Assembly: GCA_902799965.1 (NCBI GenBank)
Contig: CADCCO010000010.1
Span: 1 to 64,000 of the forward strand
Direction of reading: 5' to 3'
DNA: 64,000 bases
Source: an uncultured Spirochaetaceae bacterium
GTDB lineage: Bacteria; Spirochaetota; Spirochaetia; Treponematales; Treponemataceae
Positions 1 to 64,000 of the stretch are shown in pieces. The notes under the pieces are model-generated. The model did no database searches and had not been told where the DNA came from. It saw only the letters and a list, made by a program, of their open reading frames with translations. A program made the position numbers and the translations under genes. Numbering within the stretch: position 1 is the first letter of the stretch; the number at the start of each line of letters is the position of its first letter.

Positions 1-1313
1 GCGCAGTCGGGAGCCGAGTGCTGGATCCAGAACCAGGCGCAAGCGGCGCGGCGGCGAAGTCGTTCTTCTTGGTCTTGCTTTACGTCTCCAAGGGACTTTA
101 TCACAGCGTCGATGTCGCCCGAATATGTTTGCAAAAGGGTTGTCAACATTCGGAATGTAATTTGATACGGCATCGTGTCGGGAATCTTTCCGTCGATTTG
201 GCTAAGAATGTAAATGCGCTTTTCTTTGTTGAACTGGTCCTCGCTCTTGGCCTTGTCGATTCCGTAAACAATGCGCTCTGTCTTGTCGTAGTCTTCGTAA
301 ACTTTAAGAACGTCAAGGTCAAAGCTGATCGCGAATTCCGTGTTGGGGCGGGTTCCCGCAAAGATGTAGCGGAGAACTTCTGCCTGGTAAACGTCAAGCG
401 CGTCGGGAAGCGCGATTACCTTTCCCTTTGAAGAAGACATTTTTCCGGGAACGCCCTTGAGGTTCACAAAGTCGTAGCGCATTGTGATAGGCGCGTCCCA
501 GCCGTAAACTTTTTTGGAAACAAGCTTGGCCGTGTCGTAGCTTCCGCCCGGGCTTATGTGGTCTTTTCCGCCCGGCTCAAAGACTACCTTTTCTTCGTTC
601 CAGCGCATCGGCCAGTCAACGCGCCAGCCAAGCTTGGCGCCCTGGAACTTGCGGATGTCGACTGTTTCTTCGCAACCGCACTCGCACTTGTATGTAAGGC
701 CGTACTCGCCGTCGTAGCCTGTGATTGTTGTCGTGTCCTTGTTGCACTTTCCGCAGAAAATGCTGACAGGCCAGTAAACGTCCTCCGCCTTCATCTTGTG
801 CTGCTCGTCGCGGTATTCGTTGAGACATTCTTTGATTAGGTCGCGGTTTTGCAGCGCCTTCTTCATTCCCTCGGCGTAGCGGTTGGCGCGGTAGCGGCTG
901 GCCTGATACAAAAATTCAGGAGCGATGCCCACGCGGGGAAGCTGGCTTTCGATGTCAACTTCGTGGTGGCGCGCGTAGTTTTCGTCGCGGCCGGTCGTGT
1001 CGGGAACCATCGTGATCGGGAAGCGCAAATATTTTTCCAGCGTTTCGGGATCGGGCATGTTGGCCGGAACTTTGCGGAACACGTCGTAGTCGTCCCAAGA
1101 GTAAATGAAGCGGACCTTCTTGCCGCGGTCGCGAAGGGCGCGGACAACCAAGTCAACGGTGATGATTTCGCGGAAGTTTCCAAGGTGAACGGTTCCGCTT
1201 GGCGTGATGCCGGACGCGCATGTGTAGGAGTCGCGGTCGCCTTTTTCGGCGATGATTTTGTCAGCCATCTGGTCGGCCCAGTGGCAGAGAAGGGGATTAT
1301 CATTTTTTCCCAT
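1..1313 (-). CDS. lysK: Lysyl-tRNA synthetase, class I (3' part cut by window edge)
   Basis: Charges tRNA-Lys in the cytoplasm. Reading the minus strand from the ATG at 1313 gives one open frame running off the left edge (about 437 codons). Visible are a HIGH-type motif (SGTVHLGNFREI), the KMSKS-type loop (GVPGKMSSSKGK, near 430-470) and four cysteines in two CxC-type pairs between them (CGKC and CECGC), as expected for a Rossmann-fold class I LysRS. Spirochaetes are known to use this archaeal-type enzyme instead of class II LysS. The start is set by the open frame and the MGKND N-terminus. It lies downstream of the SPOR/LapA gene pair on the same strand, separated by a terminator-like hairpin, so it is probably transcribed separately. 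Confidence 0.93.
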   Translation of the reverse strand, partial: MGKNDNPLLCHWADQMADKIIAEKGDRDSYTCASGITPSGTVHLGNFREIITVDLVVRALRDRGKKVRFIYSWDDYDVFRKVPANMPDPETLEKYLRFPITMVPDTTGRDENYARHHEVDIESQLPRVGIAPEFLYQASRYRANRYAEGMKKALQNRDLIKECLNEYRDEQHKMKAEDVYWPVSIFCGKCNKDTTTITGYDGEYGLTYKCECGCEETVDIRKFQGAKLGWRVDWPMRWNEEKVVFEPGGKDHISPGGSYDTAKLVSKKVYGWDAPITMRYDFVNLKGVPGKMSSSKGKVIALPDALDVYQAEVLRYIFAGTRPNTEFAISFDLDVLKVYEDYDKTERIVYGIDKAKSEDQFNKEKRIYILSQIDGKIPDTMPYQITFRMLTTLLQTYSGDIDAVIKSLGDVKQDQEERLRRRAACAWFWIQHSAPDC

Positions 1314-1374
1314 AATTGTTACCTCAATAAATAATTTTATTTCTAAAAAATAATTTTCGTTTCAAACGCTTGCC

Positions 1375-1391
1375 AAAAAGCGGCTCCCGCT
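1375..1391 (-). terminator. Short intrinsic terminator of the SPOR gene
   Basis: On the minus strand a 5-bp stem AGCGG-gag-CCGCT is followed by TTTTT. It overlaps the TAG stop of the SPOR-domain gene. The stem is short, so efficiency is uncertain. Confidence 0.4.
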
Positions 1392-2427
1392 AAAAAATCG
1401 GGTAGCATTCAAAGCCGGCGCTTCTAAGCTGGTCGCCGATGTTGCCCTTTGCGTTTTCGTCTACGACAACGATGTAGTATGTCGTGCCGCTGGGCCGGGT
1501 CTCTTCCGTGATGTAGGGCTTGAAGCCTTTTTCCTTTAGCCGGTCGCAAAGGCCTTGCGCGTTGTCGCGGCTTTTGAACAAGCCCAACTGCTGTTTCTTT
1601 ATTTTTTCGGAAGAGCCGTCGCCGCTGTCGGAACTCGCGCCGTTTTCGGCGCTGCCGTTCGCGCTCGCGCCGTCGTCGGATTTTTCCATAGGAATTGTTT
1701 GCGACTCGGCGGCGCTTTCGGCGGCGGCTTCAAGCGCGCTTCCTTTTTTTGGCATAAAGTACCAAAAGGGCGCGGGAACCATTTGGACGCTTCCCGCCAC
1801 AATCGCCGCCTCCGGGCTTTTTGGAAAAGCGGCGCGCAATTTTTTGCCCCAGCTTTCTTGCCCAGTGATGTACCAAAGCGTAAGCAAGACCGACGGCGCC
1901 ACCGCCTTCATCGAAGGAAAGTCCGCGTAAGCCGTCAAAAGCGCGACGCTTTCGTCAAGCTGCGAATTGGATTCAATTTGGCAAAGGCGGCTCCAGATTT
2001 CGTACAACTTTATGTAAGCCTGAATCGTTTCGTCCTGCGAATTGCGGACGGCGGAATTAAGGTAGCTGTCGGCGGTGGCGGAGTCGCCGGAACAAAGCGC
2101 GCAGCGAACCGCGTCCAATACCAATTGCGGGCTTGTCTTTTTTGGCATGCCCTCAACGTTTGGGGCGGAAATTCCGGCCGCCTGCGCGTAGGAAGCCGAC
2201 GCGTCTTTGTAGGCGCCAAGCTGTTCTTGCAAGCCGCCCAAAAAGGCCAAAAGCGCCCGCTTGTCCGCCGCGCTTTTTTGTTGGGGAATTTGCTTTTTTA
2301 GGTAGTCGACCGATTCGCCCGCGCTAGAAGAGTCCAAGGCCTTTTGAACGATTTCCTTGGCGGAATTTTGCGCGGACAAAAGCGCGCCGCAAAGAAGAAG
2401 CGCGGCGGCAAACAAAGAGCGCTTCAT
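1390..2427 (-). CDS. Exported SPOR-domain protein with TPR-like middle
   Basis: 345 aa. An N-terminal signal peptide (MKRSLFAAALLLCGALLSAQ) predicts export. The middle is helical and Ala-rich and looks TPR-like (residues about 25-200). A low-complexity Ser/Ala/Glu linker (about 230-275) leads to a C-terminal SPOR domain (about 278-345, with the pattern QLGLFKSRDNAQGLCDRLKE). SPOR domains bind denuded glycan strands of peptidoglycan, so an envelope or septal role is likely. Its ATG overlaps the stop of the upstream LapA-like gene (ATGA), so the two are translationally coupled. The exact function is not known. Confidence 0.75.
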   Translation of the reverse strand: MKRSLFAAALLLCGALLSAQNSAKEIVQKALDSSSAGESVDYLKKQIPQQKSAADKRALLAFLGGLQEQLGAYKDASASYAQAAGISAPNVEGMPKKTSPQLVLDAVRCALCSGDSATADSYLNSAVRNSQDETIQAYIKLYEIWSRLCQIESNSQLDESVALLTAYADFPSMKAVAPSVLLTLWYITGQESWGKKLRAAFPKSPEAAIVAGSVQMVPAPFWYFMPKKGSALEAAAESAAESQTIPMEKSDDGASANGSAENGASSDSGDGSSEKIKKQQLGLFKSRDNAQGLCDRLKEKGFKPYITEETRPSGTTYYIVVVDENAKGNIGDQLRSAGFECYPIF

Positions 2428-2846
2428 TTTTTTTCCTGCTGGTCGGAAGAAGCCTTTTCTTTTGGCGCGCTTGTTTCGGCGACGGCGTTTTGTTTTTTTC
2501 CAAAAAGAGGCTTTCGCTCAATGACTTGCTGCGCCTTTTTTTTGGCTTCCTCCAATTTTTTTTGGCGGGATATTTGCTTTTCCAATTGCTTCTTTTCGTT
2601 TTGCTCAAGGCGCTCGGCCAAAGCGCGCGCCTGCTCGGCGGTCATCTTTTTTTCGCCGCGCAAAAACACGGCGGGGAGCGTTACCAAAATGCCCGCCGCG
2701 AACGAAACCAAAATGCTCATGAAAATGGGCGCGTTGTTGAAAACTTTTCCAAAAAGCCAAATGTTGCAGCGGTTGTCCAAGTTGAAGCCGCTGAATATCG
2801 CCACCGCGACCAAAAGCGCGATTGTAAAAATCAGTTTTAAGACCAT
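2424..2846 (-). CDS. LapA/DUF1049-like inner-membrane protein
   Basis: 140 aa. Two transmembrane segments near the N-terminus (about residues 2-22 and 42-63) are followed by a charged coiled-coil tail rich in Glu, Lys and Gln. This is the layout of LapA/DUF1049 proteins, which in E. coli support lipopolysaccharide assembly. The open frame could start at 2930. I chose the ATG at 2846 because a TTGAAT-17-TATAAT promoter ends 6 nt before it, and the extra N-terminal residues look non-coding. The mRNA would then be leaderless. It overlaps the SPOR gene by 4 nt. Confidence 0.65.
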   Translation of the reverse strand: MVLKLIFTIALLVAVAIFSGFNLDNRCNIWLFGKVFNNAPIFMSILVSFAAGILVTLPAVFLRGEKKMTAEQARALAERLEQNEKKQLEKQISRQKKLEEAKKKAQQVIERKPLFGKKQNAVAETSAPKEKASSDQQEKK

Positions 2847-2852
2847 GCGGAC

Positions 2853-2881
2853 ATTATATAGAAAGCCGCGAATAAATTCAA
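2853..2881 (-). promoter_or_regulatory. Sigma-70 promoter, leaderless, for the LapA-like gene
   Basis: Minus strand: TTGAAT (2881-2876), 17-nt spacer, TATAAT (2858-2853), then 6 nt to the ATG at 2846. Confidence 0.65.
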
Positions 2882-2987
2882 GCCGCCCGCCGCTGCCTGC
2901 GGTCGTTGCCTTTTTGCGCAATCTAGACATTTCCGCTATTTTATGGTAACATTAACGCGATTTTTTTGCAGTCTTTTGGAGTGAACC

Positions 2988-4493
2988 ATGCCGGAAACGC
3001 AGGGCAAAAAGGTTGAGGTTGACAGAAACAAAGTTCGAACCGCGATAAACGCGGGCATTCCGCTTTCTCTCACAACATATACTCTTCCGCACGAAATGGA
3101 AGTGTATATGAACGACATCCTGCGCGTCTTTTTGGAAGAGCTGGATCAAAGCCAAATGATTGAGTATCTTTCATACTGCCTGAGCGAGCTTATCACCAAC
3201 GCAAAAAAAGCCAACACAAAGCGCGTGTATTTTAAGCTTAAGAAACTTGACATCGCCAACCAAGCCGACTACGAGCTTGGAATGAAGACTTTTAAAAGCG
3301 ACACGCTCGACGACATAAATTACTACCTTGGCTTGCAAAAAAAAGCCGGCCTTTACGTCCGCTTGATACTTCAGTTCCGCAACAACAAGATTAAAATCGA
3401 AGTGCGCAACAATTCGGATTTGACCGTGTTTGAGTACAAGCGCATTCACGACAAGCTTTCGCGCGCGCAGCAATACACTTCCGTTGACGAGGCTCTTGAG
3501 CAAGTCATCGACGATTCCGAAGGCGCGGGCCTTGGCCTTGTCATCATGATTTTAATGCTGGAAAAAATCGGCCTTACCGAAGAAAATTTCCAAGTCCTTT
3601 GCGAAAACGGCGAGACAATCACGCGCATAATTCTTCCGCTCAATCCAAAGACGCAGGAAGAAATCGATTTTATTTCCGAAGAATTCATAAAGGTCATAGA
3701 AGAGCTTCCGCAATTCCCAGACAACATCACGGCGATAAACCGCTTGCTCAGCGACCCTGACTCAAAAATGAGCGACATCGCCATGCAAATTTCAAACGAC
3801 GTTTCGCTTAGCGCCGAGCTTTTAAAAATGGTCAACTCGGCGGCGTTCGCGCTCGCAAGCCCTTGCTCAAGCATTTACGACGCGGTAAAGTTGGTGGGCT
3901 TGCGGGGCATCAAGAACTTGCTTTTTTCAATCGGAGCGGTTCAGTCTTTTGCAAAGGTTGGCGACGCGAGCGAAGAGCTTTGGGAGCACGCCTACCAGAC
4001 AGCCTTTTATTCCTACAATTTGGCGCGGAACTTTTTTACGGGCCAGCGCAACGTAATCGAAGACGCTTATGTTTGCGGCCTTTTGCACGACATGGGAAAG
4101 CTGGTTTTTGAAACAAGCCATCCTGACTTTATAAACGGCGTTCGCAAAATGAGTTCCGAAAAAAACATTCCGCCGGAAATTTTTGAAAAGCTTTTGGCCG
4201 GCGTAAACCATGCCGAAATCGGCGCGCGCGTCGCTGAAAAATGGAATTTTCCTGACATAATTGTAAACGCGATACGCTACCACCACGCGCCCGACAGCGC
4301 TCCCGCCGACGTAAAAAAATTGGTCAACGTCGTTTACTTGGCCGACTTGATGACGCACTACCAAAAGGGCGACGTGGCCTTTTATCAAATCGACATCGAC
4401 GCGCTCAAGGAATTCAAGCTGGCCAACGAAAGCCAATTCCAAAAGATTTCAGACCAGTTGCTCGCCGCGTTCAAACAACAAGAAGAAAAGTAA
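2988..4493 (+). CDS. GHKL-ATPase-like / HDOD fusion protein
   Basis: 501 aa, cytosolic. Residues about 30-225 resemble a histidine-kinase-type ATPase fold: an N-box-like helix (YCLSELITNAKKANTKRV) and a G-box-like stretch (SEGAGLGLVIMI). No phosphoacceptor histidine or sensor domain is visible. Residues about 235-430 form an HDOD domain with HDMGKLV and RYHHAP motifs. HDOD proteins regulate c-di-GMP, motility and stress responses in other bacteria, usually without proven phosphodiesterase activity. GGAG lies 6-7 nt before the ATG. It converges head to tail with the SpoU gene with no gap. Confidence 0.75.
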   Translation: MPETQGKKVEVDRNKVRTAINAGIPLSLTTYTLPHEMEVYMNDILRVFLEELDQSQMIEYLSYCLSELITNAKKANTKRVYFKLKKLDIANQADYELGMKTFKSDTLDDINYYLGLQKKAGLYVRLILQFRNNKIKIEVRNNSDLTVFEYKRIHDKLSRAQQYTSVDEALEQVIDDSEGAGLGLVIMILMLEKIGLTEENFQVLCENGETITRIILPLNPKTQEEIDFISEEFIKVIEELPQFPDNITAINRLLSDPDSKMSDIAMQISNDVSLSAELLKMVNSAAFALASPCSSIYDAVKLVGLRGIKNLLFSIGAVQSFAKVGDASEELWEHAYQTAFYSYNLARNFFTGQRNVIEDAYVCGLLHDMGKLVFETSHPDFINGVRKMSSEKNIPPEIFEKLLAGVNHAEIGARVAEKWNFPDIIVNAIRYHHAPDSAPADVKKLVNVVYLADLMTHYQKGDVAFYQIDIDALKEFKLANESQFQKISDQLLAAFKQQEEK

Positions 4494-5315
4494 TTACTTT
4501 AAACTTTCAACCCATTTTTGCATTAGGATGCCAAAGGCCACGCCGACGTTGAGGGAGGCTTTTAGGCCCTTCATCGGAATCGTCACGCGGCCGCAGTTGG
4601 CTTTGGCCAGCGCTTGCGGGCTTGCGCCTAATTCTTCCGAGCCGATAATGCAAATTCCCGTTTTTGGAAATTCAAATTCTTCTATTGGAGTACCGCCGGT
4701 TTCAAGGACAAAAATGTTTTGGCTGTCGTCCAAAGCCTCTAGCGGCGCGCGCTCCCATTCAATCGTTTTGTCGCAGCCCATCGCGCTTCGGACGGCGCGG
4801 GGGTGGGCCGGGTCGCAGCAGCCGGGGCTAAGCCAAACTTTTTGGGCGCCCAAGCCTTCCGCCGTCCGAAAGATGGAGCCAAGGTTGAAGGGCGAGCGGA
4901 TGTCTTCGGCGTAAACTGCGATTCCGGGGTAAAAGCCGCGCGCCGCCACCTTTCCGTCTTGGGCTGCGTTGGCCGATGGATGCGGGGCGATGATTAGGTC
5001 CCATTCGGCGGGAAAAGTTCCCAGTATTGAAAGAAGCTCGTTCCGCGCCAAGTTGCAGGCCGCCCGCTCGTCAAAGCCTTCTTGGCTTATGAGGGACGAT
5101 ATTTTTTTTGCGGCTTCTGGCGAGATTTTTGGGTCTTTTAAAAAGACGCGGCACAATGCCTTTATGTATTCGGCGCGCGGCATCGAATGAAAGTTGTATT
5201 CGCTGCCTTTTTCCGCGATTCCCAAAATGTCTCGTTCCAGGGCGCCGAAGCAAAGCGCCAGTTTCCTTCGCTGTTGGCCGCCTTCCAACTGAAAAAGCTT
5301 GTTAGGATTAATCAT
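4494..5315 (-). CDS. SpoU/TrmH-family RNA 2'-O-methyltransferase
   Basis: 273 aa. Uses S-adenosylmethionine to methylate the 2'-OH of rRNA or tRNA. The three SPOUT-knot motifs are present in order: SPFNLGSIFRTAEGLGA, then IIGSEELGAS, then IPMKGLKASLNVGVAFG at the C-terminus. The N-terminal 120 residues are a helical extension that does not match the usual RlmB/TrmH substrate-binding domain, so the target nucleotide cannot be assigned. The gene is convergent with and directly abuts the HDOD gene. It is divergent from the chemoreceptor gene at 5375. Confidence 0.85.
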   Translation of the reverse strand: MINPNKLFQLEGGQQRRKLALCFGALERDILGIAEKGSEYNFHSMPRAEYIKALCRVFLKDPKISPEAAKKISSLISQEGFDERAACNLARNELLSILGTFPAEWDLIIAPHPSANAAQDGKVAARGFYPGIAVYAEDIRSPFNLGSIFRTAEGLGAQKVWLSPGCCDPAHPRAVRSAMGCDKTIEWERAPLEALDDSQNIFVLETGGTPIEEFEFPKTGICIIGSEELGASPQALAKANCGRVTIPMKGLKASLNVGVAFGILMQKWVESLK

Positions 5316-5337
5316 TCTTTCATTATTAAAAAAAAAC

Positions 5338-5366
5338 TTGAAAAAGTCAATTTTATGGCTTATAAT
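5338..5366 (+). promoter_or_regulatory. Sigma-70 promoter, leaderless, for the chemoreceptor
   Basis: TTGAAA (5338-5343), 17-nt spacer, TATAAT (5361-5366). The ATG follows 8 nt later at 5375, so transcription should begin at or 1-2 nt before it. No Shine-Dalgarno sequence is present. Confidence 0.8.
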
Positions 5367-5374
5367 TAAGGCCT

Positions 5375-7195
5375 ATGAAGAATCTTTCTTTGAGGGTTAA
5401 ATACACCCTTTTCATCTCCGCGTTTTTCGCGATCGCCATTTTTTTGTTTTCCGCCCTTGCCATCAACACTTCGGCCAGAATGTGCGTTGACATTTTTGTG
5501 GAGGAAGGAAAGCCGCTTGTGGAGCACGGCTCTAAGTACGTAAACTCGAACATCAAGGATTTTAAAAAAATCATCGATGAGCAAAACCCCGACTCCCTGC
5601 GCTACAACAGAATGCGTTCGGAATTGCTCGCGATGAAAGAGGCTTCTTCCGCAAAATACTTTTACACGATGGTTCCCGCGACCGACAAGGATTACATGTA
5701 TGTAATCGACGGCTCTTGCGACCCCAGCGACCAAGAGAATTTTTCCGCGATGGGAACCCTTGAGACAAAGGACAACTACGGAGAGCCTGCTATTTTGGCT
5801 ATGGAAACCGGAAGAATCCATGCCAGCAAAATGGAATGGCAGGACGGTTGGGGCTGGTTGATAACTGTGTTCGCTCCGATTATGGACGGCGGAAAGGCGA
5901 TTGGCTTTGTTGCCGCCGACTACGACGCGACCGCCTTGCGCTCTTCAATCAAATGGCTGATTATAAACATCGCGCTTGTTTCGCTTGTCTTGCTTGCCGC
6001 CGCAATTGTCGCCGTCAATTTGTCGCTGCGAGTTTTGTTCGGCAGAATGAAAAAGGTGACTCAGGAAATCAACGACATCGCCACCGGCAAGGCGGACTTG
6101 TCGCAAAAGATTCCGGTCAAGAGCCGCGACGAAATAGGCGAGTTGGTCGAAGGCTGCAACACGCTTACGGAAAGCCTTTCAAAGATGTTCGCGACAATAA
6201 AAGAAGCGGTTTCGTCGCTGGTCGTTTCGGGCACTGAGATTGTCAACTACTCCGCGACCACGCTGGACGGCGTTCAAAGCGCCACGCAAACTGCGGAAGA
6301 AATAAATTTGCGCGCCAAGACGCAGAACGAAACGATGGATTTTGTGGCCGAAAGCAGCGGCAACGTCAGCAAGACGATTCAGCTTTTGTCTTCAAGAATC
6401 GGAAGCCAAACTTCAGCCATCAGCGAAGTGTCTTCAAGCGTCACTCGAATTTCAACAAACATTCAGAGCATTGACCAAAACGTTTCAAAGATTTCGCAAA
6501 AATACGAGCAGCTTGTAAGCGATTCCAAGAACGGCCAAAAGGACCAAATGACGGTCGTTGACAAGGTTGGAGAAATTCAGGCGCAGGCGGGAAAATTAAA
6601 GGAAGCCAACTCGGTGATCCGAAGCATCGCAAGCCAAACCAACTTGCTTGCGATGAACGCCTCAATCGAAGCGGCCCACGCGGGCGACGCTGGAAAAGGC
6701 TTTGCGGTCGTTGCCGGCGAAATCCGCTCGCTTGCGGAAAGTTCGGCCAAGCAGTCAAAAAGCATAGGCACTCTTATAAAGTCGATTACTGAATCGATTG
6801 GCGGAATTGTGGACGCTTCAAAGCTTTCGCTCGCGTCTTTCCAAAGCCTTGACTCAAAAATCAGCGAAATCCAGTCGATGCTTTCGGACGTTTTGGGCAA
6901 CGTGGACGAACAGCAGGAAGGCGCCAAGAATTTGCTTGGCTCAATGTCTGAGGTGGATTCAACTTCGCATTCGATTCAAGAGGCGAGCCGCGAAGTGGAG
7001 AACGAAAGCGGAAAGGTTTTTTCCCGCATGGAAGAGCTCCGCACAGCCGCGAGCGAAATCACGATTCTTACGGCCGGCATAAAAAATTCCATCGAGCAAA
7101 TTTCAAAGCAGGCCAAGAAGACTTCGGAAGAGTCGCGCGCCAACAGCCAGCTTAACAACAAGGTGCTGGACTTGATCAAGAGCTACAAAGTGTAA
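5375..7195 (+). CDS. Methyl-accepting chemotaxis protein
   Basis: 606 aa inner-membrane chemoreceptor. TM1 is at about residues 9-30, a periplasmic Cache-like sensor at 35-185, TM2 at about 190-215 ([20 protein letters not shown]), a HAMP domain at about 216-270, and a long cytoplasmic signalling coiled coil. The conserved hairpin tip ([20 protein letters not shown]) that contacts CheA and CheW is intact. The ligand cannot be told from sequence. It has a strong promoter with almost no leader. Its last 13 nt overlap the convergent pseudouridine synthase gene. Confidence 0.95.
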
Positions 7196-7956
7196 GCGTG
7201 TCCACCTCGCGCCGCTTTTCCCGCGCTATTATTACAGGCTGCCAACCACTCTGGCGGTTCAGGGGATTCAAAGCGGCGGCGCTCTTTGGTCCACGGGTCG
7301 GTGTATTCCAGCGTGCGCGCGTGCAGGGCAAGGCGGCCAAAAGGGTTCGTTCTTGCCCTGTAGTTTTTGTCGCCCGCCAGCGGAAATCCCAGGCTTGCCA
7401 AGTGCGCGCGGATTTGGTTTTTGCGGCCGGTGTCCAAGGACAATTCAAACATGGCCAAGTCTTTTCCGCGCGCGATTATTTTGTAATGCGTGCGCGCCGG
7501 AATCGTTTTTAGCTTGCCGCCGTTTTGGCCTTTCAATCCCTTTTCGCCCGCGCCGCCTTTTGGAACGTAGGCTTGGTTGTAGGCGTTGTAGGCCAGCGGG
7601 CTGTCGATTGTTCCGCTGTCGGCAAGCGCGTTTAGGGCGGCGGCTTTGGCTCGGGGAACTTCCGCCACGGCGCGGTAAAGGCGCTCGGTCACCATCGTTT
7701 GCCAGGAATCCATAATGATTTTTTGCGCGCGCTCGTTAAGCGCGAACATCATCACGCCGCTGGTCTCGCGGTCAAGCCGGTGGACTGCAAAGGGCCTATG
7801 CTTGCTTGAATAAGTTCCGCGCTTCCTCATGTTTTCTTCCAAAAGGCCGAGCGCCGTTTTTCCGCGAAAGCCGGGATAGGGCACGCTCAACAAGTTTTCG
7901 CTTTTGCAAATGACGGCGATGTTTTGGTCTTGGAAGAGAATGTTAAATTTCAACAA
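7183..7956 (-). CDS. RluA-family rRNA/tRNA pseudouridine synthase
   Basis: 257 aa. Isomerises uridine to pseudouridine in RNA. The catalytic motif [14 protein letters not shown] carries the essential Asp, and the later [12 protein letters not shown] and [21 protein letters not shown] motifs match the family. There is no S4 domain, so it resembles the short single-domain RluA/TruC-like enzymes. The start is a TTG at 7956 with GGAGG 7 nt upstream, inside the 3' end of the pdxR-like gene, so the two are coupled. Its 3' end overlaps the chemoreceptor gene on the other strand. Confidence 0.87.
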
Positions 7957-9377
7957 AGGGCCGCCTCCATTTTTTTTACTATTTGCGCGATTTTGTTTTT
8001 TTGGATGCCCGAATAGTTTATCACAAAGTCCGCGCGCGAACTTTGGTCTTTTGGCTTATTGTAATAAAAATCGCTAAGCAAGGCAACATTTATTCCTTTT
8101 TCCGACAGGCGGCCCTGGAGTTTCTTGCCGGATTCAGTTGACTTGATTCGCAGAATAAAGTGCAAGCCGGAATTTTCTTCAAGAATTTCGCAGCTCTTTG
8201 AAAGGCGGCTGGCGCTCAAGGCGCGAATCAAGTCGTTGCGCAGATTGCGGTAGTGGTTTTTCATTTTTGTCAAATGCTTTTCGTAGTGGCCTTCGTCTAT
8301 GAAGCGAGCGAGCGTGTATTGTTCAAACGCGGAGACAGGGCAGGAATAAAAGCCGTTTTTTTTGTAATATTCTTGAAGCAAGTTTTGCGGCAGAATCATG
8401 TATGAAATTCTTATTGACGGAGCGAGCGTCTTTGAGAACGTGTTGATGTAAATCACGTGTCCGCGCGTTTTTTCCGAAGCGGCCGCCGCGCTAAAGAGCG
8501 GCTCTATGGGCTTTGCGTTGAAGCGAAATTCCGAGTCGTAGTCGTCTTCGATTATGAAGCGCTTTTTTTCGCTCGCCGCCCATTCCAAAAGCTCAAAGCG
8601 GCGGGCGTAGGGCATTACGATTCCTGTCGGAAAATGGTGCAGGGGAGAGACGTGGACGATTTGCGCGTCCTTAAGCTTGCTTGTCTTTATTCCGCTTTTG
8701 TCCAGGCCGGCCGCCACGCATTTTGCGCCGCACAGCTTTGCCACGGAAGCGAATTGCCGGTAGCCGGGGTTTTCCACGGCGTATGTTTTGTCCGCTCCAA
8801 AAAAGTGAACCAGCTGCGTGTACAAAAAATCAGTTCCCGCTCCGATGACTATTTGCTCGGGGCTGGCCTCAATCATCCTAAAGCGGCGCAAGTGGCGGGA
8901 AATGGCTTTGCGCAATTCGTCCGCGCCGCCGCTTGGAATTTTTTGCAGGAGCCGCTCGTCGCCGGAGTTCAAGACTTGCCGCATAAGGTGGGCCCAAAGG
9001 CTGAATGGAAATTTTTCAAAGTTCGTGGAATTGCTTTTAAAGTCCGCAAGCCAATTGGCGTCCTTGCCCTTTTGCGGCTCCTCGTCCTCTTGCGGAATTT
9101 TTCGCGCCGCCTCCGCCAAGAAAGTTCCGCCTGAAGGAATTCCCTGCGCAAAGTAGCCACGTTTTTCTTCCGAATAAATGTAGCCTTCGCTTATCAGGCG
9201 GGCGTAGGCGTTTTGCACGGTGATTTCGCTTACCTTTAAGTTTTGCGCCAGGGCGCGGCGGGAAGGCAGGCGCTCGTCGGCCGCTATGCTGTTGGAGACG
9301 ATTTGCCTTTTTATAGAGCTGTACAAAAAGTCTGAAAGGCCTTGGCCCTTTCTTTTGCTAAAGTCTATCGTTATCAT
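7950..9377 (-). CDS. pdxR: MocR/PdxR-type regulator (GntR DNA-binding + aminotransferase domain)
   Basis: 475 aa. The N-terminal winged helix (about residues 13-80, with LPSRRALAQNLKVSEITVQNAY split by the usual turn) is of the GntR class. Residues about 110-470 are a fold-type I aminotransferase domain with the PLP lysine motif NTFSKTLAPSIRISYM. MocR proteins bind PLP and commonly control vitamin B6 genes. Here the gene is divergent from a pyridoxamine kinase gene, which supports a PdxR role. The -10 TATAAT ends 5 nt before the ATG, so its mRNA is probably leaderless. Confidence 0.88.
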   Translation of the reverse strand: MITIDFSKRKGQGLSDFLYSSIKRQIVSNSIAADERLPSRRALAQNLKVSEITVQNAYARLISEGYIYSEEKRGYFAQGIPSGGTFLAEAARKIPQEDEEPQKGKDANWLADFKSNSTNFEKFPFSLWAHLMRQVLNSGDERLLQKIPSGGADELRKAISRHLRRFRMIEASPEQIVIGAGTDFLYTQLVHFFGADKTYAVENPGYRQFASVAKLCGAKCVAAGLDKSGIKTSKLKDAQIVHVSPLHHFPTGIVMPYARRFELLEWAASEKKRFIIEDDYDSEFRFNAKPIEPLFSAAAASEKTRGHVIYINTFSKTLAPSIRISYMILPQNLLQEYYKKNGFYSCPVSAFEQYTLARFIDEGHYEKHLTKMKNHYRNLRNDLIRALSASRLSKSCEILEENSGLHFILRIKSTESGKKLQGRLSEKGINVALLSDFYYNKPKDQSSRADFVINYSGIQKNKIAQIVKKMEAALC

Positions 9378-9424
9378 CTGGCATTATAAAAATTTATTAA
9401 AATTGGGTATATGAATGATACCAG
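9378..9424. promoter_or_regulatory. pdxR-pdxY divergent control region with candidate operator
   Basis: The 83-bp divergent gap carries the inverted repeat GGTAT-n7-ATACC (9406-9422) and outer CTGG (9378-9381) / CCAG (9421-9424). On the minus strand TATAAT (9388-9383) lies 5 nt before the pdxR ATG. The palindrome sits where the pdxR -35 would be, so autorepression is plausible. This is inference from position; no factor binding is known here. Confidence 0.5.
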
Positions 9425-9460
9425 TTTTTCGTTAGATTTACAAGCATAGGAGATTAAAAA

Positions 9461-10300
9461 ATGGCTCAAGATCACAGACTTTTGACAATTCAGGACATTT
9501 CTTGCGTTGGACAGTGCTCGCTTACAGTCGCGCTTCCAATAATCAGCGCTTGCGGAATCGAGGCCGGCATTTTGCCCAGCTCGGTTCTTTCAAACCACAC
9601 TGGAAAAGGCTTTAGCGCCTGGACTTTCCGCGACCTTACCGACGAAATGCCCAAAATCCTTGACCAGTGGCTTAAGGAAAAAATCGACTTTGACGCCTTT
9701 TACACAGGCTATGTTTCTAAGGCTCAAATTCCCCACATCCTTGACATATTCCAAAAGGCGGCCCGTCCAGGCGCGGTAAAAATCGTAGACCCTGCGATGG
9801 CCGACAACGGAAAGCTTTACGCCGGCTTTGACGCGGACTTCCCCAAGGAAATGGCCCGTCTTGTGGCTGTCGCGGACTACGCGCTTCCCAACTTGACCGA
9901 AGCCTCCTTCCTTCTTGGCCAGGAATACATCGAAAGCGGCTACGACAAGGCTTACATTGAAAAGACAATCGCCGGCCTTCACAAGCTGGGCGCCAAAAAC
10001 GTCATCTTGACCGGCGTTTCTTTTGAGCCTTCAAAATTGGGAGTGGCCGTTTCCGACGGAAGCAAGGTTGAGTATTACTTCAACGACCGTCTGCCCGCCC
10101 TTATGCACGGAACCGGCGACGTTTACGCCTCAGCCTTTGCCGGCGCCCTCTTGCGCGGAAAGCCGGTCTTGGAAGCCGCCGCAATTGCCGCCGACTTTGT
10201 GGTTGAGTCTATGAAAAAGACGCTTGGCGACGACTCGCACTTTTACGGCGTTAAGTTTGAAAAGGCCATTCCGTTCTTGGTGAACAGACTAGAAAAATAA
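9461..10300 (+). CDS. pdxY: Pyridoxamine/pyridoxal kinase
   Basis: 279 aa ribokinase-like enzyme that phosphorylates pyridoxal, pyridoxine or pyridoxamine with ATP in the B6 salvage pathway. It starts with the typical LLTIQDISCVGQCSLTVALP. NLTEASFLLG and the catalytic anion-hole motif HGTGDVYAS (Asp as base) are intact. An AGGAG box (9448-9452) lies 8 nt before the ATG. It is divergent from the PdxR-like regulator, which probably controls it according to PLP level. The cysE promoter appears to begin inside its last codons. Confidence 0.9.
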   Translation: MAQDHRLLTIQDISCVGQCSLTVALPIISACGIEAGILPSSVLSNHTGKGFSAWTFRDLTDEMPKILDQWLKEKIDFDAFYTGYVSKAQIPHILDIFQKAARPGAVKIVDPAMADNGKLYAGFDADFPKEMARLVAVADYALPNLTEASFLLGQEYIESGYDKAYIEKTIAGLHKLGAKNVILTGVSFEPSKLGVAVSDGSKVEYYFNDRLPALMHGTGDVYASAFAGALLRGKPVLEAAAIAADFVVESMKKTLGDDSHFYGVKFEKAIPFLVNRLEK

Positions 10301-10317
10301 TTCTTTTTGCGCTAATA
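10289..10317 (+). promoter_or_regulatory. Candidate leaderless promoter for cysE
   Basis: TAGAAA (10289-10294), 17-nt spacer, TAATAT (10312-10317), then 8 nt to the ATG at 10326. The -35 match is weak, and no Shine-Dalgarno sequence is visible. Confidence 0.4.
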
Positions 10318-10325
10318 TTTATAGA

Positions 10326-11282
10326 ATGGCGGAAGGTTTTGAGCAGCTTGAGACCCGTTCTATTCACGGAATCTTGGCGCACTACAAAAAGGAAGATTTT
10401 TTCATAAACAAGACCGACGACGAAGTTGAGATCGACGTCGGCCTTGTCCAAAGCCTCATAGATAAATTTTTTAGAATCCTTTTTCCGGGCTTCTTCCGCG
10501 AGCGCGAATACAAGGCCGCCAATTTGGAAAACTACATTTCAGTTTTGTGCCGCGAAGTGATGCTGGCGCTGAACAAGCAAGTTTTCTTGGCGCTAAAAAA
10601 GCTTCCCGAAAATTCCGGCAAGGACGAAAGCTCTCTGCGCGAGCGCGCTCTTTTGATAGTCCACGAATTTTTTGACAGAATTCCCCGCGTGCGCGAATAT
10701 TTGGAAAGCGACTTGGAGGCCGCCTTTGACGGCGACCCGGCCGCCTTTGACAAGACCGAAATAATTTTGTCGTATCCCGGCTTTTACGCCATCGCTGTGA
10801 ACCGGCTTGCCCACGAGCTTTTTGTTTTGGGCGTTCCGCTGGTTCCTCGCATCATGACCGAATGGGCGCACAGCAAGACCGGAATCGACATTCACCCCGG
10901 CGCCACGCTTGGAAAATATTTTTTCATCGACCACGGAACTGGAATCGTCATCGGCGAAACGACAGTCATTGGCGAGCGGGTAAAGGTTTACCAAGGCGTG
11001 ACGCTTGGCGCGCTGAGCACGAACGGCGGACAAAAGCTAAAGAGCGTAAAGCGCCACCCGACGATTGAAGACAACGTTACGATTTATTCGGGCGCGTCGA
11101 TTTTGGGTGGCGATACGGTTATTGGAAAAGACTCGGTAATCGGCGGCAACACTTTTGTCACCAAGTCGGTCGCTCCGCAAACCGTCGTAAGCATTAAAAA
11201 CCAAGAGCTTAAATTCAAGCCGGCCGCAAAAAACGTTTCTCCTGAAGAAGAAGCGGAATTGCAGCGGGCGATGTGGATATGA
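10326..11282 (+). CDS. cysE: Serine O-acetyltransferase
   Basis: 318 aa. Transfers acetyl from acetyl-CoA to L-serine, giving O-acetylserine for cysteine synthesis. A helical N-terminal domain (about residues 1-170) is followed by left-handed beta-helix hexapeptide repeats. These include IDIHPGATLGKYFFIDHGTG with the active-site His/Asp region, and VIGETTVIGERVKVYQGVTLG. The 3' end overlaps the next gene's possible upstream start codons. It leads an operon with an amino-acid-binding lipoprotein and an ion transporter, which suggests sulfur amino-acid supply. Confidence 0.92.
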   Translation: MAEGFEQLETRSIHGILAHYKKEDFFINKTDDEVEIDVGLVQSLIDKFFRILFPGFFREREYKAANLENYISVLCREVMLALNKQVFLALKKLPENSGKDESSLRERALLIVHEFFDRIPRVREYLESDLEAAFDGDPAAFDKTEIILSYPGFYAIAVNRLAHELFVLGVPLVPRIMTEWAHSKTGIDIHPGATLGKYFFIDHGTGIVIGETTVIGERVKVYQGVTLGALSTNGGQKLKSVKRHPTIEDNVTIYSGASILGGDTVIGKDSVIGGNTFVTKSVAPQTVVSIKNQELKFKPAAKNVSPEEEAELQRAMWI

Positions 11283-11299
11283 CAAGAATGAGGGAAGAT

Positions 11300-12109
11300 A
11301 TGAAAAAAAGTTTTGGCAAGCTTGTTTTAAAGGCCGCGCTTTTTGCGGCGGCGTTTTTGATTGTCGCGCTTTTTTCTTCTTGCAAAACAAAGAAAGAAAA
11401 AAATCTGCTTGAAAGGGTAAAAGCCAAGGGCGAGCTTTCGATAGCGACAGAAGGAGTTTGGGCGCCTTGGACTTACCATGACGCGACGGGCGAGTTGACA
11501 GGCTTTGACATTGATTTAAGCAAGGCGCTTTGCGAGCGGCTTGGAGTTAAGGCCAGATTCATAGAGACGCCTTGGGACAGAATTTTTGAAAGCCTTCAAA
11601 ACAATGAATGCGACGTGATTGTCAACGGCATTGGAATCACCGAGGAGCGCGCCGGCCGCTTTTATTTTTCTGATCCCTACGCGTACAGCAGAATGGCGCT
11701 CTTGGTTCACAAAAAAAATGACAGCGTAAAGTCCTTTTCCGACTTGAAGGGAAGGACTTCCGCCAATTCTTATGGAAGCACATTTTGCAATCTTGCCGAA
11801 GAGAACGGCGCGATACCGATTTACATAGACACGTTTGAAGAGTCTATTAACTTGCTTTTGCAAAACCGCTCGGAAACGACCATTAATTTGGATTTGACTT
11901 ATTACGATTACGTCAACACCCACCCTGGTTTGCAAGTAAAGGTCGCCGCGCTTTCGGACGTGTCGTTTCCGATGGCCATTCCATGCAGAAGGGAAGTGGA
12001 AAACTTGCCCTTGCTGGACGAGTTGAACAAGCAGCTTGCCGCGATGCGCGACGACGGAACTTTGGAAAAAATTTCGCTCAAGTATTTTAGAAGGGATATA
12101 ACAAAGTGA
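11300..12109 (+). CDS. Amino-acid ABC transporter substrate-binding lipoprotein (cystine-type candidate)
   Basis: 269 aa. The signal peptide ends in a lipobox-like FSSC, so the mature protein should be lipid-anchored. The rest is a bacterial extracellular solute-binding protein family 3 fold (ELSIATEGVWAPWTYHD, GFDIDLSKALCERLG, CDVIVNGIGITEERA). This family includes cystine, glutamine and polar amino-acid binders. The link with cysE makes cystine or cysteine likely, but that is inference. I place the start at the ATG at 11300 because AGGGA sits just upstream; upstream in-frame ATGs lie inside cysE. No permease or ATPase gene follows. Confidence 0.8.
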   Translation: MKKSFGKLVLKAALFAAAFLIVALFSSCKTKKEKNLLERVKAKGELSIATEGVWAPWTYHDATGELTGFDIDLSKALCERLGVKARFIETPWDRIFESLQNNECDVIVNGIGITEERAGRFYFSDPYAYSRMALLVHKKNDSVKSFSDLKGRTSANSYGSTFCNLAEENGAIPIYIDTFEESINLLLQNRSETTINLDLTYYDYVNTHPGLQVKVAALSDVSFPMAIPCRREVENLPLLDELNKQLAAMRDDGTLEKISLKYFRRDITK

Positions 12110-13416
12110 AATGGTTTGTTTTGGCTGTTTCTGTCTTGATGTACGCGCTGGTGATTTGCATCCAAGACAAAAAGGTTTTTTGGTCGTTGGGAGCGGCGGC
12201 GCTCTTCGTTGCGCTAGGAACTTTTTTTCCGGCCGGCGTTTTTGAAGGCGGCGGCGGGCTTTTTGCCGTCCGGCATTGCTTTGCGGACTTGATAAATTGG
12301 AACGTGCTTATGATTTACATAGGCTCGATGATTATAGCCGCGCTTTTCATTTACTCAAAGGCGCCGTCGCGGGCGGCTGACGAAATCATAAAGCTTTCCC
12401 CAAGCGCGGGAATCGCCATTGTGCTGATTTTGGCGATGACCGGAATCATTTCGATTTTTGTTGAGAACGTCGCCACCGTTTTGGTCATGGCTCCAATCGC
12501 TTTGGCGCTTTGCAAAAAGTTGGCTCTGCCGCCCGCCAATTTTATGGCTGGCCTTGCCGTGATGTCAAACCTTGAGGGAACAGCGACGCTTGTGGGCGAT
12601 CCGCCGTCAATGATTTTCGCCTCTTTCGCTGGCTACACATTCAACGACTTTTTTGTCCACAATTCAAAAATTTCGATTTTCTTTTTCATTCAAACCGGCT
12701 TGCTTGTCGGCTGCGTCTTCTTCTATTTTATATTCAGGAACGCGCGGCAAAAGATTCAAGTTGAAGAAACAAAAGTCATTTCGATGCTTCCGACCGCGCT
12801 TTTGCTTTTGATGATTTTTGGCCTGGCCGCGATTTCTTTCTTGAAGATTGAATTTGCCTTTGCGTCAGGCGGCTTTGTCTTGGCGCTGGGAATCGTCGGC
12901 TTGCTTTGGTTTTTGGCCGCGCAAAAAAAATCCGCCGCCGAAACTTGGGAATTGGTCATGGGCTTGGATTGGGAAACGATTTTTTTCCTAATCGGAATTT
13001 TTGTCGTCGTCGGCGCTTTGAGCGAGTCCGGCCTGCTTATGGACTTTGCGAACTTTTTGTCGCGCGCCACTCACGGAAGCAATGCGGCGGCTTTTATTCT
13101 TATACTTTTGGTTTCTATAATTTTGTCTGGCTTTATCGACAACGTTCCGTACATAATAGTAATGCTTCCGGTCGCGGCTAGCCTTGCCGCGTCGGTTGGC
13201 AGCGCGCCGGAGCTGTATATGTTCGCGCTTTTGCTTGGCTCTTGCCTTGGCGGAAACCTTACGCCTTACGGAGCCAGCGCCAACGTCGTCGCTATGGGCA
13301 TTGTCAAAAAGGAAGGGCATCCGATGAATTTCGCCGGCTGGCTAAAGCTTGGCGCGCCCTTCACGCTCCTGACCACCGCCAGCGCCGCCGCCCTTTTGTG
13401 GCTTGTGTGGAGTTGA
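12106..13416 (+). CDS. ArsB/NhaD/SLC13-superfamily ion transporter
   Basis: 436 aa, about 11 transmembrane segments. It has the two inverted family signatures: NLEGTATLVGDPPSMIFA near residue 165 and GGNLTPYGASANVVAMGI near residue 400. Members move anions such as sulfate, arsenite or dicarboxylates, or act as Na+/H+ antiporters. The substrate cannot be read here, though its place after cysE and a candidate cystine-binding protein hints at a sulfur compound. The start overlaps the preceding stop (ATGA). Confidence 0.8.
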   Translation: MKWFVLAVSVLMYALVICIQDKKVFWSLGAAALFVALGTFFPAGVFEGGGGLFAVRHCFADLINWNVLMIYIGSMIIAALFIYSKAPSRAADEIIKLSPSAGIAIVLILAMTGIISIFVENVATVLVMAPIALALCKKLALPPANFMAGLAVMSNLEGTATLVGDPPSMIFASFAGYTFNDFFVHNSKISIFFFIQTGLLVGCVFFYFIFRNARQKIQVEETKVISMLPTALLLLMIFGLAAISFLKIEFAFASGGFVLALGIVGLLWFLAAQKKSAAETWELVMGLDWETIFFLIGIFVVVGALSESGLLMDFANFLSRATHGSNAAAFILILLVSIILSGFIDNVPYIIVMLPVAASLAASVGSAPELYMFALLLGSCLGGNLTPYGASANVVAMGIVKKEGHPMNFAGWLKLGAPFTLLTTASAAALLWLVWS

Positions 13417-13448
13417 TTTTATAGAAAATTCGTTGGTCAATCGAAAAC

Positions 13449-13586
13449 GCGCGAAGGAGGCGGGCGGGTAGCGGAAACACTCTGTTTGAGCCTGCCGCGC
13501 AAGCGGCAGCGTGAAATAGTTTCAAGCGAAAACAGTGTGTAGCGACGCTAGCTAGCGGTTCCGCTGCCCGCTCGACGACTGGGAGC
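13449..13586 (+). repeat. Multi-branched palindromic repeat, copy A
   Basis: 138-nt intergenic element. An outer stem (GCGGGTAGCGGAA with TTCCGCTGCCCGC) encloses a second stem (ACACTCTGTTTGAGC with CGAAAACAGTGTGT). Inside are hairpins CTGCCGC-gcaa-GCGGCAG and TGAAA-tag-TTTCA, then the palindrome CGCTAGCTAGCG. It aligns along its whole length with the reverse strand of 19541-19680. It ends 9 nt before the -35 box of the permease promoter. Confidence 0.75.
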
Positions 13587-13595
13587 GTTTTTGTC

Positions 13596-13624
13596 TTGAT
13601 TAATCAATCAATATTTACTATAAT
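13596..13624 (+). promoter_or_regulatory. Sigma-70 promoter, leaderless, for the exporter operon
   Basis: TTGATT (13596-13601), 17-nt spacer, TATAAT (13619-13624), then 9 nt to the ATG at 13634. Confidence 0.75.
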
Positions 13625-13633
13625 ATTCACTCT

Positions 13634-15097
13634 ATGTTCACTATAAAGTTCGCGCTCAAAAACATCGTTTCGCGCAAAAGCTCATTGGTCATAATTTTGT
13701 TCATCGCCTTTTCAATCGCGGCGCTTGTAATGGCCAACGCCGTTTTTGACGGAACAAAGTCTGGAATAGAAAAAACGTTCAGCCAAAATTTTACCGGCGA
13801 CATCGTCATTCGCCCCAAGGCGCAATTCCCGATGAGCCTTTTTGGCGACGAGACTCCGATAACGGGAAACTTGAGCGAGCTTCCGCAGCTGCTCCCGTAC
13901 AGCGACATTTTTTCATTCGTTTCAAATTCTGAATTTATAAAGGAAGCGGTTCCGCAAATAACAGGCCAGGCCGCGCTGCGCTTTGACGACAGCAATTTTC
14001 CGGCCTACTTCTTTGGCGTTGACGCGCAAAATTACGTCCGCCTGATGCCCGGAATAAAAATTCTTGAAGGCCAGCCATACGGCGACGAAGACGCGATTAT
14101 GCTTTCCAACGAAATGCTCAAAAAGATTCAGGACGAACGCGGCGTTTTGCCAAAGGTCGGCGACACAATTCAATTGGCGGGCTTTACCGGCTCTTCCTAC
14201 ACTTTGCGGGCGGCAAAGCTTAGCGCCGTTTACGAGTACGCGGTTCACAACGACTTGCAGGACAAAATCGTCTTGATAAGCCCCAGCCTTTTGCGGCCCC
14301 TGATTGGCTTGAACTCAACAGAAATCGATCCCCGCCTTTTTACAAGGGAAAATTCAGGCTTGCTTGAAAGCCTTGAGGAAGACGGCATAGACAGCCTTTT
14401 TGGCGAAAGCGAAGACTTTGAAGAGGATTCCGATTTTACCCAAGAGGCAGCGCAAGCCCAAGAGCCGGCGGCGGCTCTAGAATCTGATTCCGAAACCCTT
14501 AACGAAGAGACCGTTTGGAATTACATTGTTTGCTCGGCAAAGCCTGGCGTTTCCGCAAAACGGGCCGTAAAGCTTTTGAACCGTGAATTTGCCAAGCGCG
14601 AATGGACTTGCCAAGCGGTTGACTGGCGAGCCGCCGCCGGCATGGCAGCCCAATACATTTACTGGATGCGCCTAATCTTCAATATCGGACTAATCGTAAT
14701 AATCGCGACCGGCTTTATCATCGTGAACAACACGCTTGTAATCGCGGCGCTCGACCGCTCAAAGGAAACCGGAGCCTTGCGGGCAATCGGAGCGGGGCGG
14801 CGCTTTGTGGCCTTGGAATACCTTGCCGAAACTTTAATCCTTACAATTGCGGCCGGCGTTTTGGGCTGCATTTTGGGCGTGGTCGGAAATTCATTCTTGT
14901 CCAACGGCTCGATTCATTTTGGCAACACGTATTTGATACAGCTTTTTGGCGGCGACACCTTGCGGGCCGTCGTTCGTTTTTCTAACATTTTGGGCGGCAT
15001 GCTTTTGTCGCTTGTCCTTGCGGTTGTGGCGTGGATTTATCCGGTCCGCATTGCGCTGGGAACAAGCCCTGTGGCCGCGATGGAGGCCGTTCGCTGA
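13634..15097 (+). CDS. ABC transporter permease, FtsX/LolC/MacB type (first)
   Basis: 487 aa. One N-terminal transmembrane helix (about residues 17-38), a large periplasmic MacB-type domain, then three C-terminal FtsX helices (about 345-370, 395-420, 450-475). The periplasmic part holds an acidic low-complexity insert (about 245-290, Glu/Asp/Ala rich) not usual for the family. Such permeases pair with LolD/MacB ATPases to move lipoproteins or small molecules across the envelope by a mechanical cycle. The stop overlaps the second permease's start by one base (TGATG). The likely ATPase is at 18744-19484. Confidence 0.85.
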   Translation: MFTIKFALKNIVSRKSSLVIILFIAFSIAALVMANAVFDGTKSGIEKTFSQNFTGDIVIRPKAQFPMSLFGDETPITGNLSELPQLLPYSDIFSFVSNSEFIKEAVPQITGQAALRFDDSNFPAYFFGVDAQNYVRLMPGIKILEGQPYGDEDAIMLSNEMLKKIQDERGVLPKVGDTIQLAGFTGSSYTLRAAKLSAVYEYAVHNDLQDKIVLISPSLLRPLIGLNSTEIDPRLFTRENSGLLESLEEDGIDSLFGESEDFEEDSDFTQEAAQAQEPAAALESDSETLNEETVWNYIVCSAKPGVSAKRAVKLLNREFAKREWTCQAVDWRAAAGMAAQYIYWMRLIFNIGLIVIIATGFIIVNNTLVIAALDRSKETGALRAIGAGRRFVALEYLAETLILTIAAGVLGCILGVVGNSFLSNGSIHFGNTYLIQLFGGDTLRAVVRFSNILGGMLLSLVLAVVAWIYPVRIALGTSPVAAMEAVR

Positions 15098-16407
15098 TGA
15101 AAAGCCTTTGCTTGAATTTTGCCCTAAAATCCCTTTCTAGCCGCGCCAAGCAATACCGCTCGCTTTTTGCGGTTTGCGCCGTCGGCGTTTGCGTAATGCT
15201 TTCGGTCTTGATGGTTACGGACGGAATGCTTGCTTCAATGACCGAAAAAATGCGCCAGTATTACGGCGGCGACTTTATGGTCTTGGGCAGCATGGACAAT
15301 GTTTTGGAATCGTACGGCGACATCGTTTTGGCCTTGAAAGAAATTCTTCCAAAGGGAACTGAAATTTCCTATCGCTACAAAAAGGACGACGGCGACAAGA
15401 GCCTTTTCTTTGAAGGGGTGAGCGTAAAGCAGCGCTCGCTTCAAGGCGTTGATTTTTCTTTGGAAAAGCCGCTCTTTGACAAATTCACTTTTGTGGAAGG
15501 CGGAATAGAAGTGAGGGAAGCCCATGACGCGGTTTTGATTTCGCTTCCCGTGGCCGAAAAGCTTGGCGTTCACATTGGCGACAGCGTGGTTTTGCTGCTT
15601 GAAACGCCGATGGGCTACAAGAACACGGTTGACCTTGTGGTGACCGGAATTTTCCAAGATTCTAGCGTCTTTGGAATGTACACTTCGTACTTGGACTACA
15701 AGGCGTTAAAGCGAGGCATGGGAATTGAAGAAGTCGAGGAGAGAGTCGGCTTTCCGTTGAACGTCATCGATAAAATTTGCGTTTACTATCCGAACGGCTC
15801 TCCAAGCAGGCAAGAGGCGCGCCGCGTTCACTCCGAGCTGCAAAAGCGCTTTAACATGTTTCCCTTGAATTATGGAAAGAGCGGCTGGCAAAGCTACGAC
15901 ATCCCCGAAGGCTCTGTCGTTTACGCCTTGATTCCGCTTGAGGCCAATGTTTCGGACTTGCAAAAGCTTTCAAAAGCCTTGCGAGCCATAGTGGCCATGA
16001 TTGTCGTCATGCTTGTGCTGATAATTTCAGTCGGCATATCAAGCACGTTCAGGGTAATAATCTTGAAGCGCGCCGTTGAGAGCGGAACTTTCCGCGCCTT
16101 GGGAATGACCCCCGCCGGCCTTATGCTTCTTTATTTTACGGAAATTCTTTTGCTGCTCGTTTCTGGAACGGCGACGGGCTTTGCTGCTTCTCTTATTATT
16201 GTAAAAATCGCTTCGGGATACAACCTTTCGTTTGTTTCGGGATTCGACCTATTTTTGACCGGCGGCCATTTGGCTCCCCGCCTTGTCGGGGGCGAGGCCC
16301 TAGGATTGCTGGCGGTCATTTTCGTAACCACGCTGGGTTCTGTGTTGTTTACTTTGCGCAAGTTAGTTCATATAAGTCCGGTTGGGGCGCTTGCGACCGT
16401 TACCTGA
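15097..16407 (+). CDS. ABC transporter permease, FtsX/LolC/MacB type (second)
   Basis: 436 aa. Same architecture as the preceding permease: N-terminal helix (about residues 22-45), periplasmic domain, three C-terminal helices ending near residue 430. The start at 15097 is the ATG that overlaps the previous stop; a longer open frame from 15031 would run inside the first permease. Two different permeases with one ATPase suggest a LolCDE-like heterodimer. The following LolA-like gene supports a lipoprotein or outer-membrane cargo pathway. Confidence 0.85.
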   Translation: MKSLCLNFALKSLSSRAKQYRSLFAVCAVGVCVMLSVLMVTDGMLASMTEKMRQYYGGDFMVLGSMDNVLESYGDIVLALKEILPKGTEISYRYKKDDGDKSLFFEGVSVKQRSLQGVDFSLEKPLFDKFTFVEGGIEVREAHDAVLISLPVAEKLGVHIGDSVVLLLETPMGYKNTVDLVVTGIFQDSSVFGMYTSYLDYKALKRGMGIEEVEERVGFPLNVIDKICVYYPNGSPSRQEARRVHSELQKRFNMFPLNYGKSGWQSYDIPEGSVVYALIPLEANVSDLQKLSKALRAIVAMIVVMLVLIISVGISSTFRVIILKRAVESGTFRALGMTPAGLMLLYFTEILLLLVSGTATGFAASLIIVKIASGYNLSFVSGFDLFLTGGHLAPRLVGGEALGLLAVIFVTTLGSVLFTLRKLVHISPVGALATVT

Positions 16408-16433
16408 TGAGACCGGGCTTTATAGGAGATGGC

Positions 16434-17228
16434 ATGAAAAAAATAGCGTTTGCATTGACAGTTTTGTTTTTGGCTTCGGCGTCGTTTTTCGCGCAGGCGA
16501 TTCCTCTTGCGGAAGCCAAGGAAATGTTGGCGAAAGTCGACAAGACCACAGGATATTATGGCAGCGACTTTACCGGCGAATACGTTCTTGTTCAGGAAAG
16601 GCCGGGACAAGGAAACAGCATAACCAGCGCCATCATGCACCGCCGCGACTCAAAGGCGATGTGCGCCATTCGCATTACGGGGCCTGACTCGGACAAGGGC
16701 AAGGGCTACGTTCAGTTTGACCCCAAAAGCATTTGGTTCTACGATCCGTCAAACAAGCAGTTCACTTTTACCGCGCCAAAGGACAAGTTCCAAAACACCA
16801 ATGTCAACAACTCCGACTTGCGCCCCCAGCGCTACTCGGAAGACTATGAGATAACCTCGGCGGAATACGTGACTCTTGGAAAATTGGACTGCGTTTGCTT
16901 TACGCTGAATGTCGGCAAAAAGGCGGCCAATGAAGTTGACTATCCCATGTTGAAGATATGGGTTACAAAGGACGATTTTCTTACCCGCAAGCGCGAGGAC
17001 TACAGCCTTTCTGGCCAGCTTTTGCGCGTGACGGCGATTCCCAGCTACCAAAAGGTTGAAGGCCGTTCAGTTCCGTCAAAGATGGTCATCCAAGACCGCC
17101 TGCGCGGACAAAAAATCAACGGCAAAATAAAGTACGAAAGCACTCAGGTTACTGTGTCGAATGTGTCTTTTCAAAAGTTGGGAGATGTTGTATACTCAAA
17201 GCAATATCTTGAGAACATGAGCCTTTAG
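16434..17228 (+). CDS. LolA-like outer-membrane lipoprotein-sorting protein
   Basis: 264 aa with a cleavable signal peptide (MKKIAFALTVLFLASASFFAQA). The mature part matches the LolA-like family that follows LolCDE/MacB-type permeases: ESVRITGP-like segment IRITGPDSDKGKGYVQFD, then FYDPSNKQFTF and a late SQVTVSNVSFQK-like strand. It is probably a periplasmic carrier for whatever the ABC complex extracts. TAGGAG lies about 7 nt before the ATG at 16434. It is followed directly by the outer-membrane protein gene. Confidence 0.8.
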   Translation: MKKIAFALTVLFLASASFFAQAIPLAEAKEMLAKVDKTTGYYGSDFTGEYVLVQERPGQGNSITSAIMHRRDSKAMCAIRITGPDSDKGKGYVQFDPKSIWFYDPSNKQFTFTAPKDKFQNTNVNNSDLRPQRYSEDYEITSAEYVTLGKLDCVCFTLNVGKKAANEVDYPMLKIWVTKDDFLTRKREDYSLSGQLLRVTAIPSYQKVEGRSVPSKMVIQDRLRGQKINGKIKYESTQVTVSNVSFQKLGDVVYSKQYLENMSL

Positions 17229-18747
17229 ATGATAAAAAGTTTTGGACTTTCAAGCATAAGGCGAGCGACGGCGCCCGCCTTTTTTTTCTCTGTTTTGTTC
17301 GCTCTCGGCGCGTTTGGCGCGCGTGAATTGGGCGCTCAAACTTATGTTACCAACAACGGAATCATCATGGAGCGCGTCGCCGAAGAGGACGTGCGGGAAG
17401 TCGAGCGCCTTAACGAAGAGTCCGAGGCGGAAGACGAGCGGGAGCGGGCGCGGCTTGCTGAACTAAGGGCGGCGGGCGAAGCGGAAGGCGATTCTGAGCA
17501 AGAGGCGACTGAGGACATAGAAGAGGCGGACGCTATAGACGAACTCTTTGGCGACGACTCGGAAGGCGACACCGAAACAGCCGTCACCACTCCCACGACG
17601 GAAATCGTAAAGATTGACAAAAAAGACAAGCCGGTTGAATTTAGCGGCGACTTGAGCGCGGAATTGGGCGGCTATTTTTACCTTTATCCATGGAAAAAGT
17701 CAAAGCCGTTCGCGACGTTCAGCAACACCCTAAAGTTTGTAGGCCGTCCACGAAACGACTTTTACGTTTACGGCTCCTTTGTGACTTCTTTTCCGGAAAT
17801 GGACTTTGGCGTTTACGAGCTGTATTTTGACTACACACTGTTCGGCCAAGATGGACATTTCTTGGGCGCTTTCAAGAATGTTGTACACAAACATTATCGA
17901 AGACGAATGCTTGATTATAACCGCCGAGGACGCTTTTCACAGGCGCAACAGAAAGTCCACCGACTCAAAATTCACTTTGTCCGCCAGCGTGCCGATTTTT
18001 TCTTATCTTTCAATACAGGGCTTGGCGCAATACGAAAGCAACGCGCTTCACGACGACACAATGGCGGACTACATTTCGGTTGTTGGAAAGGTTGAAGGCA
18101 ACTTAAAGAACTTTTCGATTAGCGTTTTGGGAAAGCGTTGGGCAAAGTCTGACAACTTGAAATACGATCCGTGCGTTGGCGCGCAAATTGTTTCAACTAT
18201 TCTGGGAAAGAATTCCAGCCTTTTTGTCCAAGGCTTGACGCACTTCTCAGTCTATTCAAAAGCCCTTACCCGCGCGCAAGTGACGGCCGGCCTTTACAAA
18301 TATTTTTCCGCTCCGATTATGCTGGGGCTTGCCTTTGAGTACCAAGGCTCGTGGGGGCGCGACGAAATCAGAACTACGGGAAGCGACAACTTTACTGCCG
18401 AAGAGTTTGTCGCCAAAAATTACAGCATTACGCCTGGAAGCGGCGATAAAGAAAAATTGACTTCGTTGAAGAATATCTATAAAGAATGTACCGTCGCTCA
18501 ATACAAGGGCTTCGAGCATTTGTTCGCGGCCGAAATAGGCTGGTCGCATTTTATATTGACCAAGAAATTCACTTTTGGCTGCAAGTGGTTTCATGACTAC
18601 AGGGGCGAATACGGAGCGGTCGCGCCAGGCATAATAATTGACGAGATTCTTCCGCACGTTACGTTTAAAAGCACGGCGCCGATTTATTACGGAAGCCAGC
18701 AAAGCTACAGCCTTGTAATTGAATTGGTTTTGAACCTAAAGTATTAG
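17229..18747 (+). pseudogene. Outer-membrane beta-barrel-like protein, broken by a +1 frameshift
   Basis: The first frame (17229-about 17846) encodes a signal peptide, a strongly acidic Glu/Asp linker (residues about 50-130) and the start of a barrel-like domain. The rest of the domain continues in the next frame to 18747, ending SYSLVIELVLNLKY with a C-terminal pattern typical of barrels. The switch fits one extra C at 17846-17847: removing it joins FDYTLFG to KMDISWALSRMLY. It may be a true pseudogene, a phase-variable site or a base-call error. It is last in the exporter operon and overlaps the convergent ATPase gene by 4 nt. Confidence 0.75.
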
Positions 18748-19484
18748 TTGGCGTAGTCTTGGCCGGTAATCACGCCGTCTTTGATGTGGATTACATGGTC
18801 GCTCATGCTTACGATTTTTTGGTCGTGGGTGGAGAAGACAAAAGTCGTGTTCAACTCTTTGTTGAGCTTTTTCATCAATTCCAATATTTGGTCGCCGTTC
18901 TTTGAGTCAAGGTTGGCGGTGGGCTCGTCGGCCATGATTACGGGAGCCTTGGCGCTAAGCGCGCGGGCAATGGCTACGCGCTGGCGCTGGCCGCCTGAAA
19001 GTTCCGCGGGCTTGTGGTTTTTCCAGTCGGTAAGGCCCACTGTTTCTATCAAGTAGTCGACCCATTCTCCGGCTTCCTTTTGGCTCATCGCGCGGCTTTG
19101 CGGAAGGCGGCCCAGCTTTAGGGGCAGCTCTACGTTTTCGCGCACGTTGAGAACTTGAATCAAGTTGAAGTTTTGGAAAATGAATCCAAGGTTTAGTCGG
19201 CGAAGTTCGGTCATATGGCGGTCGAGGCTTCCTGGAATTGTCTTTAGGTCGGCCAATTTTCGGTCGCCGTAAACGTCCGTTCCGTCGATGATGATTTTTC
19301 CGCCTGTGGGCAGGTCAATCAATCCCATCAAATTTAGGAGCGTTGACTTTCCCGAGCCTGACGGGCCTGAAACTGACGCAAACTCTCCAGCGTTTATTGA
19401 AAAAGTGGCCGACTGCACGGCGTTGACGGAGATTTTTCCCATTTGGTAGACTTTGCTTACGTTTTTCAGTTCCAGTATTGCCAT
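18744..19484 (-). CDS. ABC transporter ATP-binding protein, LolD/MacB type
   Basis: 246 aa. Walker A GPSGSGKSTLLNLMG, signature LSGGQRQRVAIARAL, Walker B VIMADEPTANLD and the H-loop FSTHD are intact. The family pairs with FtsX/LolC-type permeases, and the only such permeases here are at 13634-16407 on the opposite strand. They probably form one complex although the ATPase is transcribed separately. Its own promoter (TTGAAT-17-TATACT) ends 8 nt before the ATG, so the mRNA should be leaderless. Confidence 0.92.
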   Translation of the reverse strand: MAILELKNVSKVYQMGKISVNAVQSATFSINAGEFASVSGPSGSGKSTLLNLMGLIDLPTGGKIIIDGTDVYGDRKLADLKTIPGSLDRHMTELRRLNLGFIFQNFNLIQVLNVRENVELPLKLGRLPQSRAMSQKEAGEWVDYLIETVGLTDWKNHKPAELSGGQRQRVAIARALSAKAPVIMADEPTANLDSKNGDQILELMKKLNKELNTTFVFSTHDQKIVSMSDHVIHIKDGVITGQDYAN

Positions 19485-19492
19485 AGAAGAAT

Positions 19493-19521
19493 AGTATATT
19501 ATATTTGTAGAATCTATTCAA
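19493..19521 (-). promoter_or_regulatory. Sigma-70 promoter, leaderless, for the ABC ATPase
   Basis: Minus strand: TTGAAT (19521-19516), 17-nt spacer, TATACT (19498-19493), then 8 nt to the ATG at 19484. Confidence 0.7.
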
Positions 19522-19540
19522 TACTATACCAATAAAAATT

Positions 19541-19680
19541 GCTCCCGGTCGCTGACGCGCCAGACAAAACCGCTCGATATCGTCGCTACACACATTTTGT
19601 CCCTTGTAACTATATACGTCTGCCGCTAGCGCGGCAGGGACAAAATGAGTGTTTTTGCCCGTCGCGCAACTCCCTCGCGC
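19541..19680 (-). repeat. Multi-branched palindromic repeat, copy B
   Basis: 140-nt element aligned with copy A (13449-13586) in the opposite orientation. It keeps GCGCGA-GGAG at one end, the hairpin CTGCCGC-gcta-GCGGCAG, GTGTGTAGCGACG, and GGGAGC at the other end. Stem positions differ from copy A on both sides: GCGGAA/TTCCGC in A is GCAAAA/TTTTGT in B, TGTTT/AAACA is ATTTT/AAAAT, and CGCTAGCTAGCG is CGATATCG. It sits between two divergent promoters. Confidence 0.75.
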
Positions 19681-19698
19681 AATTTCACTTTACCTATA

Positions 19699-19727
19699 TT
19701 GAAACAATGCATAATTATTGCTATAAT
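19699..19727 (+). promoter_or_regulatory. Sigma-70 promoter of glyS
   Basis: TTGAAA (19699-19704), 17-nt spacer, TATAAT (19722-19727). About 28 nt of leader and a GGAG box precede the ATG at 19763. Confidence 0.8.
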
Positions 19728-19762
19728 ACTCAAATTATCATATCAAATTGGAGAATTATAAT

Positions 19763-21217
19763 ATGGCTAACCAAACAGGACACGAATGCACTTTGGACAA
19801 AATCATTTCTTTGTGCAAGCGCAGGGGATTTGTATATCAGGCTTCGGAAATTTACGGCGGCCAGGCCGGAGCGTGGGATTACGGCCCGCTCGGAGTGAAC
19901 TTTAAGCGCAACATTCAAAACGAATGGTGGCATTACATGACGCAGCTGCGCGACGACGTGGTTGGCCTTGACAGCGCGATTTTCCAGCACCACAAGACTT
20001 GGGTAGCCAGCGGCCACGTCGCGCACTTTAGCGACCCGATGATTGACTGCACGGAATGCAACGCTCGCTTCCGCGCCGACCAGTTGATCGAGGACTACTG
20101 CCATTCCCACAACGAAAAGACGGACAAGCCCGTTGACACGATGAGCCACGAAGAGATGAAGGCCTTCATCGACGCCAAAATCAACTGCCCCACTTGCGGA
20201 AGCAAAAACCGCAAGTACACAGACGTGCGCGAATTCAACCTTATGTTCAAGACATACCAGGGCCCCGTGGCCGACGACTCTCACTTGATTTACCTCCGCC
20301 CCGAGACTTGCCAGGGCATCTTCACAGACTTCAAGAACATCGTTCAGTCTTCAAGAATGAAGCTTCCCTTTGGCGTGGCCCAGGTCGGAAAGTCCTTCCG
20401 CAATGAAATCATTTTCAAAAACTTTATTTTCCGCACTTGCGAATTTGAGCAGATGGAAATGGAGTACTTCTGCAAGCCGGGAACTGACGACGGAATCTTT
20501 GAGGACTGGCGCAAGTACCGCTGGGCCTTCTACCTTAAGTACGGCATCGCCGAAAAGAACTTGCAGTGGCACCACCATGACAAGCTGGCGCACTACGCCA
20601 AGGACGCTTACGACATTCAGTACAACTTCCCGATCGGCTTTGAGGAAATCGAAGGCATCCACAACCGCACCGACTTTGACCTTTCTCAGCACACAAAGAC
20701 AAGCGGAAAGGACATGGGCTACATCGACCAGGAAGACGGAAACAAGAACTACACGCCGTATGTCATCGAAACTTCCGCCGGCTTGAACAGAAATTTCTTG
20801 GCCTTTATGTGCGAAGCCTACGAGGAGCAGAACGTTGGAAAGGATGGCGCCGAAGACTACCGCACAGTTCTTCACTTGCATCCGAAACTGGCTCCGATAA
20901 CAGTGGCCGTTCTTCCTTTGATGAAAAAGGACGGACTTGCCGAGCGCGCCAAGGAAATTCAGCACACTCTCAAAGAAGAGTTCGCGACGGACTTTGACGT
21001 TTCTGGAACTGTCGGAAAGCGCTACCGCCGCCAGGACGAAGTTGGAACTCCCTTCTGCGTCACAATCGACTACGACACAATCACAAAAGATTCGCCCAAC
21101 TACGACACTGTCACCGTTCGCGACCGCGACAGCATGGACCAAGAGCGCGTAAAGGTGAGCGAATTGACCGCCTACATCCAAAACGCAATCCGCAACTACA
21201 AGCCGGTTCAGCGCTAA
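19763..21217 (+). CDS. glyS: Glycyl-tRNA synthetase, single-chain class II
   Basis: 484 aa. Charges tRNA-Gly; alpha-2 type as in eukaryotes, archaea and many bacteria, not the alpha-beta tetramer. Class II motifs include FRNEIIFKNFIFRTCEFEQM, ETSAGLNRNFLAF and the early YGGQAGAWDYGPLGVNFKRN. An inserted zinc-type cluster (CTECNARFRA then CPTCGSKN) is present. The ATG at 19763 has GGAG 9 nt upstream; an in-frame upstream codon at 19748 lacks one. The aldo/keto reductase begins 1 nt after its stop. Confidence 0.96.
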   Translation: MANQTGHECTLDKIISLCKRRGFVYQASEIYGGQAGAWDYGPLGVNFKRNIQNEWWHYMTQLRDDVVGLDSAIFQHHKTWVASGHVAHFSDPMIDCTECNARFRADQLIEDYCHSHNEKTDKPVDTMSHEEMKAFIDAKINCPTCGSKNRKYTDVREFNLMFKTYQGPVADDSHLIYLRPETCQGIFTDFKNIVQSSRMKLPFGVAQVGKSFRNEIIFKNFIFRTCEFEQMEMEYFCKPGTDDGIFEDWRKYRWAFYLKYGIAEKNLQWHHHDKLAHYAKDAYDIQYNFPIGFEEIEGIHNRTDFDLSQHTKTSGKDMGYIDQEDGNKNYTPYVIETSAGLNRNFLAFMCEAYEEQNVGKDGAEDYRTVLHLHPKLAPITVAVLPLMKKDGLAERAKEIQHTLKEEFATDFDVSGTVGKRYRRQDEVGTPFCVTIDYDTITKDSPNYDTVTVRDRDSMDQERVKVSELTAYIQNAIRNYKPVQR

Positions 21218-21218
21218 A

Positions 21219-21974
21219 ATGGACTACGTAGGCCTAGGCAAATCAAACTTAATGGCAAGCCGCGTCGGCTTTGGCGCGATGTCCCTAAAGGACATCGAAA
21301 GCGAGGAAGACGCGGCGATTCTCATTCACAAGGCTTACGACGCGGGCGTGAATTTTTTTGACATTTCGCACACCGTTCCCGAAAGCGAAAAACGCCTTGG
21401 CGCCTGCTTGCACGGAATCCGCCAAAACGTCATTCTTAGCACAAAGGCTTGCGTCCTTGACGCGCGCGAGCTTTCCGACCAACTGGAAGCCAGCCTTGAC
21501 GCTTTGCAAAGCGATTACATTGACTTGTTCCAATACGAGGTTGACGAAAAGGGCTTGGTTCCTTTTGAAGAAGCCGTGGAGCAAATGAAGCGCTTGCAGG
21601 AACGGAATAAAATCCGCCATTTTGGACTTGCCACGGAAAATCTTGACATTGCCAAAAAGGCTTTGGACTTTGGGCTTTTTGAAACGGTTCAAGCTCCCTT
21701 TAACATGTTGATTGACGGAGAAGGCGAGCGGCTTGCGCGCGAGGCCGCCCAAAAAGACATTGGCTTTGTCGCGATGAGACCCCTTTACGGCGGCTTGGTG
21801 CAAAACACGCCGCTCGCTCTGGGCTACCTTTATCAATTTGAAAACGTCGTTCCCCTTTGGGGCGTTAGAAGCCTTGAAGAGCTGGAACAGATTCTTTACT
21901 TTAACGACCATCCGCCGGTAATCGACGAGCAGTTTAAGGCTGAGGTTGAGAAAGTCCGCGACTTTTTCAACTAA
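21219..21974 (+). CDS. Aldo/keto reductase family protein
   Basis: 251 aa TIM-barrel, shorter than typical 300-residue enzymes. GFGAMSLKDIESEEDAAILI and the early strand NFFDISHTVPESEKRLGA fit the family. The catalytic Asp and a Lys (STKAC) are visible, but the usual catalytic Tyr (DTAxxYG) is replaced here by DISHTVPES. The C-terminus lacks an iron-sulfur extension. The substrate is unknown and reductase activity may be altered. It is in one transcript with glyS and overlaps the convergent HD-GYP-like gene by 4 nt. Confidence 0.75.
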   Translation: MDYVGLGKSNLMASRVGFGAMSLKDIESEEDAAILIHKAYDAGVNFFDISHTVPESEKRLGACLHGIRQNVILSTKACVLDARELSDQLEASLDALQSDYIDLFQYEVDEKGLVPFEEAVEQMKRLQERNKIRHFGLATENLDIAKKALDFGLFETVQAPFNMLIDGEGERLAREAAQKDIGFVAMRPLYGGLVQNTPLALGYLYQFENVVPLWGVRSLEELEQILYFNDHPPVIDEQFKAEVEKVRDFFN

Positions 21975-23233
21975 TCGTCTTCGGTAATTCCCAAAGATTT
22001 TAGAACGTCAGAAACTTCTTGCTGGTTCAATACGCGCACGACCTTGTTTGAGGCTTCGTCGGTTTCCACCGTGCGCGGGTCGCCGTCCGCCGCTTTTTCG
22101 CCAAGAATTTGCGCGATTGGGTGGCGGGGATCGTCGGGCTTGGTGTCGGTTATTCGCGCGATTTTTCCGTTTGCAAGATAGACATAAACGCCAATCGGAA
22201 AAATTGAGAATGAATATAGCAAGGCTTTGATTACGTTTTCGTCGTATTGCTTGTTGGAGTTGCGCAAGATTTCCAGCATGGCCTCGTACTTGGGGCGGGC
22301 GCTTCTGTAATGGCGCGGCGCTGTAATCGCTTCAAAGGCGCAGGCCACCGCTATTATTTTTGCGTATGTCGAAATGTCTTCGCTGGTAATGTGGCGCGGG
22401 TATCCTGAGCCGTTTTCTTTTTCGTGGTGCTCCAACACGCCGCGCTGTATTGGAAGGGTGAATCCGATTTCTTTTACAAGCTCGTAGCCCAAAAGCGGGT
22501 GGCTGGCAAGCTTGGCTTTTTCCTGCGGCTGCAATTTTTTGTCGGTTATGTAAAGCTGGGGCGGCAGGCGCAACATTCCTATTTCGTGAAGAATGCAGGC
22601 TTGGCCTAATTCAATCAGTTGCGTGAACTGCATTCTAAGGCGAATGCCGATTGTAAGCGCGATTATGCTTGAGCGCATTGCGTGGTTGACCAAGAATTTT
22701 TTGTCGTTGCTTTCGACTTTTGGATTCATTCTTAAAACAAAGCGGCGGTTTTCGCGAACGAACGAAATCAATTCCTGCACGACTTTTGAAAGCTGCTCTT
22801 TGTCGATTTCTTTGTGAGTGGCGTAGTGCGTGTAAAGGCTTTCGATGTAGTCATAATATTTTTTGTAAACCTTGCGCGTCATGTCCAAGCGTGAGGCTTC
22901 CGTGTTGAGGGTTTGAATGAGCTTGGCGCCTTCTTTTAGGCTGGCGCCGAGAGCGTCCGCTTTTTCCGCGCGCTCCCTGGCTTTTTGTTCGTCTTCCGCT
23001 TTTGTTTCGGCGATGATGTCGTCGGTGTCGCGGTTGATTATGTCTTTGTCTTGCGTGCCGTCATCAATCGTTCCGTCGCAAGAAACAGACGTAAAGCCCC
23101 AAAGCTTAAGGCCGTTTATGACTTCTTGAGTAAGAGCGAAGCCTTTTCCTAAAACGAGAAACTGTTTGTCGAGCGTCAAGTCGCCTGTAAAAATCAGCGA
23201 AGGTTTTAGAGCGTTGACTTCAAAAGCGTTCAT
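21971..23233 (-). CDS. HD-GYP-like protein with variant HE motif
   Basis: 420 aa, cytosolic. The N-terminal part (about residues 1-150) is unassigned; the HD-GYP region runs from about 180 to 350. The usual HDxGK is HEIGMLRLP here, and the GYP segment reads HHEKENGSGYP, where many active enzymes have HHERxDGxGYP. Asp-to-Glu at the metal site may change or remove c-di-GMP hydrolysis. A C-terminal tail of about 70 residues follows. I start at the ATG at 23233 (AAGGA upstream). The leader contains a terminator hairpin ending about 17 nt before it. Confidence 0.8.
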   Translation of the reverse strand: MNAFEVNALKPSLIFTGDLTLDKQFLVLGKGFALTQEVINGLKLWGFTSVSCDGTIDDGTQDKDIINRDTDDIIAETKAEDEQKARERAEKADALGASLKEGAKLIQTLNTEASRLDMTRKVYKKYYDYIESLYTHYATHKEIDKEQLSKVVQELISFVRENRRFVLRMNPKVESNDKKFLVNHAMRSSIIALTIGIRLRMQFTQLIELGQACILHEIGMLRLPPQLYITDKKLQPQEKAKLASHPLLGYELVKEIGFTLPIQRGVLEHHEKENGSGYPRHITSEDISTYAKIIAVACAFEAITAPRHYRSARPKYEAMLEILRNSNKQYDENVIKALLYSFSIFPIGVYVYLANGKIARITDTKPDDPRHPIAQILGEKAADGDPRTVETDEASNKVVRVLNQQEVSDVLKSLGITEDD

Positions 23234-23250
23234 TTGAACTTTTCCTTGTA

Positions 23251-23284
23251 AAAAAAAAGTTGGAAACCTCACACAGCTTCCAAC
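23251..23284 (-). terminator. Intrinsic terminator inside the HD-GYP leader
   Basis: Minus strand: stem GTTGGAA (23284-23278), 12-nt loop, TTCCAAC (23265-23259), then eight T. It ends about 17 nt before the HD-GYP start codon, too close for a promoter in between. It is either the terminator of the upstream MAF gene with readthrough, or an attenuator. Confidence 0.65.
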
Positions 23285-23298
23285 CTTGATGCATTATC

Positions 23299-23344
23299 AG
23301 TTCATACAGGCGTCTGGATGTCGTTACGTCTGTATTGTTGAACT
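23299..23344 (-). other. Structured leader hairpin upstream of the terminator
   Basis: 46-nt hairpin: AGTTC/GAACT, a 4-nt one-sided bulge, ATACAG/CTGTAT, one mismatch, CGT/ACG. It lies between the MAF stop and the terminator at 23251-23284. I do not recognise it as a known riboswitch class. Confidence 0.45.
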
Positions 23345-23381
23345 CGTTACATTTATATTGTCGGAAACCGATTTTAAAAGT

Positions 23382-25253
23382 TTAGCAGATTTTTAAAAAT
23401 TCTTCAATTGATTTTAGAAGTTCGTTGTAAATCAATTTGCTTTTTGCGGCGTTGGCAAAAAGCGGGTCCTGCGGAATTTTTGCGGAGGCGAAAAGCTGTT
23501 CCAATTGGCGCTGGCTGGGAAAAACAAGCGCGGCAACATTCTTGGCTCCGCTTCCCAAAATCTCTTCGTCAATCGCGTCAAGCTCGCCAATTCTTTTTGC
23601 CGCTCGGCTGTCTCCGCAAAGAATGTCGTTGCAAAGGGCGATTCCCTTTTGGGCAAATGCGGCGATTTTTTTTAGGCCGTCCAAAAGCTCGCGCAAAACG
23701 GCGTCGAATTTTTCTTTGTCGCAAGCGAAGGCGGCGGCGTTTTCGGCGCGGGCGAAGAATTCTTTTTTTTGCTCCGCGATTTTTGGCTTTTGCAAGAATT
23801 CTTGGAGCGGAAAAAATTTAACGCCGGCAATAGAAAGCCCGTTTTTGGAAAATGTGAAAGTTGTAGTTGCGGAATCCGCCGCGATTTTGCTTTCAAACCA
23901 AGCGGCAAAAAGCTTCATTCGTTCGTCGGTGATGATAGGCCTTCCTTCAAAGTCAAGGGCGGCTTGGTTTTTGGCGGAAAACAAAATGCGCGCCGTCTGC
24001 AGTTCGGCTGGATTAAGGCGGCTCGAATTTGCGTGCGACGCTTCTTCAAAGACGCTTCCTTTGACGTGCGTTTGCTTGTTGGGATAGCCCAAGTCAAGGC
24101 CGGCCGCGAAAATTTCTTTTGAGCCTATCGCGCGGGCAAAATCCCAAGCGCTTGTCGCCACCGAGCCGCCTGAAGCCAGCGCTCCTTTTTGGCCAAGCCG
24201 CGCCTCAAAATATTTTCCAAGCGGAAAAAGCGACGACATCAACACAATTCTTTTGCATGGAAAGCGGAAGGCGCTTGGATAAACGGCGCTTTCAGTGACC
24301 AAAATCGATTGAGGCGCGGCTAGTCCCGCGATGTGGCGGCTGGCCCAATATTGCGGGTCGGTCAAAAACACAAAGTTCGGCTGGACTCCCGCGCGAAGGC
24401 AGGCGCGCAAGGCGGTGTCAACGGCGATTGTCACGGCGCGCTCTTGGACTTCCTTTAAGCGGGGCAGAACTTCTTGCAAGCTGGGGCCCGCCGCAAGCAG
24501 GACGCTGGGCAAGTTTGCCGCGCCAAAAAAAGCCGCCGCGCCGCCAAGACTGGCCGTCCGCTCCAAATTGCGCGCGCCGTTCTTTAGCCACAGGCGGCCA
24601 AAACGTTCCAGCGTGTTTATGTTGGCTTGCGCTTGCTCGCGCTTTTGCCGGGCCAGCGCGAAAAAATTGTCGAACCAGGCTTGGGCGTGGGCGGTTTGCG
24701 CTTTTTGGCTAAAAATCTTGGCCTTGTCAAAGCCGCCCGCGTTTTGGACAAGATTTGCCGCTTGCGCGGCGTCCGCGCCGATTATAAAAAAGAGTTTTGG
24801 GATTTTTAAAAGCTCGCTAAAGTCGACGCTTGCAAGCGCGGCGAAAAAATGCGGCGCGGACGGTTCCAGGATTGCGAACGATTTTTGCTTTGCGCCTTCA
24901 ATGCGGGCGGCGGCGTTTGGAAGCCAGCCCAAGCCTATTCCGGCAAAAACCAAAATGTCGCTGTCTGTGTCTTTGATTGCAGCGGCGGCTCGGTCGGCTT
25001 CCGCTTGCGGGTTGTAGGCTGAATGGAGCGCCAAGCCCTTTTGGCTTGCGGTGATTCCGCCGCTTTTGGCGAATGAAAAATTGTAAAAGGGAAAGGCCGC
25101 GTTAAGGAAGGAGAGGCGCTCTTCTTGGGCTTGCGGCTCTTCTTGGCGCGCGGCGCTTTTTAGGCATTCAGGAATTTCCGGCTCCAGCATTTTTGCCAGC
25201 GCGGGAAAGCGTTCCGCGAACAAAGAAAAATTTTCATTCCATATAGATGTCAA
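23382..25253 (-). CDS. MAF-type (DUF115) motility-associated glycosyltransferase
   Basis: 623 aa. The MAF_flag10/DUF115 core (about residues 215-400) is clear: LPSVLLAAGPSLQEVLPRL, AVDTALRACLRAGVQPNFV, ILVTESAVYPSAF, GGSVATSAWDFARAIG and FAAGLDLGYP. Such proteins transfer nonulosonic or related sugars to flagellins and are common in treponemes, where motility depends on periplasmic flagella. The N- and C-terminal flanks are Ala/Phe-rich helices. The start overlaps the 3' end of the PBP gene by 20 nt, so they are co-transcribed. Confidence 0.87.
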   Translation of the reverse strand: MTSIWNENFSLFAERFPALAKMLEPEIPECLKSAARQEEPQAQEERLSFLNAAFPFYNFSFAKSGGITASQKGLALHSAYNPQAEADRAAAAIKDTDSDILVFAGIGLGWLPNAAARIEGAKQKSFAILEPSAPHFFAALASVDFSELLKIPKLFFIIGADAAQAANLVQNAGGFDKAKIFSQKAQTAHAQAWFDNFFALARQKREQAQANINTLERFGRLWLKNGARNLERTASLGGAAAFFGAANLPSVLLAAGPSLQEVLPRLKEVQERAVTIAVDTALRACLRAGVQPNFVFLTDPQYWASRHIAGLAAPQSILVTESAVYPSAFRFPCKRIVLMSSLFPLGKYFEARLGQKGALASGGSVATSAWDFARAIGSKEIFAAGLDLGYPNKQTHVKGSVFEEASHANSSRLNPAELQTARILFSAKNQAALDFEGRPIITDERMKLFAAWFESKIAADSATTTFTFSKNGLSIAGVKFFPLQEFLQKPKIAEQKKEFFARAENAAAFACDKEKFDAVLRELLDGLKKIAAFAQKGIALCNDILCGDSRAAKRIGELDAIDEEILGSGAKNVAALVFPSQRQLEQLFASAKIPQDPLFANAAKSKLIYNELLKSIEEFLKIC

Positions 25254-27117
25254 TTTCCATGTTCTCCGTGACAGGCGTTCCCGGCGCGGGCGCTTGCTTT
25301 GTGACCCAGCCGCTTCCGTAAATGTTCACCTTTAAGTCCTTGCGGTTCAAGAGCGGAAGCAAGTCGCGCTTTGAAAGGCCTGAAAAATCCGGAACGACGC
25401 TTCCCATTTTTACGCCTTGCTTGGACGAAATTGAAATGCGGCCGGAGTGCGCGAGCGAAGCGGCGTCTCCGCGGCTCATTCCCAAGTGGTCGATGATTGC
25501 GTCCGCCGAATCCTTGATTACAGGCGCGACGATGCGGCTTGCGAAATTTATGCCGCGCGACTTTTGGATTACGATGTACAAAATTATCTCCGGGTCTTCA
25601 ACCGGGAACACCGCCAGCACGTCCGACAAAAAGTCTGTGTCGCTGTAGCCGCCGTGCTCGTGGTCGGCCATTTGCGCGGTTCCGGTTTTTACGCCAATCG
25701 TTATGTCGCCAAGCGCGGCGCGCCAACCGATGCCTTTTTCGGCGCCGGTTTGCATGCAGCTTAAAATGTAGGCGGCGGTTTCTTCCGAAATGACTTGCGG
25801 CCTTTTTTCAACTTTGTTTTGGAAAACAGTGTTGCCTTCGCTGTCCGTGATTTTTGAAATTACCGAAAGCTTTAGGGGGTGGCCGCCGTTGGCCAAAACC
25901 GTCGCCGCCTGAATCACTTGCAGCGCGGTGACCGCGACTTCCTGTCCGATAGAGATTGTCATCTTTGAGCGCGCCGACCAAAAGCGGCTTGTTCTTCCCG
26001 GCAACATTCCCGCGCTTTCTCCCGGAAGCTGAACGCCTGTTTTTTGGCCAAAGCCGAATTGGCGCAGCTTCGCCAAAAATTCATCGGTGTCCATGCGGTC
26101 GGTGATTTGCGCGGTGACATCGTTGCACGACTGTTCCAAAGCGCCGCGAGCGGTAAGGTAGCCGTGCTTGGACAAACAGTTTATGTGGACGCGCTCGCCG
26201 TTTGGCATGACTTTTTCAAAAACGCGGTCGCAATAAAATGATTCGTCCTGCCTAAAAAGGCCTGCGTCGTAGGCCGCCGCGATGCTGAAAACTTTAAAGA
26301 CCGAACCGGGCTCGTAAAATGTCATTGCGGGCCGGTCAATCGTTTCTTCTATCGTGGCGTTTCCGTAGTCGTTTAGGTTAGCTTCGGGCAAGCTGAGGTA
26401 AGACAAAATTTCGCCGGTCTTGGCGTAGGCGGCCAAGAGCATAAGGTTGGCGCCTTGGGTTTTTTCAAGGGCCTCGCGCGCGATTTTTTCAAGCTTGTAC
26501 TGCAAGTTGGCGTCAATCGTAAGGTAAATGTTTTTTCCCTGCTCCGGCTTTGAGTCGCCCGGTTTTGCCGGCGGCTGCAATATCGGCTGCATTGAGTATT
26601 CGATTCCGGCCAAGCCCTTTCCGTCGTCGCCCATGTAGCCGATCAGCTGCGAGGCCAATGTGTTTTCGGGATAAATGCGGCCGGGAATTTTGTCGTAGCT
26701 GACGGCGGCTCGCCATTGCTTTTGGCTGGTGATTTTTTTTGCCGCCTCGTAGGTTGTAAGCGGCATTTTTTTCTTGATGTAGGCAAAGCGGGAATTTTTC
26801 TTTTCGAGCGACTTTCGGATTATTCCCAAAATTTCTTCTTGATCCATTTCCAGAACGGGAGCCAGCTCGCGCGCGAATTCTTCAGGATCTTTTATCTTAT
26901 GAGGATTTACGCCCATGTGAAAGAAGTTTGTTTCAACGGCAAGGGGCTTTCCGTTGCGGTCTACGATGGAGCCGCGCTCTACGGCGGGCGTTTTGACGGA
27001 TATTCGCTCAGGCTCGGAAACGGACAGGCGCGCGTATCGGATGAGCAGCGCCATGACCATTAGGCCGCTAAGAATAGAAAAGACGATTACGCGCCATTTT
27101 GGAAAAAAGCCGTTCAT
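25234..27117 (-). CDS. Penicillin-binding protein 2 / FtsI-type transpeptidase with PASTA domain
   Basis: 627 aa. One N-terminal membrane anchor (about residues 6-25), a PBP dimerisation domain, then the transpeptidase with SxxK (EPGSVFKVFS), SxN (LEQSCNDVTAQ) and KTG (GVKTGTAQMAD) motifs. A C-terminal PASTA domain (VVPDFSGLSKRDLLPLL) is present. It cross-links septal or sidewall peptidoglycan in the periplasm. The ATG at 27117 has GGTGGGA upstream; an open extension to 27180 lies within lepB. TATAAT at 27141-27136 on the minus strand could give it a local promoter. Confidence 0.92.
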   Translation of the reverse strand: MNGFFPKWRVIVFSILSGLMVMALLIRYARLSVSEPERISVKTPAVERGSIVDRNGKPLAVETNFFHMGVNPHKIKDPEEFARELAPVLEMDQEEILGIIRKSLEKKNSRFAYIKKKMPLTTYEAAKKITSQKQWRAAVSYDKIPGRIYPENTLASQLIGYMGDDGKGLAGIEYSMQPILQPPAKPGDSKPEQGKNIYLTIDANLQYKLEKIAREALEKTQGANLMLLAAYAKTGEILSYLSLPEANLNDYGNATIEETIDRPAMTFYEPGSVFKVFSIAAAYDAGLFRQDESFYCDRVFEKVMPNGERVHINCLSKHGYLTARGALEQSCNDVTAQITDRMDTDEFLAKLRQFGFGQKTGVQLPGESAGMLPGRTSRFWSARSKMTISIGQEVAVTALQVIQAATVLANGGHPLKLSVISKITDSEGNTVFQNKVEKRPQVISEETAAYILSCMQTGAEKGIGWRAALGDITIGVKTGTAQMADHEHGGYSDTDFLSDVLAVFPVEDPEIILYIVIQKSRGINFASRIVAPVIKDSADAIIDHLGMSRGDAASLAHSGRISISSKQGVKMGSVVPDFSGLSKRDLLPLLNRKDLKVNIYGSGWVTKQAPAPGTPVTENMEIDIYME

Positions 27118-27148
27118 TAAATTCCCACCGCTTTCTATTATACAAGAT

Positions 27149-27694
27149 TTATCGCGTTTTGGCAATTGCGGCGCTCGCAAACGGAAGAATAACGCGCGCC
27201 GTGACGTTCTTTACGGGAACAAAGCCGTAGTCGCGCGAGTCATGCGAAAGCTCGTAATTGTCTCCAATCGCCAAAACATAGCCTTTTGGAACGGCCTTTG
27301 TGGTCCGCAGTTTGTGGAATTGTATCGAGGTCAAGGGAATGCGTTCCGCGCCGGCAAGCAAAAAATGCTTTTGTCCGTCGTCCTCAAAGCTTAGTTCCGT
27401 TCCGGGAACCGCCGCGCAGCGCTTGACCACCCAGTAGTTTTGGTACATGTAAAGAATCGCGTCGCCGGCCTTTGGCTCCTTCCAGCAAAACAAAAGCTCC
27501 GGCCTAAATGGGTTTTGCAAGCCGTATGAAATTTTAAGCGCGGCCACGCTTTGGCCGTCCTTAATCGCCGGTTCCATCGAAAAACCTTTGACCCGGTAGA
27601 AGTCCACGATGAAAATTTTGACAGCAAGAGCCAAAAAAACGCCGATTGTCGCGCAAAGGGGCAGGTTTATTTTTTCGTTTTTTTTAGAGCTCAT
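27149..27694 (-). CDS. lepB: Signal peptidase I
   Basis: 181 aa. Cleaves signal peptides of exported proteins at the periplasmic face. One N-terminal transmembrane helix is followed by the catalytic serine motif (FSMEPAIKDGQ), the lysine region (WVVKRCAAVPG) and the box GDNYELSHDSRDYG. I start at the ATG at 27694; a GTG at 27703 is also possible. Only about 40 bp separate it from the divergent HD-GYP gene. It heads the lepB-PBP-MAF gene run. Confidence 0.92.
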   Translation of the reverse strand: MSSKKNEKINLPLCATIGVFLALAVKIFIVDFYRVKGFSMEPAIKDGQSVAALKISYGLQNPFRPELLFCWKEPKAGDAILYMYQNYWVVKRCAAVPGTELSFEDDGQKHFLLAGAERIPLTSIQFHKLRTTKAVPKGYVLAIGDNYELSHDSRDYGFVPVKNVTARVILPFASAAIAKTR

Positions 27695-27698
27695 CTTC

Positions 27699-27726
27699 TT
27701 CACTTTTTTTAAAAATATGGTATAAT
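27699..27726 (+). promoter_or_regulatory. Leaderless promoter for the membrane HD-GYP gene
   Basis: TATAAT (27721-27726) ends 7 nt before the ATG at 27734. A weak -35 (TTCACT, 27699-27704) is 16 nt upstream. Confidence 0.5.
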
Positions 27727-27733
27727 AAAGTTA

Positions 27734-28981
27734 ATGAATTTGGAAAGTTTGCGCAATAAAATGAAGCCTCTTTTGGACACGACTCTTAGGTCAAAAATTT
27801 TGGCCGCCTTTGTCGCGTCCTTCGCTTTTATGTACCACTTTTCGTTTATGTGGTTTTTTTATTCGCTTGGCGTCTTGCCAATGTTCTATTTTAACATTGG
27901 AAGCGTTTTCCTTTTTGTAGTCCTTGACGCGTTGGTTCTTTCCTGGAAGCCAACTTTCATGATGTACATCTTCGCGTTCATCGAAGTCGTCCTTCATCAA
28001 GTTCTTGCGGAATACTACATCGGCGCGCAGACGGACTTTCACTTTTTCATTTTGATGATGGGAATGATTCCCTTCATTATTTTCTTTGACAAGCCAAAGC
28101 CGTCTTTTTTCTTGGGAATGATTTCGTGCGCTTTTTTTGCCGCGATCGAAGTCATAATGCCTTCGTTCGATCCGGTTTTTAAATTGGACGGGAACGTGGT
28201 TTTTGTCATAAGCGCCATCAACGTTTCTTTGTTCTCGGTGGTAATGTTGGGCTTGATAACTTTGTTCAGCCTTTTCATTTTGTTTGTTGAGAACACGCAT
28301 ATTTCTGAAATAAACGACCAGGCCAAAAAGATTCAGTCGCAAAACGAACGCGTCATCATGATGCAGAACAACACGATTATCGGAATGGCCAACCTTGTCG
28401 AAAACCGCGACGTTGACACCGGCGAGCACATAAAGCGCACAAGCTATTACGTAAAGCTTTTGGCGGACGCAGCCCGGCTGACTGTCGAATACAAAAACAT
28501 TTTGACGGATCACTACATAGAGCTTTTGGTTAAAGCCGCGCCTATGCACGACATCGGAAAGATTGTCGTTCCAGACGCGATACTAAAAAAGCCTGGCCGC
28601 CTTACGCTTGACGAATTCTTGCAAATACAGCGGCACACGGTTGAGGGCGCCAGAATCGTTCACGAAGTTCTTGACGACAACAGCGACCAAGAATACATAA
28701 AGATTGCCGCCGACATCGCGCTATGCCATCACGAAAAATGGAACGGCTCAGGCTACCCGCAACAGCTGGCCAATTTTGACATTCCAGTGTGCGCCCGCAT
28801 CATGGCGATCGCGGACGTTTTTGACGCGCTGGTTTCAGTCCGCTGCTACAAAGAATCTTTGTCGTGCGAAGAAGCCTTTCACATAATCGAGGCTTCTTCG
28901 GGAACGCACTTTGATCCAGTTTTGGTGAAATGCTTCATGGACCTTAGGCCGCAGATTGAGGACTACCTTTCGCGGAACTAG
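27734..28981 (+). CDS. Membrane HD-GYP phosphodiesterase
   Basis: 415 aa. About six transmembrane helices occupy residues 20-200, then a coiled-coil linker and an HD-GYP domain (about 215-400) with intact MHDIGKIVVPDAIL and HHEKWNGSGYP motifs. This predicts hydrolysis of c-di-GMP, controlled by an unknown membrane-perceived signal. The promoter leaves almost no 5' leader. The last 38 nt overlap the convergent metal ATPase gene. Confidence 0.9.
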   Translation: MNLESLRNKMKPLLDTTLRSKILAAFVASFAFMYHFSFMWFFYSLGVLPMFYFNIGSVFLFVVLDALVLSWKPTFMMYIFAFIEVVLHQVLAEYYIGAQTDFHFFILMMGMIPFIIFFDKPKPSFFLGMISCAFFAAIEVIMPSFDPVFKLDGNVVFVISAINVSLFSVVMLGLITLFSLFILFVENTHISEINDQAKKIQSQNERVIMMQNNTIIGMANLVENRDVDTGEHIKRTSYYVKLLADAARLTVEYKNILTDHYIELLVKAAPMHDIGKIVVPDAILKKPGRLTLDEFLQIQRHTVEGARIVHEVLDDNSDQEYIKIAADIALCHHEKWNGSGYPQQLANFDIPVCARIMAIADVFDALVSVRCYKESLSCEEAFHIIEASSGTHFDPVLVKCFMDLRPQIEDYLSRN

Positions 28982-31019
28982 AGCGAGCGAACGCGGCCAA
29001 GCGCAGCGCGTTCATAATTGCCAAGAACAAAACGCCAACGTCGCCAAAAACCGCAAGCCACAAATTTCCTATTCCCGGAATTGCGAGCGCCATTATGCCG
29101 AATTTTACCGCGAGCGAAAGCGCGATGTTTTGCCAAACGACGCGCATTGTCTTTTTGGAAATTTTCATCGCTTCGGAAATCTTTTGCAAATCGTCGTTCA
29201 TAATTACAACGTCGGACGCTTCTATCGCCGCGTCGCTTCCAAGCGCTCCCATCGCTATTCCAACGTCGGCGCGCGCCAACACAGGCGCGTCGTTTATTCC
29301 GTCGCCCGCGAAAATCGTGGTTCCTTCGTTTAGCAATTCTTCCACGCGCGCGACTTTGTCTTGCGGCAAAAGCTCCGCGCAAGTTTGGTCCACGCCCAAA
29401 ACTTTCGCCGTGGCCTCCGCCACAGGGCGCGCGTCGCCGGTGAGCATAACGGTTTTCTTTATTCCGGCTTTTTTGAGCGCGGCTAGGGCGGCGCGGCTGG
29501 CTTCTTTTATTTTGTCCGAAATGATTATGTGGCCTTGGTAGATTCCGTCAACGGCTATGTGAACGATTGTGCCGACGTCGTCTTTGGGGCAGGGGGTTAT
29601 TTGCTGAACGCCAAAGGCTTCCATCAACTTTAAGTTGCCGGCCAAGACTTTTTGGCCTTCGATTTCCACCGAGATTCCCTGGCCGCGAATTTCTTGGACG
29701 TTCTTTAGCGCAAGGCTTTCGCACTTGGGACAGTGGTGCGCGATTTTGAGCGACTTTGAAATCGGGTGCTCCGAAAATTTTTCGGCGTGCGCCGCGACGG
29801 CAATCAATTCCTCTTGGCTGATTTTCGCGTCGGGGCTGGGATGGATTTCGCTTACGACAAAAACGCCTTGCGTCAAAGTTCCTGTTTTGTCAAAGGCGGC
29901 GATTTTTGCCTTGCTCAAAAGCTCTATGTAGTTGCTGCCCTTTATCAAAATGCCTTTGCTTGACGCCAAGCCTATGCCGCCAAAGAACGAAAGGGGAACA
30001 GAAATGACAAGCGCGCAGGGGCATGAAACGATTAGGAACATTATGGCGCGGTAAATCCAAACGCTCCAAGCGGCGTTGGCGAATATCGGCGGAACGATGG
30101 CTGTCAAGACCGCTCCAAAGCAAACGAGCGGCGTGTAGACTTTGGCGAATCTTGTGATGAATTTTTGCGCCTTGGCTTTTTTTTCGGCGGCGTTCTCAAC
30201 CAGTTCCAAAATGCGGGAAACGCTCGACTCCGCGGCGGCCTTTGTTACCTTTACCGTGACCAAGCCGCTTTGGTTCACAAAGCCAGCCATAATAGCCGCG
30301 CCTTCAAAAATTTCTCGCGGAACGCTTTCGCCGGTCAAGGCGCTTGTGTCCACAAAGGAATTGCCTTCGATTACCACGCCGTCTAGCGGAACGCGCTCGC
30401 CGGGCTTTACTTGAATCGTTTCGCCGACCTTAACGTCTTCGGGCGCGGCTTGGACAAAGGCGCCGTCGCGAAGGATAAAGGCTTTGTCGGGCCGCAAGCC
30501 GACGAGGCTTTGTATTGAGCCGCGCGATTTGTCCACCGCGTAGTCTTCGAACCATTCGCCGACTTGGTAGAATAGCATTACGGCTACCGCTTCCGGGTAT
30601 TCGCCAATCGCGACGGCGGCGATGGAGGCGGCGGCCATTAAAAATTGCTCGTCAAAGATTTGGCCGCGCAAAATGTTTTTGACGGCGTTTATAAGAACGC
30701 CCTTTCCGCAAATCAAAAAAGCGGCGGCGAACAAAAGCAGTTTGGCCGCGTTGAAAATTGCAGGGGCTTGCGCCACGTCGGAAAGGCGAGAGGTAAAGGC
30801 GCGTTCGGCGCCGGGAATATGCTCCAACAAAAGCGCGACGGCAAAAAGCGCGGCGGCCAAAATTATTTGGCGCAGGCCTAGTTCGCCTTCTTCGTCGTGG
30901 CCATGCTCGTGGCAATGTTCGTGTTCGTGATCGCCGTGGCAGCAGCAGTGGCCGCCGTGTTCATGCTCATGCTCTTCGTGGTGATGTTCGTGATTGTGTT
31001 CGTGGCAGTGACAACTCAT
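28944..31019 (-). CDS. zntA: Zn/Cd-type P1B heavy-metal efflux ATPase with His-rich tail
   Basis: 691 aa. The N-terminal 48 residues are a Cys/His/Glu-rich metal-binding tail; no GMTCxxC heavy-metal domain is present. The CPC metal channel motif (VSCPCALVIS), phosphorylation site DKTGTLTQG, TGES and GDGINDAPVLA are intact. It should pump Zn2+, Cd2+ or Pb2+ out of the cytoplasm. GGAGGA precedes the ATG. It follows an ArsR/SmtB-type regulator gene on the same strand by 11 nt, so induction by excess zinc or cadmium is expected. Confidence 0.93.
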   Translation of the reverse strand: MSCHCHEHNHEHHHEEHEHEHGGHCCCHGDHEHEHCHEHGHDEEGELGLRQIILAAALFAVALLLEHIPGAERAFTSRLSDVAQAPAIFNAAKLLLFAAAFLICGKGVLINAVKNILRGQIFDEQFLMAAASIAAVAIGEYPEAVAVMLFYQVGEWFEDYAVDKSRGSIQSLVGLRPDKAFILRDGAFVQAAPEDVKVGETIQVKPGERVPLDGVVIEGNSFVDTSALTGESVPREIFEGAAIMAGFVNQSGLVTVKVTKAAAESSVSRILELVENAAEKKAKAQKFITRFAKVYTPLVCFGAVLTAIVPPIFANAAWSVWIYRAIMFLIVSCPCALVISVPLSFFGGIGLASSKGILIKGSNYIELLSKAKIAAFDKTGTLTQGVFVVSEIHPSPDAKISQEELIAVAAHAEKFSEHPISKSLKIAHHCPKCESLALKNVQEIRGQGISVEIEGQKVLAGNLKLMEAFGVQQITPCPKDDVGTIVHIAVDGIYQGHIIISDKIKEASRAALAALKKAGIKKTVMLTGDARPVAEATAKVLGVDQTCAELLPQDKVARVEELLNEGTTIFAGDGINDAPVLARADVGIAMGALGSDAAIEASDVVIMNDDLQKISEAMKISKKTMRVVWQNIALSLAVKFGIMALAIPGIGNLWLAVFGDVGVLFLAIMNALRLAAFARSSSAKGSPQSAA

Positions 31020-31030
31020 AATGGTTCCTC

Positions 31031-31336
31031 CTATTCATTGACGTGCTCTAAGCCTTGGCTTAGAATTGATTTTACGTGCGTGTCGGCGAGCGAATAGATG
31101 CTAAGCTTTCCGTCGCGCTCGGCTTTTATTAGCCGGCTGGTTTTTAGAATCCGAAGCTGGTGGCTAATCGCCGACTGGGTCATGTTGAGAGCCGCCGCTA
31201 TTTCGTTTACGGGCCGCTCGCCTTGCAAAAGCGTGAACAGTATTTTTATTCGCGTTGAGTCGCCGAAAATCTTGAAAAGTTCGGCCAAGTCAATCAGCGT
31301 GTTTTCGTCCGGCGTTCCCGCCGCCTTCTTTGTCAT
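31031..31336 (-). CDS. ArsR/SmtB-family metal-responsive repressor
   Basis: 101 aa winged-helix repressor. The recognition helix region is NEIAAALNMTQSAISHQLRIL. The C-terminal helix carries D-x-H-x10-H-x2-E (in LADTHVKSILSQGLEHVNE), the alpha-5 zinc site of SmtB/CzrA. Without zinc it should repress; zinc releases the DNA. I choose the ATG at 31336 because AAGGAGG lies 5 nt upstream; an in-frame ATG at 31369 lies inside the operator. It is co-transcribed with the P-type ATPase. Confidence 0.92.
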   Translation of the reverse strand: MTKKAAGTPDENTLIDLAELFKIFGDSTRIKILFTLLQGERPVNEIAAALNMTQSAISHQLRILKTSRLIKAERDGKLSIYSLADTHVKSILSQGLEHVNE

Positions 31337-31364
31337 GTCCGCCTCCTTGCGCGCTTTAGTATTG

Positions 31365-31422
31365 AACATATGAACAATTGCTCATATGTTTGCAGTATAA
31401 GGCGCGTCGAAGATTTTGTCAA
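31365..31422 (-). promoter_or_regulatory. Promoter and SmtB-type operator of the metal efflux operon
   Basis: Minus strand: TTGACA (31422-31417), 17-nt spacer, TATACT (31399-31394). Immediately downstream is the inverted repeat AACATATGA-n8-TCATATGTT (31365-31390), which matches the known ATATGAACA-type 12-2-12 SmtB/CzrA operator. It covers the expected transcription start, so bound repressor would block initiation. Confidence 0.85.
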
Positions 31423-31424
31423 GC

Positions 31425-31901
31425 GCCGGCTGCCGTTTTGCCTGTGGAAAATTTTGTTGAAAATTGTGGAAAATTTGTGGAGAAAAAACGTGTCAACACC
31501 TATTCGTTTGCGCGGAGAAAAAAGACTAGTGGAAATGCGTTTTATTGACTTTTTAATTCTTTATAATATAACAAATTAAATCTGTCAATCAGGAAAATAA
31601 CAGAATTTCGCTAAATTGCGGTTCTACAACGAAATAAAAATTTATTAAAAATTTTCAACTTTTTTTGTGGAAACATTGTGGAAAAAAGACAGAAAAAACG
31701 GTGTGGGTCCCAGCGACGAAAAAAAAGTCTTTGGTTCCCCCCGTCCTTCGCTTGCGGCTTAATGCCTACGGCCAAGCCGCTTCGCTGACAGGGCCCCACC
31801 AAGGCTCTTTTTTCTGCGTCCCGCCCCATTTTTCTGTCTTTATTCACCTTAAATGGTTCGGACTTGCTTATTTTCCGCCCTTTATGTTAAGATATTCTAT
31901 T
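31425..31901. other. Long AT-rich intergenic region without a gene
   Basis: 477 bp. The left part has TGTGGAAAA-like 9-mers (about 31442, 31465, 31475), with two more near 31669 and 31676; they differ by one base from the DnaA box TGTGGATAA. TTGACT-16-TATAAC (31545-31572, plus) could be a promoter with no gene after it. The right part is the imperfect palindrome described separately. TTGCTT (31864-31869) and TAAGAT (31888-31893) may form a leaderless promoter for the M18 gene. Confidence 0.4.
31688..31838. repeat. Long imperfect intergenic palindrome
   Basis: Outer arms GACAGAAAAA (31688-31697) and TTTTTCTGTC (31829-31838) are followed inward by further complementary blocks (runs of A against runs of T, and GGT against ACC). 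The inner hairpin GCGGCTT/AAGCCGC (31754-31760, 31774-31780) closes it. It is not similar in sequence to the repeat at 13.4 and 19.5 kb. Confidence 0.5.
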
Positions 31902-33311
31902 ATGGAAAACAAAAACGCTTGGCTAAAATACGACAACACAAAGCAGGTTATGGACTTTGCGGAGGACTACCGCAAATTTATTTCGCAGAACAAAATCGAA
32001 CGCGAGTGCGCGGCTTTTTTCATCGAGCAAGCCCGCAAAGACGGTTACATCTCTATAGAAGAAGCCCGTTCCAAGGGCAAAAAGCTAAAATGCGGCGACA
32101 AGGTTTACGCGAGCGCGATGGGAAAAATCGTCGCCCTCTTTCAAATCGGAAAAAAGCCGCTTGAGGCCGGAATGAACATTTTGGGCGCGCACATCGATTC
32201 GCCCCGCCTGGACATAAAGCAAAATCCCCTTTACGAAGACAACGGCCTTGCGCTTTTGGACACCCACTATTACGGCGGAATCAAAAAGTACCAGTGGGTC
32301 ACTTTGCCGCTCGCGCTGCACGGAGTTGTGGCAAAGAAGGACGGAACGGTCGTCAAGGTCGTAATCGGAGAGGACGATGCGGAAGGCGTTTTGGGCGTGA
32401 GCGACTTGCTGATTCACCTTAGCGCCGACCAGCTGGAAAAGCGGGGCTCCAAGGTTGTGGAAGGCGAGGCTCTGAACATTTTGGTCGGAAGCATGCCGCT
32501 AAAGGCCGCGGCTTCCAAGACGGCCAAAGACTCAAAGGACGGCGCCGCCAAAAATCCCGTAAAGGAAAACATTCTCAAAATACTCAAGAAAAAATACGGC
32601 ATCGACGAGGCCGACTTTTTGAGCGCCGAGCTTGAAGCCGTTCCCGCAGGCGAGGCGCGCAACTACGGTTTGGACAACTCTATGATTATGGCTTACGGCC
32701 AGGACGACAAGGTTTGCGCCTATCCGTCGTGGCGCGCGATTAAAGGCCTTCCCAAGACTGAAAGAACCGCCGTTTGCCTTTTGGTTGACAAAGAGGAAAT
32801 CGGCTCGGTGGGCGCCACTGGAATGCATTCGCGCTTTTTTGAGAACGCCGTCGCCGAAGTCTACGAGCTTTGCGGCGGATATTCCGAGCTTGCCTTGCGC
32901 CGCGCGCTGGCCAATTCCAACATGCTTTCAAGCGACGTGAGCGCCGCCTTTGACCCCAACTACCCGGACGTGATGGAAAAAAAGAACGCCTGCTTTTTGT
33001 GCAGGGGAATCGCGCTCAACAAGTTCACCGGCTCGCGCGGAAAGAGCGGCTCCAACGACGCCAACGCGGAATTCGTCGCAAAGGTCAGGAAGATTTTTGA
33101 CGACGCGGAAGCTTCGTTCCAAATATGCGAGCTTGGAAAGGTTGACCAAGGCGGCGGCGGAACAATCGCCTACATCATGGCCAACTACGGCATGAACGTC
33201 ATTGACAGCGGCGTCGGCGTTTTGAACATGCACGCGCCCTGGGAAATCACCAGCAAGGTCGACATTTACGAATCGTTCAAAGGCTACCGCGCGTTCTTGA
33301 TAAACGCATAG
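31902..33311 (+). CDS. M18-family aminopeptidase
   Basis: 469 aa dodecameric-type metallo-aminopeptidase that removes N-terminal (often acidic) residues from peptides in the cytoplasm. Metal-ligand motifs are present: GAHIDSPRLDIK, the DNGLALLDTHYYGG region, VDKEEIGSVGATGM and the final NMHAPWE. A middle Lys/Ala-rich insert (about residues 195-215) varies in the family. The start is the ATG at 31902 (MENKNAW); the open frame continues 79 codons upstream through the palindrome, which is not protein-like. No Shine-Dalgarno sequence is seen, so a leaderless start is possible. Confidence 0.9.
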   Translation: MENKNAWLKYDNTKQVMDFAEDYRKFISQNKIERECAAFFIEQARKDGYISIEEARSKGKKLKCGDKVYASAMGKIVALFQIGKKPLEAGMNILGAHIDSPRLDIKQNPLYEDNGLALLDTHYYGGIKKYQWVTLPLALHGVVAKKDGTVVKVVIGEDDAEGVLGVSDLLIHLSADQLEKRGSKVVEGEALNILVGSMPLKAAASKTAKDSKDGAAKNPVKENILKILKKKYGIDEADFLSAELEAVPAGEARNYGLDNSMIMAYGQDDKVCAYPSWRAIKGLPKTERTAVCLLVDKEEIGSVGATGMHSRFFENAVAEVYELCGGYSELALRRALANSNMLSSDVSAAFDPNYPDVMEKKNACFLCRGIALNKFTGSRGKSGSNDANAEFVAKVRKIFDDAEASFQICELGKVDQGGGGTIAYIMANYGMNVIDSGVGVLNMHAPWEITSKVDIYESFKGYRAFLINA

Positions 33312-33326
33312 GAAATATTGTAGAAT
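33297..33326 (+). promoter_or_regulatory. Candidate promoter of the TMEM43/HD-GYP pair
   Basis: TTGATA (33297-33302, at the M18 gene's end), 18-nt spacer, TAGAAT (33321-33326). A leader with AGAGAGG precedes the ATG at 33360. Confidence 0.5.
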
Positions 33327-33359
33327 ATTCATTGATTCTTTTTAAAAGAGAGGTATTTT

Positions 33360-34424
33360 ATGAAGAAGTTGGGAAACTCCTTTGCCGGAGTGCTCATTGG
33401 CTTTGTCCTGCTGGTTGTAGGCACGGTTTTGCTTTGGTGGAACGAAGGAAACAACGTGCGAAATCTCAAAGCGACTGGCGAAGCGTCCAAAGTTTTGATT
33501 GACGTGTCAAACGAGAAAGTTGACAGGGACAACGAAGGCAAGCTTGTCGCCACAAACGGAAAAGTCGCGATAAGCGGCGAAGCGGCGGACCCTGTGTTCG
33601 GCGTAAAAGCCAATACAGCCCATATGGTTCGCGAAGTCGAAATGTTCCAGTGGCAAGAAAGCGTTCACACCGATTCAGATGACAAAAAGACATATTCCTA
33701 CAAAAAGGTCTGGTCGCAAAGCTTGATTGATTCGTCAGAGTTTAAGGAAAGCGGCCACGACAATCCCGCCGCCATGCCTTACAAGAGCGAGGAATTCTTG
33801 GCGGCTTCCGTCAAAATCGGAGCGTTCAGCCTGAGCAAGGGCCAAATTAAAAAAATGTTCGCCAACAGGGATTTGTCTTTGCTTGACGCAAAGCCGGCCC
33901 GCAATTTGAAGATAAGCGGCGACTATATGACTTCTTCCGCGGACGAAGTTGACCCGAAAGTCGGAGACGTGAGAATTTCTTGGCGCTACAATGACTGGGA
34001 AGAAGTCAGCGTTTTGGCCAAGCAAAGGAGCGACAGCTTTGAGGACTTTGTCTCAAAGAGCGGCAAAACAATCAACCGCGTTGAAAAAGGCCTTTTGTCA
34101 GGCCGGCAAATCGTGGATGTGGTCAAAACAGAAAACAAAGCCACAAAGTGGTTCCTTAGAGCGTTGGGCTTTGCGATTGTTTTTGGCGGATACTTTTTGA
34201 TTCTTGGCCCCATTTCTACAATCGCTTCGTTCGTGCCGATATTCGGAACTTTGGTTGGCGGAATGCTGGCTGTGGTTTCTTTCTTGGTCGGCGCGGTTCA
34301 TTCGCTGGTGTTCATCGCCATCGCGTGGATAAGGTTCAGGCCCATTCTTGGCGTTGTGTTGCTGGCCTTGGCCGCGGGCTTGTTCTTTGCGGCGCGCTAC
34401 TTGACAAAGAAGAACAAGGCATAG
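33360..34424 (+). CDS. TMEM43-family membrane protein
   Basis: 354 aa. A TM helix at the N-terminus (about residues 10-27, FAGVLIGFVLLVVGTVLL followed by WWNEG) and three or four near the C-terminus (about 265-345) flank a large soluble domain of about 230 residues. This is the bacterial TMEM43 layout; the family's function in bacteria is unknown. Purifine AGAGAGG boxes precede the ATG. It ends 1 nt before an HD-GYP gene, so the two are one unit and may act together in membrane signalling. Confidence 0.8.
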   Translation: MKKLGNSFAGVLIGFVLLVVGTVLLWWNEGNNVRNLKATGEASKVLIDVSNEKVDRDNEGKLVATNGKVAISGEAADPVFGVKANTAHMVREVEMFQWQESVHTDSDDKKTYSYKKVWSQSLIDSSEFKESGHDNPAAMPYKSEEFLAASVKIGAFSLSKGQIKKMFANRDLSLLDAKPARNLKISGDYMTSSADEVDPKVGDVRISWRYNDWEEVSVLAKQRSDSFEDFVSKSGKTINRVEKGLLSGRQIVDVVKTENKATKWFLRALGFAIVFGGYFLILGPISTIASFVPIFGTLVGGMLAVVSFLVGAVHSLVFIAIAWIRFRPILGVVLLALAAGLFFAARYLTKKNKA

Positions 34425-34425
34425 A

Positions 34426-35322
34426 ATGAATTCCGGCTATCAAACAATCGTCATCGCCTTTATAATCGCGGGCGCTCTTTTAATGCAGTGGAACATAATC
34501 CGCTACGCGGTTTTTTTAGGCGGAATGAGCGATGTTATTTCTGCCGGCGACAAAAGGTCTACGGTTTTGCGCGCCGTGGGCCTTGTGCTGCTTATCTTCT
34601 TTTTGCTGGGCTACCTCTTCACCGCGATTTTTGGTTCGCCCGATTTTATGATGGGCGGAATTTTGTTCGGCGGAAGCGTCTTTGTCTGGATTGTGCTGAA
34701 CATAATGTTCAACCTTACCGACATCGTAAAAAATCGAACGCTTGAAATTTCGGAAATGCTCGTGGGCGTGATAGAGGCGCGCGACCCCAACCTTAGCGGC
34801 CACAGCATTTATGTGAAGAACCTTACGATGCTAATCTACAAGCGCCTGCCGCTTTCGCTCAAGAACAGAATCAATTCCGTAAGCTTGGAATACGCCGCGC
34901 TTATGCACGACGTTGGAAAGCTTGCTGTTCCCGAAGCGATTCTGAACAAGCCCGCCAGCCTTGATCCGGAAGAGTGGAACTTGATGAAGCGGCATCCGGC
35001 GGCAGGCGTAAAAATGCTTTCGCCGATATCGTCGTTTGAAAAAATCGCGCCTTGGATACAATACCATCACGAGCGCATCGACGGCGGCGGCTACTACGGC
35101 CTTAAGGGAAAGGAAATACCTTTGGAAGCTAGAATCATTTGCGTGGCCGACAGTTTTTCGGCCATCACGATGAAGCGCGCCTACAAAGATGCCAAGAGCT
35201 ACGAGGACGCGGTTGACATTTTAAAAGAATGCGCCGGTTCCCAGTTTGACTCGCAAATCGTTGACATTTTCCTTTCGATTCCCAGGTCGGAAGTCGAAGC
35301 CTGCGTTCCTCACATAGACTGA
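34426..35322 (+). CDS. Membrane HD-GYP-type phosphodiesterase (short)
   Basis: 298 aa. Three N-terminal transmembrane helices (about residues 5-25, 45-65, 72-95) precede an HD domain (about 110-290). Motifs are intact: MHDVGKLAVPEAIL and YHHERIDGGGYYGLKG, where the GYP signature is GGYYG. c-di-GMP hydrolysis is likely. It follows the TMEM43 gene with a 1-nt gap. Confidence 0.85.
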   Translation: MNSGYQTIVIAFIIAGALLMQWNIIRYAVFLGGMSDVISAGDKRSTVLRAVGLVLLIFFLLGYLFTAIFGSPDFMMGGILFGGSVFVWIVLNIMFNLTDIVKNRTLEISEMLVGVIEARDPNLSGHSIYVKNLTMLIYKRLPLSLKNRINSVSLEYAALMHDVGKLAVPEAILNKPASLDPEEWNLMKRHPAAGVKMLSPISSFEKIAPWIQYHHERIDGGGYYGLKGKEIPLEARIICVADSFSAITMKRAYKDAKSYEDAVDILKECAGSQFDSQIVDIFLSIPRSEVEACVPHID

Positions 35323-35364
35323 GCGCGCCCCGCAAGCGCAAATTTTTTTCAAGACAAAAAAACG

Positions 35365-35388
35365 GCCCGCGGTCTTGCAACCGCGGGC
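35365..35388 (-). terminator. Intrinsic terminator, probably of pckG
   Basis: Perfect 9-bp stem GCCCGCGGT/ACCGCGGGC with a 6-nt loop. On the minus strand it is followed by CG and a run of seven T, which suits pckG about 150 nt upstream. On the plus strand the T-run is poor. Confidence 0.6.
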
Positions 35389-35403
35389 TTCTTGGTCTTG
35401 AAA

Positions 35404-35533
35404 GATTCCCGCGTCAAGCGCGGGAATGACAGCGCTTGCGAGAGCGCATATAAATAATTTCCTTGCCATAATGCCGCAAAGCGGCAGAATGACAGCGTTG
35501 TCATTGCCGGGCGTGACCCGGCAATCTTTTGAC
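35404..35533. repeat. REP-like palindromic array (three units)
   Basis: Unit 1: TTCCCGCG-tcaag-CGCGGGAA then TGACA (35406-35431). Unit 2: TGCCGC-aaa-GCGGCA then GAATGACA (35472-35494). Unit 3, reversed: TTGTCATTGCCGGG-cgtga-CCCGGCAAT then CTTTTGAC (35499-35533). Similar units recur at 40857-40922. Units in both orientations resemble BIME-type arrangements. Confidence 0.7.
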
Positions 35534-35536
35534 TTA

Positions 35537-37402
35537 TTACGCTTTGTTCAAGCGGCTCTCAAGGTCGTCAAGTATTTCATTGAGTTCCTTGGGAAGGTGC
35601 TTTCCAAACTTGGGATAGTGGTTCTCGCGAACGTCCTTGACTTCCTTCTTCCAACCTTCGACATCAACCTTGAGAATCTCAGGCAATGTCTTCTTGTAGT
35701 AGTCGGCCAAGCCTTCTGTGTTGATGGCTCCTTCTTTGGGCATAAGTCCAATCGGAGTGTCAACGGCGTTGTCCTTTCCGTCGCAGCGGTCGAAGATCCA
35801 AGCCAATACGCGGCTGTTGTCGCCATAGCCGGGCCACATGAATCCGCCGGGAAGGTCCTTGTTGTTTTCGTCCTTGCGGAACCAGTTGACGTAGAAAATC
35901 TTGGGGAGCTTGTCCTGGTCTTTGGCGGCCTTGCCAACGTCGATCCAGTGCTGGAAGTAGTCGCCCATGTTGTATCCGCAGAAGGGAAGAATGGCGAAGG
36001 GGTCGCGGCGAATCTTTCCAACTTCGGCGGCGTTGATTGTAGAGGCGGCTGTGATTTCCGATCCTACGATAGATCCGAGGAACACGCCGTGGTTCCAGCT
36101 GCGGCTCTGGTGAACGAGCGGAACTGTTGACGGGCGGCGGCCGCCGAACAAGATGGCGCTGATCGGAACGCCTTTGGGGTCTTCCCAGTCGCTGGCGATG
36201 CAGGGGCACTGCTTGGCGGGAGCCGTGAAGCGGGCGTTGGGATGGGCGAACTCTTCTCCCTTGGGTGACTTGTCTTTGGGCAAAGCGGGGCGTTTAACGC
36301 CCTTCCAATCCACTAACTCACCTTTAGCTGGATAACCTATGCCTTCCCACCAAACGTCGCCGTCTTCTGTAAGGGCGCAGTTTGTGAAGATTGTGTTCTT
36401 TTCAGCTGAAACAAGAGCGTTCTTGTTTGATTCGGCAGATGTTCCGGGAGCCACGCCAAAGAAGCCGGCTTCGGGGTTGATGGCGTACAAGCGTCCGTCG
36501 TCGCCAAATTTCATCCAAGCGATGTCGTCGCCGACAGTCTCGACCTTCCAGCCGGGGATTGTCGGAATAAGCATGGCCAAGTTTGTCTTTCCGCAGGCTG
36601 ACGGGAAGGCGCCTGTAACGTACTTGACTTTTCCTTCAGGATTTGTGAGCTTGAGGATGAGCATGTGCTCGGCGAGCCAGCCTTCTTTGCGGGCAAGAAC
36701 AGTGGCGATGCGGAGGGCAAAGCACTTCTTTCCCAAAAGGGCGTTTCCGCCGTATCCTGAACCGTAAGACCAGATGAGTCCTTCGTCCGGGAACTGTGAA
36801 ATGTACTTGTGCTCTACGTCAGCGCAAGGCCAAATGCCGTTGTCGCTTTCGCCGTTGTTGAGCGGCTTTCCGACTGAGTGCAAGCAGGGAACGAATTCCG
36901 CGTTGGGATCCTTGTTGAAGATGTCTAAAACTTTCTTTCCGGCGCGAGTCATGATGTCCATGTTCAAGACAACGTACTCAGAGTCCGTTACCTCTACGCC
37001 GTTCTTTGAAATCGGAGAGCCGAGGGGTCCCATGCAGAAGCACTGAACGTACATTGTGCGTCCGTGCATACAGCCAGTGTAAAGTCCCTTCATTGTGGCC
37101 TTGAGCTCTTTGGGATCGATCCAGTGGTTTGTCGGGCCGGCGTCTTCTTCCTTAACTGAAGAAATGAATGTGCGGCTTTCTACGCGCGCAACGTCTGAAG
37201 GAAGAGAGCGGAAAAGGAAAGAGTGCTCCTTCTTCTTGAGCGGAGTGGCGAGGCCTTTGTCAACGCAAAGCTGCATAAGGCGGTCGTATTCTTCATCAGA
37301 GCCGTCAACAACAACCACGTTGTCCGGTTCACACATTTTGACACATTCTTCGACCCAAGCTTTGATTTTTGGGTGTTTGATGTCATCAAGAGTCAAGCTC
37401 AT
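35537..37402 (-). CDS. pckG: Phosphoenolpyruvate carboxykinase (GTP)
   Basis: 621 aa. Interconverts oxaloacetate and PEP with GTP/GDP in the cytoplasm; in fermentative gut bacteria it often runs toward oxaloacetate and succinate. GTP-type features: P-loop [16 protein letters not shown], metal site region [26 protein letters not shown], and [20 protein letters not shown] lies 6 nt before the ATG. The promoter is TTGAAA-17-TAAAAT. Confidence 0.96.
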
Positions 37403-37435
37403 ATTAAACTCCTTAAAAAGCGAAATTTGGGAATC

Positions 37436-37464
37436 ATTTTAATGAATTTTGCGGAATGTTTCAA
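37436..37464 (-). promoter_or_regulatory. Sigma-70 promoter of pckG
   Basis: Minus strand: TTGAAA (37464-37459), 17-nt spacer, TAAAAT (37441-37436), about 30 nt of leader, then AAGGAG and the ATG at 37402. Confidence 0.7.
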
Positions 37465-37509
37465 GCGCGGCGCCGCTCGTCCCGTCGATTGCAAGACTAT
37501 AATTGTCGC

Positions 37510-37538
37510 TTGAAAGTGACATAAAAATTCGTTATAAT
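37510..37538 (+). promoter_or_regulatory. Sigma-70 promoter of the dCache chemoreceptor
   Basis: TTGAAA (37510-37515), 17-nt spacer, TATAAT (37533-37538). GAGAGGTGG follows just before the ATG at 37559. Confidence 0.8.
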
Positions 37539-37558
37539 CGCGGCGAGAGGTGGTTTTT

Positions 37559-39724
37559 ATGAAAACAAAAGTCTTGCGCTGGAAGCCGTCTTTGGCGACC
37601 TTTTTTTCCAGCGCCGCGGTATTGATAATTCTTTCGGTTGTGGCCCTTTCCACGGCGGCCACGGCTTTTTTCTTTCAAAAGGAAAGCCTTGAAAATTTTC
37701 ATAACAGTTCCGGCATGGAGCTGTCGGAATTTTCCGACTCGATAACGATGTTTTTTGGCGCCAAGGAAGTGGAGCTGAACGTTTTCGCCGAGTCGGAGCA
37801 GGTCAAGGCCGCCGATGACACGATTCACTCTTTTGTGGACGAAGTTGGCGACATCCAGATTTTGGACTACGCAAAAAGCCCGGTGGAAGAAAACATTCGC
37901 GCGCTTTGCAAGTCCTTCGCAAAGAACGATTCCGACATCGCAGAAATTTATCTTGGAACAAAATGGGGCGGCTACGCCACAAACTTTGACAGCTCGATGT
38001 CTGGCGGCTACGACCCCCGCAAGCGCGGCTGGTACGCCACCGCCACAAGCGGAAACGGCAAGGTCATGATTACCGACGCGTTCGCCTCCACCGTTGGAGC
38101 CACGGTTGTGGGAATCACCCGCTGCGCCTACGACGGCGCGGGCCAATTCATAGGCAACGCTTCAATAGAAGTTTCGCTTGAAACTTTGACGGGAATTCTC
38201 AACAGCCTTGAATTTGGAAGAGACAGCTGGGTTATGATGGTTCAGCAGGACGGAACGATTCTTGCCGACACGAGCCCGGAAAAGAACAACTTTAAGAAAG
38301 TCGCGGAAGTGAACATTCCCAACTTGAAAGGGCTTTTGGACAGTACGAATTCACGGGGCCAGGTTTCCGTTGCCGGCACCTCTTATTTGACGCATTGCGT
38401 TACAAACTCAAGGACCGGCTACAAAATCATCGCCTTTTGCCCCGCCGCGACGGTTTACGAAGCCTTTAACAAAACGCTTTATTCCATTCTCTTTATTTGC
38501 GCGGTCTTTACCGTGGTCGTCGCGCTGCTTTCGGCAATCATAACAAGAAGGGTTATGAATCCGATGAAGGTTATTCGCAACGACATAATCGACTTTGCCA
38601 ACCAAATCGCGGCCGGCAAGGCCAACCTAGGCAAGCGCATTGAAATCAAGAGCAAGAACGAAATCGGCGACGTCGCCGACGGCTTCAACATGTTCTCTGA
38701 AAAATTGCAGGACATCATTAAGAACATGCAAGGCTCCAAGAATTCCTTGACGGGCGCGGGCGACCTTCTTAGGAACGGAACGCGGGACACCGCCCAGGCC
38801 ATCGAGCAAATCACCGGCGCCGTCAGCGGCGTGGTTGAAAGCATTTCTTCGCAAGGAGCCAGCGTGGAGCAGGCCACCGGGCAAATGAATTCCATTCTTC
38901 AAAGCATCGGCGGTTTGGAACAGCTGGTCGGCGTTCAGACGGGCGTTGTGAAGAACGCTTCGGGCGCGGTTGAGGAATTGGTAGGAAACATCGGCGAGGT
39001 GAACGCTTCGGTTGAAAAGATGTCGGAGTCGTTTGAGGTAATCGCAAGCGAAGCCGCGACGGGCGAAAAGACCCAGGCCGAATTGCAGGACAAGATAAAC
39101 GAGATTGAAGACCAGTCAAACCTTTTGAACGAAGCCAACATCGTCATCGCGAACATCGCCGAGCAAACAAACCTTTTGGCGATGAACGCCGCCATCGAAG
39201 CCGCGCACGCCGGCGACGCTGGAAAGGGATTCGCGGTTGTGGCCGACGAAATCCGAAAGCTTTCCGAAACTTCTTCTTCCCAGTCAAAGACGATTGGCGA
39301 ACAGCTTAAGAGAATTCACGACGCTATCGCCACTGTCGTCGAGGCCACCCAAAACGGCGTGCGGGGTTACGCGCGCCTTGCCAACGAGATTCAGCAAACG
39401 GACAGCGTGGTTCGCCAAATAAAGGCGGCGATGAACGAGCAGCAGGAAGGCTCCAGCAAAATCACCAGCGCCCTGCGCGATATGACCGACAGCGCCTCGC
39501 AAGTGCGCGACTCGTCAAAGAAGATGGCCGACGAGAGCGGCGCGATTATGGAGCAAGTTTCGTCTTTGCGCGAAAAGACAGAGTCTATGAAGCGCTCGAT
39601 GGAGCAGATGAACAAGAACGCGGAAAAGATAAAGAGCGCCGGAAACTCGCTTTCGGAAATTTCCGACGTTATGGAAAGGTCCATCGGCGAAATCGGCGCG
39701 CAAATCGACCAGTTTAGGGTGTAA
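37559..39724 (+). CDS. Methyl-accepting chemotaxis protein with dCache sensor
   Basis: 721 aa chemoreceptor. TM1 at about residues 15-40, a double-Cache periplasmic sensor (about 45-300), TM2 at about 305-330, HAMP, then a signalling coiled coil with the tip [20 protein letters not shown]. The sensor has DPRKRGWY, part of the dCache amino-acid motif; the later Asp of that motif appears as Glu (ASIEVSL), so amino-acid binding is uncertain. The start at 37559 has GAGAGGTGG 5 nt upstream. Confidence 0.95.
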
Positions 39725-39725
39725 G

Positions 39726-39794
39726 CCGCTCGTATTGTTTCTTGCAAGACCATAATCGTTGTTTCGAGCGGTTCCGCCGCGTCCTTACGGACGC
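39726..39794. repeat. Two intergenic hairpins after the chemoreceptor gene
   Basis: CCGCTCG (39726-39732) pairs with CGAGCGG (39765-39771), and GCGTCC-ttac-GGACGC (39779-39794) is a perfect hairpin. No T-run follows, so this is not a simple terminator. The junction GAGCGGTTCCGC resembles part of copy A of the repeat at 13.5 kb. Confidence 0.45.
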
Positions 39795-39840
39795 TGCGTG
39801 GTACTAGACAAGTTCCCCCAAAATGCGCTAAAATACGCGT

Positions 39841-39869
39841 AAATGACATATTTACAAAATTTGTCATTT
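39841..39869. promoter_or_regulatory. Candidate operator upstream of fabD
   Basis: 29-bp near-palindrome: AAATGACATATTTA-c-AAAATTTGTCATTT, with 12 of 14 positions matching between arms. It ends 28 nt before the fabD ATG, where a repressor of fatty-acid synthesis genes would be expected. It does not match FapR or FabR consensus sites as I know them. Confidence 0.5.
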
Positions 39870-39897
39870 TATCATTTTCAATAAAAAGAGGACGACT

Positions 39898-40851
39898 ATG
39901 GCCGCAAAGAGCGCGTTTTTGTTTCCGGGACAGGGAGCGCAAGCCCCCGGAATGATTAAGGATGTGGCGGAAGCTTTTCCCGCCGCCAAAAAAGTTTTGG
40001 ACGACGTTTCGCAGATTGCGGGGCTGGACGTGGCAAAGCTTATGTGGGATTCCGACGCGGAAATCCTTTCGCGAAGCGACAACAGCCAGCTTGCGATTAC
40101 CGCGGCCTCGCTCGCCATTTGCGCGGCGCTTAAGGAAAAGGGAATCGTTCCGGCGGCGGCGATGGGCTTTAGCCTTGGAGAATTTCCCGCCTTGCACATC
40201 GCGGGCGTTTTGTCGTTTGAAGACGTTATAAAGGTCGTTCTTGACCGCGGAAGAATCATGCAGGCCGTTTGCGAAAAAATCGCCGCGGAGAACGAAGGCC
40301 ACGCGCCCGGAATGAGCGCGATCCTTGGCTTGCCGCCCGAAAAGGTTTCTGAAATCGCCGCGGGAATCCCCGACGCATACGCCGCCAACTTGAACAGTTC
40401 CGTTCAGACTGTAATAAGCGGAACCGAAGCCGCGCTCGAAAAGGCCGAAGCCGCCGCCAAGGAAGCGGGCGCGAGGAGAGCCGTCCGCCTTAAGGTTGCC
40501 GGCCCCTTCCACAGCCCCTTGATGCAGCGCGCGGCCGACGAATTTGAAAAAGCGATTGACGGCGTTACTTTCAACAATCCTACGATTCAATTGTTCAGCA
40601 ACGTTACTGGAAAAGAAGAGACCAGCGGCGAGAACGCCAAAAAGTCCGCCGTCCTTCACTTGACGCACCCCGTCCGCTGGACCGACGAAGAGGACGTTTT
40701 GGCCGCGCTTATCAAGGCCGACGGCGGCGAATGGAAGCTTTACGAGCCGGGTCCCGGACAAGTTTTGAGCGGCTTGTGGGCCAAGACAGCCTACGGCGAA
40801 AGCCTCAAGTGCGCGCCGGTCAACACGGCGGAAGCTGTAAACGCGTTGTAA
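39898..40851 (+). CDS. fabD: Malonyl-CoA:ACP transacylase
   Basis: 317 aa. Moves malonyl from CoA to acyl carrier protein to start fatty-acid elongation. FLFPGQGAQAPGM, the nucleophile motif GFSLGEFPALHIAG and the later KVAGPFHSPLMQ (catalytic His) are intact. AGAGGA lies about 8 nt before the ATG. It leads a fabD-fabG-fabF-fabZ cluster and has a palindromic candidate operator upstream. Confidence 0.93.
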   Translation: MAAKSAFLFPGQGAQAPGMIKDVAEAFPAAKKVLDDVSQIAGLDVAKLMWDSDAEILSRSDNSQLAITAASLAICAALKEKGIVPAAAMGFSLGEFPALHIAGVLSFEDVIKVVLDRGRIMQAVCEKIAAENEGHAPGMSAILGLPPEKVSEIAAGIPDAYAANLNSSVQTVISGTEAALEKAEAAAKEAGARRAVRLKVAGPFHSPLMQRAADEFEKAIDGVTFNNPTIQLFSNVTGKEETSGENAKKSAVLHLTHPVRWTDEEDVLAALIKADGGEWKLYEPGPGQVLSGLWAKTAYGESLKCAPVNTAEAVNAL

Positions 40852-40856
40852 TTAGT

Positions 40857-40922
40857 GTCATGTTCGGGCTTGACCCGGACATCCTTTGACAAAAAGATTG
40901 CCGCGTCAAGCGCGGCAATGAC
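40857..40922. repeat. Inverted pair of REP-like palindromes between fabD and fabG
   Basis: First unit: TCATGTTCGGG-cttga-CCCGGACATCC then TTTGAC. Second unit, opposite orientation: GATTGCCGCG-tcaag-CGCGGCAATGACA (40896-40922). They share the core and flanking TTTGAC/AATGACA words with the array at 35.4 kb. Confidence 0.7.
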
Positions 40923-40938
40923 AAATATGGAGATAAAT

Positions 40939-41685
40939 ATGAAATTGCTTGAAAATAAAAAAGCTTTGGTCACCGGCTCAAGCCGCGGAATCGGAAAGAA
41001 AATCACGGAAGTCTTTTTGGCAAACGGCGCCGAAGTTTGGGGCCTTTGCACAAAAGAAAGCGCCGGAAAGGCCGAGCTTGAAAAGCTTGCCGCCGACAAC
41101 GGAGTGGCCTTCCACGAAATTTACGCAGACGCTTCAAACGCCGAGCAGTTGAAGGAAGTCGTCACCGCCGCGCTCAAGGAAGCCGGCGCCTTTGACGTTT
41201 TGGTCAACAACGCCGGAATCACAAAGGACGGACTTTCGTTCCACATGAAGATGGACGACTGGAAAAAAGTTTTGGACGTAAACTTGACCGGCGCCTTTGT
41301 GGCCACGCAAATTGTTTCCAACGACATGATCCACAAAAAGCATGGCTCAATCGTCAACATGACAAGCATCGTAGGCCTTCACGGCGGCGCCGGCCAGGTA
41401 AACTATTCGGCCAGCAAGGCGGGCTTGATCGGCTACACAAAAAGCTTGGCCAAAGAAGTGGGAAGCCGCGGAGTCCGCGTTAACGCCGTCGCGCCCGGTT
41501 TTATCGACACCGACATGACAAAGGCCGTTGACGAAAAGATTCGCGAAAATTGGATTACGCAGATTCCGCTCCGCCGAGCGGGACAGGTAGACGACGTTGC
41601 CAACGCCGTCTTGTTCTTGGCCAGCGACTTGTCAACTTACATTACAGGACAAGTCCTCGGCGTTGACGGCGGAATGGGTTGCTAA
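40939..41685 (+). CDS. fabG: 3-oxoacyl-ACP reductase
   Basis: 248 aa short-chain dehydrogenase that reduces 3-oxoacyl-ACP with NADPH. TGSSRGIGKKI binds the cofactor; NNAGITKD, the catalytic Ser region (MTSIVGLHG) and YSASK are present. The ATG at 40939 has GGAG 6 nt upstream; the longer frame starting at 40855 translates the REP elements and is not real. It lies 11 nt before fabF. Confidence 0.93.
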   Translation: MKLLENKKALVTGSSRGIGKKITEVFLANGAEVWGLCTKESAGKAELEKLAADNGVAFHEIYADASNAEQLKEVVTAALKEAGAFDVLVNNAGITKDGLSFHMKMDDWKKVLDVNLTGAFVATQIVSNDMIHKKHGSIVNMTSIVGLHGGAGQVNYSASKAGLIGYTKSLAKEVGSRGVRVNAVAPGFIDTDMTKAVDEKIRENWITQIPLRRAGQVDDVANAVLFLASDLSTYITGQVLGVDGGMGC

Positions 41686-41696
41686 AGGAGAAAAAA

Positions 41697-42938
41697 ATGA
41701 GAAGAGTGGTAATTACTGGTTTGGGAGCGGTCACTCCGCTTGGAAATTCTGTTGAAGAAACATGGGCCGGAATCAAGGCTGGAAAGAGCGGCATTGGCCC
41801 GATTACATATTACGACACGACGACAAGCGCGATTAAGTACGGCGGCGAAGTGAAGAATTTTGAGGCCGAAAAGTACATGGACGCGCAAGCCGCCCGCAAG
41901 ATGGCGCGCTTCACAAAGTACGCCGTGGCCGCCGCCAAGATGGCGCTTGACGACGCGGGCTTGACAGGCAACGCCGAAGTTTTGGACAAGACGGCGATTT
42001 ACTTGGGCGTTGGAATCGGCGGCTTTGAAGTCACCGAAAACAATTGCATTAAATGGTACGAGTCAGGCAAAAAGCGCGTCAATCCGATGACGATTCCGCA
42101 GTTGATTCCCAACGAGGCCAGCGGAAACATCGCCATCGCTTTTGGAATCCACGGGCCTTGCCACACAATCGCCACGGCTTGCTCAAGCGGAACCGACGCG
42201 CTTGGCGACGCGCTTGACTTGATTAGAAGCGGCCGCCGCGACGTTTGCATTGCCGGCGGAACTGAAAGCACTTTGACCGGCTATTGCGTCGATTCATTCG
42301 CCGCCTTGCAGGCCCTTTCGCGCGCCCGCGTCGACGACCCCACAAAGGCTTGCCGTCCCTTTGACAAAGACCGCGACGGCTTTGTAATGAGCGAAGGAAG
42401 CGGCATTCTTATTTTGGAAGAGTACGAGCACGCCAAAAAGCGCGGCGCCAAAATCTACGCCGAGCTTGCAGGCTACGGCGGATCCAACGACGCGTATCAC
42501 TTGACCGCCCCCAACCCGGACGGAGTTCAAGGCGCCGCCGCGATGACCGAAGCGATGAAGGACGCGGGCGTAACTCCCGACCAAGTTCAGTACTACAACG
42601 CGCACGGAACCAGCACGCACAAAAACGACTCTGGCGAAACGCAGATGATTAAGATCGCTTTTGGCGACGCCGCCAAAAAACTTCACATCTCTTCAACAAA
42701 GAGCATGACAGGACACATGCTCGGAGCCACAGGCGCTGTTGAGGCTATCATCACGACAAAGGCCGTTCAGGAAGGATTTGTTCCGCCTACAATCAACTTG
42801 GACAACCAGGACTACGAAGGCGGCTGCGACTTGGACTACACCCCCAACAAGGGAATCGAAATGAGCGTCGACTGCGCGATGAGCGCCACGCTTGGCTTTG
42901 GCGGCCACAACGGCGTCGTAGTAATACGCAAAATTTAA
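41697..42938 (+). CDS. fabF: 3-oxoacyl-ACP synthase II
   Basis: 413 aa condensing enzyme that extends acyl-ACP with malonyl-ACP. The Cys-His-His triad is visible in TACSSGTDALGDA, NAHGTSTHKND and SMTGHMLGATGAVE. AAAGGAG precedes the ATG at 41697; an earlier TTG-type frame at 41679 is not needed. It is followed by a palindromic spacer and then fabZ. Confidence 0.95.
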   Translation: MRRVVITGLGAVTPLGNSVEETWAGIKAGKSGIGPITYYDTTTSAIKYGGEVKNFEAEKYMDAQAARKMARFTKYAVAAAKMALDDAGLTGNAEVLDKTAIYLGVGIGGFEVTENNCIKWYESGKKRVNPMTIPQLIPNEASGNIAIAFGIHGPCHTIATACSSGTDALGDALDLIRSGRRDVCIAGGTESTLTGYCVDSFAALQALSRARVDDPTKACRPFDKDRDGFVMSEGSGILILEEYEHAKKRGAKIYAELAGYGGSNDAYHLTAPNPDGVQGAAAMTEAMKDAGVTPDQVQYYNAHGTSTHKNDSGETQMIKIAFGDAAKKLHISSTKSMTGHMLGATGAVEAIITTKAVQEGFVPPTINLDNQDYEGGCDLDYTPNKGIEMSVDCAMSATLGFGGHNGVVVIRKI

Positions 42939-42958
42939 ACAGATTGAAAAAAAAACAA

Positions 42959-43052
42959 ACCGCTCCCGTCTGGAACGCGGGCTCGAAAAAAGGCTTCACT
43001 TCGCTTCGCTCGTTGCAGAATTTTTTTCGGCCCGCAACCCCGACTCCGCGGT
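42959..43052. repeat. Nested intergenic palindrome between fabF and fabZ
   Basis: Outer arms ACCGC (42959-42963) and GCGGT (43048-43052); inner arms GCGGGC plus CGAAAAAA (42977-42991) and TTTTTTCGGCCCGC (43022-43035). The loop contains CTTCACTTCGCTTCGCTCG. TATAAT at 43054-43059 follows directly, so the element lies upstream of a possible fabZ -10 box. Confidence 0.5.
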
Positions 43053-43080
43053 TTATAATTTTTATAAGGAGTGTTTAATT

Positions 43081-43521
43081 ATGAGTCTTACAACAAATAT
43101 CGAGGCCTTGTTGCCACACAGAAAGCCCTTCTTGTTCGTTGACGAAATCGTAAGCGCCGACGACGAGGGCAGCGTAAGCACCCGCAAGTTTACCGACGAA
43201 GATTTTTTCTTTAAGGGACACTTTCCCCAGTACCCGGTCGTTCCCGGCGTAATCTTGGTTGAGACGATGGCGCAGGCCGGCGGCGCGGCTTTGAGCTTCC
43301 AAAAAAAGTTCAAGGAAGGCTCGCTCTTTTTCTTGGGAACGGTTGACAAAGTGAAGTTCCGCCGCCAGGTTCGCCCCGGCGACACCGTTAGAATGGAAAT
43401 CAAAAACCTTCGCGTCAGCGACCGCATGATCAAGCAGTCCGGCCAAGCCTTCGTCGGCGACGAGTTGGCCGCGCAGGCTGAATGGATGTGCTTGGTCGGC
43501 AACGCCGACCAAGTAAAATAA
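43081..43521 (+). CDS. fabZ: 3-hydroxyacyl-ACP dehydratase
   Basis: 146 aa hot-dog fold dehydratase acting after FabG. The signature HFPQYPVVPGVILVETMAQAGG carries the catalytic His and Glu. AAGGAG (43066-43071) lies 9 nt before the ATG. It ends the fab cluster and is followed by a perfect bidirectional terminator. No acpP or fabI/K gene is in the cluster. Confidence 0.93.
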   Translation: MSLTTNIEALLPHRKPFLFVDEIVSADDEGSVSTRKFTDEDFFFKGHFPQYPVVPGVILVETMAQAGGAALSFQKKFKEGSLFFLGTVDKVKFRRQVRPGDTVRMEIKNLRVSDRMIKQSGQAFVGDELAAQAEWMCLVGNADQVK

Positions 43522-43534
43522 TTTCCTTGCAAAA

Positions 43535-43569
43535 AAAAAGCGGCTTTCCGCAATGGAAAGCCGCTTTTT
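43535..43569. terminator. Bidirectional terminator between fabZ and the YegP-like gene
   Basis: AAAAAGCGGCTTTCC-gcaat-GGAAAGCCGCTTTTT is a perfect 15-bp palindrome with T-runs in both directions. Confidence 0.92.
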
Positions 43570-43588
43570 AATTTAGGCGCTCGTTATT

Positions 43589-43969
43589 TTACTCCGCCGT
43601 TTTGTCCACGATTTCGGCAGTGGGAGCGTTTGTCTTGATTGACTCAATGCCGTTCTGAACGCTCTGCTTTGTGGTGTAGCCTTCGCCGCTTGCGATAATC
43701 TCGCCGTTTGAAGCCTTGAGGCGATAGCGGAATTCGCCGGCCTTGTCTTTGTAAATTTCAAACTTGGGATTCTTGAGCGTTTCGTAACCGTCCACAGTCT
43801 GGTCTTCAATTCCAGCAACACAGTTTGCTCGCACGCTTTCGATGCCGTTTTGCGCGTTCGTCTTTGACTCATACACTTCTGAAGTCGCGATGATTTCGCC
43901 GTTGGCGGCAACCAAATTAAAGTAAATGCCATCATTCTTCGCTTTAGCGATAACAAATTTTCCAGCCAT
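43589..43969 (-). CDS. YegP-family (DUF1508) tandem-repeat protein
   Basis: 126 aa made of two DUF1508 repeats of about 50 residues (FVIAKAKNDGIYFNLVAANG then FEIYKDKAGEFRYRLKASNG), each followed by a QNGIESV-like helix. Known members are small soluble proteins of unclear function. A strong promoter (TTGACA-17-TATAAT) precedes it, and a bulged palindrome lies between promoter and start. Confidence 0.85.
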   Translation of the reverse strand: MAGKFVIAKAKNDGIYFNLVAANGEIIATSEVYESKTNAQNGIESVRANCVAGIEDQTVDGYETLKNPKFEIYKDKAGEFRYRLKASNGEIIASGEGYTTKQSVQNGIESIKTNAPTAEIVDKTAE

Positions 43970-43982
43970 AGTATAACCCCCT

Positions 43983-44029
43983 TGTGGAAATGTGTTTCAC
44001 ATTATATTGTCGCTCTAAAGTTCTGTCAA
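43983..44029 (-). promoter_or_regulatory. Promoter and candidate operator of the YegP-like gene
   Basis: Minus strand: TTGACA (44029-44024), 17-nt spacer, TATAAT (44006-44001). TGTGGAAA-tgtg-TTTCACA (43983-44001) overlaps the transcription start; its arms match except for one bulged G. Confidence 0.65.
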
Positions 44030-44058
44030 GTTTTTTTTTTATTTACTAGATATAAAAC

Positions 44059-44087
44059 TTGACAGCAGAAAAAAACAAGTTTATAAT
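44059..44087 (+). promoter_or_regulatory. Consensus sigma-70 promoter of the small membrane protein operon
   Basis: TTGACA (44059-44064), 17-nt spacer, TATAAT (44082-44087), both perfect consensus. Confidence 0.85.
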
Positions 44088-44115
44088 TAATTATCAAATT
44101 TTGCAAGGAGTAATT

Positions 44116-44532
44116 ATGGCAAAACAACCTAGAACTTGGGGCATCTTTGTATGCCAGTTGGCTTTGGCGATTTACTTTGTGGTCACCGCAGTCTGCTTGA
44201 TTTTAAAAATCGGCTCGTCAATTTCGTCTGCTGAAATTACAGCCGTCGCCGCGCTTTTTGGCAAGGCCGCGCCTGTCATCAGCATTGCCATCGGAATTAT
44301 TTTGGGCGTTTGCGGAATCATGTTCGCGCTCAAAGCTTTTGGCATGGATTTTGAAAAGTTCGACGACTATGTAAAATATGTCACAATCGTTCTTTGGATA
44401 ATCGTTACAGTCATAACATTGATTTTCTACATCAAGGAATGGACGTCAATCTTGGTTTTGCACTGGCTTTTGGTTTTGGCAAAGAACGCGCTCATCATCG
44501 GCGCCACTTTAACCGTCAAGAACGGAAAATAA
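44116..44532 (+). CDS. Small four-helix membrane protein, function unknown
   Basis: 138 aa, with four predicted transmembrane helices (about residues 8-30, 48-72, 88-108, 112-132). I do not recognise a family. The ATG at 44116 has AAGGAG 5 nt upstream. It is preceded by a perfect consensus promoter and followed within 24 nt by a 76-aa gene, then a CDF transporter, so the set probably forms one operon. Confidence 0.65.
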   Translation: MAKQPRTWGIFVCQLALAIYFVVTAVCLILKIGSSISSAEITAVAALFGKAAPVISIAIGIILGVCGIMFALKAFGMDFEKFDDYVKYVTIVLWIIVTVITLIFYIKEWTSILVLHWLLVLAKNALIIGATLTVKNGK

Positions 44533-44556
44533 AAATACTAATATAGGGGTTTTATT

Positions 44557-44787
44557 ATGACAGCAATGAACAAAGAAATTAAGCAAATTCTTGCCCGCGT
44601 TGACGCGGCCGTAAAGGATTTGGAAAGTGTTGAAGATTCACAGATTGACATTTTTGAAGATTTGGGCGTTTTGATTTCTGACGTGGCTCAAGTTCTTTTT
44701 GCAAAGAGCAAGAAAAACAGAGAGGAAGAAAAGAAAGACGCGATTAACACAATTGTTTCTATCCTTTCAAAGGTTGTGAACCTTTAA
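44557..44787 (+). CDS. Small helical protein, function unknown
   Basis: 76 aa, acidic N-terminal half and a Lys/Glu-rich middle (SKKNREEEKKD), predicted all-helical, no signal peptide. No family recognised. AGGGG lies about 8 nt before the ATG. It sits between a small membrane protein and a CDF transporter and could be an accessory factor of either. Confidence 0.55.
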   Translation: MTAMNKEIKQILARVDAAVKDLESVEDSQIDIFEDLGVLISDVAQVLFAKSKKNREEEKKDAINTIVSILSKVVNL

Positions 44788-44806
44788 GCGCAAGCTTCTA
44801 AGCAAA

Positions 44807-45913
44807 TTGGACAGAACTAGCAAAATAATAAAAACAAGCGTTATAGGAATACTGGCCAATGTAGTGTTGGCCGGTTTAAAGTTGGTGGTTGGACTTCGTT
44901 CAGTCTCAACTTCTATAACGCTTGACGCTGTCAACAACTTGACAGACGCGCTGGCGCCGCTGATAACGATTATCGGCGTGAAGCTATCGGTAAAGGCTCC
45001 TGACAGAAAGCATCCTTATGGTTATGGCAGAATTGAATGTCTTTCCACCATGGCCATAGGAATAATTATCAGCTACACCGGTTTGTTTTCGGTAATCGAA
45101 TCGGTTAAGAAGATTATGCATCCGGCGGCGCCAAATTACAGCCCGCTCGCGCTTGAAATAATCGCTCTTACGGTTGTAGCGCGAATGTTGCTTGGCCTTT
45201 ACACAATAAAATCGGGAAAAAAACTTGAATCGGAGTCGCTTGTCGCTTCCGGAAAAGACGCGCTCAACGATTCTTTCATTTCAATCTCAACTATTATAGT
45301 AGCCCTTGTCTTTATTTTTACTGGGCTCAATGTGGAAGCCTTTTTGGGCCTTGTGTTTTCGGGTTTGATTATCAAGGCGGGAATGGAAACGCTCTATGGC
45401 ACTGTTAGCAAAATTCTTGGCGAGCGCGTTCCAATTGAATTGTCAAAGGCGGTAAAAGAATCCATAAAGTCATTCCCTGAAATTGACGGCGTGTACTGCC
45501 TTGTCATACATGATTATGGAAAAGACCGCCTTTTGGGTTCCGCTCACATCGAAGTTCCCGAGTCGCTGACGGCTTTGTATCTTGACACGCTTGAACGGAG
45601 CATCGCGAAGAAAGTTTTGGATGACACGGGCGTTGAGCTTATAGGAATAACTGTGTACGCGACGAATGTGGCCAACCAAGAGACCGCGAACGACAAAAAG
45701 AAAGTTAAGGAAATTCTTTCCGAATATAAAGACGTCTTGCAAATGCACGGCTTTTACAAGGACAAAGTTGACATGGTCGTCAAGTTTGACTTGGTGATTG
45801 ACTTTGACACAAAAAACAAAAAGGCTCTGCGCGACGAGATTGCGCAAAGGGTCCAAAAGCTTTTTGCGGATTATGAAGTTTCCATTGCTGTAGACTATGA
45901 CTATTCTGAATGA
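44807..45913 (+). CDS. Cation diffusion facilitator (CDF) transporter
   Basis: 368 aa. Six N-terminal transmembrane helices (to about residue 205) and a C-terminal cytoplasmic ferredoxin-like domain. LDAVNNLTDAL and HPYGYGRIECL are the conserved metal-site regions. Expected to export Zn2+, Mn2+ or similar in exchange for protons. The only usable start is a TTG at 44807, because the frame is closed at 44777; translational coupling to the preceding gene is likely. It is paralogous to the CDF at 52210-53337. Confidence 0.85.
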   Translation: MDRTSKIIKTSVIGILANVVLAGLKLVVGLRSVSTSITLDAVNNLTDALAPLITIIGVKLSVKAPDRKHPYGYGRIECLSTMAIGIIISYTGLFSVIESVKKIMHPAAPNYSPLALEIIALTVVARMLLGLYTIKSGKKLESESLVASGKDALNDSFISISTIIVALVFIFTGLNVEAFLGLVFSGLIIKAGMETLYGTVSKILGERVPIELSKAVKESIKSFPEIDGVYCLVIHDYGKDRLLGSAHIEVPESLTALYLDTLERSIAKKVLDDTGVELIGITVYATNVANQETANDKKKVKEILSEYKDVLQMHGFYKDKVDMVVKFDLVIDFDTKNKKALRDEIAQRVQKLFADYEVSIAVDYDYSE

Positions 45914-45926
45914 TACGGGAGAAAAA

Positions 45927-46514
45927 ATGAAATCAGACGTTTTAAAAATTACAAAAGACGAAGCCTCTCTTTCGGCCTTGATTGCAGAAACTAAAAAAGC
46001 GGCGGAGTACGCCAATCTTGGCGCAAAAGAGGCGTTGCGCCTTTCCCTTCTTGCCGAGGAACTTATTGGAATGTTGCCCGAATTGCTCGGCTATTCCGAC
46101 GGCAGCTTTTGGATTGAAAGCGAAGGCAAAAAATTTGACCTTCACGTTTCGCTTTGCCCCAATGAATTTCTTACGGCGGATAAGCGCAAAAAACTTATTT
46201 CCGTTTCTTCTGACGGAGAAAACTCCGCTGCCGTCGGAATTATGGCAAAGATAAAGCTTGCGGCGCAATTTATGCTTGCCGATTATCAGCGCGGAAGGGC
46301 GAGAATTCCCGCAATATACGCCGATGTTTTAAAAGAAGGAGACAGTGATTCGTCTGTCGTATGGTCGTTGAACGATTATCAAGAAAAGGCCCGCAAGAAA
46401 AAGGGTGAAATTTGGGACGAGTTTGAAAAGTCAATCATTTCCAACCTTGCCGACAATGTGCTTGTCAACTTGCAAGGCGACAAGGTTGAGATTATCGTAA
46501 AAAAAGAGTTTTAA
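45927..46514 (+). CDS. RsbW-like ATPase-fold protein of unknown role
   Basis: 195 aa. The N-terminal helix KEALRLSLLAEELIGML resembles the N-box helix of anti-sigma-factor-type ATPases, followed by strands FWIESEGKKFDLHVSL. The glycine-rich ATP lid is not evident. The C-terminus (WDEFEKSIISNLADNVLVNL) is like that of a conserved group of Firmicute proteins I recall, which have no assigned function. GGGAG precedes the ATG at 45927; the start lies 13 nt after the CDF stop, so they share a transcript. Confidence 0.5.
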   Translation: MKSDVLKITKDEASLSALIAETKKAAEYANLGAKEALRLSLLAEELIGMLPELLGYSDGSFWIESEGKKFDLHVSLCPNEFLTADKRKKLISVSSDGENSAAVGIMAKIKLAAQFMLADYQRGRARIPAIYADVLKEGDSDSSVVWSLNDYQEKARKKKGEIWDEFEKSIISNLADNVLVNLQGDKVEIIVKKEF

Positions 46515-46526
46515 CGATTTTAAGCC

Positions 46527-46559
46527 CCGGCTTCATGACAGCCGGCATAGAATATTTTT
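46527..46559 (+). terminator. Weak terminator after the RsbW-like gene
   Basis: CCGGCT-n7-AGCCGG (46527-46545) followed by a short AT-rich stretch ending in TTTTT (46555-46559). The gap between stem and T-run makes it uncertain. Confidence 0.35.
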
Positions 46560-46600
46560 GCCTTTGAAGAAGGCGGCCGCGATTGCAATTTTTCCCTTGA

Positions 46601-46687
46601 AAAAAAGAGGAAGTTTCCTTGGAACTTTTGGGCAGCGGCTCCGTCACCGGCTCTCCGTCGCCTATTCTGAATCTTTCGTTCCACTAG
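46601..46687 (+). pseudogene. C-terminal remnant of a DUF2271-type gene
   Basis: The frame 46601-46687 reads KKEEVSLELLGSGSVTGSPS and ends at TAG. It matches KDELSLELAGSGSVTGSNGE in the intact DUF2271 gene at 47296-47925 in 15 of about 18 positions. At DNA level 24 of 25 nt agree around 46630-46654. A TGA lies just upstream at 46598 and no start is available, so it is a relic of a duplicate copy. Confidence 0.6.
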
Positions 46688-46707
46688 CAAAAGCATTCAA
46701 AGCGCGC

Positions 46708-46713
46708 TATAAT
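46708..46713 (+). promoter_or_regulatory. -10 box of the DUF4160 pair (leaderless)
   Basis: TATAAT (46708-46713) ends 7 nt before the ATG at 46721. The -35 region is weak (TAGCAA at 46685-46690, 17 nt upstream). Confidence 0.5.
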
Positions 46714-46720
46714 AACCATC

Positions 46721-46996
46721 ATGATATATCCATATATGACTTTGCCCGACGAAACGGAGATAACTCACTCAGATATCATTCACGACGGCGGAAAAGAACA
46801 AGTAAAAGTGTATATAGAGACTCCGATAGAAGGCGGCTTTAAAGACGCGGTTTGCGTTCTTCCTGATTACAAATGGGAGAACCACGGTTACTCAGAAAAA
46901 GAAATGGAGTATTACAAGGATTTTGTGGAAAAAGCCGCACACCTTTTCTTTAAGTTCGCTCGTGGCGGAGGCTTTGAAAATGCCGCAAATTTTTAG
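46721..46996 (+). CDS. Small partner protein of DUF4160 (toxin-antitoxin-like)
   Basis: 91 aa. IYPYMTLPDETEITHSDI and FKDAVCVLPDYKWENHGYSE are patterns I recall from proteins encoded directly upstream of DUF4160 genes in Clostridia and treponemes. No function is established. The last 17 nt overlap the DUF4160 gene, so they are coupled. A leaderless promoter lies directly upstream. An antitoxin-like role is inference from gene arrangement only. Confidence 0.65.
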   Translation: MIYPYMTLPDETEITHSDIIHDGGKEQVKVYIETPIEGGFKDAVCVLPDYKWENHGYSEKEMEYYKDFVEKAAHLFFKFARGGGFENAANF

Positions 46997-47258
46997 CATC
47001 GGCGCTTATCTTGTCTACTTTTGGTCGAATGAAGGCGAGCCGTTAGAGCCTGTTCACGTTCATGTCTCAAAAGGAAAGCCTGACAAAAATTCAACAAAGA
47101 TTTGGATAACAAAATCCTTGAACTGCATTGTTTGCAACAACAATTCAAAAATTCCAAATCACGTTCTCAACAACCTAATTGAAATTATCGAAAACCGAGC
47201 GTTTGAAATTGTAGCTAAATGGAACGAACGCTTTGGTTATTTGAAATTTTATTGCTAA
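46980..47258 (+). CDS. DUF4160 domain protein (toxin-antitoxin-like)
   Basis: 92 aa. The DUF4160 signature is clear: IFSIGAYLVYFWSNEGEPLE then VHVHVSKG, followed by TKIWITKSLNCIVCNNNSKI. This family is typically found in two-gene modules. GGAGG lies 8 nt before the ATG at 46980, inside the partner gene. Length matches the family. Confidence 0.8.
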   Translation: MPQIFSIGAYLVYFWSNEGEPLEPVHVHVSKGKPDKNSTKIWITKSLNCIVCNNNSKIPNHVLNNLIEIIENRAFEIVAKWNERFGYLKFYC

Positions 47259-47271
47259 TTAATCTATAATT
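47242..47271 (+). promoter_or_regulatory. Promoter of the DUF2271 gene
   Basis: TTGAAA (47242-47247), 18-nt spacer, TATAAT (47266-47271); GAGG precedes the ATG at 47296. Confidence 0.6.
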
Positions 47272-47295
47272 AAATTATAAAATCGAGGTTCGCCC

Positions 47296-47925
47296 ATGAA
47301 AAAACTTATCACAACATTTGCGCTGTGCGCGGCGATGGCCGCAAGCTTGTTTGCCCGTGACGTTACGATTTCTGTCGGCGCGGGCGACGGCTGGAAGAGC
47401 GGAAAGGAGCCGCAGCTTGCGGTTTGGCTTGAGGACGAGCAGGGCCGCTACATAAGAACCCTTTACGTCACCCAAAAGGCGAGCGGCCTTTCTTGGATTT
47501 TTGGCCCAAAAGACGGCCGGCCCGAATCGCTTCCTGTTTGGTACCACGCCTCAAAGCATGACTCAAAAAAGTCCGCCGCAAGCGCTTCTTCCGACAAAAA
47601 CGAAATTGACGCGGTCACTAGCGCCACGCCTAAAGGCGGCCTTGTCTTCAAGCAAAAAATTGACGACGCGGCTTGCGTGATTAAGGTGGAAGTGAACGCC
47701 AGCTTTGACTACAACTCAACTTGGACAAAAAAGAATTCCGGCGTCAACGGCCAGCCTTCGCTTGTTTACCAGGCGCTCGTTCCCGCAGGGCAAAAAGATG
47801 AGTTGAGCCTTGAGCTTGCGGGCAGCGGTTCCGTCACCGGCTCTAACGGCGAGGTTTACAAAAATGTCGGCGGAATCGATTCCGCAAAAACGATTGTCCG
47901 CGCTGCCACCGTGACGTTCAACTAA
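47296..47925 (+). CDS. Exported DUF2271 domain protein
   Basis: 209 aa with signal peptide (MKKLITTFALCAAMAASLFA). DUF2271 features: VTISVGAGDGWKSGKEPQLA, VWLEDEQGRYIRTLYVTQKA, and YVQIPKDG-like VWYHASKHD. Family members are periplasmic and often sit near flavin- or FMN-linked proteins. EIDAVTSATPKGG resembles the FMN-attachment S(T)GAT/T environment of exported flavoproteins, but that is a loose match. A relic of a second copy lies 600 bp upstream. Confidence 0.75.
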   Translation: MKKLITTFALCAAMAASLFARDVTISVGAGDGWKSGKEPQLAVWLEDEQGRYIRTLYVTQKASGLSWIFGPKDGRPESLPVWYHASKHDSKKSAASASSDKNEIDAVTSATPKGGLVFKQKIDDAACVIKVEVNASFDYNSTWTKKNSGVNGQPSLVYQALVPAGQKDELSLELAGSGSVTGSNGEVYKNVGGIDSAKTIVRAATVTFN

Positions 47926-47935
47926 GCGGGCGGCG

Positions 47936-48352
47936 CTACTGCTGCCAGCTTTCGGCGACAAGGCAAAGCGACCAGCCGCCGAACATTTCTATGGACTTCA
48001 TTTTGCCCGTGACGGTCACTTGGCTACCTTCCTTTGGAAAATCGTCCGGGTATTTTTTTTCTTTTTGAGGAACCACTGTAAGGCCGGTGGGGCAGCAGCC
48101 TGTGGCGTCCCACATCAATACGGCGTAAAGCCTTGCGCCTTCATGGAGCTCGCTGGTGAATTGCCCGGTGATTTTTACGCTTTTGTTTTCGTAGTCGCCG
48201 GGCGAAACCATCATGTCAAAGACGACGGCGGTGGCCATGTTGTAGTTCATTTTTGAAAAGTCGTAGTCAAACTTTTCTGAGAAGGCGGAACTTAAGGCCA
48301 ACGAAAAAAGGGCGGCGGCCAGCGCCGCCCGTAAGGCAAAGATTTTTTTCAT
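47936..48352 (-). CDS. Exported protein of unknown function in the zinc uptake cluster
   Basis: 138 aa with signal peptide (ALRAALAAALFSLALSSAFS). The mature part has strands typical of an OB-like fold (NKSVKITGQFTSE, SQVTVTGKMKSIEMFGG) and a CC pair (DATGCCPTG) that could bind metal. It is encoded just downstream of znuA on the same strand with its own leaderless-type promoter inside the end of znuA. A role in metal handling is inferred from position. Confidence 0.6.
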   Translation of the reverse strand: MKKIFALRAALAAALFSLALSSAFSEKFDYDFSKMNYNMATAVVFDMMVSPGDYENKSVKITGQFTSELHEGARLYAVLMWDATGCCPTGLTVVPQKEKKYPDDFPKEGSQVTVTGKMKSIEMFGGWSLCLVAESWQQ

Positions 48353-48361
48353 CGCGCTTTT

Positions 48362-48389
48362 ATTATACAGTTTTCGCGTTTTACTTCAA
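48362..48389 (-). promoter_or_regulatory. Leaderless promoter of the exported CC-pair protein
   Basis: Minus strand: TTGAAG (48389-48384), 16-nt spacer, TATAAT (48367-48362), then 9 nt to the ATG at 48352. Confidence 0.55.
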
Positions 48390-49397
48390 TGCCTTCTTAA
48401 GAACTTCCAGGTTGTTCTTCATCGCCGAAAGGTAAGAGCGGCCGGCCTTGATGTCCTTTTGGGTGATGGACTGGAGGGAATCCATTTCCAAGATTTCGGC
48501 GCTCTTCTTTTTTGTGTTGGAAACGATTGTCTTGGCGATTTTTTTGTCGCTCTTTTCTATCGTAAGGACGGCGGCAAGGCCAAGCTCGTCGACTTTTTTG
48601 GCAAGGAAAATCACCGTTTCAAAACTGGCTTCCGTCTCCGCGCTGCAGCCTACAAAGGCCGCGTAATACTTAAGATTGTAGTCGTCGGCCAAGTAGCGGA
48701 AGGGGAAGCGGTCGCCGAACAAAATCGTTTTCTTTGCGGCCGCCGCGACAGCCTTTTTGCACTGCGCGTCAAGGCTGGTCAATGCCTTGGCGTAAGAAGC
48801 GGCGTTGGCCTTGTAGACGGCGGCATTGGCGGAGTCAAGCTCGGAGATTTTTTGCGCGAGCGTTTCAACAAGCGCGGCGGCGTTCCTTAACGAAAGCCAA
48901 ACGTGCTCGTCGTACTCGACTTCGTCGTGGTGGTGATGGTGGCCGTCATGATCATGGTCGTGGTCGGCGTGTTCATGCTCATGATCGTGTTCTTCATGCT
49001 CATCTTCTTCTTCGGCCTGCATTCCTTCGACGACTTCCTCTTCCTTGACTTTATCGCCAAGGGCTTCCATCATGTTCACCACAATCATGTTCTTGTTCTT
49101 TGCCTCGGCGACGGCTTTTTCAACCCATTCATCGCTTTCGCCGCCTACAAACACCAGCATGTCGCAAACGGAAATTTTCGCGATGTCCTTGATTGAGGCT
49201 TGGTAGCTGTGCAAGTCCGTTCCGTTGTTTTGAAGGAGCGTGACGTTAAAACTTGCGGCCTTGTCGCCGAGAATGTTCATCACCCAATCGTATTCTGGGT
49301 AAGTCACGCAAACGATGGATTTTTTGGAAGCGGCGAAGGCGCATGAAAAAAGCGCGACGGCCGCGGCAAAAATAATTGTCTTGATTGTCTTGTTCAT
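48381..49397 (-). CDS. znuA: Zinc ABC transporter substrate-binding protein
   Basis: 338 aa. Signal peptide followed by the cluster A-I metal-binding fold: VCVTYPEYDWVMNILGD, the first His in GTDLHSYQASIKDIAKI, a second in DEHVWLSLRNAA, and ILFGDRFPFRYLADDY. A long His/Asp/Glu-rich loop (about residues 125-155) is typical of zinc-specific members. It should deliver Zn2+ to a ZnuBC-type importer, but no permease or ATPase gene is in this window. AGAGGT precedes the ATG. Confidence 0.9.
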   Translation of the reverse strand: MNKTIKTIIFAAAVALFSCAFAASKKSIVCVTYPEYDWVMNILGDKAASFNVTLLQNNGTDLHSYQASIKDIAKISVCDMLVFVGGESDEWVEKAVAEAKNKNMIVVNMMEALGDKVKEEEVVEGMQAEEEDEHEEHDHEHEHADHDHDHDGHHHHHDEVEYDEHVWLSLRNAAALVETLAQKISELDSANAAVYKANAASYAKALTSLDAQCKKAVAAAAKKTILFGDRFPFRYLADDYNLKYYAAFVGCSAETEASFETVIFLAKKVDELGLAAVLTIEKSDKKIAKTIVSNTKKKSAEILEMDSLQSITQKDIKAGRSYLSAMKNNLEVLKKALK

Positions 49398-49466
49398 TTT
49401 ATACCTCTATTGAATTTCTTTGTTTAATATTTCCGCGATGGGCGCGGCTTGGATGTTTGCGCTTGC

Positions 49467-49769
49467 CTAAACGTTAAGCCTGATTTTTTGCGAGACCAGC
49501 GAATTGGACTTAAGAGCCGGCCCGCAAAGAATCGAGGCGTCCTGAATTTTTTTAAATCTTGCGCCGCCGACGGCGACGGCAAAAAACAGCGCCAGTGACA
49601 AAAGCTTTATGTTTTGTTCCGTGATTTGCAAAAGCAGGCAAATAGGGCAGTCGTCGCCGTGACATTCGTGGAAGCGTTCCGCGGCGGAAAAAAGAATCGA
49701 GAAAAGCGCGATTGCAACAAGCGCGGCGGCCAAGAAAAGCGCGCGTTTGTTTAGTTTTCGTTCCTGCAT
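49467..49769 (-). CDS. Small membrane protein in the zinc cluster
   Basis: 100 aa, with a transmembrane helix (about residues 10-28) and a second hydrophobic stretch (about 52-66). Between them ERFHECHGDDCPICLLLQI holds two His/Cys groups suited to metal binding. I do not know a named family. I start at the ATG at 49769; it overlaps the zur stop by 19 nt, so it is coupled to zur and probably serves zinc uptake. Confidence 0.55.
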   Translation of the reverse strand: MQERKLNKRALFLAAALVAIALFSILFSAAERFHECHGDDCPICLLLQITEQNIKLLSLALFFAVAVGGARFKKIQDASILCGPALKSNSLVSQKIRLNV

Positions 49770-50164
49770 TTTTGGCACAATCCGTTTAGCGAAGAAAGGT
49801 TCAGATTTATCTGAAGTCCCAAGTCGTCCGAAAGCGACTTTAAGTAGCGCTCCGTTTTTTTGTCGGAAAGGTGGATCACCGAGCCGCACTTGCTGCACTG
49901 AAAGTGAATGTGCTCCGCGCAGTGGTTTTCCTCTTCCGCCGTTTGGTAGACAAAGCCGTCGGAAACCATCGACTTGCGCTTTGCAAGTTTTCCGCTTTCG
50001 GTCATTTTGTCCAAGTTACGGTAAACGGTTGTCTTGTTTACGTCCACGCCGTTTTTTTTGAGGAAGGCCGACAGTTCCGCCGCGGTAAAGCCGTGGTCCA
50101 TTTTTGTCTGGATGAACTGGGCTATCAAATCGCTTGTCTTGGTGTGGTACGACTTTTGCAACAT
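49751..50164 (-). CDS. zur: Fur-family regulator, Zur type
   Basis: 137 aa. Winged helix (TAAELSAFLKKNGVDVNKTTVYRNLDKM), the regulatory site HCAEHIHFQCSKCG, and a second CxxC (CQKC) near the C-terminus: two Cys pairs for structural zinc. The link with znuA points to zinc sensing instead of iron. The ATG at 50164 is part of a palindrome (TGCAAC-n3-GTTGCA) directly after a consensus promoter whose -10 box is 8 nt upstream. This predicts autoregulation and a leaderless mRNA. Confidence 0.87.
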   Translation of the reverse strand: MLQKSYHTKTSDLIAQFIQTKMDHGFTAAELSAFLKKNGVDVNKTTVYRNLDKMTESGKLAKRKSMVSDGFVYQTAEEENHCAEHIHFQCSKCGSVIHLSDKKTERYLKSLSDDLGLQINLNLSSLNGLCQKCRNEN

Positions 50165-50201
50165 AGTTGCATTTTATAAAACAAATTTATTTTTTTGTCA
50201 A
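50157..50201 (-). promoter_or_regulatory. zur promoter with overlapping palindromic operator
   Basis: Minus strand: TTGACA (50201-50196), 17-nt spacer, TATAAA (50178-50173), 8 nt, ATG at 50164. The inverted repeat TGCAAC-ATA-GTTGCA (50157-50171) spans the transcription start and start codon. Confidence 0.7.
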
Positions 50202-50207
50202 TCCCTA

Positions 50208-50236
50208 TTGACACTTTTTTTCATTAGCGCTATAAA
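50208..50236 (+). promoter_or_regulatory. Strong promoter of the amt-PII leader
   Basis: TTGACA (50208-50213), 17-nt spacer, TATAAA (50231-50236). Transcription should start near 50243. It is back to back with the zur promoter. Confidence 0.8.
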
Positions 50237-50254
50237 TCAAAACATAAGACGATG

Positions 50255-50289
50255 AGGTCGCAGGAACTGGAGTTCCCGCGACCTTTTTT
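50255..50289 (+). terminator. First intrinsic terminator in the amt-PII leader
   Basis: AGGTCGC-a-GGAACT-gg-AGTTCC-c-GCGACCT followed by a run of T to 50289. It begins about 12 nt after the predicted transcription start. No plus-strand gene lies upstream that it could serve. Confidence 0.85.
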
Positions 50290-50301
50290 CTTTAAACGGC
50301 A

Positions 50302-50360
50302 ACGGGGCCGGACTTTTCGCGCGAACGCGTGGCGCGGAGGTCTGGCCCCGTCGTTTTTTT
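50302..50360 (+). terminator. Second intrinsic terminator in the amt-PII leader
   Basis: ACGGGGCCgGAC (50302-50313) pairs with GTCtGGCCCCGT (50340-50351), with an inner CGCGC/GCGCG stem, then CG and seven T (50354-50360). It ends just before the AGGAGG box of amt. Confidence 0.85.
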
Positions 50361-50379
50361 TACTCTAGGAGGAAACGTT

Positions 50380-52086
50380 ATGAATGAAGTTTGGAGCGTA
50401 TGGTTCCTAATCGGCGCGGCGCTTGTGTTCTTTATGCAATGCGGCTTCGCCATGGTCGAAACAGGTTTTACGCGGGCAAAGAACGCGGGAAACATCATCA
50501 TGAAAAACTTGATGGACTTTTGCATCGGAACTCCGATGTTCATGCTCTTGGGCTTTGGCCTTATGATGAGCGAAAATTATTTGTTCGGCGTTATCGGAAA
50601 GCCCAACTTGCAGCTTTTCACAAACTTTGCCGAACTTGATTGGTCAAGCTTTGTGTTCAACTTGGTCTTCTGCGCCACAGCCGCGACAATCGTTTCCGGC
50701 TCCATGGCGGAACGCACTAAGTTCAGCGCTTACTGCATTTATTCAGCGGTAATCAGCGCGGTCGTCTATCCGATTGAAGCCGGCTGGGTTTGGAACAGCC
50801 AAGGCTGGTTGGTCCAGCTTGGATTCGTTGATTTTGCCGGCGGCGCGGCCATCCACTCTGTTGGCGGCGTTGCGGCTTTGATCGGCGCCATCTTCCTTGG
50901 CCCCCGCATCGGAAAGTACGACTACGACAAGAACGGCAAGGTCACAAAGGCCCACGCCATTCCCGGCCACTCCCTTACTCTTGGCGCTTTGGGAACGTTC
51001 ATCTTGTGGTTCGGTTGGTACGGATTCAACGGCGCCGCTTGCACCCAGTTGGGCGGAGTTGGCGGACTTGCCGCCGTTTTCACAACGACGACAATCGCTC
51101 CCGCCGTCGCCGCCATCACGACGATGTTCTTCACTTGGTTCAAGAACGGAAAGCCCGACGTATCAATGACCTTGAACGCCTCGCTCGCCGGCCTTGTAGC
51201 CATCACGCCGACTTGCGCCACTGTTGACGCGCTTGGAGCGACAATCATCGGAATCGTCGCCGGCATCATTGTAGTAATCGTTGTTGAAGGCTTGGACCTC
51301 AAGCTTCACATCGACGACCCTGTTGGAGCCGTAGGCGTTCACCTTGCGAACGGCATTTGGGGAACTTTGTCCGACGGCTTGTTCAACGTAGAGAGCGGCG
51401 TTTTCTACGGCGGCGGATTCGGGCACCTTGGCGTTCAGGCCTTGGGCGAATTTACAATCGTCGCTTGGACAACAGTGTGCATGTTGATTACGTTCACTTT
51501 GATCAAGAAGTTCCACGGCCTTCGCGCCAGCCGCGAAGAAGAAGTAATCGGCCTTGACAAGCTGGAGCACGGAATCGACAGCGCTTACGGCGGATTCATC
51601 ATGGCTCCGCAAGTTATGACGGAAGGCGCCGCTGGAATAGGCGGACTTAGCGCCGCCAATCTTGGCGAAGGCGTTACTGGCGACGTTCCTGTTGAAAAGG
51701 CCGTTCCTGTGACAAAGGCTTCAAAAAAGCCCGGCGCCAAGTTCCATATGGTTACGATCATCACTCGCGCCAGCAAGTTCGACGAGCTTAAGCACGCGAT
51801 GAACGACATCAACGTTACCGGCATGACGGTCACAAACGTTTTGGGTTGCGGCGTTCAGCACGGACACGTGCAAAAGTACCGCGGCGTAGAAATGGAAATG
51901 AGCTTGCTGCCTAAGATTAAGGTTGACATCGTTGTAAGCGAAGTTCCGGTTGACCTTGTAATCACTGCGGCCAAGGAAGTTTTGTACACTGGCCATATCG
52001 GCGACGGAAAGATCTTTGTTTACGACGTTCAGAACGTCGTAAAGGTTCGCACCGGCGAAGAAGGCTACGAGGCTTTGCAAGACTAG
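50380..52086 (+). CDS. amt: Ammonium transporter fused to a PII signal protein
   Basis: 568 aa. Residues about 1-410 are an Amt channel with about 11 helices (QCGFAMVETGFTRAKNAGNI, FAGGAAIHSVGGVAALIGA, VGAVGVHLANGIWGTL). After a linker, residues about 455-568 form a GlnB/GlnK-like PII domain. Its T-loop keeps KYRG, whose Arg plugs Amt channels, but the Tyr used for uridylylation is Met (RGVEMEMSLLPK). The BC-loop-like end GHIGDGKIFV is present. The fusion should gate ammonium uptake by ATP/ADP and 2-oxoglutarate without covalent control. AGGAGG lies 7 nt before the ATG. Confidence 0.92.
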   Translation: MNEVWSVWFLIGAALVFFMQCGFAMVETGFTRAKNAGNIIMKNLMDFCIGTPMFMLLGFGLMMSENYLFGVIGKPNLQLFTNFAELDWSSFVFNLVFCATAATIVSGSMAERTKFSAYCIYSAVISAVVYPIEAGWVWNSQGWLVQLGFVDFAGGAAIHSVGGVAALIGAIFLGPRIGKYDYDKNGKVTKAHAIPGHSLTLGALGTFILWFGWYGFNGAACTQLGGVGGLAAVFTTTTIAPAVAAITTMFFTWFKNGKPDVSMTLNASLAGLVAITPTCATVDALGATIIGIVAGIIVVIVVEGLDLKLHIDDPVGAVGVHLANGIWGTLSDGLFNVESGVFYGGGFGHLGVQALGEFTIVAWTTVCMLITFTLIKKFHGLRASREEEVIGLDKLEHGIDSAYGGFIMAPQVMTEGAAGIGGLSAANLGEGVTGDVPVEKAVPVTKASKKPGAKFHMVTIITRASKFDELKHAMNDINVTGMTVTNVLGCGVQHGHVQKYRGVEMEMSLLPKIKVDIVVSEVPVDLVITAAKEVLYTGHIGDGKIFVYDVQNVVKVRTGEEGYEALQD

Positions 52087-52112
52087 TCTAAAATAAAAGT
52101 TAAAAATATCTG

Positions 52113-52142
52113 GGTCCGCCTTACTCCTGGGGCGGACCTTTT
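52113..52142 (+). terminator. Intrinsic terminator of amt-PII
   Basis: GGTCCGCC (52113-52120), 10-nt loop, GGCGGACC (52131-52138), then TTTT. Confidence 0.85.
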
Positions 52143-52209
52143 GCGTTAGTCCGCCGCTTCGCGTCGGGCTGGCAAGGAAAATTATCCACTTGCGCTCTCA
52201 CAAGCGCTG

Positions 52210-53337
52210 TCAGTCACTCATGTCGGAGTCTAGGTTGATTTTAATGCTGTAGCCGGGGAATTCTTGCATCGCCGCTTGCAGGATTGAAGAACATTCGCCT
52301 TCGCGGTCTTTTGAGTCGAAAGAAATTATCACGTCAAATTTTATGATTTTCTTTTCTTTGTCAAAATAAAAGCCGTGCATTTGCAAAACGTTTTTGTAGC
52401 TTTCCAAAAGCGAAATGATTTTTTCCTTTGCGGCGACCGCTTCCGGCTCGCGCGTGTTCCGCGAATAAATTCCGACTGCGGTTAAAATCACGCGGTGCTC
52501 TTTGTAGACGCTTAAAATTATATGGTTTGAAAGCTCGTCGATTTCTTGCGCGGTCATCGTGTCGTCAACTTCGACATGGACGGAACCTTGCAATCGATCC
52601 GGGCCGTAGTCGTTAAGGAACAAATCGTAGGCTCCGTGCACGCCCGGCGTTTCGCAAATCGTTTGCTTTACCGCAATCGCGGTTTGGCGGGGAACGCGCG
52701 CGCCAAGAATGTCGTCCAAGGTGTCCTTTAAAATTTCAATTCCGTTCTTAATGATGAAAATGGAAATCAAAACGCCGACATACGCTTCAAGCGAAACGCC
52801 GAAAAACTTCATCGCCAAAACGCTGGCCAAAACCGACGCGGAAAGCAGCGCGTCGTTCTTGGCGTCGTCGCCAGAAGCCTCAAGCGCCTTGCTGGAAACT
52901 TTTTTTCCGACGCTCTTTACGTAAAAGCCCAAGAAAATTTTGACCAATATGGCCGCCGCCAAAATAGCGATTGTCGCGCTTGTGTAGTTGGGCCGTTGCG
53001 GACGGATTATTTTTTCAACCGATTCCTTTAGCGCGGCAAGACCAGCGTAAAGGACGATTACGCTAATCGCGCTCGCGCTTATGTATTCAATCCGTCCGTG
53101 GCCGTAAGGGTGCTTTTTGTCGGGCTTTTTGGCGGCCAGCTTTATTCCGATGATTGTGATGATTGAAGAAAGCGCGTCGGAAAGGTTGTTGACCGCGTCA
53201 AGGATTATAGAAATTGACGACGACGCAATGCCGACAAAAGCCTTGAATGCGGCCAGCGCGACATTCGCAAAAATGCTTATGACTGATGTTCGCGCGATTG
53301 TCTTTTCGCGCGGTTGTTGGTTTGCAGCGTTGTTCAT
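52210..53337 (-). CDS. Cation diffusion facilitator (CDF) transporter, second copy
   Basis: 375 aa. Six-helix membrane domain and C-terminal cytoplasmic domain as in the paralog at 44807-45913; the metal-site regions LDAVNNLSDAL and HPYGHGRIEYI are conserved. The second motif carries HPYGHG where the paralog has HPYGYG, a possible difference in ion preference. AGAGG precedes the ATG. It starts 11 nt after the GGDEF protein gene on the same strand. Confidence 0.88.
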   Translation of the reverse strand: MNNAANQQPREKTIARTSVISIFANVALAAFKAFVGIASSSISIILDAVNNLSDALSSIITIIGIKLAAKKPDKKHPYGHGRIEYISASAISVIVLYAGLAALKESVEKIIRPQRPNYTSATIAILAAAILVKIFLGFYVKSVGKKVSSKALEASGDDAKNDALLSASVLASVLAMKFFGVSLEAYVGVLISIFIIKNGIEILKDTLDDILGARVPRQTAIAVKQTICETPGVHGAYDLFLNDYGPDRLQGSVHVEVDDTMTAQEIDELSNHIILSVYKEHRVILTAVGIYSRNTREPEAVAAKEKIISLLESYKNVLQMHGFYFDKEKKIIKFDVIISFDSKDREGECSSILQAAMQEFPGYSIKINLDSDMSD

Positions 53338-53348
53338 GCAGCCTCTTT

Positions 53349-54836
53349 TTACAAAACCCTCGCGCGGTTTTTGCCCGCGCCCTTGGCTTCTTTTAGAGCT
53401 TTGTCGGCACGCTCAAGCGCTTGCTGGTGGCTCTTGTCGTTCTCTTCAAAGAAAGAAAAACCCAGCGAAACCGTGGCTTGAATCGCCTTGTCGCGGAACT
53501 GAATTTGCTGCGAAGAAACCGCTTCGAGCAATTTTTGCGCGTAGCTCCAGCAGTCGGATTTTTTCATTCCAAAGAAAACGCCTGCGAACTTGTCTCCGTT
53601 CCAGCGAATTAACATATCGCTTGCGCGGCTTTGCTCGTAGAACCTTCGGACGATTTGAACCAAAACAAAGTCGCCGGCTTCGCGTCCGTAAGTGTCGTTG
53701 AGGGTCTTAAAGTTGTCCACGTCCATTAGCATTATGGCAGGACTGTCGCCGGAAATTTTCCAAGCGGCAAATTCTTTTTTCAATTCCTCTTCGCCGAATT
53801 TTTGAGCGCTCGCGTCGGTAAGGGGGTCGCGCGCCGCTTGCGCGTTCATGGGGTCGGATTTTTTTCGCTCTGTGTAAATCTGGCGAATCAATAATGCCGC
53901 CAAAAGAAGGTCAAGCAAGATTATGAGCGGAATCGCGATTTTGGAAACTGACTTTCCGCGGAACTTGTTTATCGTGTCAACATAATCGTAGATGTCGTCG
54001 TAGTAGCTTCCCATGCAGACAATCCAATTGTACGGCTTATATAATTTTGAGTAGGTGATTTTTCGCGCAAAGTTGTCCGAGTCTTTTTTCTTGAAGTAGT
54101 ATGTGTTGAAACATTCTCCGCTCTTGTTGATTTCCTCAAGTTCCCGCTCATACGGAAAGTCGCCCACCGCGTCTTGCATGTCGGTTGAAAGAAGCATTCC
54201 CTCCGACGAGCGCGGGTTGGGGTGTATCAAGCGAACGGCGTAGTCTTTTCCGCCCTTGTAGTTTTTGATTTCGTTTATCCAATAGTAGGTTTCCTCGACA
54301 AAATGCGAGTTGTGAATTTTTGAGCTTACGATTGAAAGGATTGTGTTGTAAAGTCGTTCTTGCGTGATTCCAAAATACAAGTTGCCGACAGGAAGCTCGA
54401 TTTTTCGCCAAGAGCAAAAAATTTCGTCAAGGCTTCGTTCCGAATAGTCCCAAGTGTCCGGCATGTTTTTTGTGGCAAGAACTTCTTCGCCGCTTGAAAG
54501 AAGAATGTAGGCCCACATTTCGCGCGGGTCTTGCGACGTGAACGTTTTGTCCAAAATCCATTTTACGCTTCCCAAGCTGCTTGCGTTGTGCAATTCGTCG
54601 CGAAGGTTGTTTTCACGTTCTGAAACTGTGTAGTCAAAAATTTCTATTGAATCCGCTCTGCTCTGCGTGAACTCGTGAATGAAATTTGTCACGGAGTCTT
54701 TTAGAAAATTCATCTTGAACTGAACGGCGACTTCACGCGCTTGCTTTACGTAATTTTTTTCTTGGATGATGAACAGCGCGAGAAAGAGATTTAAGATGGC
54801 GAACGTAAAAATGCCGAAAAAATTCTTTTTTAACAT
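53349..54836 (-). CDS. Membrane GGDEF-domain protein with degenerate active site
   Basis: 495 aa. TM1 at about residues 6-24, a periplasmic Cache-like sensor, TM2 at about 300-320, then a GGDEF domain (about 335-495). The active-site motif reads NGDKF instead of GGDEF, so the first Gly and the catalytic Glu are lost. The inhibitory I-site RxxD (RASD) sits exactly five residues upstream and is intact. It is more likely a c-di-GMP receptor than a cyclase. The promoter TTGCGA-17-TAAAAT ends 8 nt before the ATG. Confidence 0.87.
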   Translation of the reverse strand: MLKKNFFGIFTFAILNLFLALFIIQEKNYVKQAREVAVQFKMNFLKDSVTNFIHEFTQSRADSIEIFDYTVSERENNLRDELHNASSLGSVKWILDKTFTSQDPREMWAYILLSSGEEVLATKNMPDTWDYSERSLDEIFCSWRKIELPVGNLYFGITQERLYNTILSIVSSKIHNSHFVEETYYWINEIKNYKGGKDYAVRLIHPNPRSSEGMLLSTDMQDAVGDFPYERELEEINKSGECFNTYYFKKKDSDNFARKITYSKLYKPYNWIVCMGSYYDDIYDYVDTINKFRGKSVSKIAIPLIILLDLLLAALLIRQIYTERKKSDPMNAQAARDPLTDASAQKFGEEELKKEFAAWKISGDSPAIMLMDVDNFKTLNDTYGREAGDFVLVQIVRRFYEQSRASDMLIRWNGDKFAGVFFGMKKSDCWSYAQKLLEAVSSQQIQFRDKAIQATVSLGFSFFEENDKSHQQALERADKALKEAKGAGKNRARVL

Positions 54837-54844
54837 AATGAATT

Positions 54845-54873
54845 ATTTTATCACTATTTTATGGAATTCGCAA
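54845..54873 (-). promoter_or_regulatory. Leaderless promoter of the GGDEF-like gene
   Basis: Minus strand: TTGCGA (54873-54868), 17-nt spacer, TAAAAT (54850-54845), then 8 nt to the ATG at 54836. Confidence 0.55.
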
Positions 54874-54886
54874 GCCCAAAACGCTT

Positions 54887-54972
54887 CACTGGCCCAGAAG
54901 CGCGGCAACCAAAACTGGTCACTGACCTAGAAGCGCGGCAACCAAAACTGGTCACTGGCCTAGAAGCGCGGC
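54887..54972 (-). repeat. 33-bp in-frame tandem repeat containing stop codons
   Basis: Units 54887-54919 and 54920-54952 are near-identical (33 bp), and a partial third (54953-54972) is the coding 3' end of the FAD oxidoreductase. On the minus strand each unit reads PVLVAALLGQ followed by TGA, so stops lie in frame at 54954, 54921 and 54888. Confidence 0.85.
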
Positions 54973-56685
54973 GGCGGCGTTTTGGCCGTCCATCGCGCTG
55001 GAAACGATTCCGCCCGACCAGCCGCTTCCTTCGCCGCAAGGGTAAAGGCGGGATAGCCCTAAACATTCAAAAGTCGCTTTGTCGCGCTTTATTCTGACCG
55101 GCGTTGAAGTGCGCGTTTCGCTTGCGATTAAAAGCGCGTCGGGCGAAATGAAGCCCCTCATGTTTTTGTCAAAAGCCTTAAAGCCTTCCTTAAGGCGGCG
55201 CGCGACAAAGGGCGGAAGCCACAAGTCCAAGCGGCTTGGAACCAAGCCCGGTGTGTAGCTGGAACGGGGCAGGGACTCGCTTGGCCGGCCCGCCAAAAAG
55301 TCAACGAGCCGCTGGGCGGGCGCCGCGTTAGGGTTGGATTCAAGGCCAAGACTCGCGCCGCCGTGAAGCCATGTCTCGCGTTCCAGCCAGCGGCGGAAGC
55401 GCAAGCCGGCAAGGGAATCGTTGGCAAGACCAAAATCCGCGCCGCCGGCTTTTTGGTCGGCCGACAATTCCCGCGCGATTTCTTCTATATCCTCCGGCCG
55501 CGTTTCCACGACGATGGCGGCGTTGGACCAAGCGGAGTTGCGCTCGGCGGCGCTCATTCCGTTTACGACAATTTCTTCCGGGCCGCTCGCCGACGGAACG
55601 ACAAAGCCGCCGGGGCACATGCAAAAAGAGTAAACGCCGCGCCCGTCGATTTGCGCGGTCAAGCGGTATTCTGCGGCGCCAAGACCGGCGGCCTGGCGCT
55701 TTCCGTGGAATTGGATTTTGTCTATCAACTCGCGCGGGTGCTCCACGCGCGCTCCGACGGCGAACGTCTTCGCTTCCAACGATTCGGGGCTTGCGCGCGC
55801 TATAATTTCGTAAATGTCAGGCGCGGAATGTCCCGTGGCCAAAATCACCGCGTCGGCAAGGAATTCTTTTTGCGCGCCGTCCGCCGTCCGCGTCACAACG
55901 CCGCGAACGATTTTTGCGCTGGAAGCGTTCGTAAGCCCAAGAGCGGCGTTGTTAGCAAGCCCAAGAGCGGGGGCGCCGCCTCTTTCGCTTTTGGGCTTTC
56001 CTTCGTTCGCTCCGTCAATAATAAAATCCACGACGCGGCTTTCAAAGTGGAACTCTCCGCCCAGCTCCAAAATTTTTTGGCGCATGTTGTTGATGATTTG
56101 CGGAAGCTTGTTCGTTCCGATGTGCGGATGCGCGTCGGTCAAGATTTTTGGGTCGGCGCCAAAGTGAACGAAGGTTTGCAAAACCTCGCCGATGTTTCCG
56201 CGCTTGTCGCTGCGCGTGTAAAGCTTTCCGTCACTAAAAGTTCCGGCCCCGCCTTCGCCAAAACAGTAGTTGCTGTCCGCGTCAACGATTCCCTTTACGC
56301 TTATGGCCGCGATGTCGCGCTTTCGCTCGTTGGTTGGCCGTCCGCGCTCGATGATGATTGGCTTAACGCCGCGCTCCAAAAGTTTTAGGGCGGCAAAAAG
56401 TCCGGCGGGGCCGCTTCCGACCACAACGACTTTTTTTGAGCCGTCCGCTTTGCGCCACGAAAATTCTTTTTGGGCTTGGGCGGGTTTTTCGCCGACGAAC
56501 GCTTTGTAGCGCAGGCAAAATTTCAACTGGCCGTGCCGCGCGTCGATCGATTTTTTTACAAAGACAAATTCGGCTCGCTCTTCGCCCGAATATTTTTGCC
56601 TAAGCGCCGCGTTGAGTTTTTTTTGAATTAAATTTTTGTCGCTTTCTTCTTGCGCCTTTATTACGACGCTCAGGTCAAAAATCAT
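54952..56685 (-). CDS. FAD-dependent oxidoreductase (COG2509-like)
   Basis: 577 aa. An N-terminal domain of about 85 residues precedes the FAD dinucleotide-binding motif VVVGSGPAGLFAALKLLERG. CFGEGGAGTFSDGKLYTR and a late GEGSGWSGGIVSSAMDG are typical of this uncharacterised NAD(FAD)-utilising dehydrogenase family. Substrate unknown. An internal stretch (about residues 215-255) is a low-complexity repeat (ALGLANNAALGLTN). Its last codons are part of a 33-bp tandem repeat. Confidence 0.87.
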   Translation of the reverse strand: MIFDLSVVIKAQEESDKNLIQKKLNAALRQKYSGEERAEFVFVKKSIDARHGQLKFCLRYKAFVGEKPAQAQKEFSWRKADGSKKVVVVGSGPAGLFAALKLLERGVKPIIIERGRPTNERKRDIAAISVKGIVDADSNYCFGEGGAGTFSDGKLYTRSDKRGNIGEVLQTFVHFGADPKILTDAHPHIGTNKLPQIINNMRQKILELGGEFHFESRVVDFIIDGANEGKPKSERGGAPALGLANNAALGLTNASSAKIVRGVVTRTADGAQKEFLADAVILATGHSAPDIYEIIARASPESLEAKTFAVGARVEHPRELIDKIQFHGKRQAAGLGAAEYRLTAQIDGRGVYSFCMCPGGFVVPSASGPEEIVVNGMSAAERNSAWSNAAIVVETRPEDIEEIARELSADQKAGGADFGLANDSLAGLRFRRWLERETWLHGGASLGLESNPNAAPAQRLVDFLAGRPSESLPRSSYTPGLVPSRLDLWLPPFVARRLKEGFKAFDKNMRGFISPDALLIASETRTSTPVRIKRDKATFECLGLSRLYPCGEGSGWSGGIVSSAMDGQNAAAALLGQ

Positions 56686-56691
56686 CGCGCT

Positions 56692-57033
56692 TTAAAAGTT
56701 GCTTCCGTTCCAGCCCCAGTTGGAAGTTCCAAAGTAGCTTACGTAAACCGCGTCGCCCGGAATGCCCAACTGCGCTTGCAGGATTTCGCAAACGCGCGCC
56801 GTCATTTTGCTAGAAGCGCCGGCGTCGACGTTCCCCAAAACTTTTATTTCCACGTAAGCGCCCTTGTCCAATTTTTTTCCGCCAAAATACAAGTCGGCCT
56901 TGTCCGAAAGGTCGATCATAAGATAGCTTTCGGGCTTGTTCAAAAGGCTGATCGCTTTTCCAAATTCGGCCTTGAGAACGTCGCGCTTTTCCTGCGGCAA
57001 CTCCATCGTCACCTTTGCTTGAATCATCGGCAT
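56692..57033 (-). CDS. MIF/tautomerase-superfamily protein
   Basis: 113 aa, the usual length for macrophage migration inhibitory factor homologues. Pro2, the catalytic base after Met removal, is present (MPMIQAKVTM), along with ESYLMIDLSD and a C-terminal GWNGSNF like eukaryotic MIF. Such proteins tautomerise phenylpyruvate-like keto acids; the physiological role in bacteria is unclear. It sits 6 nt upstream of the FAD oxidoreductase start on the same strand. Confidence 0.87.
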   Translation of the reverse strand: MPMIQAKVTMELPQEKRDVLKAEFGKAISLLNKPESYLMIDLSDKADLYFGGKKLDKGAYVEIKVLGNVDAGASSKMTARVCEILQAQLGIPGDAVYVSYFGTSNWGWNGSNF

Positions 57034-57055
57034 AAATAGCTCCTAATAATTTTTC

Positions 57056-57419
57056 TTAAAACTTAATTACTTTTGGCTCGGCGGTGAAACTGGCGAACGT
57101 CGCCGTCGCGTCCTTAAAGTAAAGGACTTGCGTGTTGCCGTCGTTTTCGTCGTACATTCTGCGAAGGTCCGGGTAGTTGTCGAGCATGTGCTTTTTTGCT
57201 TCCACCCGGTCGTCGTTCACAAGCTGGCCCGCCACGCGAAGCCACGTTCCCGCCGCTCCGTCAAAGCAAGAAAGCTCCGCCTTGGGATTGGCCGCGAATG
57301 TAAAGCTTTTCGTCGAACAAGTCGATCGTTCCAAAGGGCCTGACGCGAGGCTGGTCCACGTCCACAGTGGCAAGGTAATACACCCCGCACTTTTTAATGA
57401 AGTCGTAGATTTCGTTCAT
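57056..57419 (-). pseudogene. Pyridoxamine 5'-phosphate oxidase-like protein, frameshifted
   Basis: The 5' part from the ATG at 57419 reads MNEIYDFIKKCGVYYLATVD and RPFGTIDLFDEKLYI, the normal start of this family. It then leaves frame. The 3' part in another frame (from about 57310 to 57056) continues FAANPKAELSCFDGAAG and MYDENDGNTQVLYF. A small deletion of about 28 nt near 57305-57320 explains both the missing residues and the shift. The gene is probably inactive. Confidence 0.75.
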
Positions 57420-57454
57420 GGAATTATATTAGCGCAAGAGGGGAGGCGTGGGCA

Positions 57455-57574
57455 AGGGATTTTTTTTCGGGCGTTGCGACGTTCGCTCCGCTCACGCCGC
57501 CGGGCTGCTCCAGGTTCCGCTTTCGCTCCATTGCTCCACTGCGTTTCGCAACGCTGCGCGCCTTGCGCATCCCT
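57455..57574. repeat. Composite palindrome upstream of the helicase gene
   Basis: Outer arms AGGGAT (57455-57460) and ATCCCT (57569-57574); inner arms GCGTTGCGA (57471-57479) and TCGCAACGC (57546-57554) are perfect. A T8 run follows the left outer arm. The interior is rich in CGCTCC/TTCGCTCC words. It is not similar to the repeat at 13.4 and 19.5 kb. Confidence 0.55.
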
Positions 57575-57638
57575 AACGCGGATAAGGCCGGAATAAGATT
57601 GTCTTTTATAAAAAAAGATTTTGCAGTATAATAACTAT

Positions 57639-60389
57639 ATGTTGTTCTTCTTCTTTTCATTCGCAATTCCAATTATATTTTTCTTGATAATCTTTATTTC
57701 TACAAAAAGACATTGCAAGTCAAAAGAAATAGACACGAAAGAAAAAAATCAAATTAATGATGTGTACTCGACACATAAAGAAGCCATTAACCAATTTTTT
57801 GCTGATTTTGATTGTTTGAAAACTCGTTACATCTCAAAGAAAGGCGAAATGCTTTTTGCTGAAAAATGGCATTGGTTGTACACGGAATTGTCTCGATTTA
57901 ATTTTTTTCGATATACGGATTCATTTGAGAACATAAGGCGTTTTAAAAATACTTTTAAGTCATTAAGCGATTACGTTGAAGAGGCAAATGAATCTTTTGT
58001 TCAGAATGAATCTATCAAATATGACGCTTTGTTTTCTAATATAGACGGCAAGAGCCTTGACGAACAGCAGCGAAGAGCGGTTATTACAGATGAAGACAGA
58101 ATTTTGGTTTTGGCAGGGGCAGGCAGTGGAAAAACTCTTACCATTGCGGCAAAAGTAAAATACTTGACGGAGGTAATGGGCGTAAAGCCGCAAGAAATTC
58201 TTCTTCTTTCTTTTACAAGAAAGTCAGCTCAAGAAATGACGGAGCGAATTCAGGATAAACTTGGAATAAACGCCTCGGCTACTACATTTCATAAGTTAGG
58301 ACTTGAAATAATAAAAAATGCAAATGGAAGATGCCCGAATGTTTTAGATGAAAATGAACTTGTTCAGTTTGTTCATAATTTTTTTGAAAATGAATTGTTA
58401 AACCATCCGAATCTGGTAAAAGACTTAACTGATTATTTTGCCTATTTTCTTGAAATTCCTGATGACATGGAGAGTTATTCTTCTCTCGGCGAGTTGTATG
58501 ATAGTGAAAAAAATGCTGACCTTGAAACCTTAAAATCTAAATACGATAGAGAAAAATATATTTCTGACAAAAGTATTGAGAATGCCAAGCTTCATAAGAC
58601 ATTAAATAATGAAAACGTAAAAAGTCTTGAAGAAACAAAAATCGCAAATTATCTCTTCATGAATGGAATAAAATATGAATATGAAAAGCTTTATCCTTAT
58701 GAAAGCGAAGATTTGTCGAGGAAAAATTATAGGCCAGATTTTTATCTTGTTGATTATGATATTTATTTAGAGCATTTTGGCATTTCAAAGGAATTCACGG
58801 TTCCTTGGCTCTCTTCTGTTGAAGAAAAAAAATATTTGGACGGAATTCAGTGGAAACGTAAATTTCATAAAAAAAACGGCACTAAACTGATTGAAACATA
58901 TTCTTATTATAATTCTGAAGGTGTTTTGTTAAAGCGTCTGGAAGAACTTTTGATAGATAACGGAGTTGAGTTTAAGCCTCGTGATTTTGTGGATATATTT
59001 AACACGGTATATGCGCGAAAAAGCTACAAGTATTTTTCAGAATTTATAAAATTATGTTGTACGTTTATTACGCTTTTTAAGTCGAATAATTATAAAAATG
59101 AGCAGATCGCTGATTTGAGAAAAAAATATTTTTCCGAAGAAAAGAATTTCTTTTTGCGTGAACGTACAACGCTTTTCCTGAATATAATTGAAACAATTCT
59201 TTTAGAGTATGAAGAGTATCTTTCGTTAAATAATGCGATTGACTTTTCGGATATGATAAATCATGCGGCTCAGAGTGTTTGTGAAGGATGTGAAATTCCA
59301 AATTACAAGTATATGATTGTTGACGAATATCAAGACATATCAAAATCACGTTTTAGCCTTCTAAAAGCTATCGCTGACAAAACTGGAGCAAAGCTTTTTT
59401 GCGTTGGCGATGATTGGCAGTCTATTTATAGATTTGCAGGAAGTGACATTTCTTTATTTACGGATTTCGAAAAATATTTTGGTTATACAAAGATTTTAAA
59501 AATCGAAAAGACTTACCGTAATTCTCAGCAGCTAATAGATGAAGCTTCTAGATTTGTTTTGCAGAATCCTATGCAATTGCGAAAAGATTTACGATCTGAC
59601 AAGTTTCTTGATTATCCTCTTGTCTTTTGGGGATATGAGAAAGATCCCCAAAAGACTTTGCGGCAGGTGATAAATAAAATTATTTCTGAGTTTGGCATCA
59701 ATTCGTCAGTGTTGCTTTTAGGACGAACTAATTACGACTGTGAAATTGCAAAAAAATCGGGACTTTTTAAGATTTCTTATAGAAACAGGAAAGAATATTT
59801 TGAATACATTCCAAATCCTGCCTTGCCTGTCAGTTTTATGTCAGCGCATAAATCTAAGGGGTTGGAAGCGGATAATGTCATTATTCTAAATTTTAAAAAC
59901 GATACGCTAGGCTTTCCTAATCAGATTGCAGATGATAATGTGTTAAACCTTGTTTTGACTAACGCGGAAAAATATGATTTTGCCGAAGAACGGCGTTTGT
60001 TTTATGTTGCGATTACACGAACGCGAAACAGAACTTTTGTTTTGACAGATTGCAATAATCCTTCGCCTTTTTTTAAGGAGTTTAAGGAATCTAAGTCGGT
60101 TTGCTATGTTGCTATGAAAGAAGCGGTCGCTGAGGATTGCGTTAATTGTCCTCGTTGTAAGACCGGTCGCTTGCTTAGAATTGAAAATGGCGACAAGAGT
60201 TTTGTTGGTTGCTCAAACTTTCCGAAATGCCGTTATACTCTTAATAATCCTAAGATAATATTGAATCCAATAAAATGTCCCTCATGCGGCGGATTTCTTG
60301 TTCGTCGCTATGATAAAAAACATCACGCGTTTTTAGGCTGCACGAATTATCCGTATTGTGAATATACAAAGAGTTTAAGGCGGGAATAA
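57639..60389 (+). CDS. Membrane-anchored UvrD-like helicase with nuclease insert and zinc ribbons
   Basis: 916 aa. An N-terminal transmembrane helix (about residues 2-24) is followed by a superfamily I helicase: LDEQQRRAV (Q motif), GAGSGKT (about 160), DEYQD (about 560) and EERRLFYVAITRTR (about 782). Between motifs, residues about 330-450 carry NYRPDFYL and IYLEHFG, which fits a PD-(D/E)xK-like nuclease insert. The C-terminus has two C4 topoisomerase-type zinc ribbons (about 833-865 and 879-910). It resembles helicase IV/HelD. Codon use is AT-rich compared with neighbours. TATAAT ends 6 nt before the ATG. Confidence 0.85.
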   Translation: MLFFFFSFAIPIIFFLIIFISTKRHCKSKEIDTKEKNQINDVYSTHKEAINQFFADFDCLKTRYISKKGEMLFAEKWHWLYTELSRFNFFRYTDSFENIRRFKNTFKSLSDYVEEANESFVQNESIKYDALFSNIDGKSLDEQQRRAVITDEDRILVLAGAGSGKTLTIAAKVKYLTEVMGVKPQEILLLSFTRKSAQEMTERIQDKLGINASATTFHKLGLEIIKNANGRCPNVLDENELVQFVHNFFENELLNHPNLVKDLTDYFAYFLEIPDDMESYSSLGELYDSEKNADLETLKSKYDREKYISDKSIENAKLHKTLNNENVKSLEETKIANYLFMNGIKYEYEKLYPYESEDLSRKNYRPDFYLVDYDIYLEHFGISKEFTVPWLSSVEEKKYLDGIQWKRKFHKKNGTKLIETYSYYNSEGVLLKRLEELLIDNGVEFKPRDFVDIFNTVYARKSYKYFSEFIKLCCTFITLFKSNNYKNEQIADLRKKYFSEEKNFFLRERTTLFLNIIETILLEYEEYLSLNNAIDFSDMINHAAQSVCEGCEIPNYKYMIVDEYQDISKSRFSLLKAIADKTGAKLFCVGDDWQSIYRFAGSDISLFTDFEKYFGYTKILKIEKTYRNSQQLIDEASRFVLQNPMQLRKDLRSDKFLDYPLVFWGYEKDPQKTLRQVINKIISEFGINSSVLLLGRTNYDCEIAKKSGLFKISYRNRKEYFEYIPNPALPVSFMSAHKSKGLEADNVIILNFKNDTLGFPNQIADDNVLNLVLTNAEKYDFAEERRLFYVAITRTRNRTFVLTDCNNPSPFFKEFKESKSVCYVAMKEAVAEDCVNCPRCKTGRLLRIENGDKSFVGCSNFPKCRYTLNNPKIILNPIKCPSCGGFLVRRYDKKHHAFLGCTNYPYCEYTKSLRRE

Positions 60390-60407
60390 ATTCCGCGCTT
60401 TATAAAA

Positions 60408-60557
60408 CTACTTATTATTTATCACCAGCGCTCCGATTACGCCGGGAACCCAGCCGCAGCAAGTGAGCAGAGTGACGATGACGATTGAGCCGCAGCCCTT
60501 GTCCAGCACCGCAAGCGGAGGAAAAATTATGCACAGCAAAACGCGACCAAAGCTCAT
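60408..60557 (-). CDS. Pmp3/YqaE-family small membrane protein
   Basis: 49 aa. MSFGRVLLCIIFPPLAVLDK then GCGSIVIVTLLTCCGWVPGV and IGALVI match the UPF0057 pattern of two helices. In yeast and plants Pmp3 affects membrane potential under salt stress. GGGAG lies 6 nt before the ATG at 60557. Base composition is like the core genome, unlike the genes on either side. TATAAT on the minus strand (60673-60668) may be its -10 box, giving a leader of about 100 nt. Confidence 0.8.
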   Translation of the reverse strand: MSFGRVLLCIIFPPLAVLDKGCGSIVIVTLLTCCGWVPGVIGALVINNK

Positions 60558-60700
60558 AAGAAACTCCCGAAGTGTTTTTGTTCACTATTTTTGATATGGA
60601 AAAATGTAGAACTGATATAAAGAATACGATTTACTGCTTTCATAAGATTACGCCTTATGTATTCATTTATTATAGCATGTTTTTATAAAAAAACATAGAC

Positions 60701-61582
60701 TTATCTTCGTAAAAGTATTTGCGACATATAGGCGTTTTTGACCGCTTCGCGCAGCCTAAAGCCAAAATGTGATTTGTTGTATTTTTCCGCTTCTTTTGGG
60801 AACATAACCATGCTTTGATTTGCAATAATGTTGGCTGTATCTCTGGTTTTTTTGTTAACTACAATGGGCATGATTATTCCACATTTTATGTATTCTTTGC
60901 TTTCGGAAAAACAAAAAACACACTGTTCGCAGAAATTTCTTGTAACATAATTCTTTGCATATGGACACGGAATTACGCACCCTCGCCTCATGGGAATTTT
61001 TATTCCGAATCTGGAAAGCGAGTCTTTTCTTTCTGAAATCATTCTTTCATCATCATTGTAAAGAATTTTTATATTTCGCGGATTGAATACGGCGTTTTTG
61101 ACATCTTCTTTAGATTCAAATGTCATTTCTGATAAGTCTATTTCTACCGCTGAAATTTGATGTGCGACGATTTTATGTTGCTTTTCTTCATCGGTTTCGT
61201 GGGTGACTAAAATTTCAACAATAAATGGTCGGCTCTCGCAGGTTGCATATATATCAGGCCTTATGTCTTCCATATATTTTTCTAGCTCTATAGAGTCCGC
61301 TTCATGAAATACTATGGTATTGTTTTTCGGGATGGGTATTCTACTTTCTTCCGCAATTACTTTCTTTGCCAGTAAATGCAAAGCGGTTTGGCTGCACTTT
61401 AGACTGTCGTTTCCGTTTGCATGAGCAAAGTGGTGGTGCTTTATTTTTCCGTTGTTTTTTGCGATTAATTCTCCGCCACAGTCAGCGCAATGACAATTGC
61501 ATTTTGCTCCGTTTGGAACGTCATCAATGTATACTGAGTTTCCCTCAGCGTTTATGGCTAATAACATATATTGCTTTTTCAT
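60701..61582 (-). CDS. CoiA-like nuclease-domain protein
   Basis: 293 aa. The N-terminus has a zinc-type cluster (CNCHCADCGGELIAKNNG) and HHHFAHANG, as in competence protein CoiA. RPDIYATCESRPFIVEILVT gives the Asp and Glu of a PD-(D/E)xK-like nuclease core, though the usual Lys/Gln after Glu is not evident. A second Cys cluster (CVIPCPYAK, CEQCVFC) lies near residues 190-225. The ATG directly abuts the RNase III stop (TAAATG), so the two are one operon. AT-rich. The target is unknown. Confidence 0.75.
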   Translation of the reverse strand: MKKQYMLLAINAEGNSVYIDDVPNGAKCNCHCADCGGELIAKNNGKIKHHHFAHANGNDSLKCSQTALHLLAKKVIAEESRIPIPKNNTIVFHEADSIELEKYMEDIRPDIYATCESRPFIVEILVTHETDEEKQHKIVAHQISAVEIDLSEMTFESKEDVKNAVFNPRNIKILYNDDERMISERKDSLSRFGIKIPMRRGCVIPCPYAKNYVTRNFCEQCVFCFSESKEYIKCGIIMPIVVNKKTRDTANIIANQSMVMFPKEAEKYNKSHFGFRLREAVKNAYMSQILLRR

Positions 61583-62737
61583 TTATTTTTTCTCCCAATT
61601 TTCAAAGTTCTTATGAAACCTCTTTTCCGCTTCCGCTTTTTGCTCATCTGTCCAGAGAACGCATCCACCACTGAAACGCATAATTGGCCTTGGTTTTTCG
61701 GCTTTTTCTATTTTTGTCTCAACAATATAGCGCAACAGTTTTAGCGAAGCGTCTTGTTTGACCTGCTTTTTAGAAACGTTGTCGGCGGAAAACTCTCCGT
61801 ATCCCTCTAAGAACGCTTTGCAGTTCCAAATCGGGTTTCCGTTTTCGTCATGATATTCGTTAAACTCATATCTAACTTCCATTATGACTTTTTTTTGGAA
61901 TAGTTCATGCAGAGCGCTTGCGGGATTGTCATAGTCAATATTTTCAAATTTTCGTTTTATTTCCTCTTGACACAAAAATCTATAAGCTTTTCCGTCTGCG
62001 TCCAATTTTGCTTGCAAGACACCGTCTCCAATGCCCATAAAGTAATTGCCGCCAATGTTTACATAGTATTCACATTTGCTGGTTTTAGGATTTTTGGGGG
62101 TTCCAAATGCGTCAACTACAAGGTATTGGTCGTAAAGGTTATAAGGCTGCATATCACTCATGTTTTGAAGTTGGTATGACATCGGTGTGTATTCTGGTTC
62201 TCCAAAACCAAGGGCGTTTGATTTTTCCGCTACGAGAACTGCAAGATAGTTGTTGATGGTTTCAAATTGGAGCATTGTGTCGCACAACTTCTCCAATGTG
62301 TCGTAATTCCAATTGCAATCCGCCGCGACCGCGCCAACAATAGCTTCAAACAAATCCTCGTTTACAGAGATTGAATTTTGAACGTTATTTTCTATGTCAC
62401 TTTTTCCTAAGTATAGAAATTGTGAAAATCCAAAATTGCGCATGCAACGAGCTAGGCTTTCTTTGCTTACTATGATTGACTTTAATTTTGTAAGTTCTCC
62501 TTCGTTTTTTTCAGAAACTAGTTCGTTGTTTATGATTTTTGAAAATTTTTTGTACATTTTTTTTGTAACAAAAAAATCTAAAATCTCGTCGCCATAGAAT
62601 TCCAAAACTTCATTGTTTTGCGCTTCTGGATGCTCTGCAGAATAAGATTTGCGAGTGAATGCTTGGTCCAGCAATCTTAAATTCTTAAATTGATATTGAA
62701 TTCCGATTTGAACGTAATCAATAGCCAACCTATCCAT
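61583..62737 (-). CDS. RNase III-type endonuclease with two dsRNA-binding domains
   Basis: 384 aa, far longer than the usual 220-250 of bacterial RNase III. The nuclease domain keeps all catalytic acids: NNEVLEFYGDEILDF (Glu43, Glu46, Asp50) and NEDLFEAIVGAV (Asp128, Glu131). A dsRNA-binding domain follows at about 275-345 (VSKKQVKQDASLKLL). A second, more divergent one seems to precede it at about 195-265 (MGIGDGVLQAKLDADGKAYR). GGAGG lies 5 nt before the ATG at 62737. AT-rich composition marks it as a likely accessory gene, not the housekeeping rnc. Confidence 0.83.
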   Translation of the reverse strand: MDRLAIDYVQIGIQYQFKNLRLLDQAFTRKSYSAEHPEAQNNEVLEFYGDEILDFFVTKKMYKKFSKIINNELVSEKNEGELTKLKSIIVSKESLARCMRNFGFSQFLYLGKSDIENNVQNSISVNEDLFEAIVGAVAADCNWNYDTLEKLCDTMLQFETINNYLAVLVAEKSNALGFGEPEYTPMSYQLQNMSDMQPYNLYDQYLVVDAFGTPKNPKTSKCEYYVNIGGNYFMGIGDGVLQAKLDADGKAYRFLCQEEIKRKFENIDYDNPASALHELFQKKVIMEVRYEFNEYHDENGNPIWNCKAFLEGYGEFSADNVSKKQVKQDASLKLLRYIVETKIEKAEKPRPIMRFSGGCVLWTDEQKAEAEKRFHKNFENWEKK

Positions 62738-62792
62738 AATTCCTCCTTTTGCTCGTAAGGACATAGTAACCCCCGTAGCAGGAAAATTTAAA

Positions 62793-62918
62793 ATGTGGTG
62801 GCATTATTTTAAGAAAACAGAAAACAAGTGGACTAACACTATTTTGAATGCTGCGCTTAACTTGCATCAAGTCACGACATTCCTAGCAATGTTAGACAAT
62901 CATTTTTTGAATCCCTAA
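62793..62918 (+). CDS. Possible small protein, divergent from the RNase III operon
   Basis: 41 codons (MWWHYFKKTENKWTNTILNA and further), with AGGA about 9 nt upstream. It resembles no family I know. The stretch 62738-62999 holds no other gene, and this frame could be a remnant or chance ORF. Confidence 0.25.
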   Translation: MWWHYFKKTENKWTNTILNAALNLHQVTTFLAMLDNHFLNP

Positions 62919-62999
62919 AATATTGTCTTTAATTTAAATATAACTACAAACCTCATTTTTGTCAAGAAAAAAATAAGGATATGCGCTATACTTCCCCCC

Positions 63000-63686
63000 A
63001 TGGACTACAGCTACATTTTTTCTTCCGCAAAACCGATAAAAGAAAAGTTCGCGGACTTTGGATTTAAAAAGCGCGGCGCATCTTATGTTTGCAAAAAGAC
63101 TATTGCGGGCGGCGACTTTTACGCGACGCTTGCAATTTGCGGAGAAACTTTGACGGCGCAAGTTTACGACGCGGCGACGGACGAACTTTACGCGCCCTTT
63201 GACATGCGCGGCGCCCGCGGCGCTTTTGTTGCAGCCGTCAGGGAAGAAGTTCAAAAAATCGTAGACGATTTTTGCGAGCGCTGCTTTGAGTCGGAAGACA
63301 TTCACAAAAAATACTTTGACTTTATCGAGCGCCAGTTTAATTGCAAGGCGGACTTTCCGTGGGCGCAAGAAGAAGGCGCGGCCAAGCGCTATTCAGACGC
63401 GGCGGTTTTCCGCTGCCCCAACCAAAAATGGTTTGCGCTTGTGATGGAAATCTCTTACAAAAATCTTGGACTTGCGAGCGACAAAAAAGTTTTTACGGTG
63501 AACCTAAAGGCCGACCCGGAGCGCGTCGCGGACCTTGTGGACAAGAAAACGATTTTTCCCGCCTACCATATGAACAAAAAACATTGGATAACGGTTTTGC
63601 TTACAAGCGCGACGGACTTTTATCTTTTGCGCTCGCTCACGGAACAAAGCCGCGTCTTGGTGATGGGGAAGGGCCGCTCTTCTTAG
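63000..63686 (+). CDS. MmcQ/YjbR-family protein
   Basis: 228 aa. The C-terminal half (about residues 115-215) matches MmcQ/YjbR: VFRCPNQKWFALVMEI, VNLKADPERVADLV and FPAYHMNKKHWITVLL. The N-terminal half is an extra domain seen in Clostridial and treponemal members. The fold resembles CyaY and has been called DNA-binding-like, but function is unknown. TATACT (62987-62992) ends 7 nt before the ATG, so a leaderless mRNA is likely. Confidence 0.8.
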   Translation: MDYSYIFSSAKPIKEKFADFGFKKRGASYVCKKTIAGGDFYATLAICGETLTAQVYDAATDELYAPFDMRGARGAFVAAVREEVQKIVDDFCERCFESEDIHKKYFDFIERQFNCKADFPWAQEEGAAKRYSDAAVFRCPNQKWFALVMEISYKNLGLASDKKVFTVNLKADPERVADLVDKKTIFPAYHMNKKHWITVLLTSATDFYLLRSLTEQSRVLVMGKGRSS

Positions 63687-63739
63687 GCTTGCAAACTATT
63701 TTGGCCGCGCCGTTTTTTGGTCTTGCGAACGATTTCCGC

Positions 63740-64000
63740 TCACTCGCCAATCGGTTCCACGCCGGGCGCTTCAAACTCGCCGGCCGCCGCGCCGACTAGC
63801 GCTTCCAGGGCGTAGGGCGAATAGGAATAGCCCAGCAAAACTGTGTCGGCCCAGTCAAAGTCTTCGACCAATACTGGGGACATTATTGCAAAGACCACGA
63901 CTTTTTTTCCGGCCTTGGCAAGCGGCTTTAAGCTGCGCGCGGCGGTCGCGGAGTTTTTGTCCGCCACGCAAATTATGATTGTGTCGTAGCCATTCGCTGT
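63740..64000 (-). CDS. C-terminus of a glycoside hydrolase family 3-like protein (5' part beyond window)
   Basis: The last 86 codons of a larger gene that enters from the right edge. YDTIIICVADKNSATAARSL then KKVVVFAIMSPVLVEDFDWA and VLLGYSYSPYALEALVGAAA match the C-terminal Rossmann-like domain of NagZ-type GH3 beta-N-acetylhexosaminidases. The catalytic barrel is outside the window, so the assignment is tentative. It converges with the MmcQ gene 53 nt away. Confidence 0.55.
   Translation of the reverse strand, partial: TANGYDTIIICVADKNSATAARSLKPLAKAGKKVVVFAIMSPVLVEDFDWADTVLLGYSYSPYALEALVGAAAGEFEAPGVEPIGE

What the first reader, a model, noticed from the sequence alone, without database searches (positions are those of the whole stretch)
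57639..62737. AT-rich helicase-nuclease plus RNase III/CoiA-like operon: possible nucleic-acid defence or processing island
A membrane-anchored UvrD-like helicase with a nuclease insert, a CoiA-like zinc/nuclease protein and an accessory RNase III with extra dsRNA-binding domains lie within 5 kb. All three are more AT-rich than the surrounding genes. The RNase III and CoiA-like genes are joined as TAAATG. An enzyme for dsRNA next to an enzyme likely to act on DNA is not a combination I know as a described defence system. A native-composition pmp3 gene interrupts the set, so helicase and RNase III operon may be separate acquisitions.
Basis: partly seen in the sequence, partly recalled or inferred. 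Interest (0 to 1): 0.68.

Follow-up and report, generated by a model that had tools for sequence, protein, structure and literature searches.

The report
RNase III with swappable nuclease partners
Gut and rumen treponemes carry a mobile gene pair in which a spare double-stranded-RNA-cutting enzyme is joined to a second nuclease that different species have repeatedly exchanged for unrelated ones; this looks like an undescribed defence-type module, although its function has not been tested.

Summary
Window 57639-62737 carries a helicase-IV-like gene, a Pmp3 gene of native GC, and a CoiA-like gene joined as TAAATG to a second RNase III; GC is 34-38% against 51% for the rest of the window. Following the pair outward changed the picture. 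The RNase III belongs to an accessory family separate from housekeeping rnc, with an intact active site and two dsRNA-binding domains, found patchily (I estimate about a quarter of 200 genus genomes). Its next gene overlaps it or lies within about 25 bp, and differs between species: CoiA-like PD-(D/E)XK nuclease (21 loci), HNH protein (6), NYN or PIN (3); two more sit 100-137 bp before type I hsdM. CoiA is also preceded by an unrelated zinc-finger protein (6 loci). The HNH label changes at least five times on well-supported branches, and one swap is seen in place between matching flanks. The helicase is a separate insertion at the same hotspot. Best reading: a mobile nucleic-acid conflict (probably anti-phage) module with a constant dsRNA enzyme and interchangeable effectors. 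Shown: conservation, linkage, partner exchange, mobility. Inferred: defence, mechanism. A general defence-gene enrichment test was inconclusive.

The parts
61583..62737 (-). Accessory RNase III, 384 aa from ATG at 62737 behind an AAAGGAGGAATT ribosome site; RNase III domain (about residues 1-160) and two dsRBDs (about 165-263 and 272-340), plus a C-terminal tail
   Evidence: Pfam/NCBIfam; AF2 model pLDDT 86; Foldseek to RNase III structures; active-site residues E43, E46, D50, D128, E131 conserved in alignment A7
60701..61582 (-). CoiA-like PD-(D/E)XK nuclease, 293 aa, start directly adjoining the RNase III stop (TAAATG)
   Evidence: CoiA_N weak; invariant Cys cluster, HHFAH, PD...E..VTH..D..K motifs; AF2 pLDDT 87 and PD-(D/E)XK structural matches
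60408..60557 (-). Pmp3 (proteolipid) gene, 49 aa, native GC; its DNA is kept at the site between the two variable slots in the relatives
   Evidence: PF01679 1.3e-10; matching DNA in G035, G068, G191 and, at another locus, G030
57639..60389 (+). Helicase-IV-like SF1 helicase with insert and two C-terminal zinc ribbons; separate variable-slot gene, not part of the RNase III operon
   Evidence: replaced by a 40%-identical helicase in G068 and by a Mokosh-like helicase in G035 at the same site
62738..62827 (-). Leader of the RNase III operon; part of a leader shared by this gene family, diverged here at the ribosome site
   Evidence: alignment A3; motif search
54952..57420 (-). Conserved left flank of the hotspot: FAD dehydrogenase-like gene, MIF-family gene, pyridoxamine-oxidase-like reading frame (frameshifted in the window)
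63000..63686 (+). Conserved right flank of the hotspot: YjbR-family gene

Best explanation
A mobile two-gene module that acts against foreign nucleic acids. The constant part is an accessory RNase III with intact active-site residues and two dsRNA-binding domains, which most likely recognises and cuts double-stranded or structured RNA made during phage or plasmid activity. The second gene, translated directly after it, supplies an effector nuclease. In the window this is a CoiA-like PD-(D/E)XK enzyme expected to cut DNA; in other species the same place is taken by an HNH, NYN or PIN protein, and two relatives sit just before a type I methylase gene. Exchange of the effector behind a constant core suggests selection for diversity, as in defence and other conflict systems. 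Shown: conserved operon, intact active-site residues, two dsRBDs, partner exchange, patchy and mobile distribution, a hotspot shared with helicases of defence type. Inferred: that the two proteins act together, that RNA is the trigger, and that phages or plasmids are the target.
For: RNase III followed within -25 to +18 bp by CoiA-like genes at 21 loci of the genus, by HNH genes at 6, and within 25 bp by NYN/PIN at 3; hsdM follows after 100-137 bp at 2. Accessory RNase III is separated from rnc by a fully supported branch; the HNH label needs at least 5 changes forced by starred branches (quick tree). In-place swap: G133 and G102 share flank, leader and RNase III (91-96% DNA) and the sequence after the partner, but one has CoiA and the other HNH. 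G068 (HNH) and G105 (CoiA) likewise share site and RNase III. The window's Pmp3-CoiA block is 97.7% identical to G035, whose outer flanks are mostly 81-87% and whose first gene is a zinc-finger protein instead of RNase III. Type I RM genes next to the module, AbiD nearby. Co-location with Mokosh-like and helicase-IV-like genes above chance by a rough Poisson estimate, P about 0.0015 and 0.004 after removing query genomes.
Against: No functional data. PADLOC has no model for either protein of the pair above noise. The PADLOC comparison of 117 neighbours with 120 random proteins was inconclusive (166 against 75 models hit; type I methylases in both). Some accessory RNase III genes stand alone at conserved sites beside deoD, or beside a 154-aa gene, which suits a housekeeping or domesticated role in those lineages.
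Confidence: 0.55

Rival explanations
1. Toxin-antitoxin-like module with control at the RNA level: the partner nuclease is a toxin and the RNase III keeps it silent by cutting the shared transcript; loss of RNase III activity during infection releases the toxin.
For: Partners are nuclease or toxin folds (CoiA, HNH, NYN, PIN; SymE in one clostridial contig). RNA-level control would let one RNase III serve unrelated partners. A leader with the ribosome site next to a complementary stretch is specific to this gene family (13 of 14 motif matches in 196 genomes lie upstream of accessory RNase III or at a contig end).
Against: RNAalifold finds no conserved structure in the leader; the window's own leader lacks the motif; several RNase III genes have no partner at all; CoiA is also found without RNase III.
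Confidence: 0.17
2. The RNase III and its neighbours are maintenance genes of mobile elements: RNase III processes element or antisense RNAs, and the nucleases serve transfer or recombination rather than defence.
For: Clostridial relatives sit directly behind a tandem pair of large serine recombinases; one relative is on a Ruminococcus albus plasmid; CoiA is known from transformation (established knowledge).
Against: In treponemes no recombinase was recognised beside the pair in the loci inspected; partner exchange between unrelated nucleases is not expected of a fixed processing role.
Confidence: 0.15
3. Chance neighbours: two accessory genes that travel in the same variable region without functional link.
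For: Both genes lie in hotspots and both exist without the other.
Against: Overlap or spacing under about 25 bp in the same order and strand at 21 CoiA loci across a divergent family, and unrelated partner types in exactly the same position.
Confidence: 0.06

Closest known systems
Bacterial housekeeping RNase III (rnc, TIGR02191)
   Same: RNase III domain, conserved active-site residues, dsRBD fold; matches TIGR02191 at 123 bits
   Different: Below that model's 166-bit cut-off, two dsRBDs instead of one, a fully supported separate branch, present beside a normal rnc, patchy and mobile
CoiA-like / competence CoiA family (CoiA_N, PF25164)
   Same: N-terminal cysteine and HHFAH region and a PD-(D/E)XK-type core
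   Different: The window protein is below the Pfam cut-off (20.5 against 26.3 bits); genetic setting is an RNase III or zinc-finger operon, not a competence regulon
Predicted HEPN-RNase III-dsRBD 'two-headed RNases' of cyanobacteria (PMC3710099)
   Same: RNase III plus dsRBD coupled to a second nuclease and proposed for conflict or defence
   Different: There a fusion with HEPN; here separate, exchangeable genes of other nuclease folds
Type I restriction-modification operons
   Same: Several RNase III (-CoiA) genes lie directly before hsdM
   Different: RNase III is not a known RM subunit; most loci have no RM genes adjacent
Mokosh (MkoA) and helicase IV families, for the neighbouring helicases
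   Same: G035 helicase matches MkoA at 1e-50; window helicase matches helicase IV at 355 bits
   Different: Both only partly match or fall under the curated cut-off; neighbours in the hotspot, not members of the pair

Membership tests
Housekeeping RNase III (rnc equivalog TIGR02191) | Score over the curated equivalog cut-off | tested here: not met
   123.4 bits against 166.25; separate canonical rnc in contig C9
RNase III superfamily | RNase III fold with the conserved acidic active-site residues | tested here: met
   PF14622/PF00636 over cut-off; conserved residues; structural matches
CoiA family | CoiA_N domain over the curated cut-off | tested here: not met
   Window protein 20.5 against 26.3 bits; some relatives pass (27.0 and 30.8 bits)
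PD-(D/E)XK nuclease superfamily (CoiA-like gene) | PD-(D/E)XK core fold and motif | tested here: met
   The top VIA-align rows are mostly PD-(D/E)XK nucleases (best Z 7.3 to VRR_NUC; single Z values are modest, the agreement of rows counts); motif conserved
PADLOC-listed anti-phage systems (release 2.0.0) | A model for the pair's proteins | tested here: not met
   No match for CoiA; only a noise-level RT_UG4 match for RNase III
Helicase IV (NF008276) | Score over the curated cut-off | tested here: not met
   355 against 543 bits
Defence system (any) | Measured protection against phage or plasmid | not testable with these tools
   needs an experiment
Defence system (any) | Enrichment beside known defence genes | tested here: inconclusive
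   PADLOC counts of 117 neighbours against 120 random proteins; helicase co-location above chance in a rough estimate

The most novel reading that the evidence does not exclude
A new class of bacterial immunity in which an RNase III with two dsRNA-binding domains acts as the sensor of foreign double-stranded RNA and licenses an interchangeable effector nuclease (PD-(D/E)XK, HNH, NYN or PIN), functionally parallel to Dicer-like sensing but without guide RNAs.
Probability: 0.25. Interest if true: 0.88.

Novelty: new variant of a known kind. Interest (0 to 1): 0.6.

Why it matters
RNase III is usually thought of as a housekeeping RNA processor in bacteria. A mobile, accessory RNase III that keeps its catalytic residues while its neighbouring nuclease is exchanged among unrelated folds points to an unrecognised role of dsRNA cleavage in conflicts with phages or plasmids. 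It gives a concrete set of pairs, including natural in-place swaps, with which the question whether bacteria sense foreign dsRNA this way can be tested directly.

Tried and rejected
Helicase plus RNase III as one system: rejected, the helicase slot varies independently and most helicase copies lie far from any RNase III. Integron cassette: an attC-like reading of 62850-62900 was considered by eye only; no repeated element was found in the region. Leader as a conserved RNA structure: RNAalifold gave none. Leader as a dispersed repeat: rejected, 13 of 14 matches lie upstream of accessory RNase III or at a contig end. C-terminal tail of RNase III changing with the partner: true for G133/G102, not for G068/G105. 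PADLOC neighbourhood enrichment: inconclusive. Phage origin: no CoiA or zinc-finger match in phage records; RNase III matches there are short and confined to the N-terminal half; the HNH partner matches phage HNH genes only over its N-terminal third. Literature searches for RNase III or CoiA in defence found no matching system; two CoiA hits with 'phage defense' that were opened were an author's name.

Full report
Observation. The helicase runs 57639-60389 (+), the CoiA-like gene 60701-61582 (-), the RNase III 61583-62737 (-). RNase III and CoiA are joined as TAAATG. GC is 0.34, 0.37 and 0.38 against 0.51 for the rest of the window, and the lowest-GC 5-kb stretch of the window lies here. A Pmp3 gene of GC about 0.52 lies between. 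The genome has its own rnc on another contig and a further accessory RNase III on a third contig.

What the proteins are. The RNase III model (pLDDT 86) shows an RNase III domain followed by two dsRNA-binding domains. The acidic residues that form the RNase III active site are conserved throughout the family alignment, so it is probably an active enzyme. It scores below the curated cut-off for housekeeping RNase III. The CoiA-like protein carries an invariant cysteine and HHFAH region and a PD...E..VTH..D..K motif, and its model (pLDDT 87) matches mostly PD-(D/E)XK nucleases, among them VRR_NUC, Hjc and McrBC. The single Z values are modest (best 7.3); the agreement of the rows is what persuades. 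The helicase is closest to helicase IV but below that family's cut-off.

The pair elsewhere. A search of 84,980 species genomes with the CoiA alignment gave 21 loci, nearly all named as Spirochaetota, at the top of the list (L055-L075). Of these, 13 have the accessory RNase III directly upstream, 6 have an unrelated 281-306-aa zinc-finger protein there, and two have neither. More distant CoiA relatives in other phyla have neither partner. Searching 200 genomes of the genus with an RNase III profile found matches in 57 at 1e-25; the weakest of these look like ordinary rnc, so I estimate about 48 genomes with the accessory type. Outside the genus, only 4 genomes of a phylum-wide draw of 393 had it.

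Partner exchange. I fetched the flanks of these genes and listed the next gene downstream. At 21 genus loci it is CoiA-like (two of them with broken RNase III), at 6 an HNH_3 protein, at 1 a NYN-LOTUS protein, at 2 a PIN7-like protein, all overlapping or within about 25 bp. At 2 loci a type I hsdM gene follows after 100-137 bp, and at one locus and a near copy a 297-aa protein of no known family follows after 30 bp. The accessory genes are separated from canonical rnc by a fully supported branch, and the HNH label needs at least five changes on starred branches; this is a quick tree with some long branches. The clearest case is G133 against G102: upstream flank, leader and RNase III are 91-96% identical, the sequence departs about 30 codons before the RNase III stop, the partner is CoiA in one and HNH in the other, and identity resumes right after the partner. 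G068 (HNH) and G105 (CoiA) show the same kind of exchange at the window's own chromosomal site.

The hotspot. In the window's close relatives the stretch between the FAD/MIF/oxidase genes and YjbR holds two variable slots separated by Pmp3. Slot one holds the window's helicase, a 40%-identical helicase in G068 (its two sides lie on separate contigs), a Mokosh-like SF1 helicase with a DUF2726 nuclease-like domain in G035, or a small gene in L060. Slot two holds RNase III-CoiA (window, G191, G105), RNase III-HNH (G068, G172) or zinc finger-CoiA (G035, L060). The Pmp3-CoiA block of window and G035 is 97.7% identical over 1,192 bases while the outer flanks are mostly 81-87%, which points to recent exchange between species. 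The helicase is therefore a neighbour, not a component.

Defence or not. Adjacent type I RM genes, AbiD and Mokosh-like helicases suggest defence, and a CoiA relative on a Treponema bryantii plasmid lies next to methyltransferase and helicase genes that look like a type III RM pair. A controlled comparison was weaker: of 117 neighbours against 120 proteins of random loci, 166 against 75 PADLOC models were hit, but type I methylases appear in both, so I call it inconclusive. Co-location within 10 kb with the two helicase families exceeds a rough Poisson expectation (P about 0.0015 and 0.004 after removing query genomes). No paper found in the library describes an RNase III-CoiA or RNase III-HNH defence system; the nearest is the prediction of HEPN-RNase III-dsRBD fusions (PMC3710099).

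Mechanism. The best reading is a mobile conflict module: the RNase III recognises and cuts foreign or abnormal dsRNA, the partner nuclease is the effector, and effectors are exchanged under selection. That the proteins cooperate, and what triggers them, is inference. A toxin-antitoxin-like arrangement in which RNase III silences the partner's transcript remains possible; the family-specific leader motif near the ribosome site would fit, but no conserved RNA structure was found and the window's leader has diverged. A role in mobile-element maintenance is suggested by clostridial relatives placed directly after paired serine recombinases.

Limits. Most genomes are fragmented metagenome assemblies; gene calls are simple longest-frame calls; the phylogeny is a quick search; counts of loci include near relatives and are not independent events. 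Function is untested.

Noticed in passing
L144, L145, L148-L156 (IMG/VR contigs): Relatives of the same two-dsRBD RNase III lie directly after, or close behind, large serine recombinase genes (usually a tandem pair), one of them overlapping a SymE-like gene. This looks like recurrent cargo of recombinase-borne elements.
   Followed up: partly
G000 contig C134:4122-5138 (L052): The window's genome carries a second accessory RNase III, overlapping a 147-aa gene and about 430 bp behind a PIN-toxin-like gene.
   Followed up: partly
window 57056-57420: The pyridoxamine-oxidase-like gene appears frameshifted in the window by a deletion of about 35-37 bases relative to G035; it could be a pseudogene or an assembly error.
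   Followed up: no
upstream of accessory RNase III genes, e.g. L219:6189-6278: A leader motif (TTGTGCCTAAATTTAnTTTTAGGAG) is shared by strongly diverged RNase III genes and essentially confined to them; the ribosome site lies beside a complementary stretch.
   Followed up: partly
L048, L049, L235, L236, L247: A stand-alone accessory RNase III keeps the same place beside deoD and a glucosidase gene in several species, as if domesticated (in L247 the contig ends before deoD).
   Followed up: no
L060:6933-7802: Mosaic CoiA: the first 180 bases or so are 96-99% identical to the window, then identity falls to about 40%, marking a recombination point inside the gene.
   Followed up: partly
NC_014824.1:76931-78451 (Ruminococcus albus plasmid pRUMAL01): A distant accessory RNase III on a mobilizable plasmid, near VWA-domain and PP2C phosphatase genes.
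   Followed up: no
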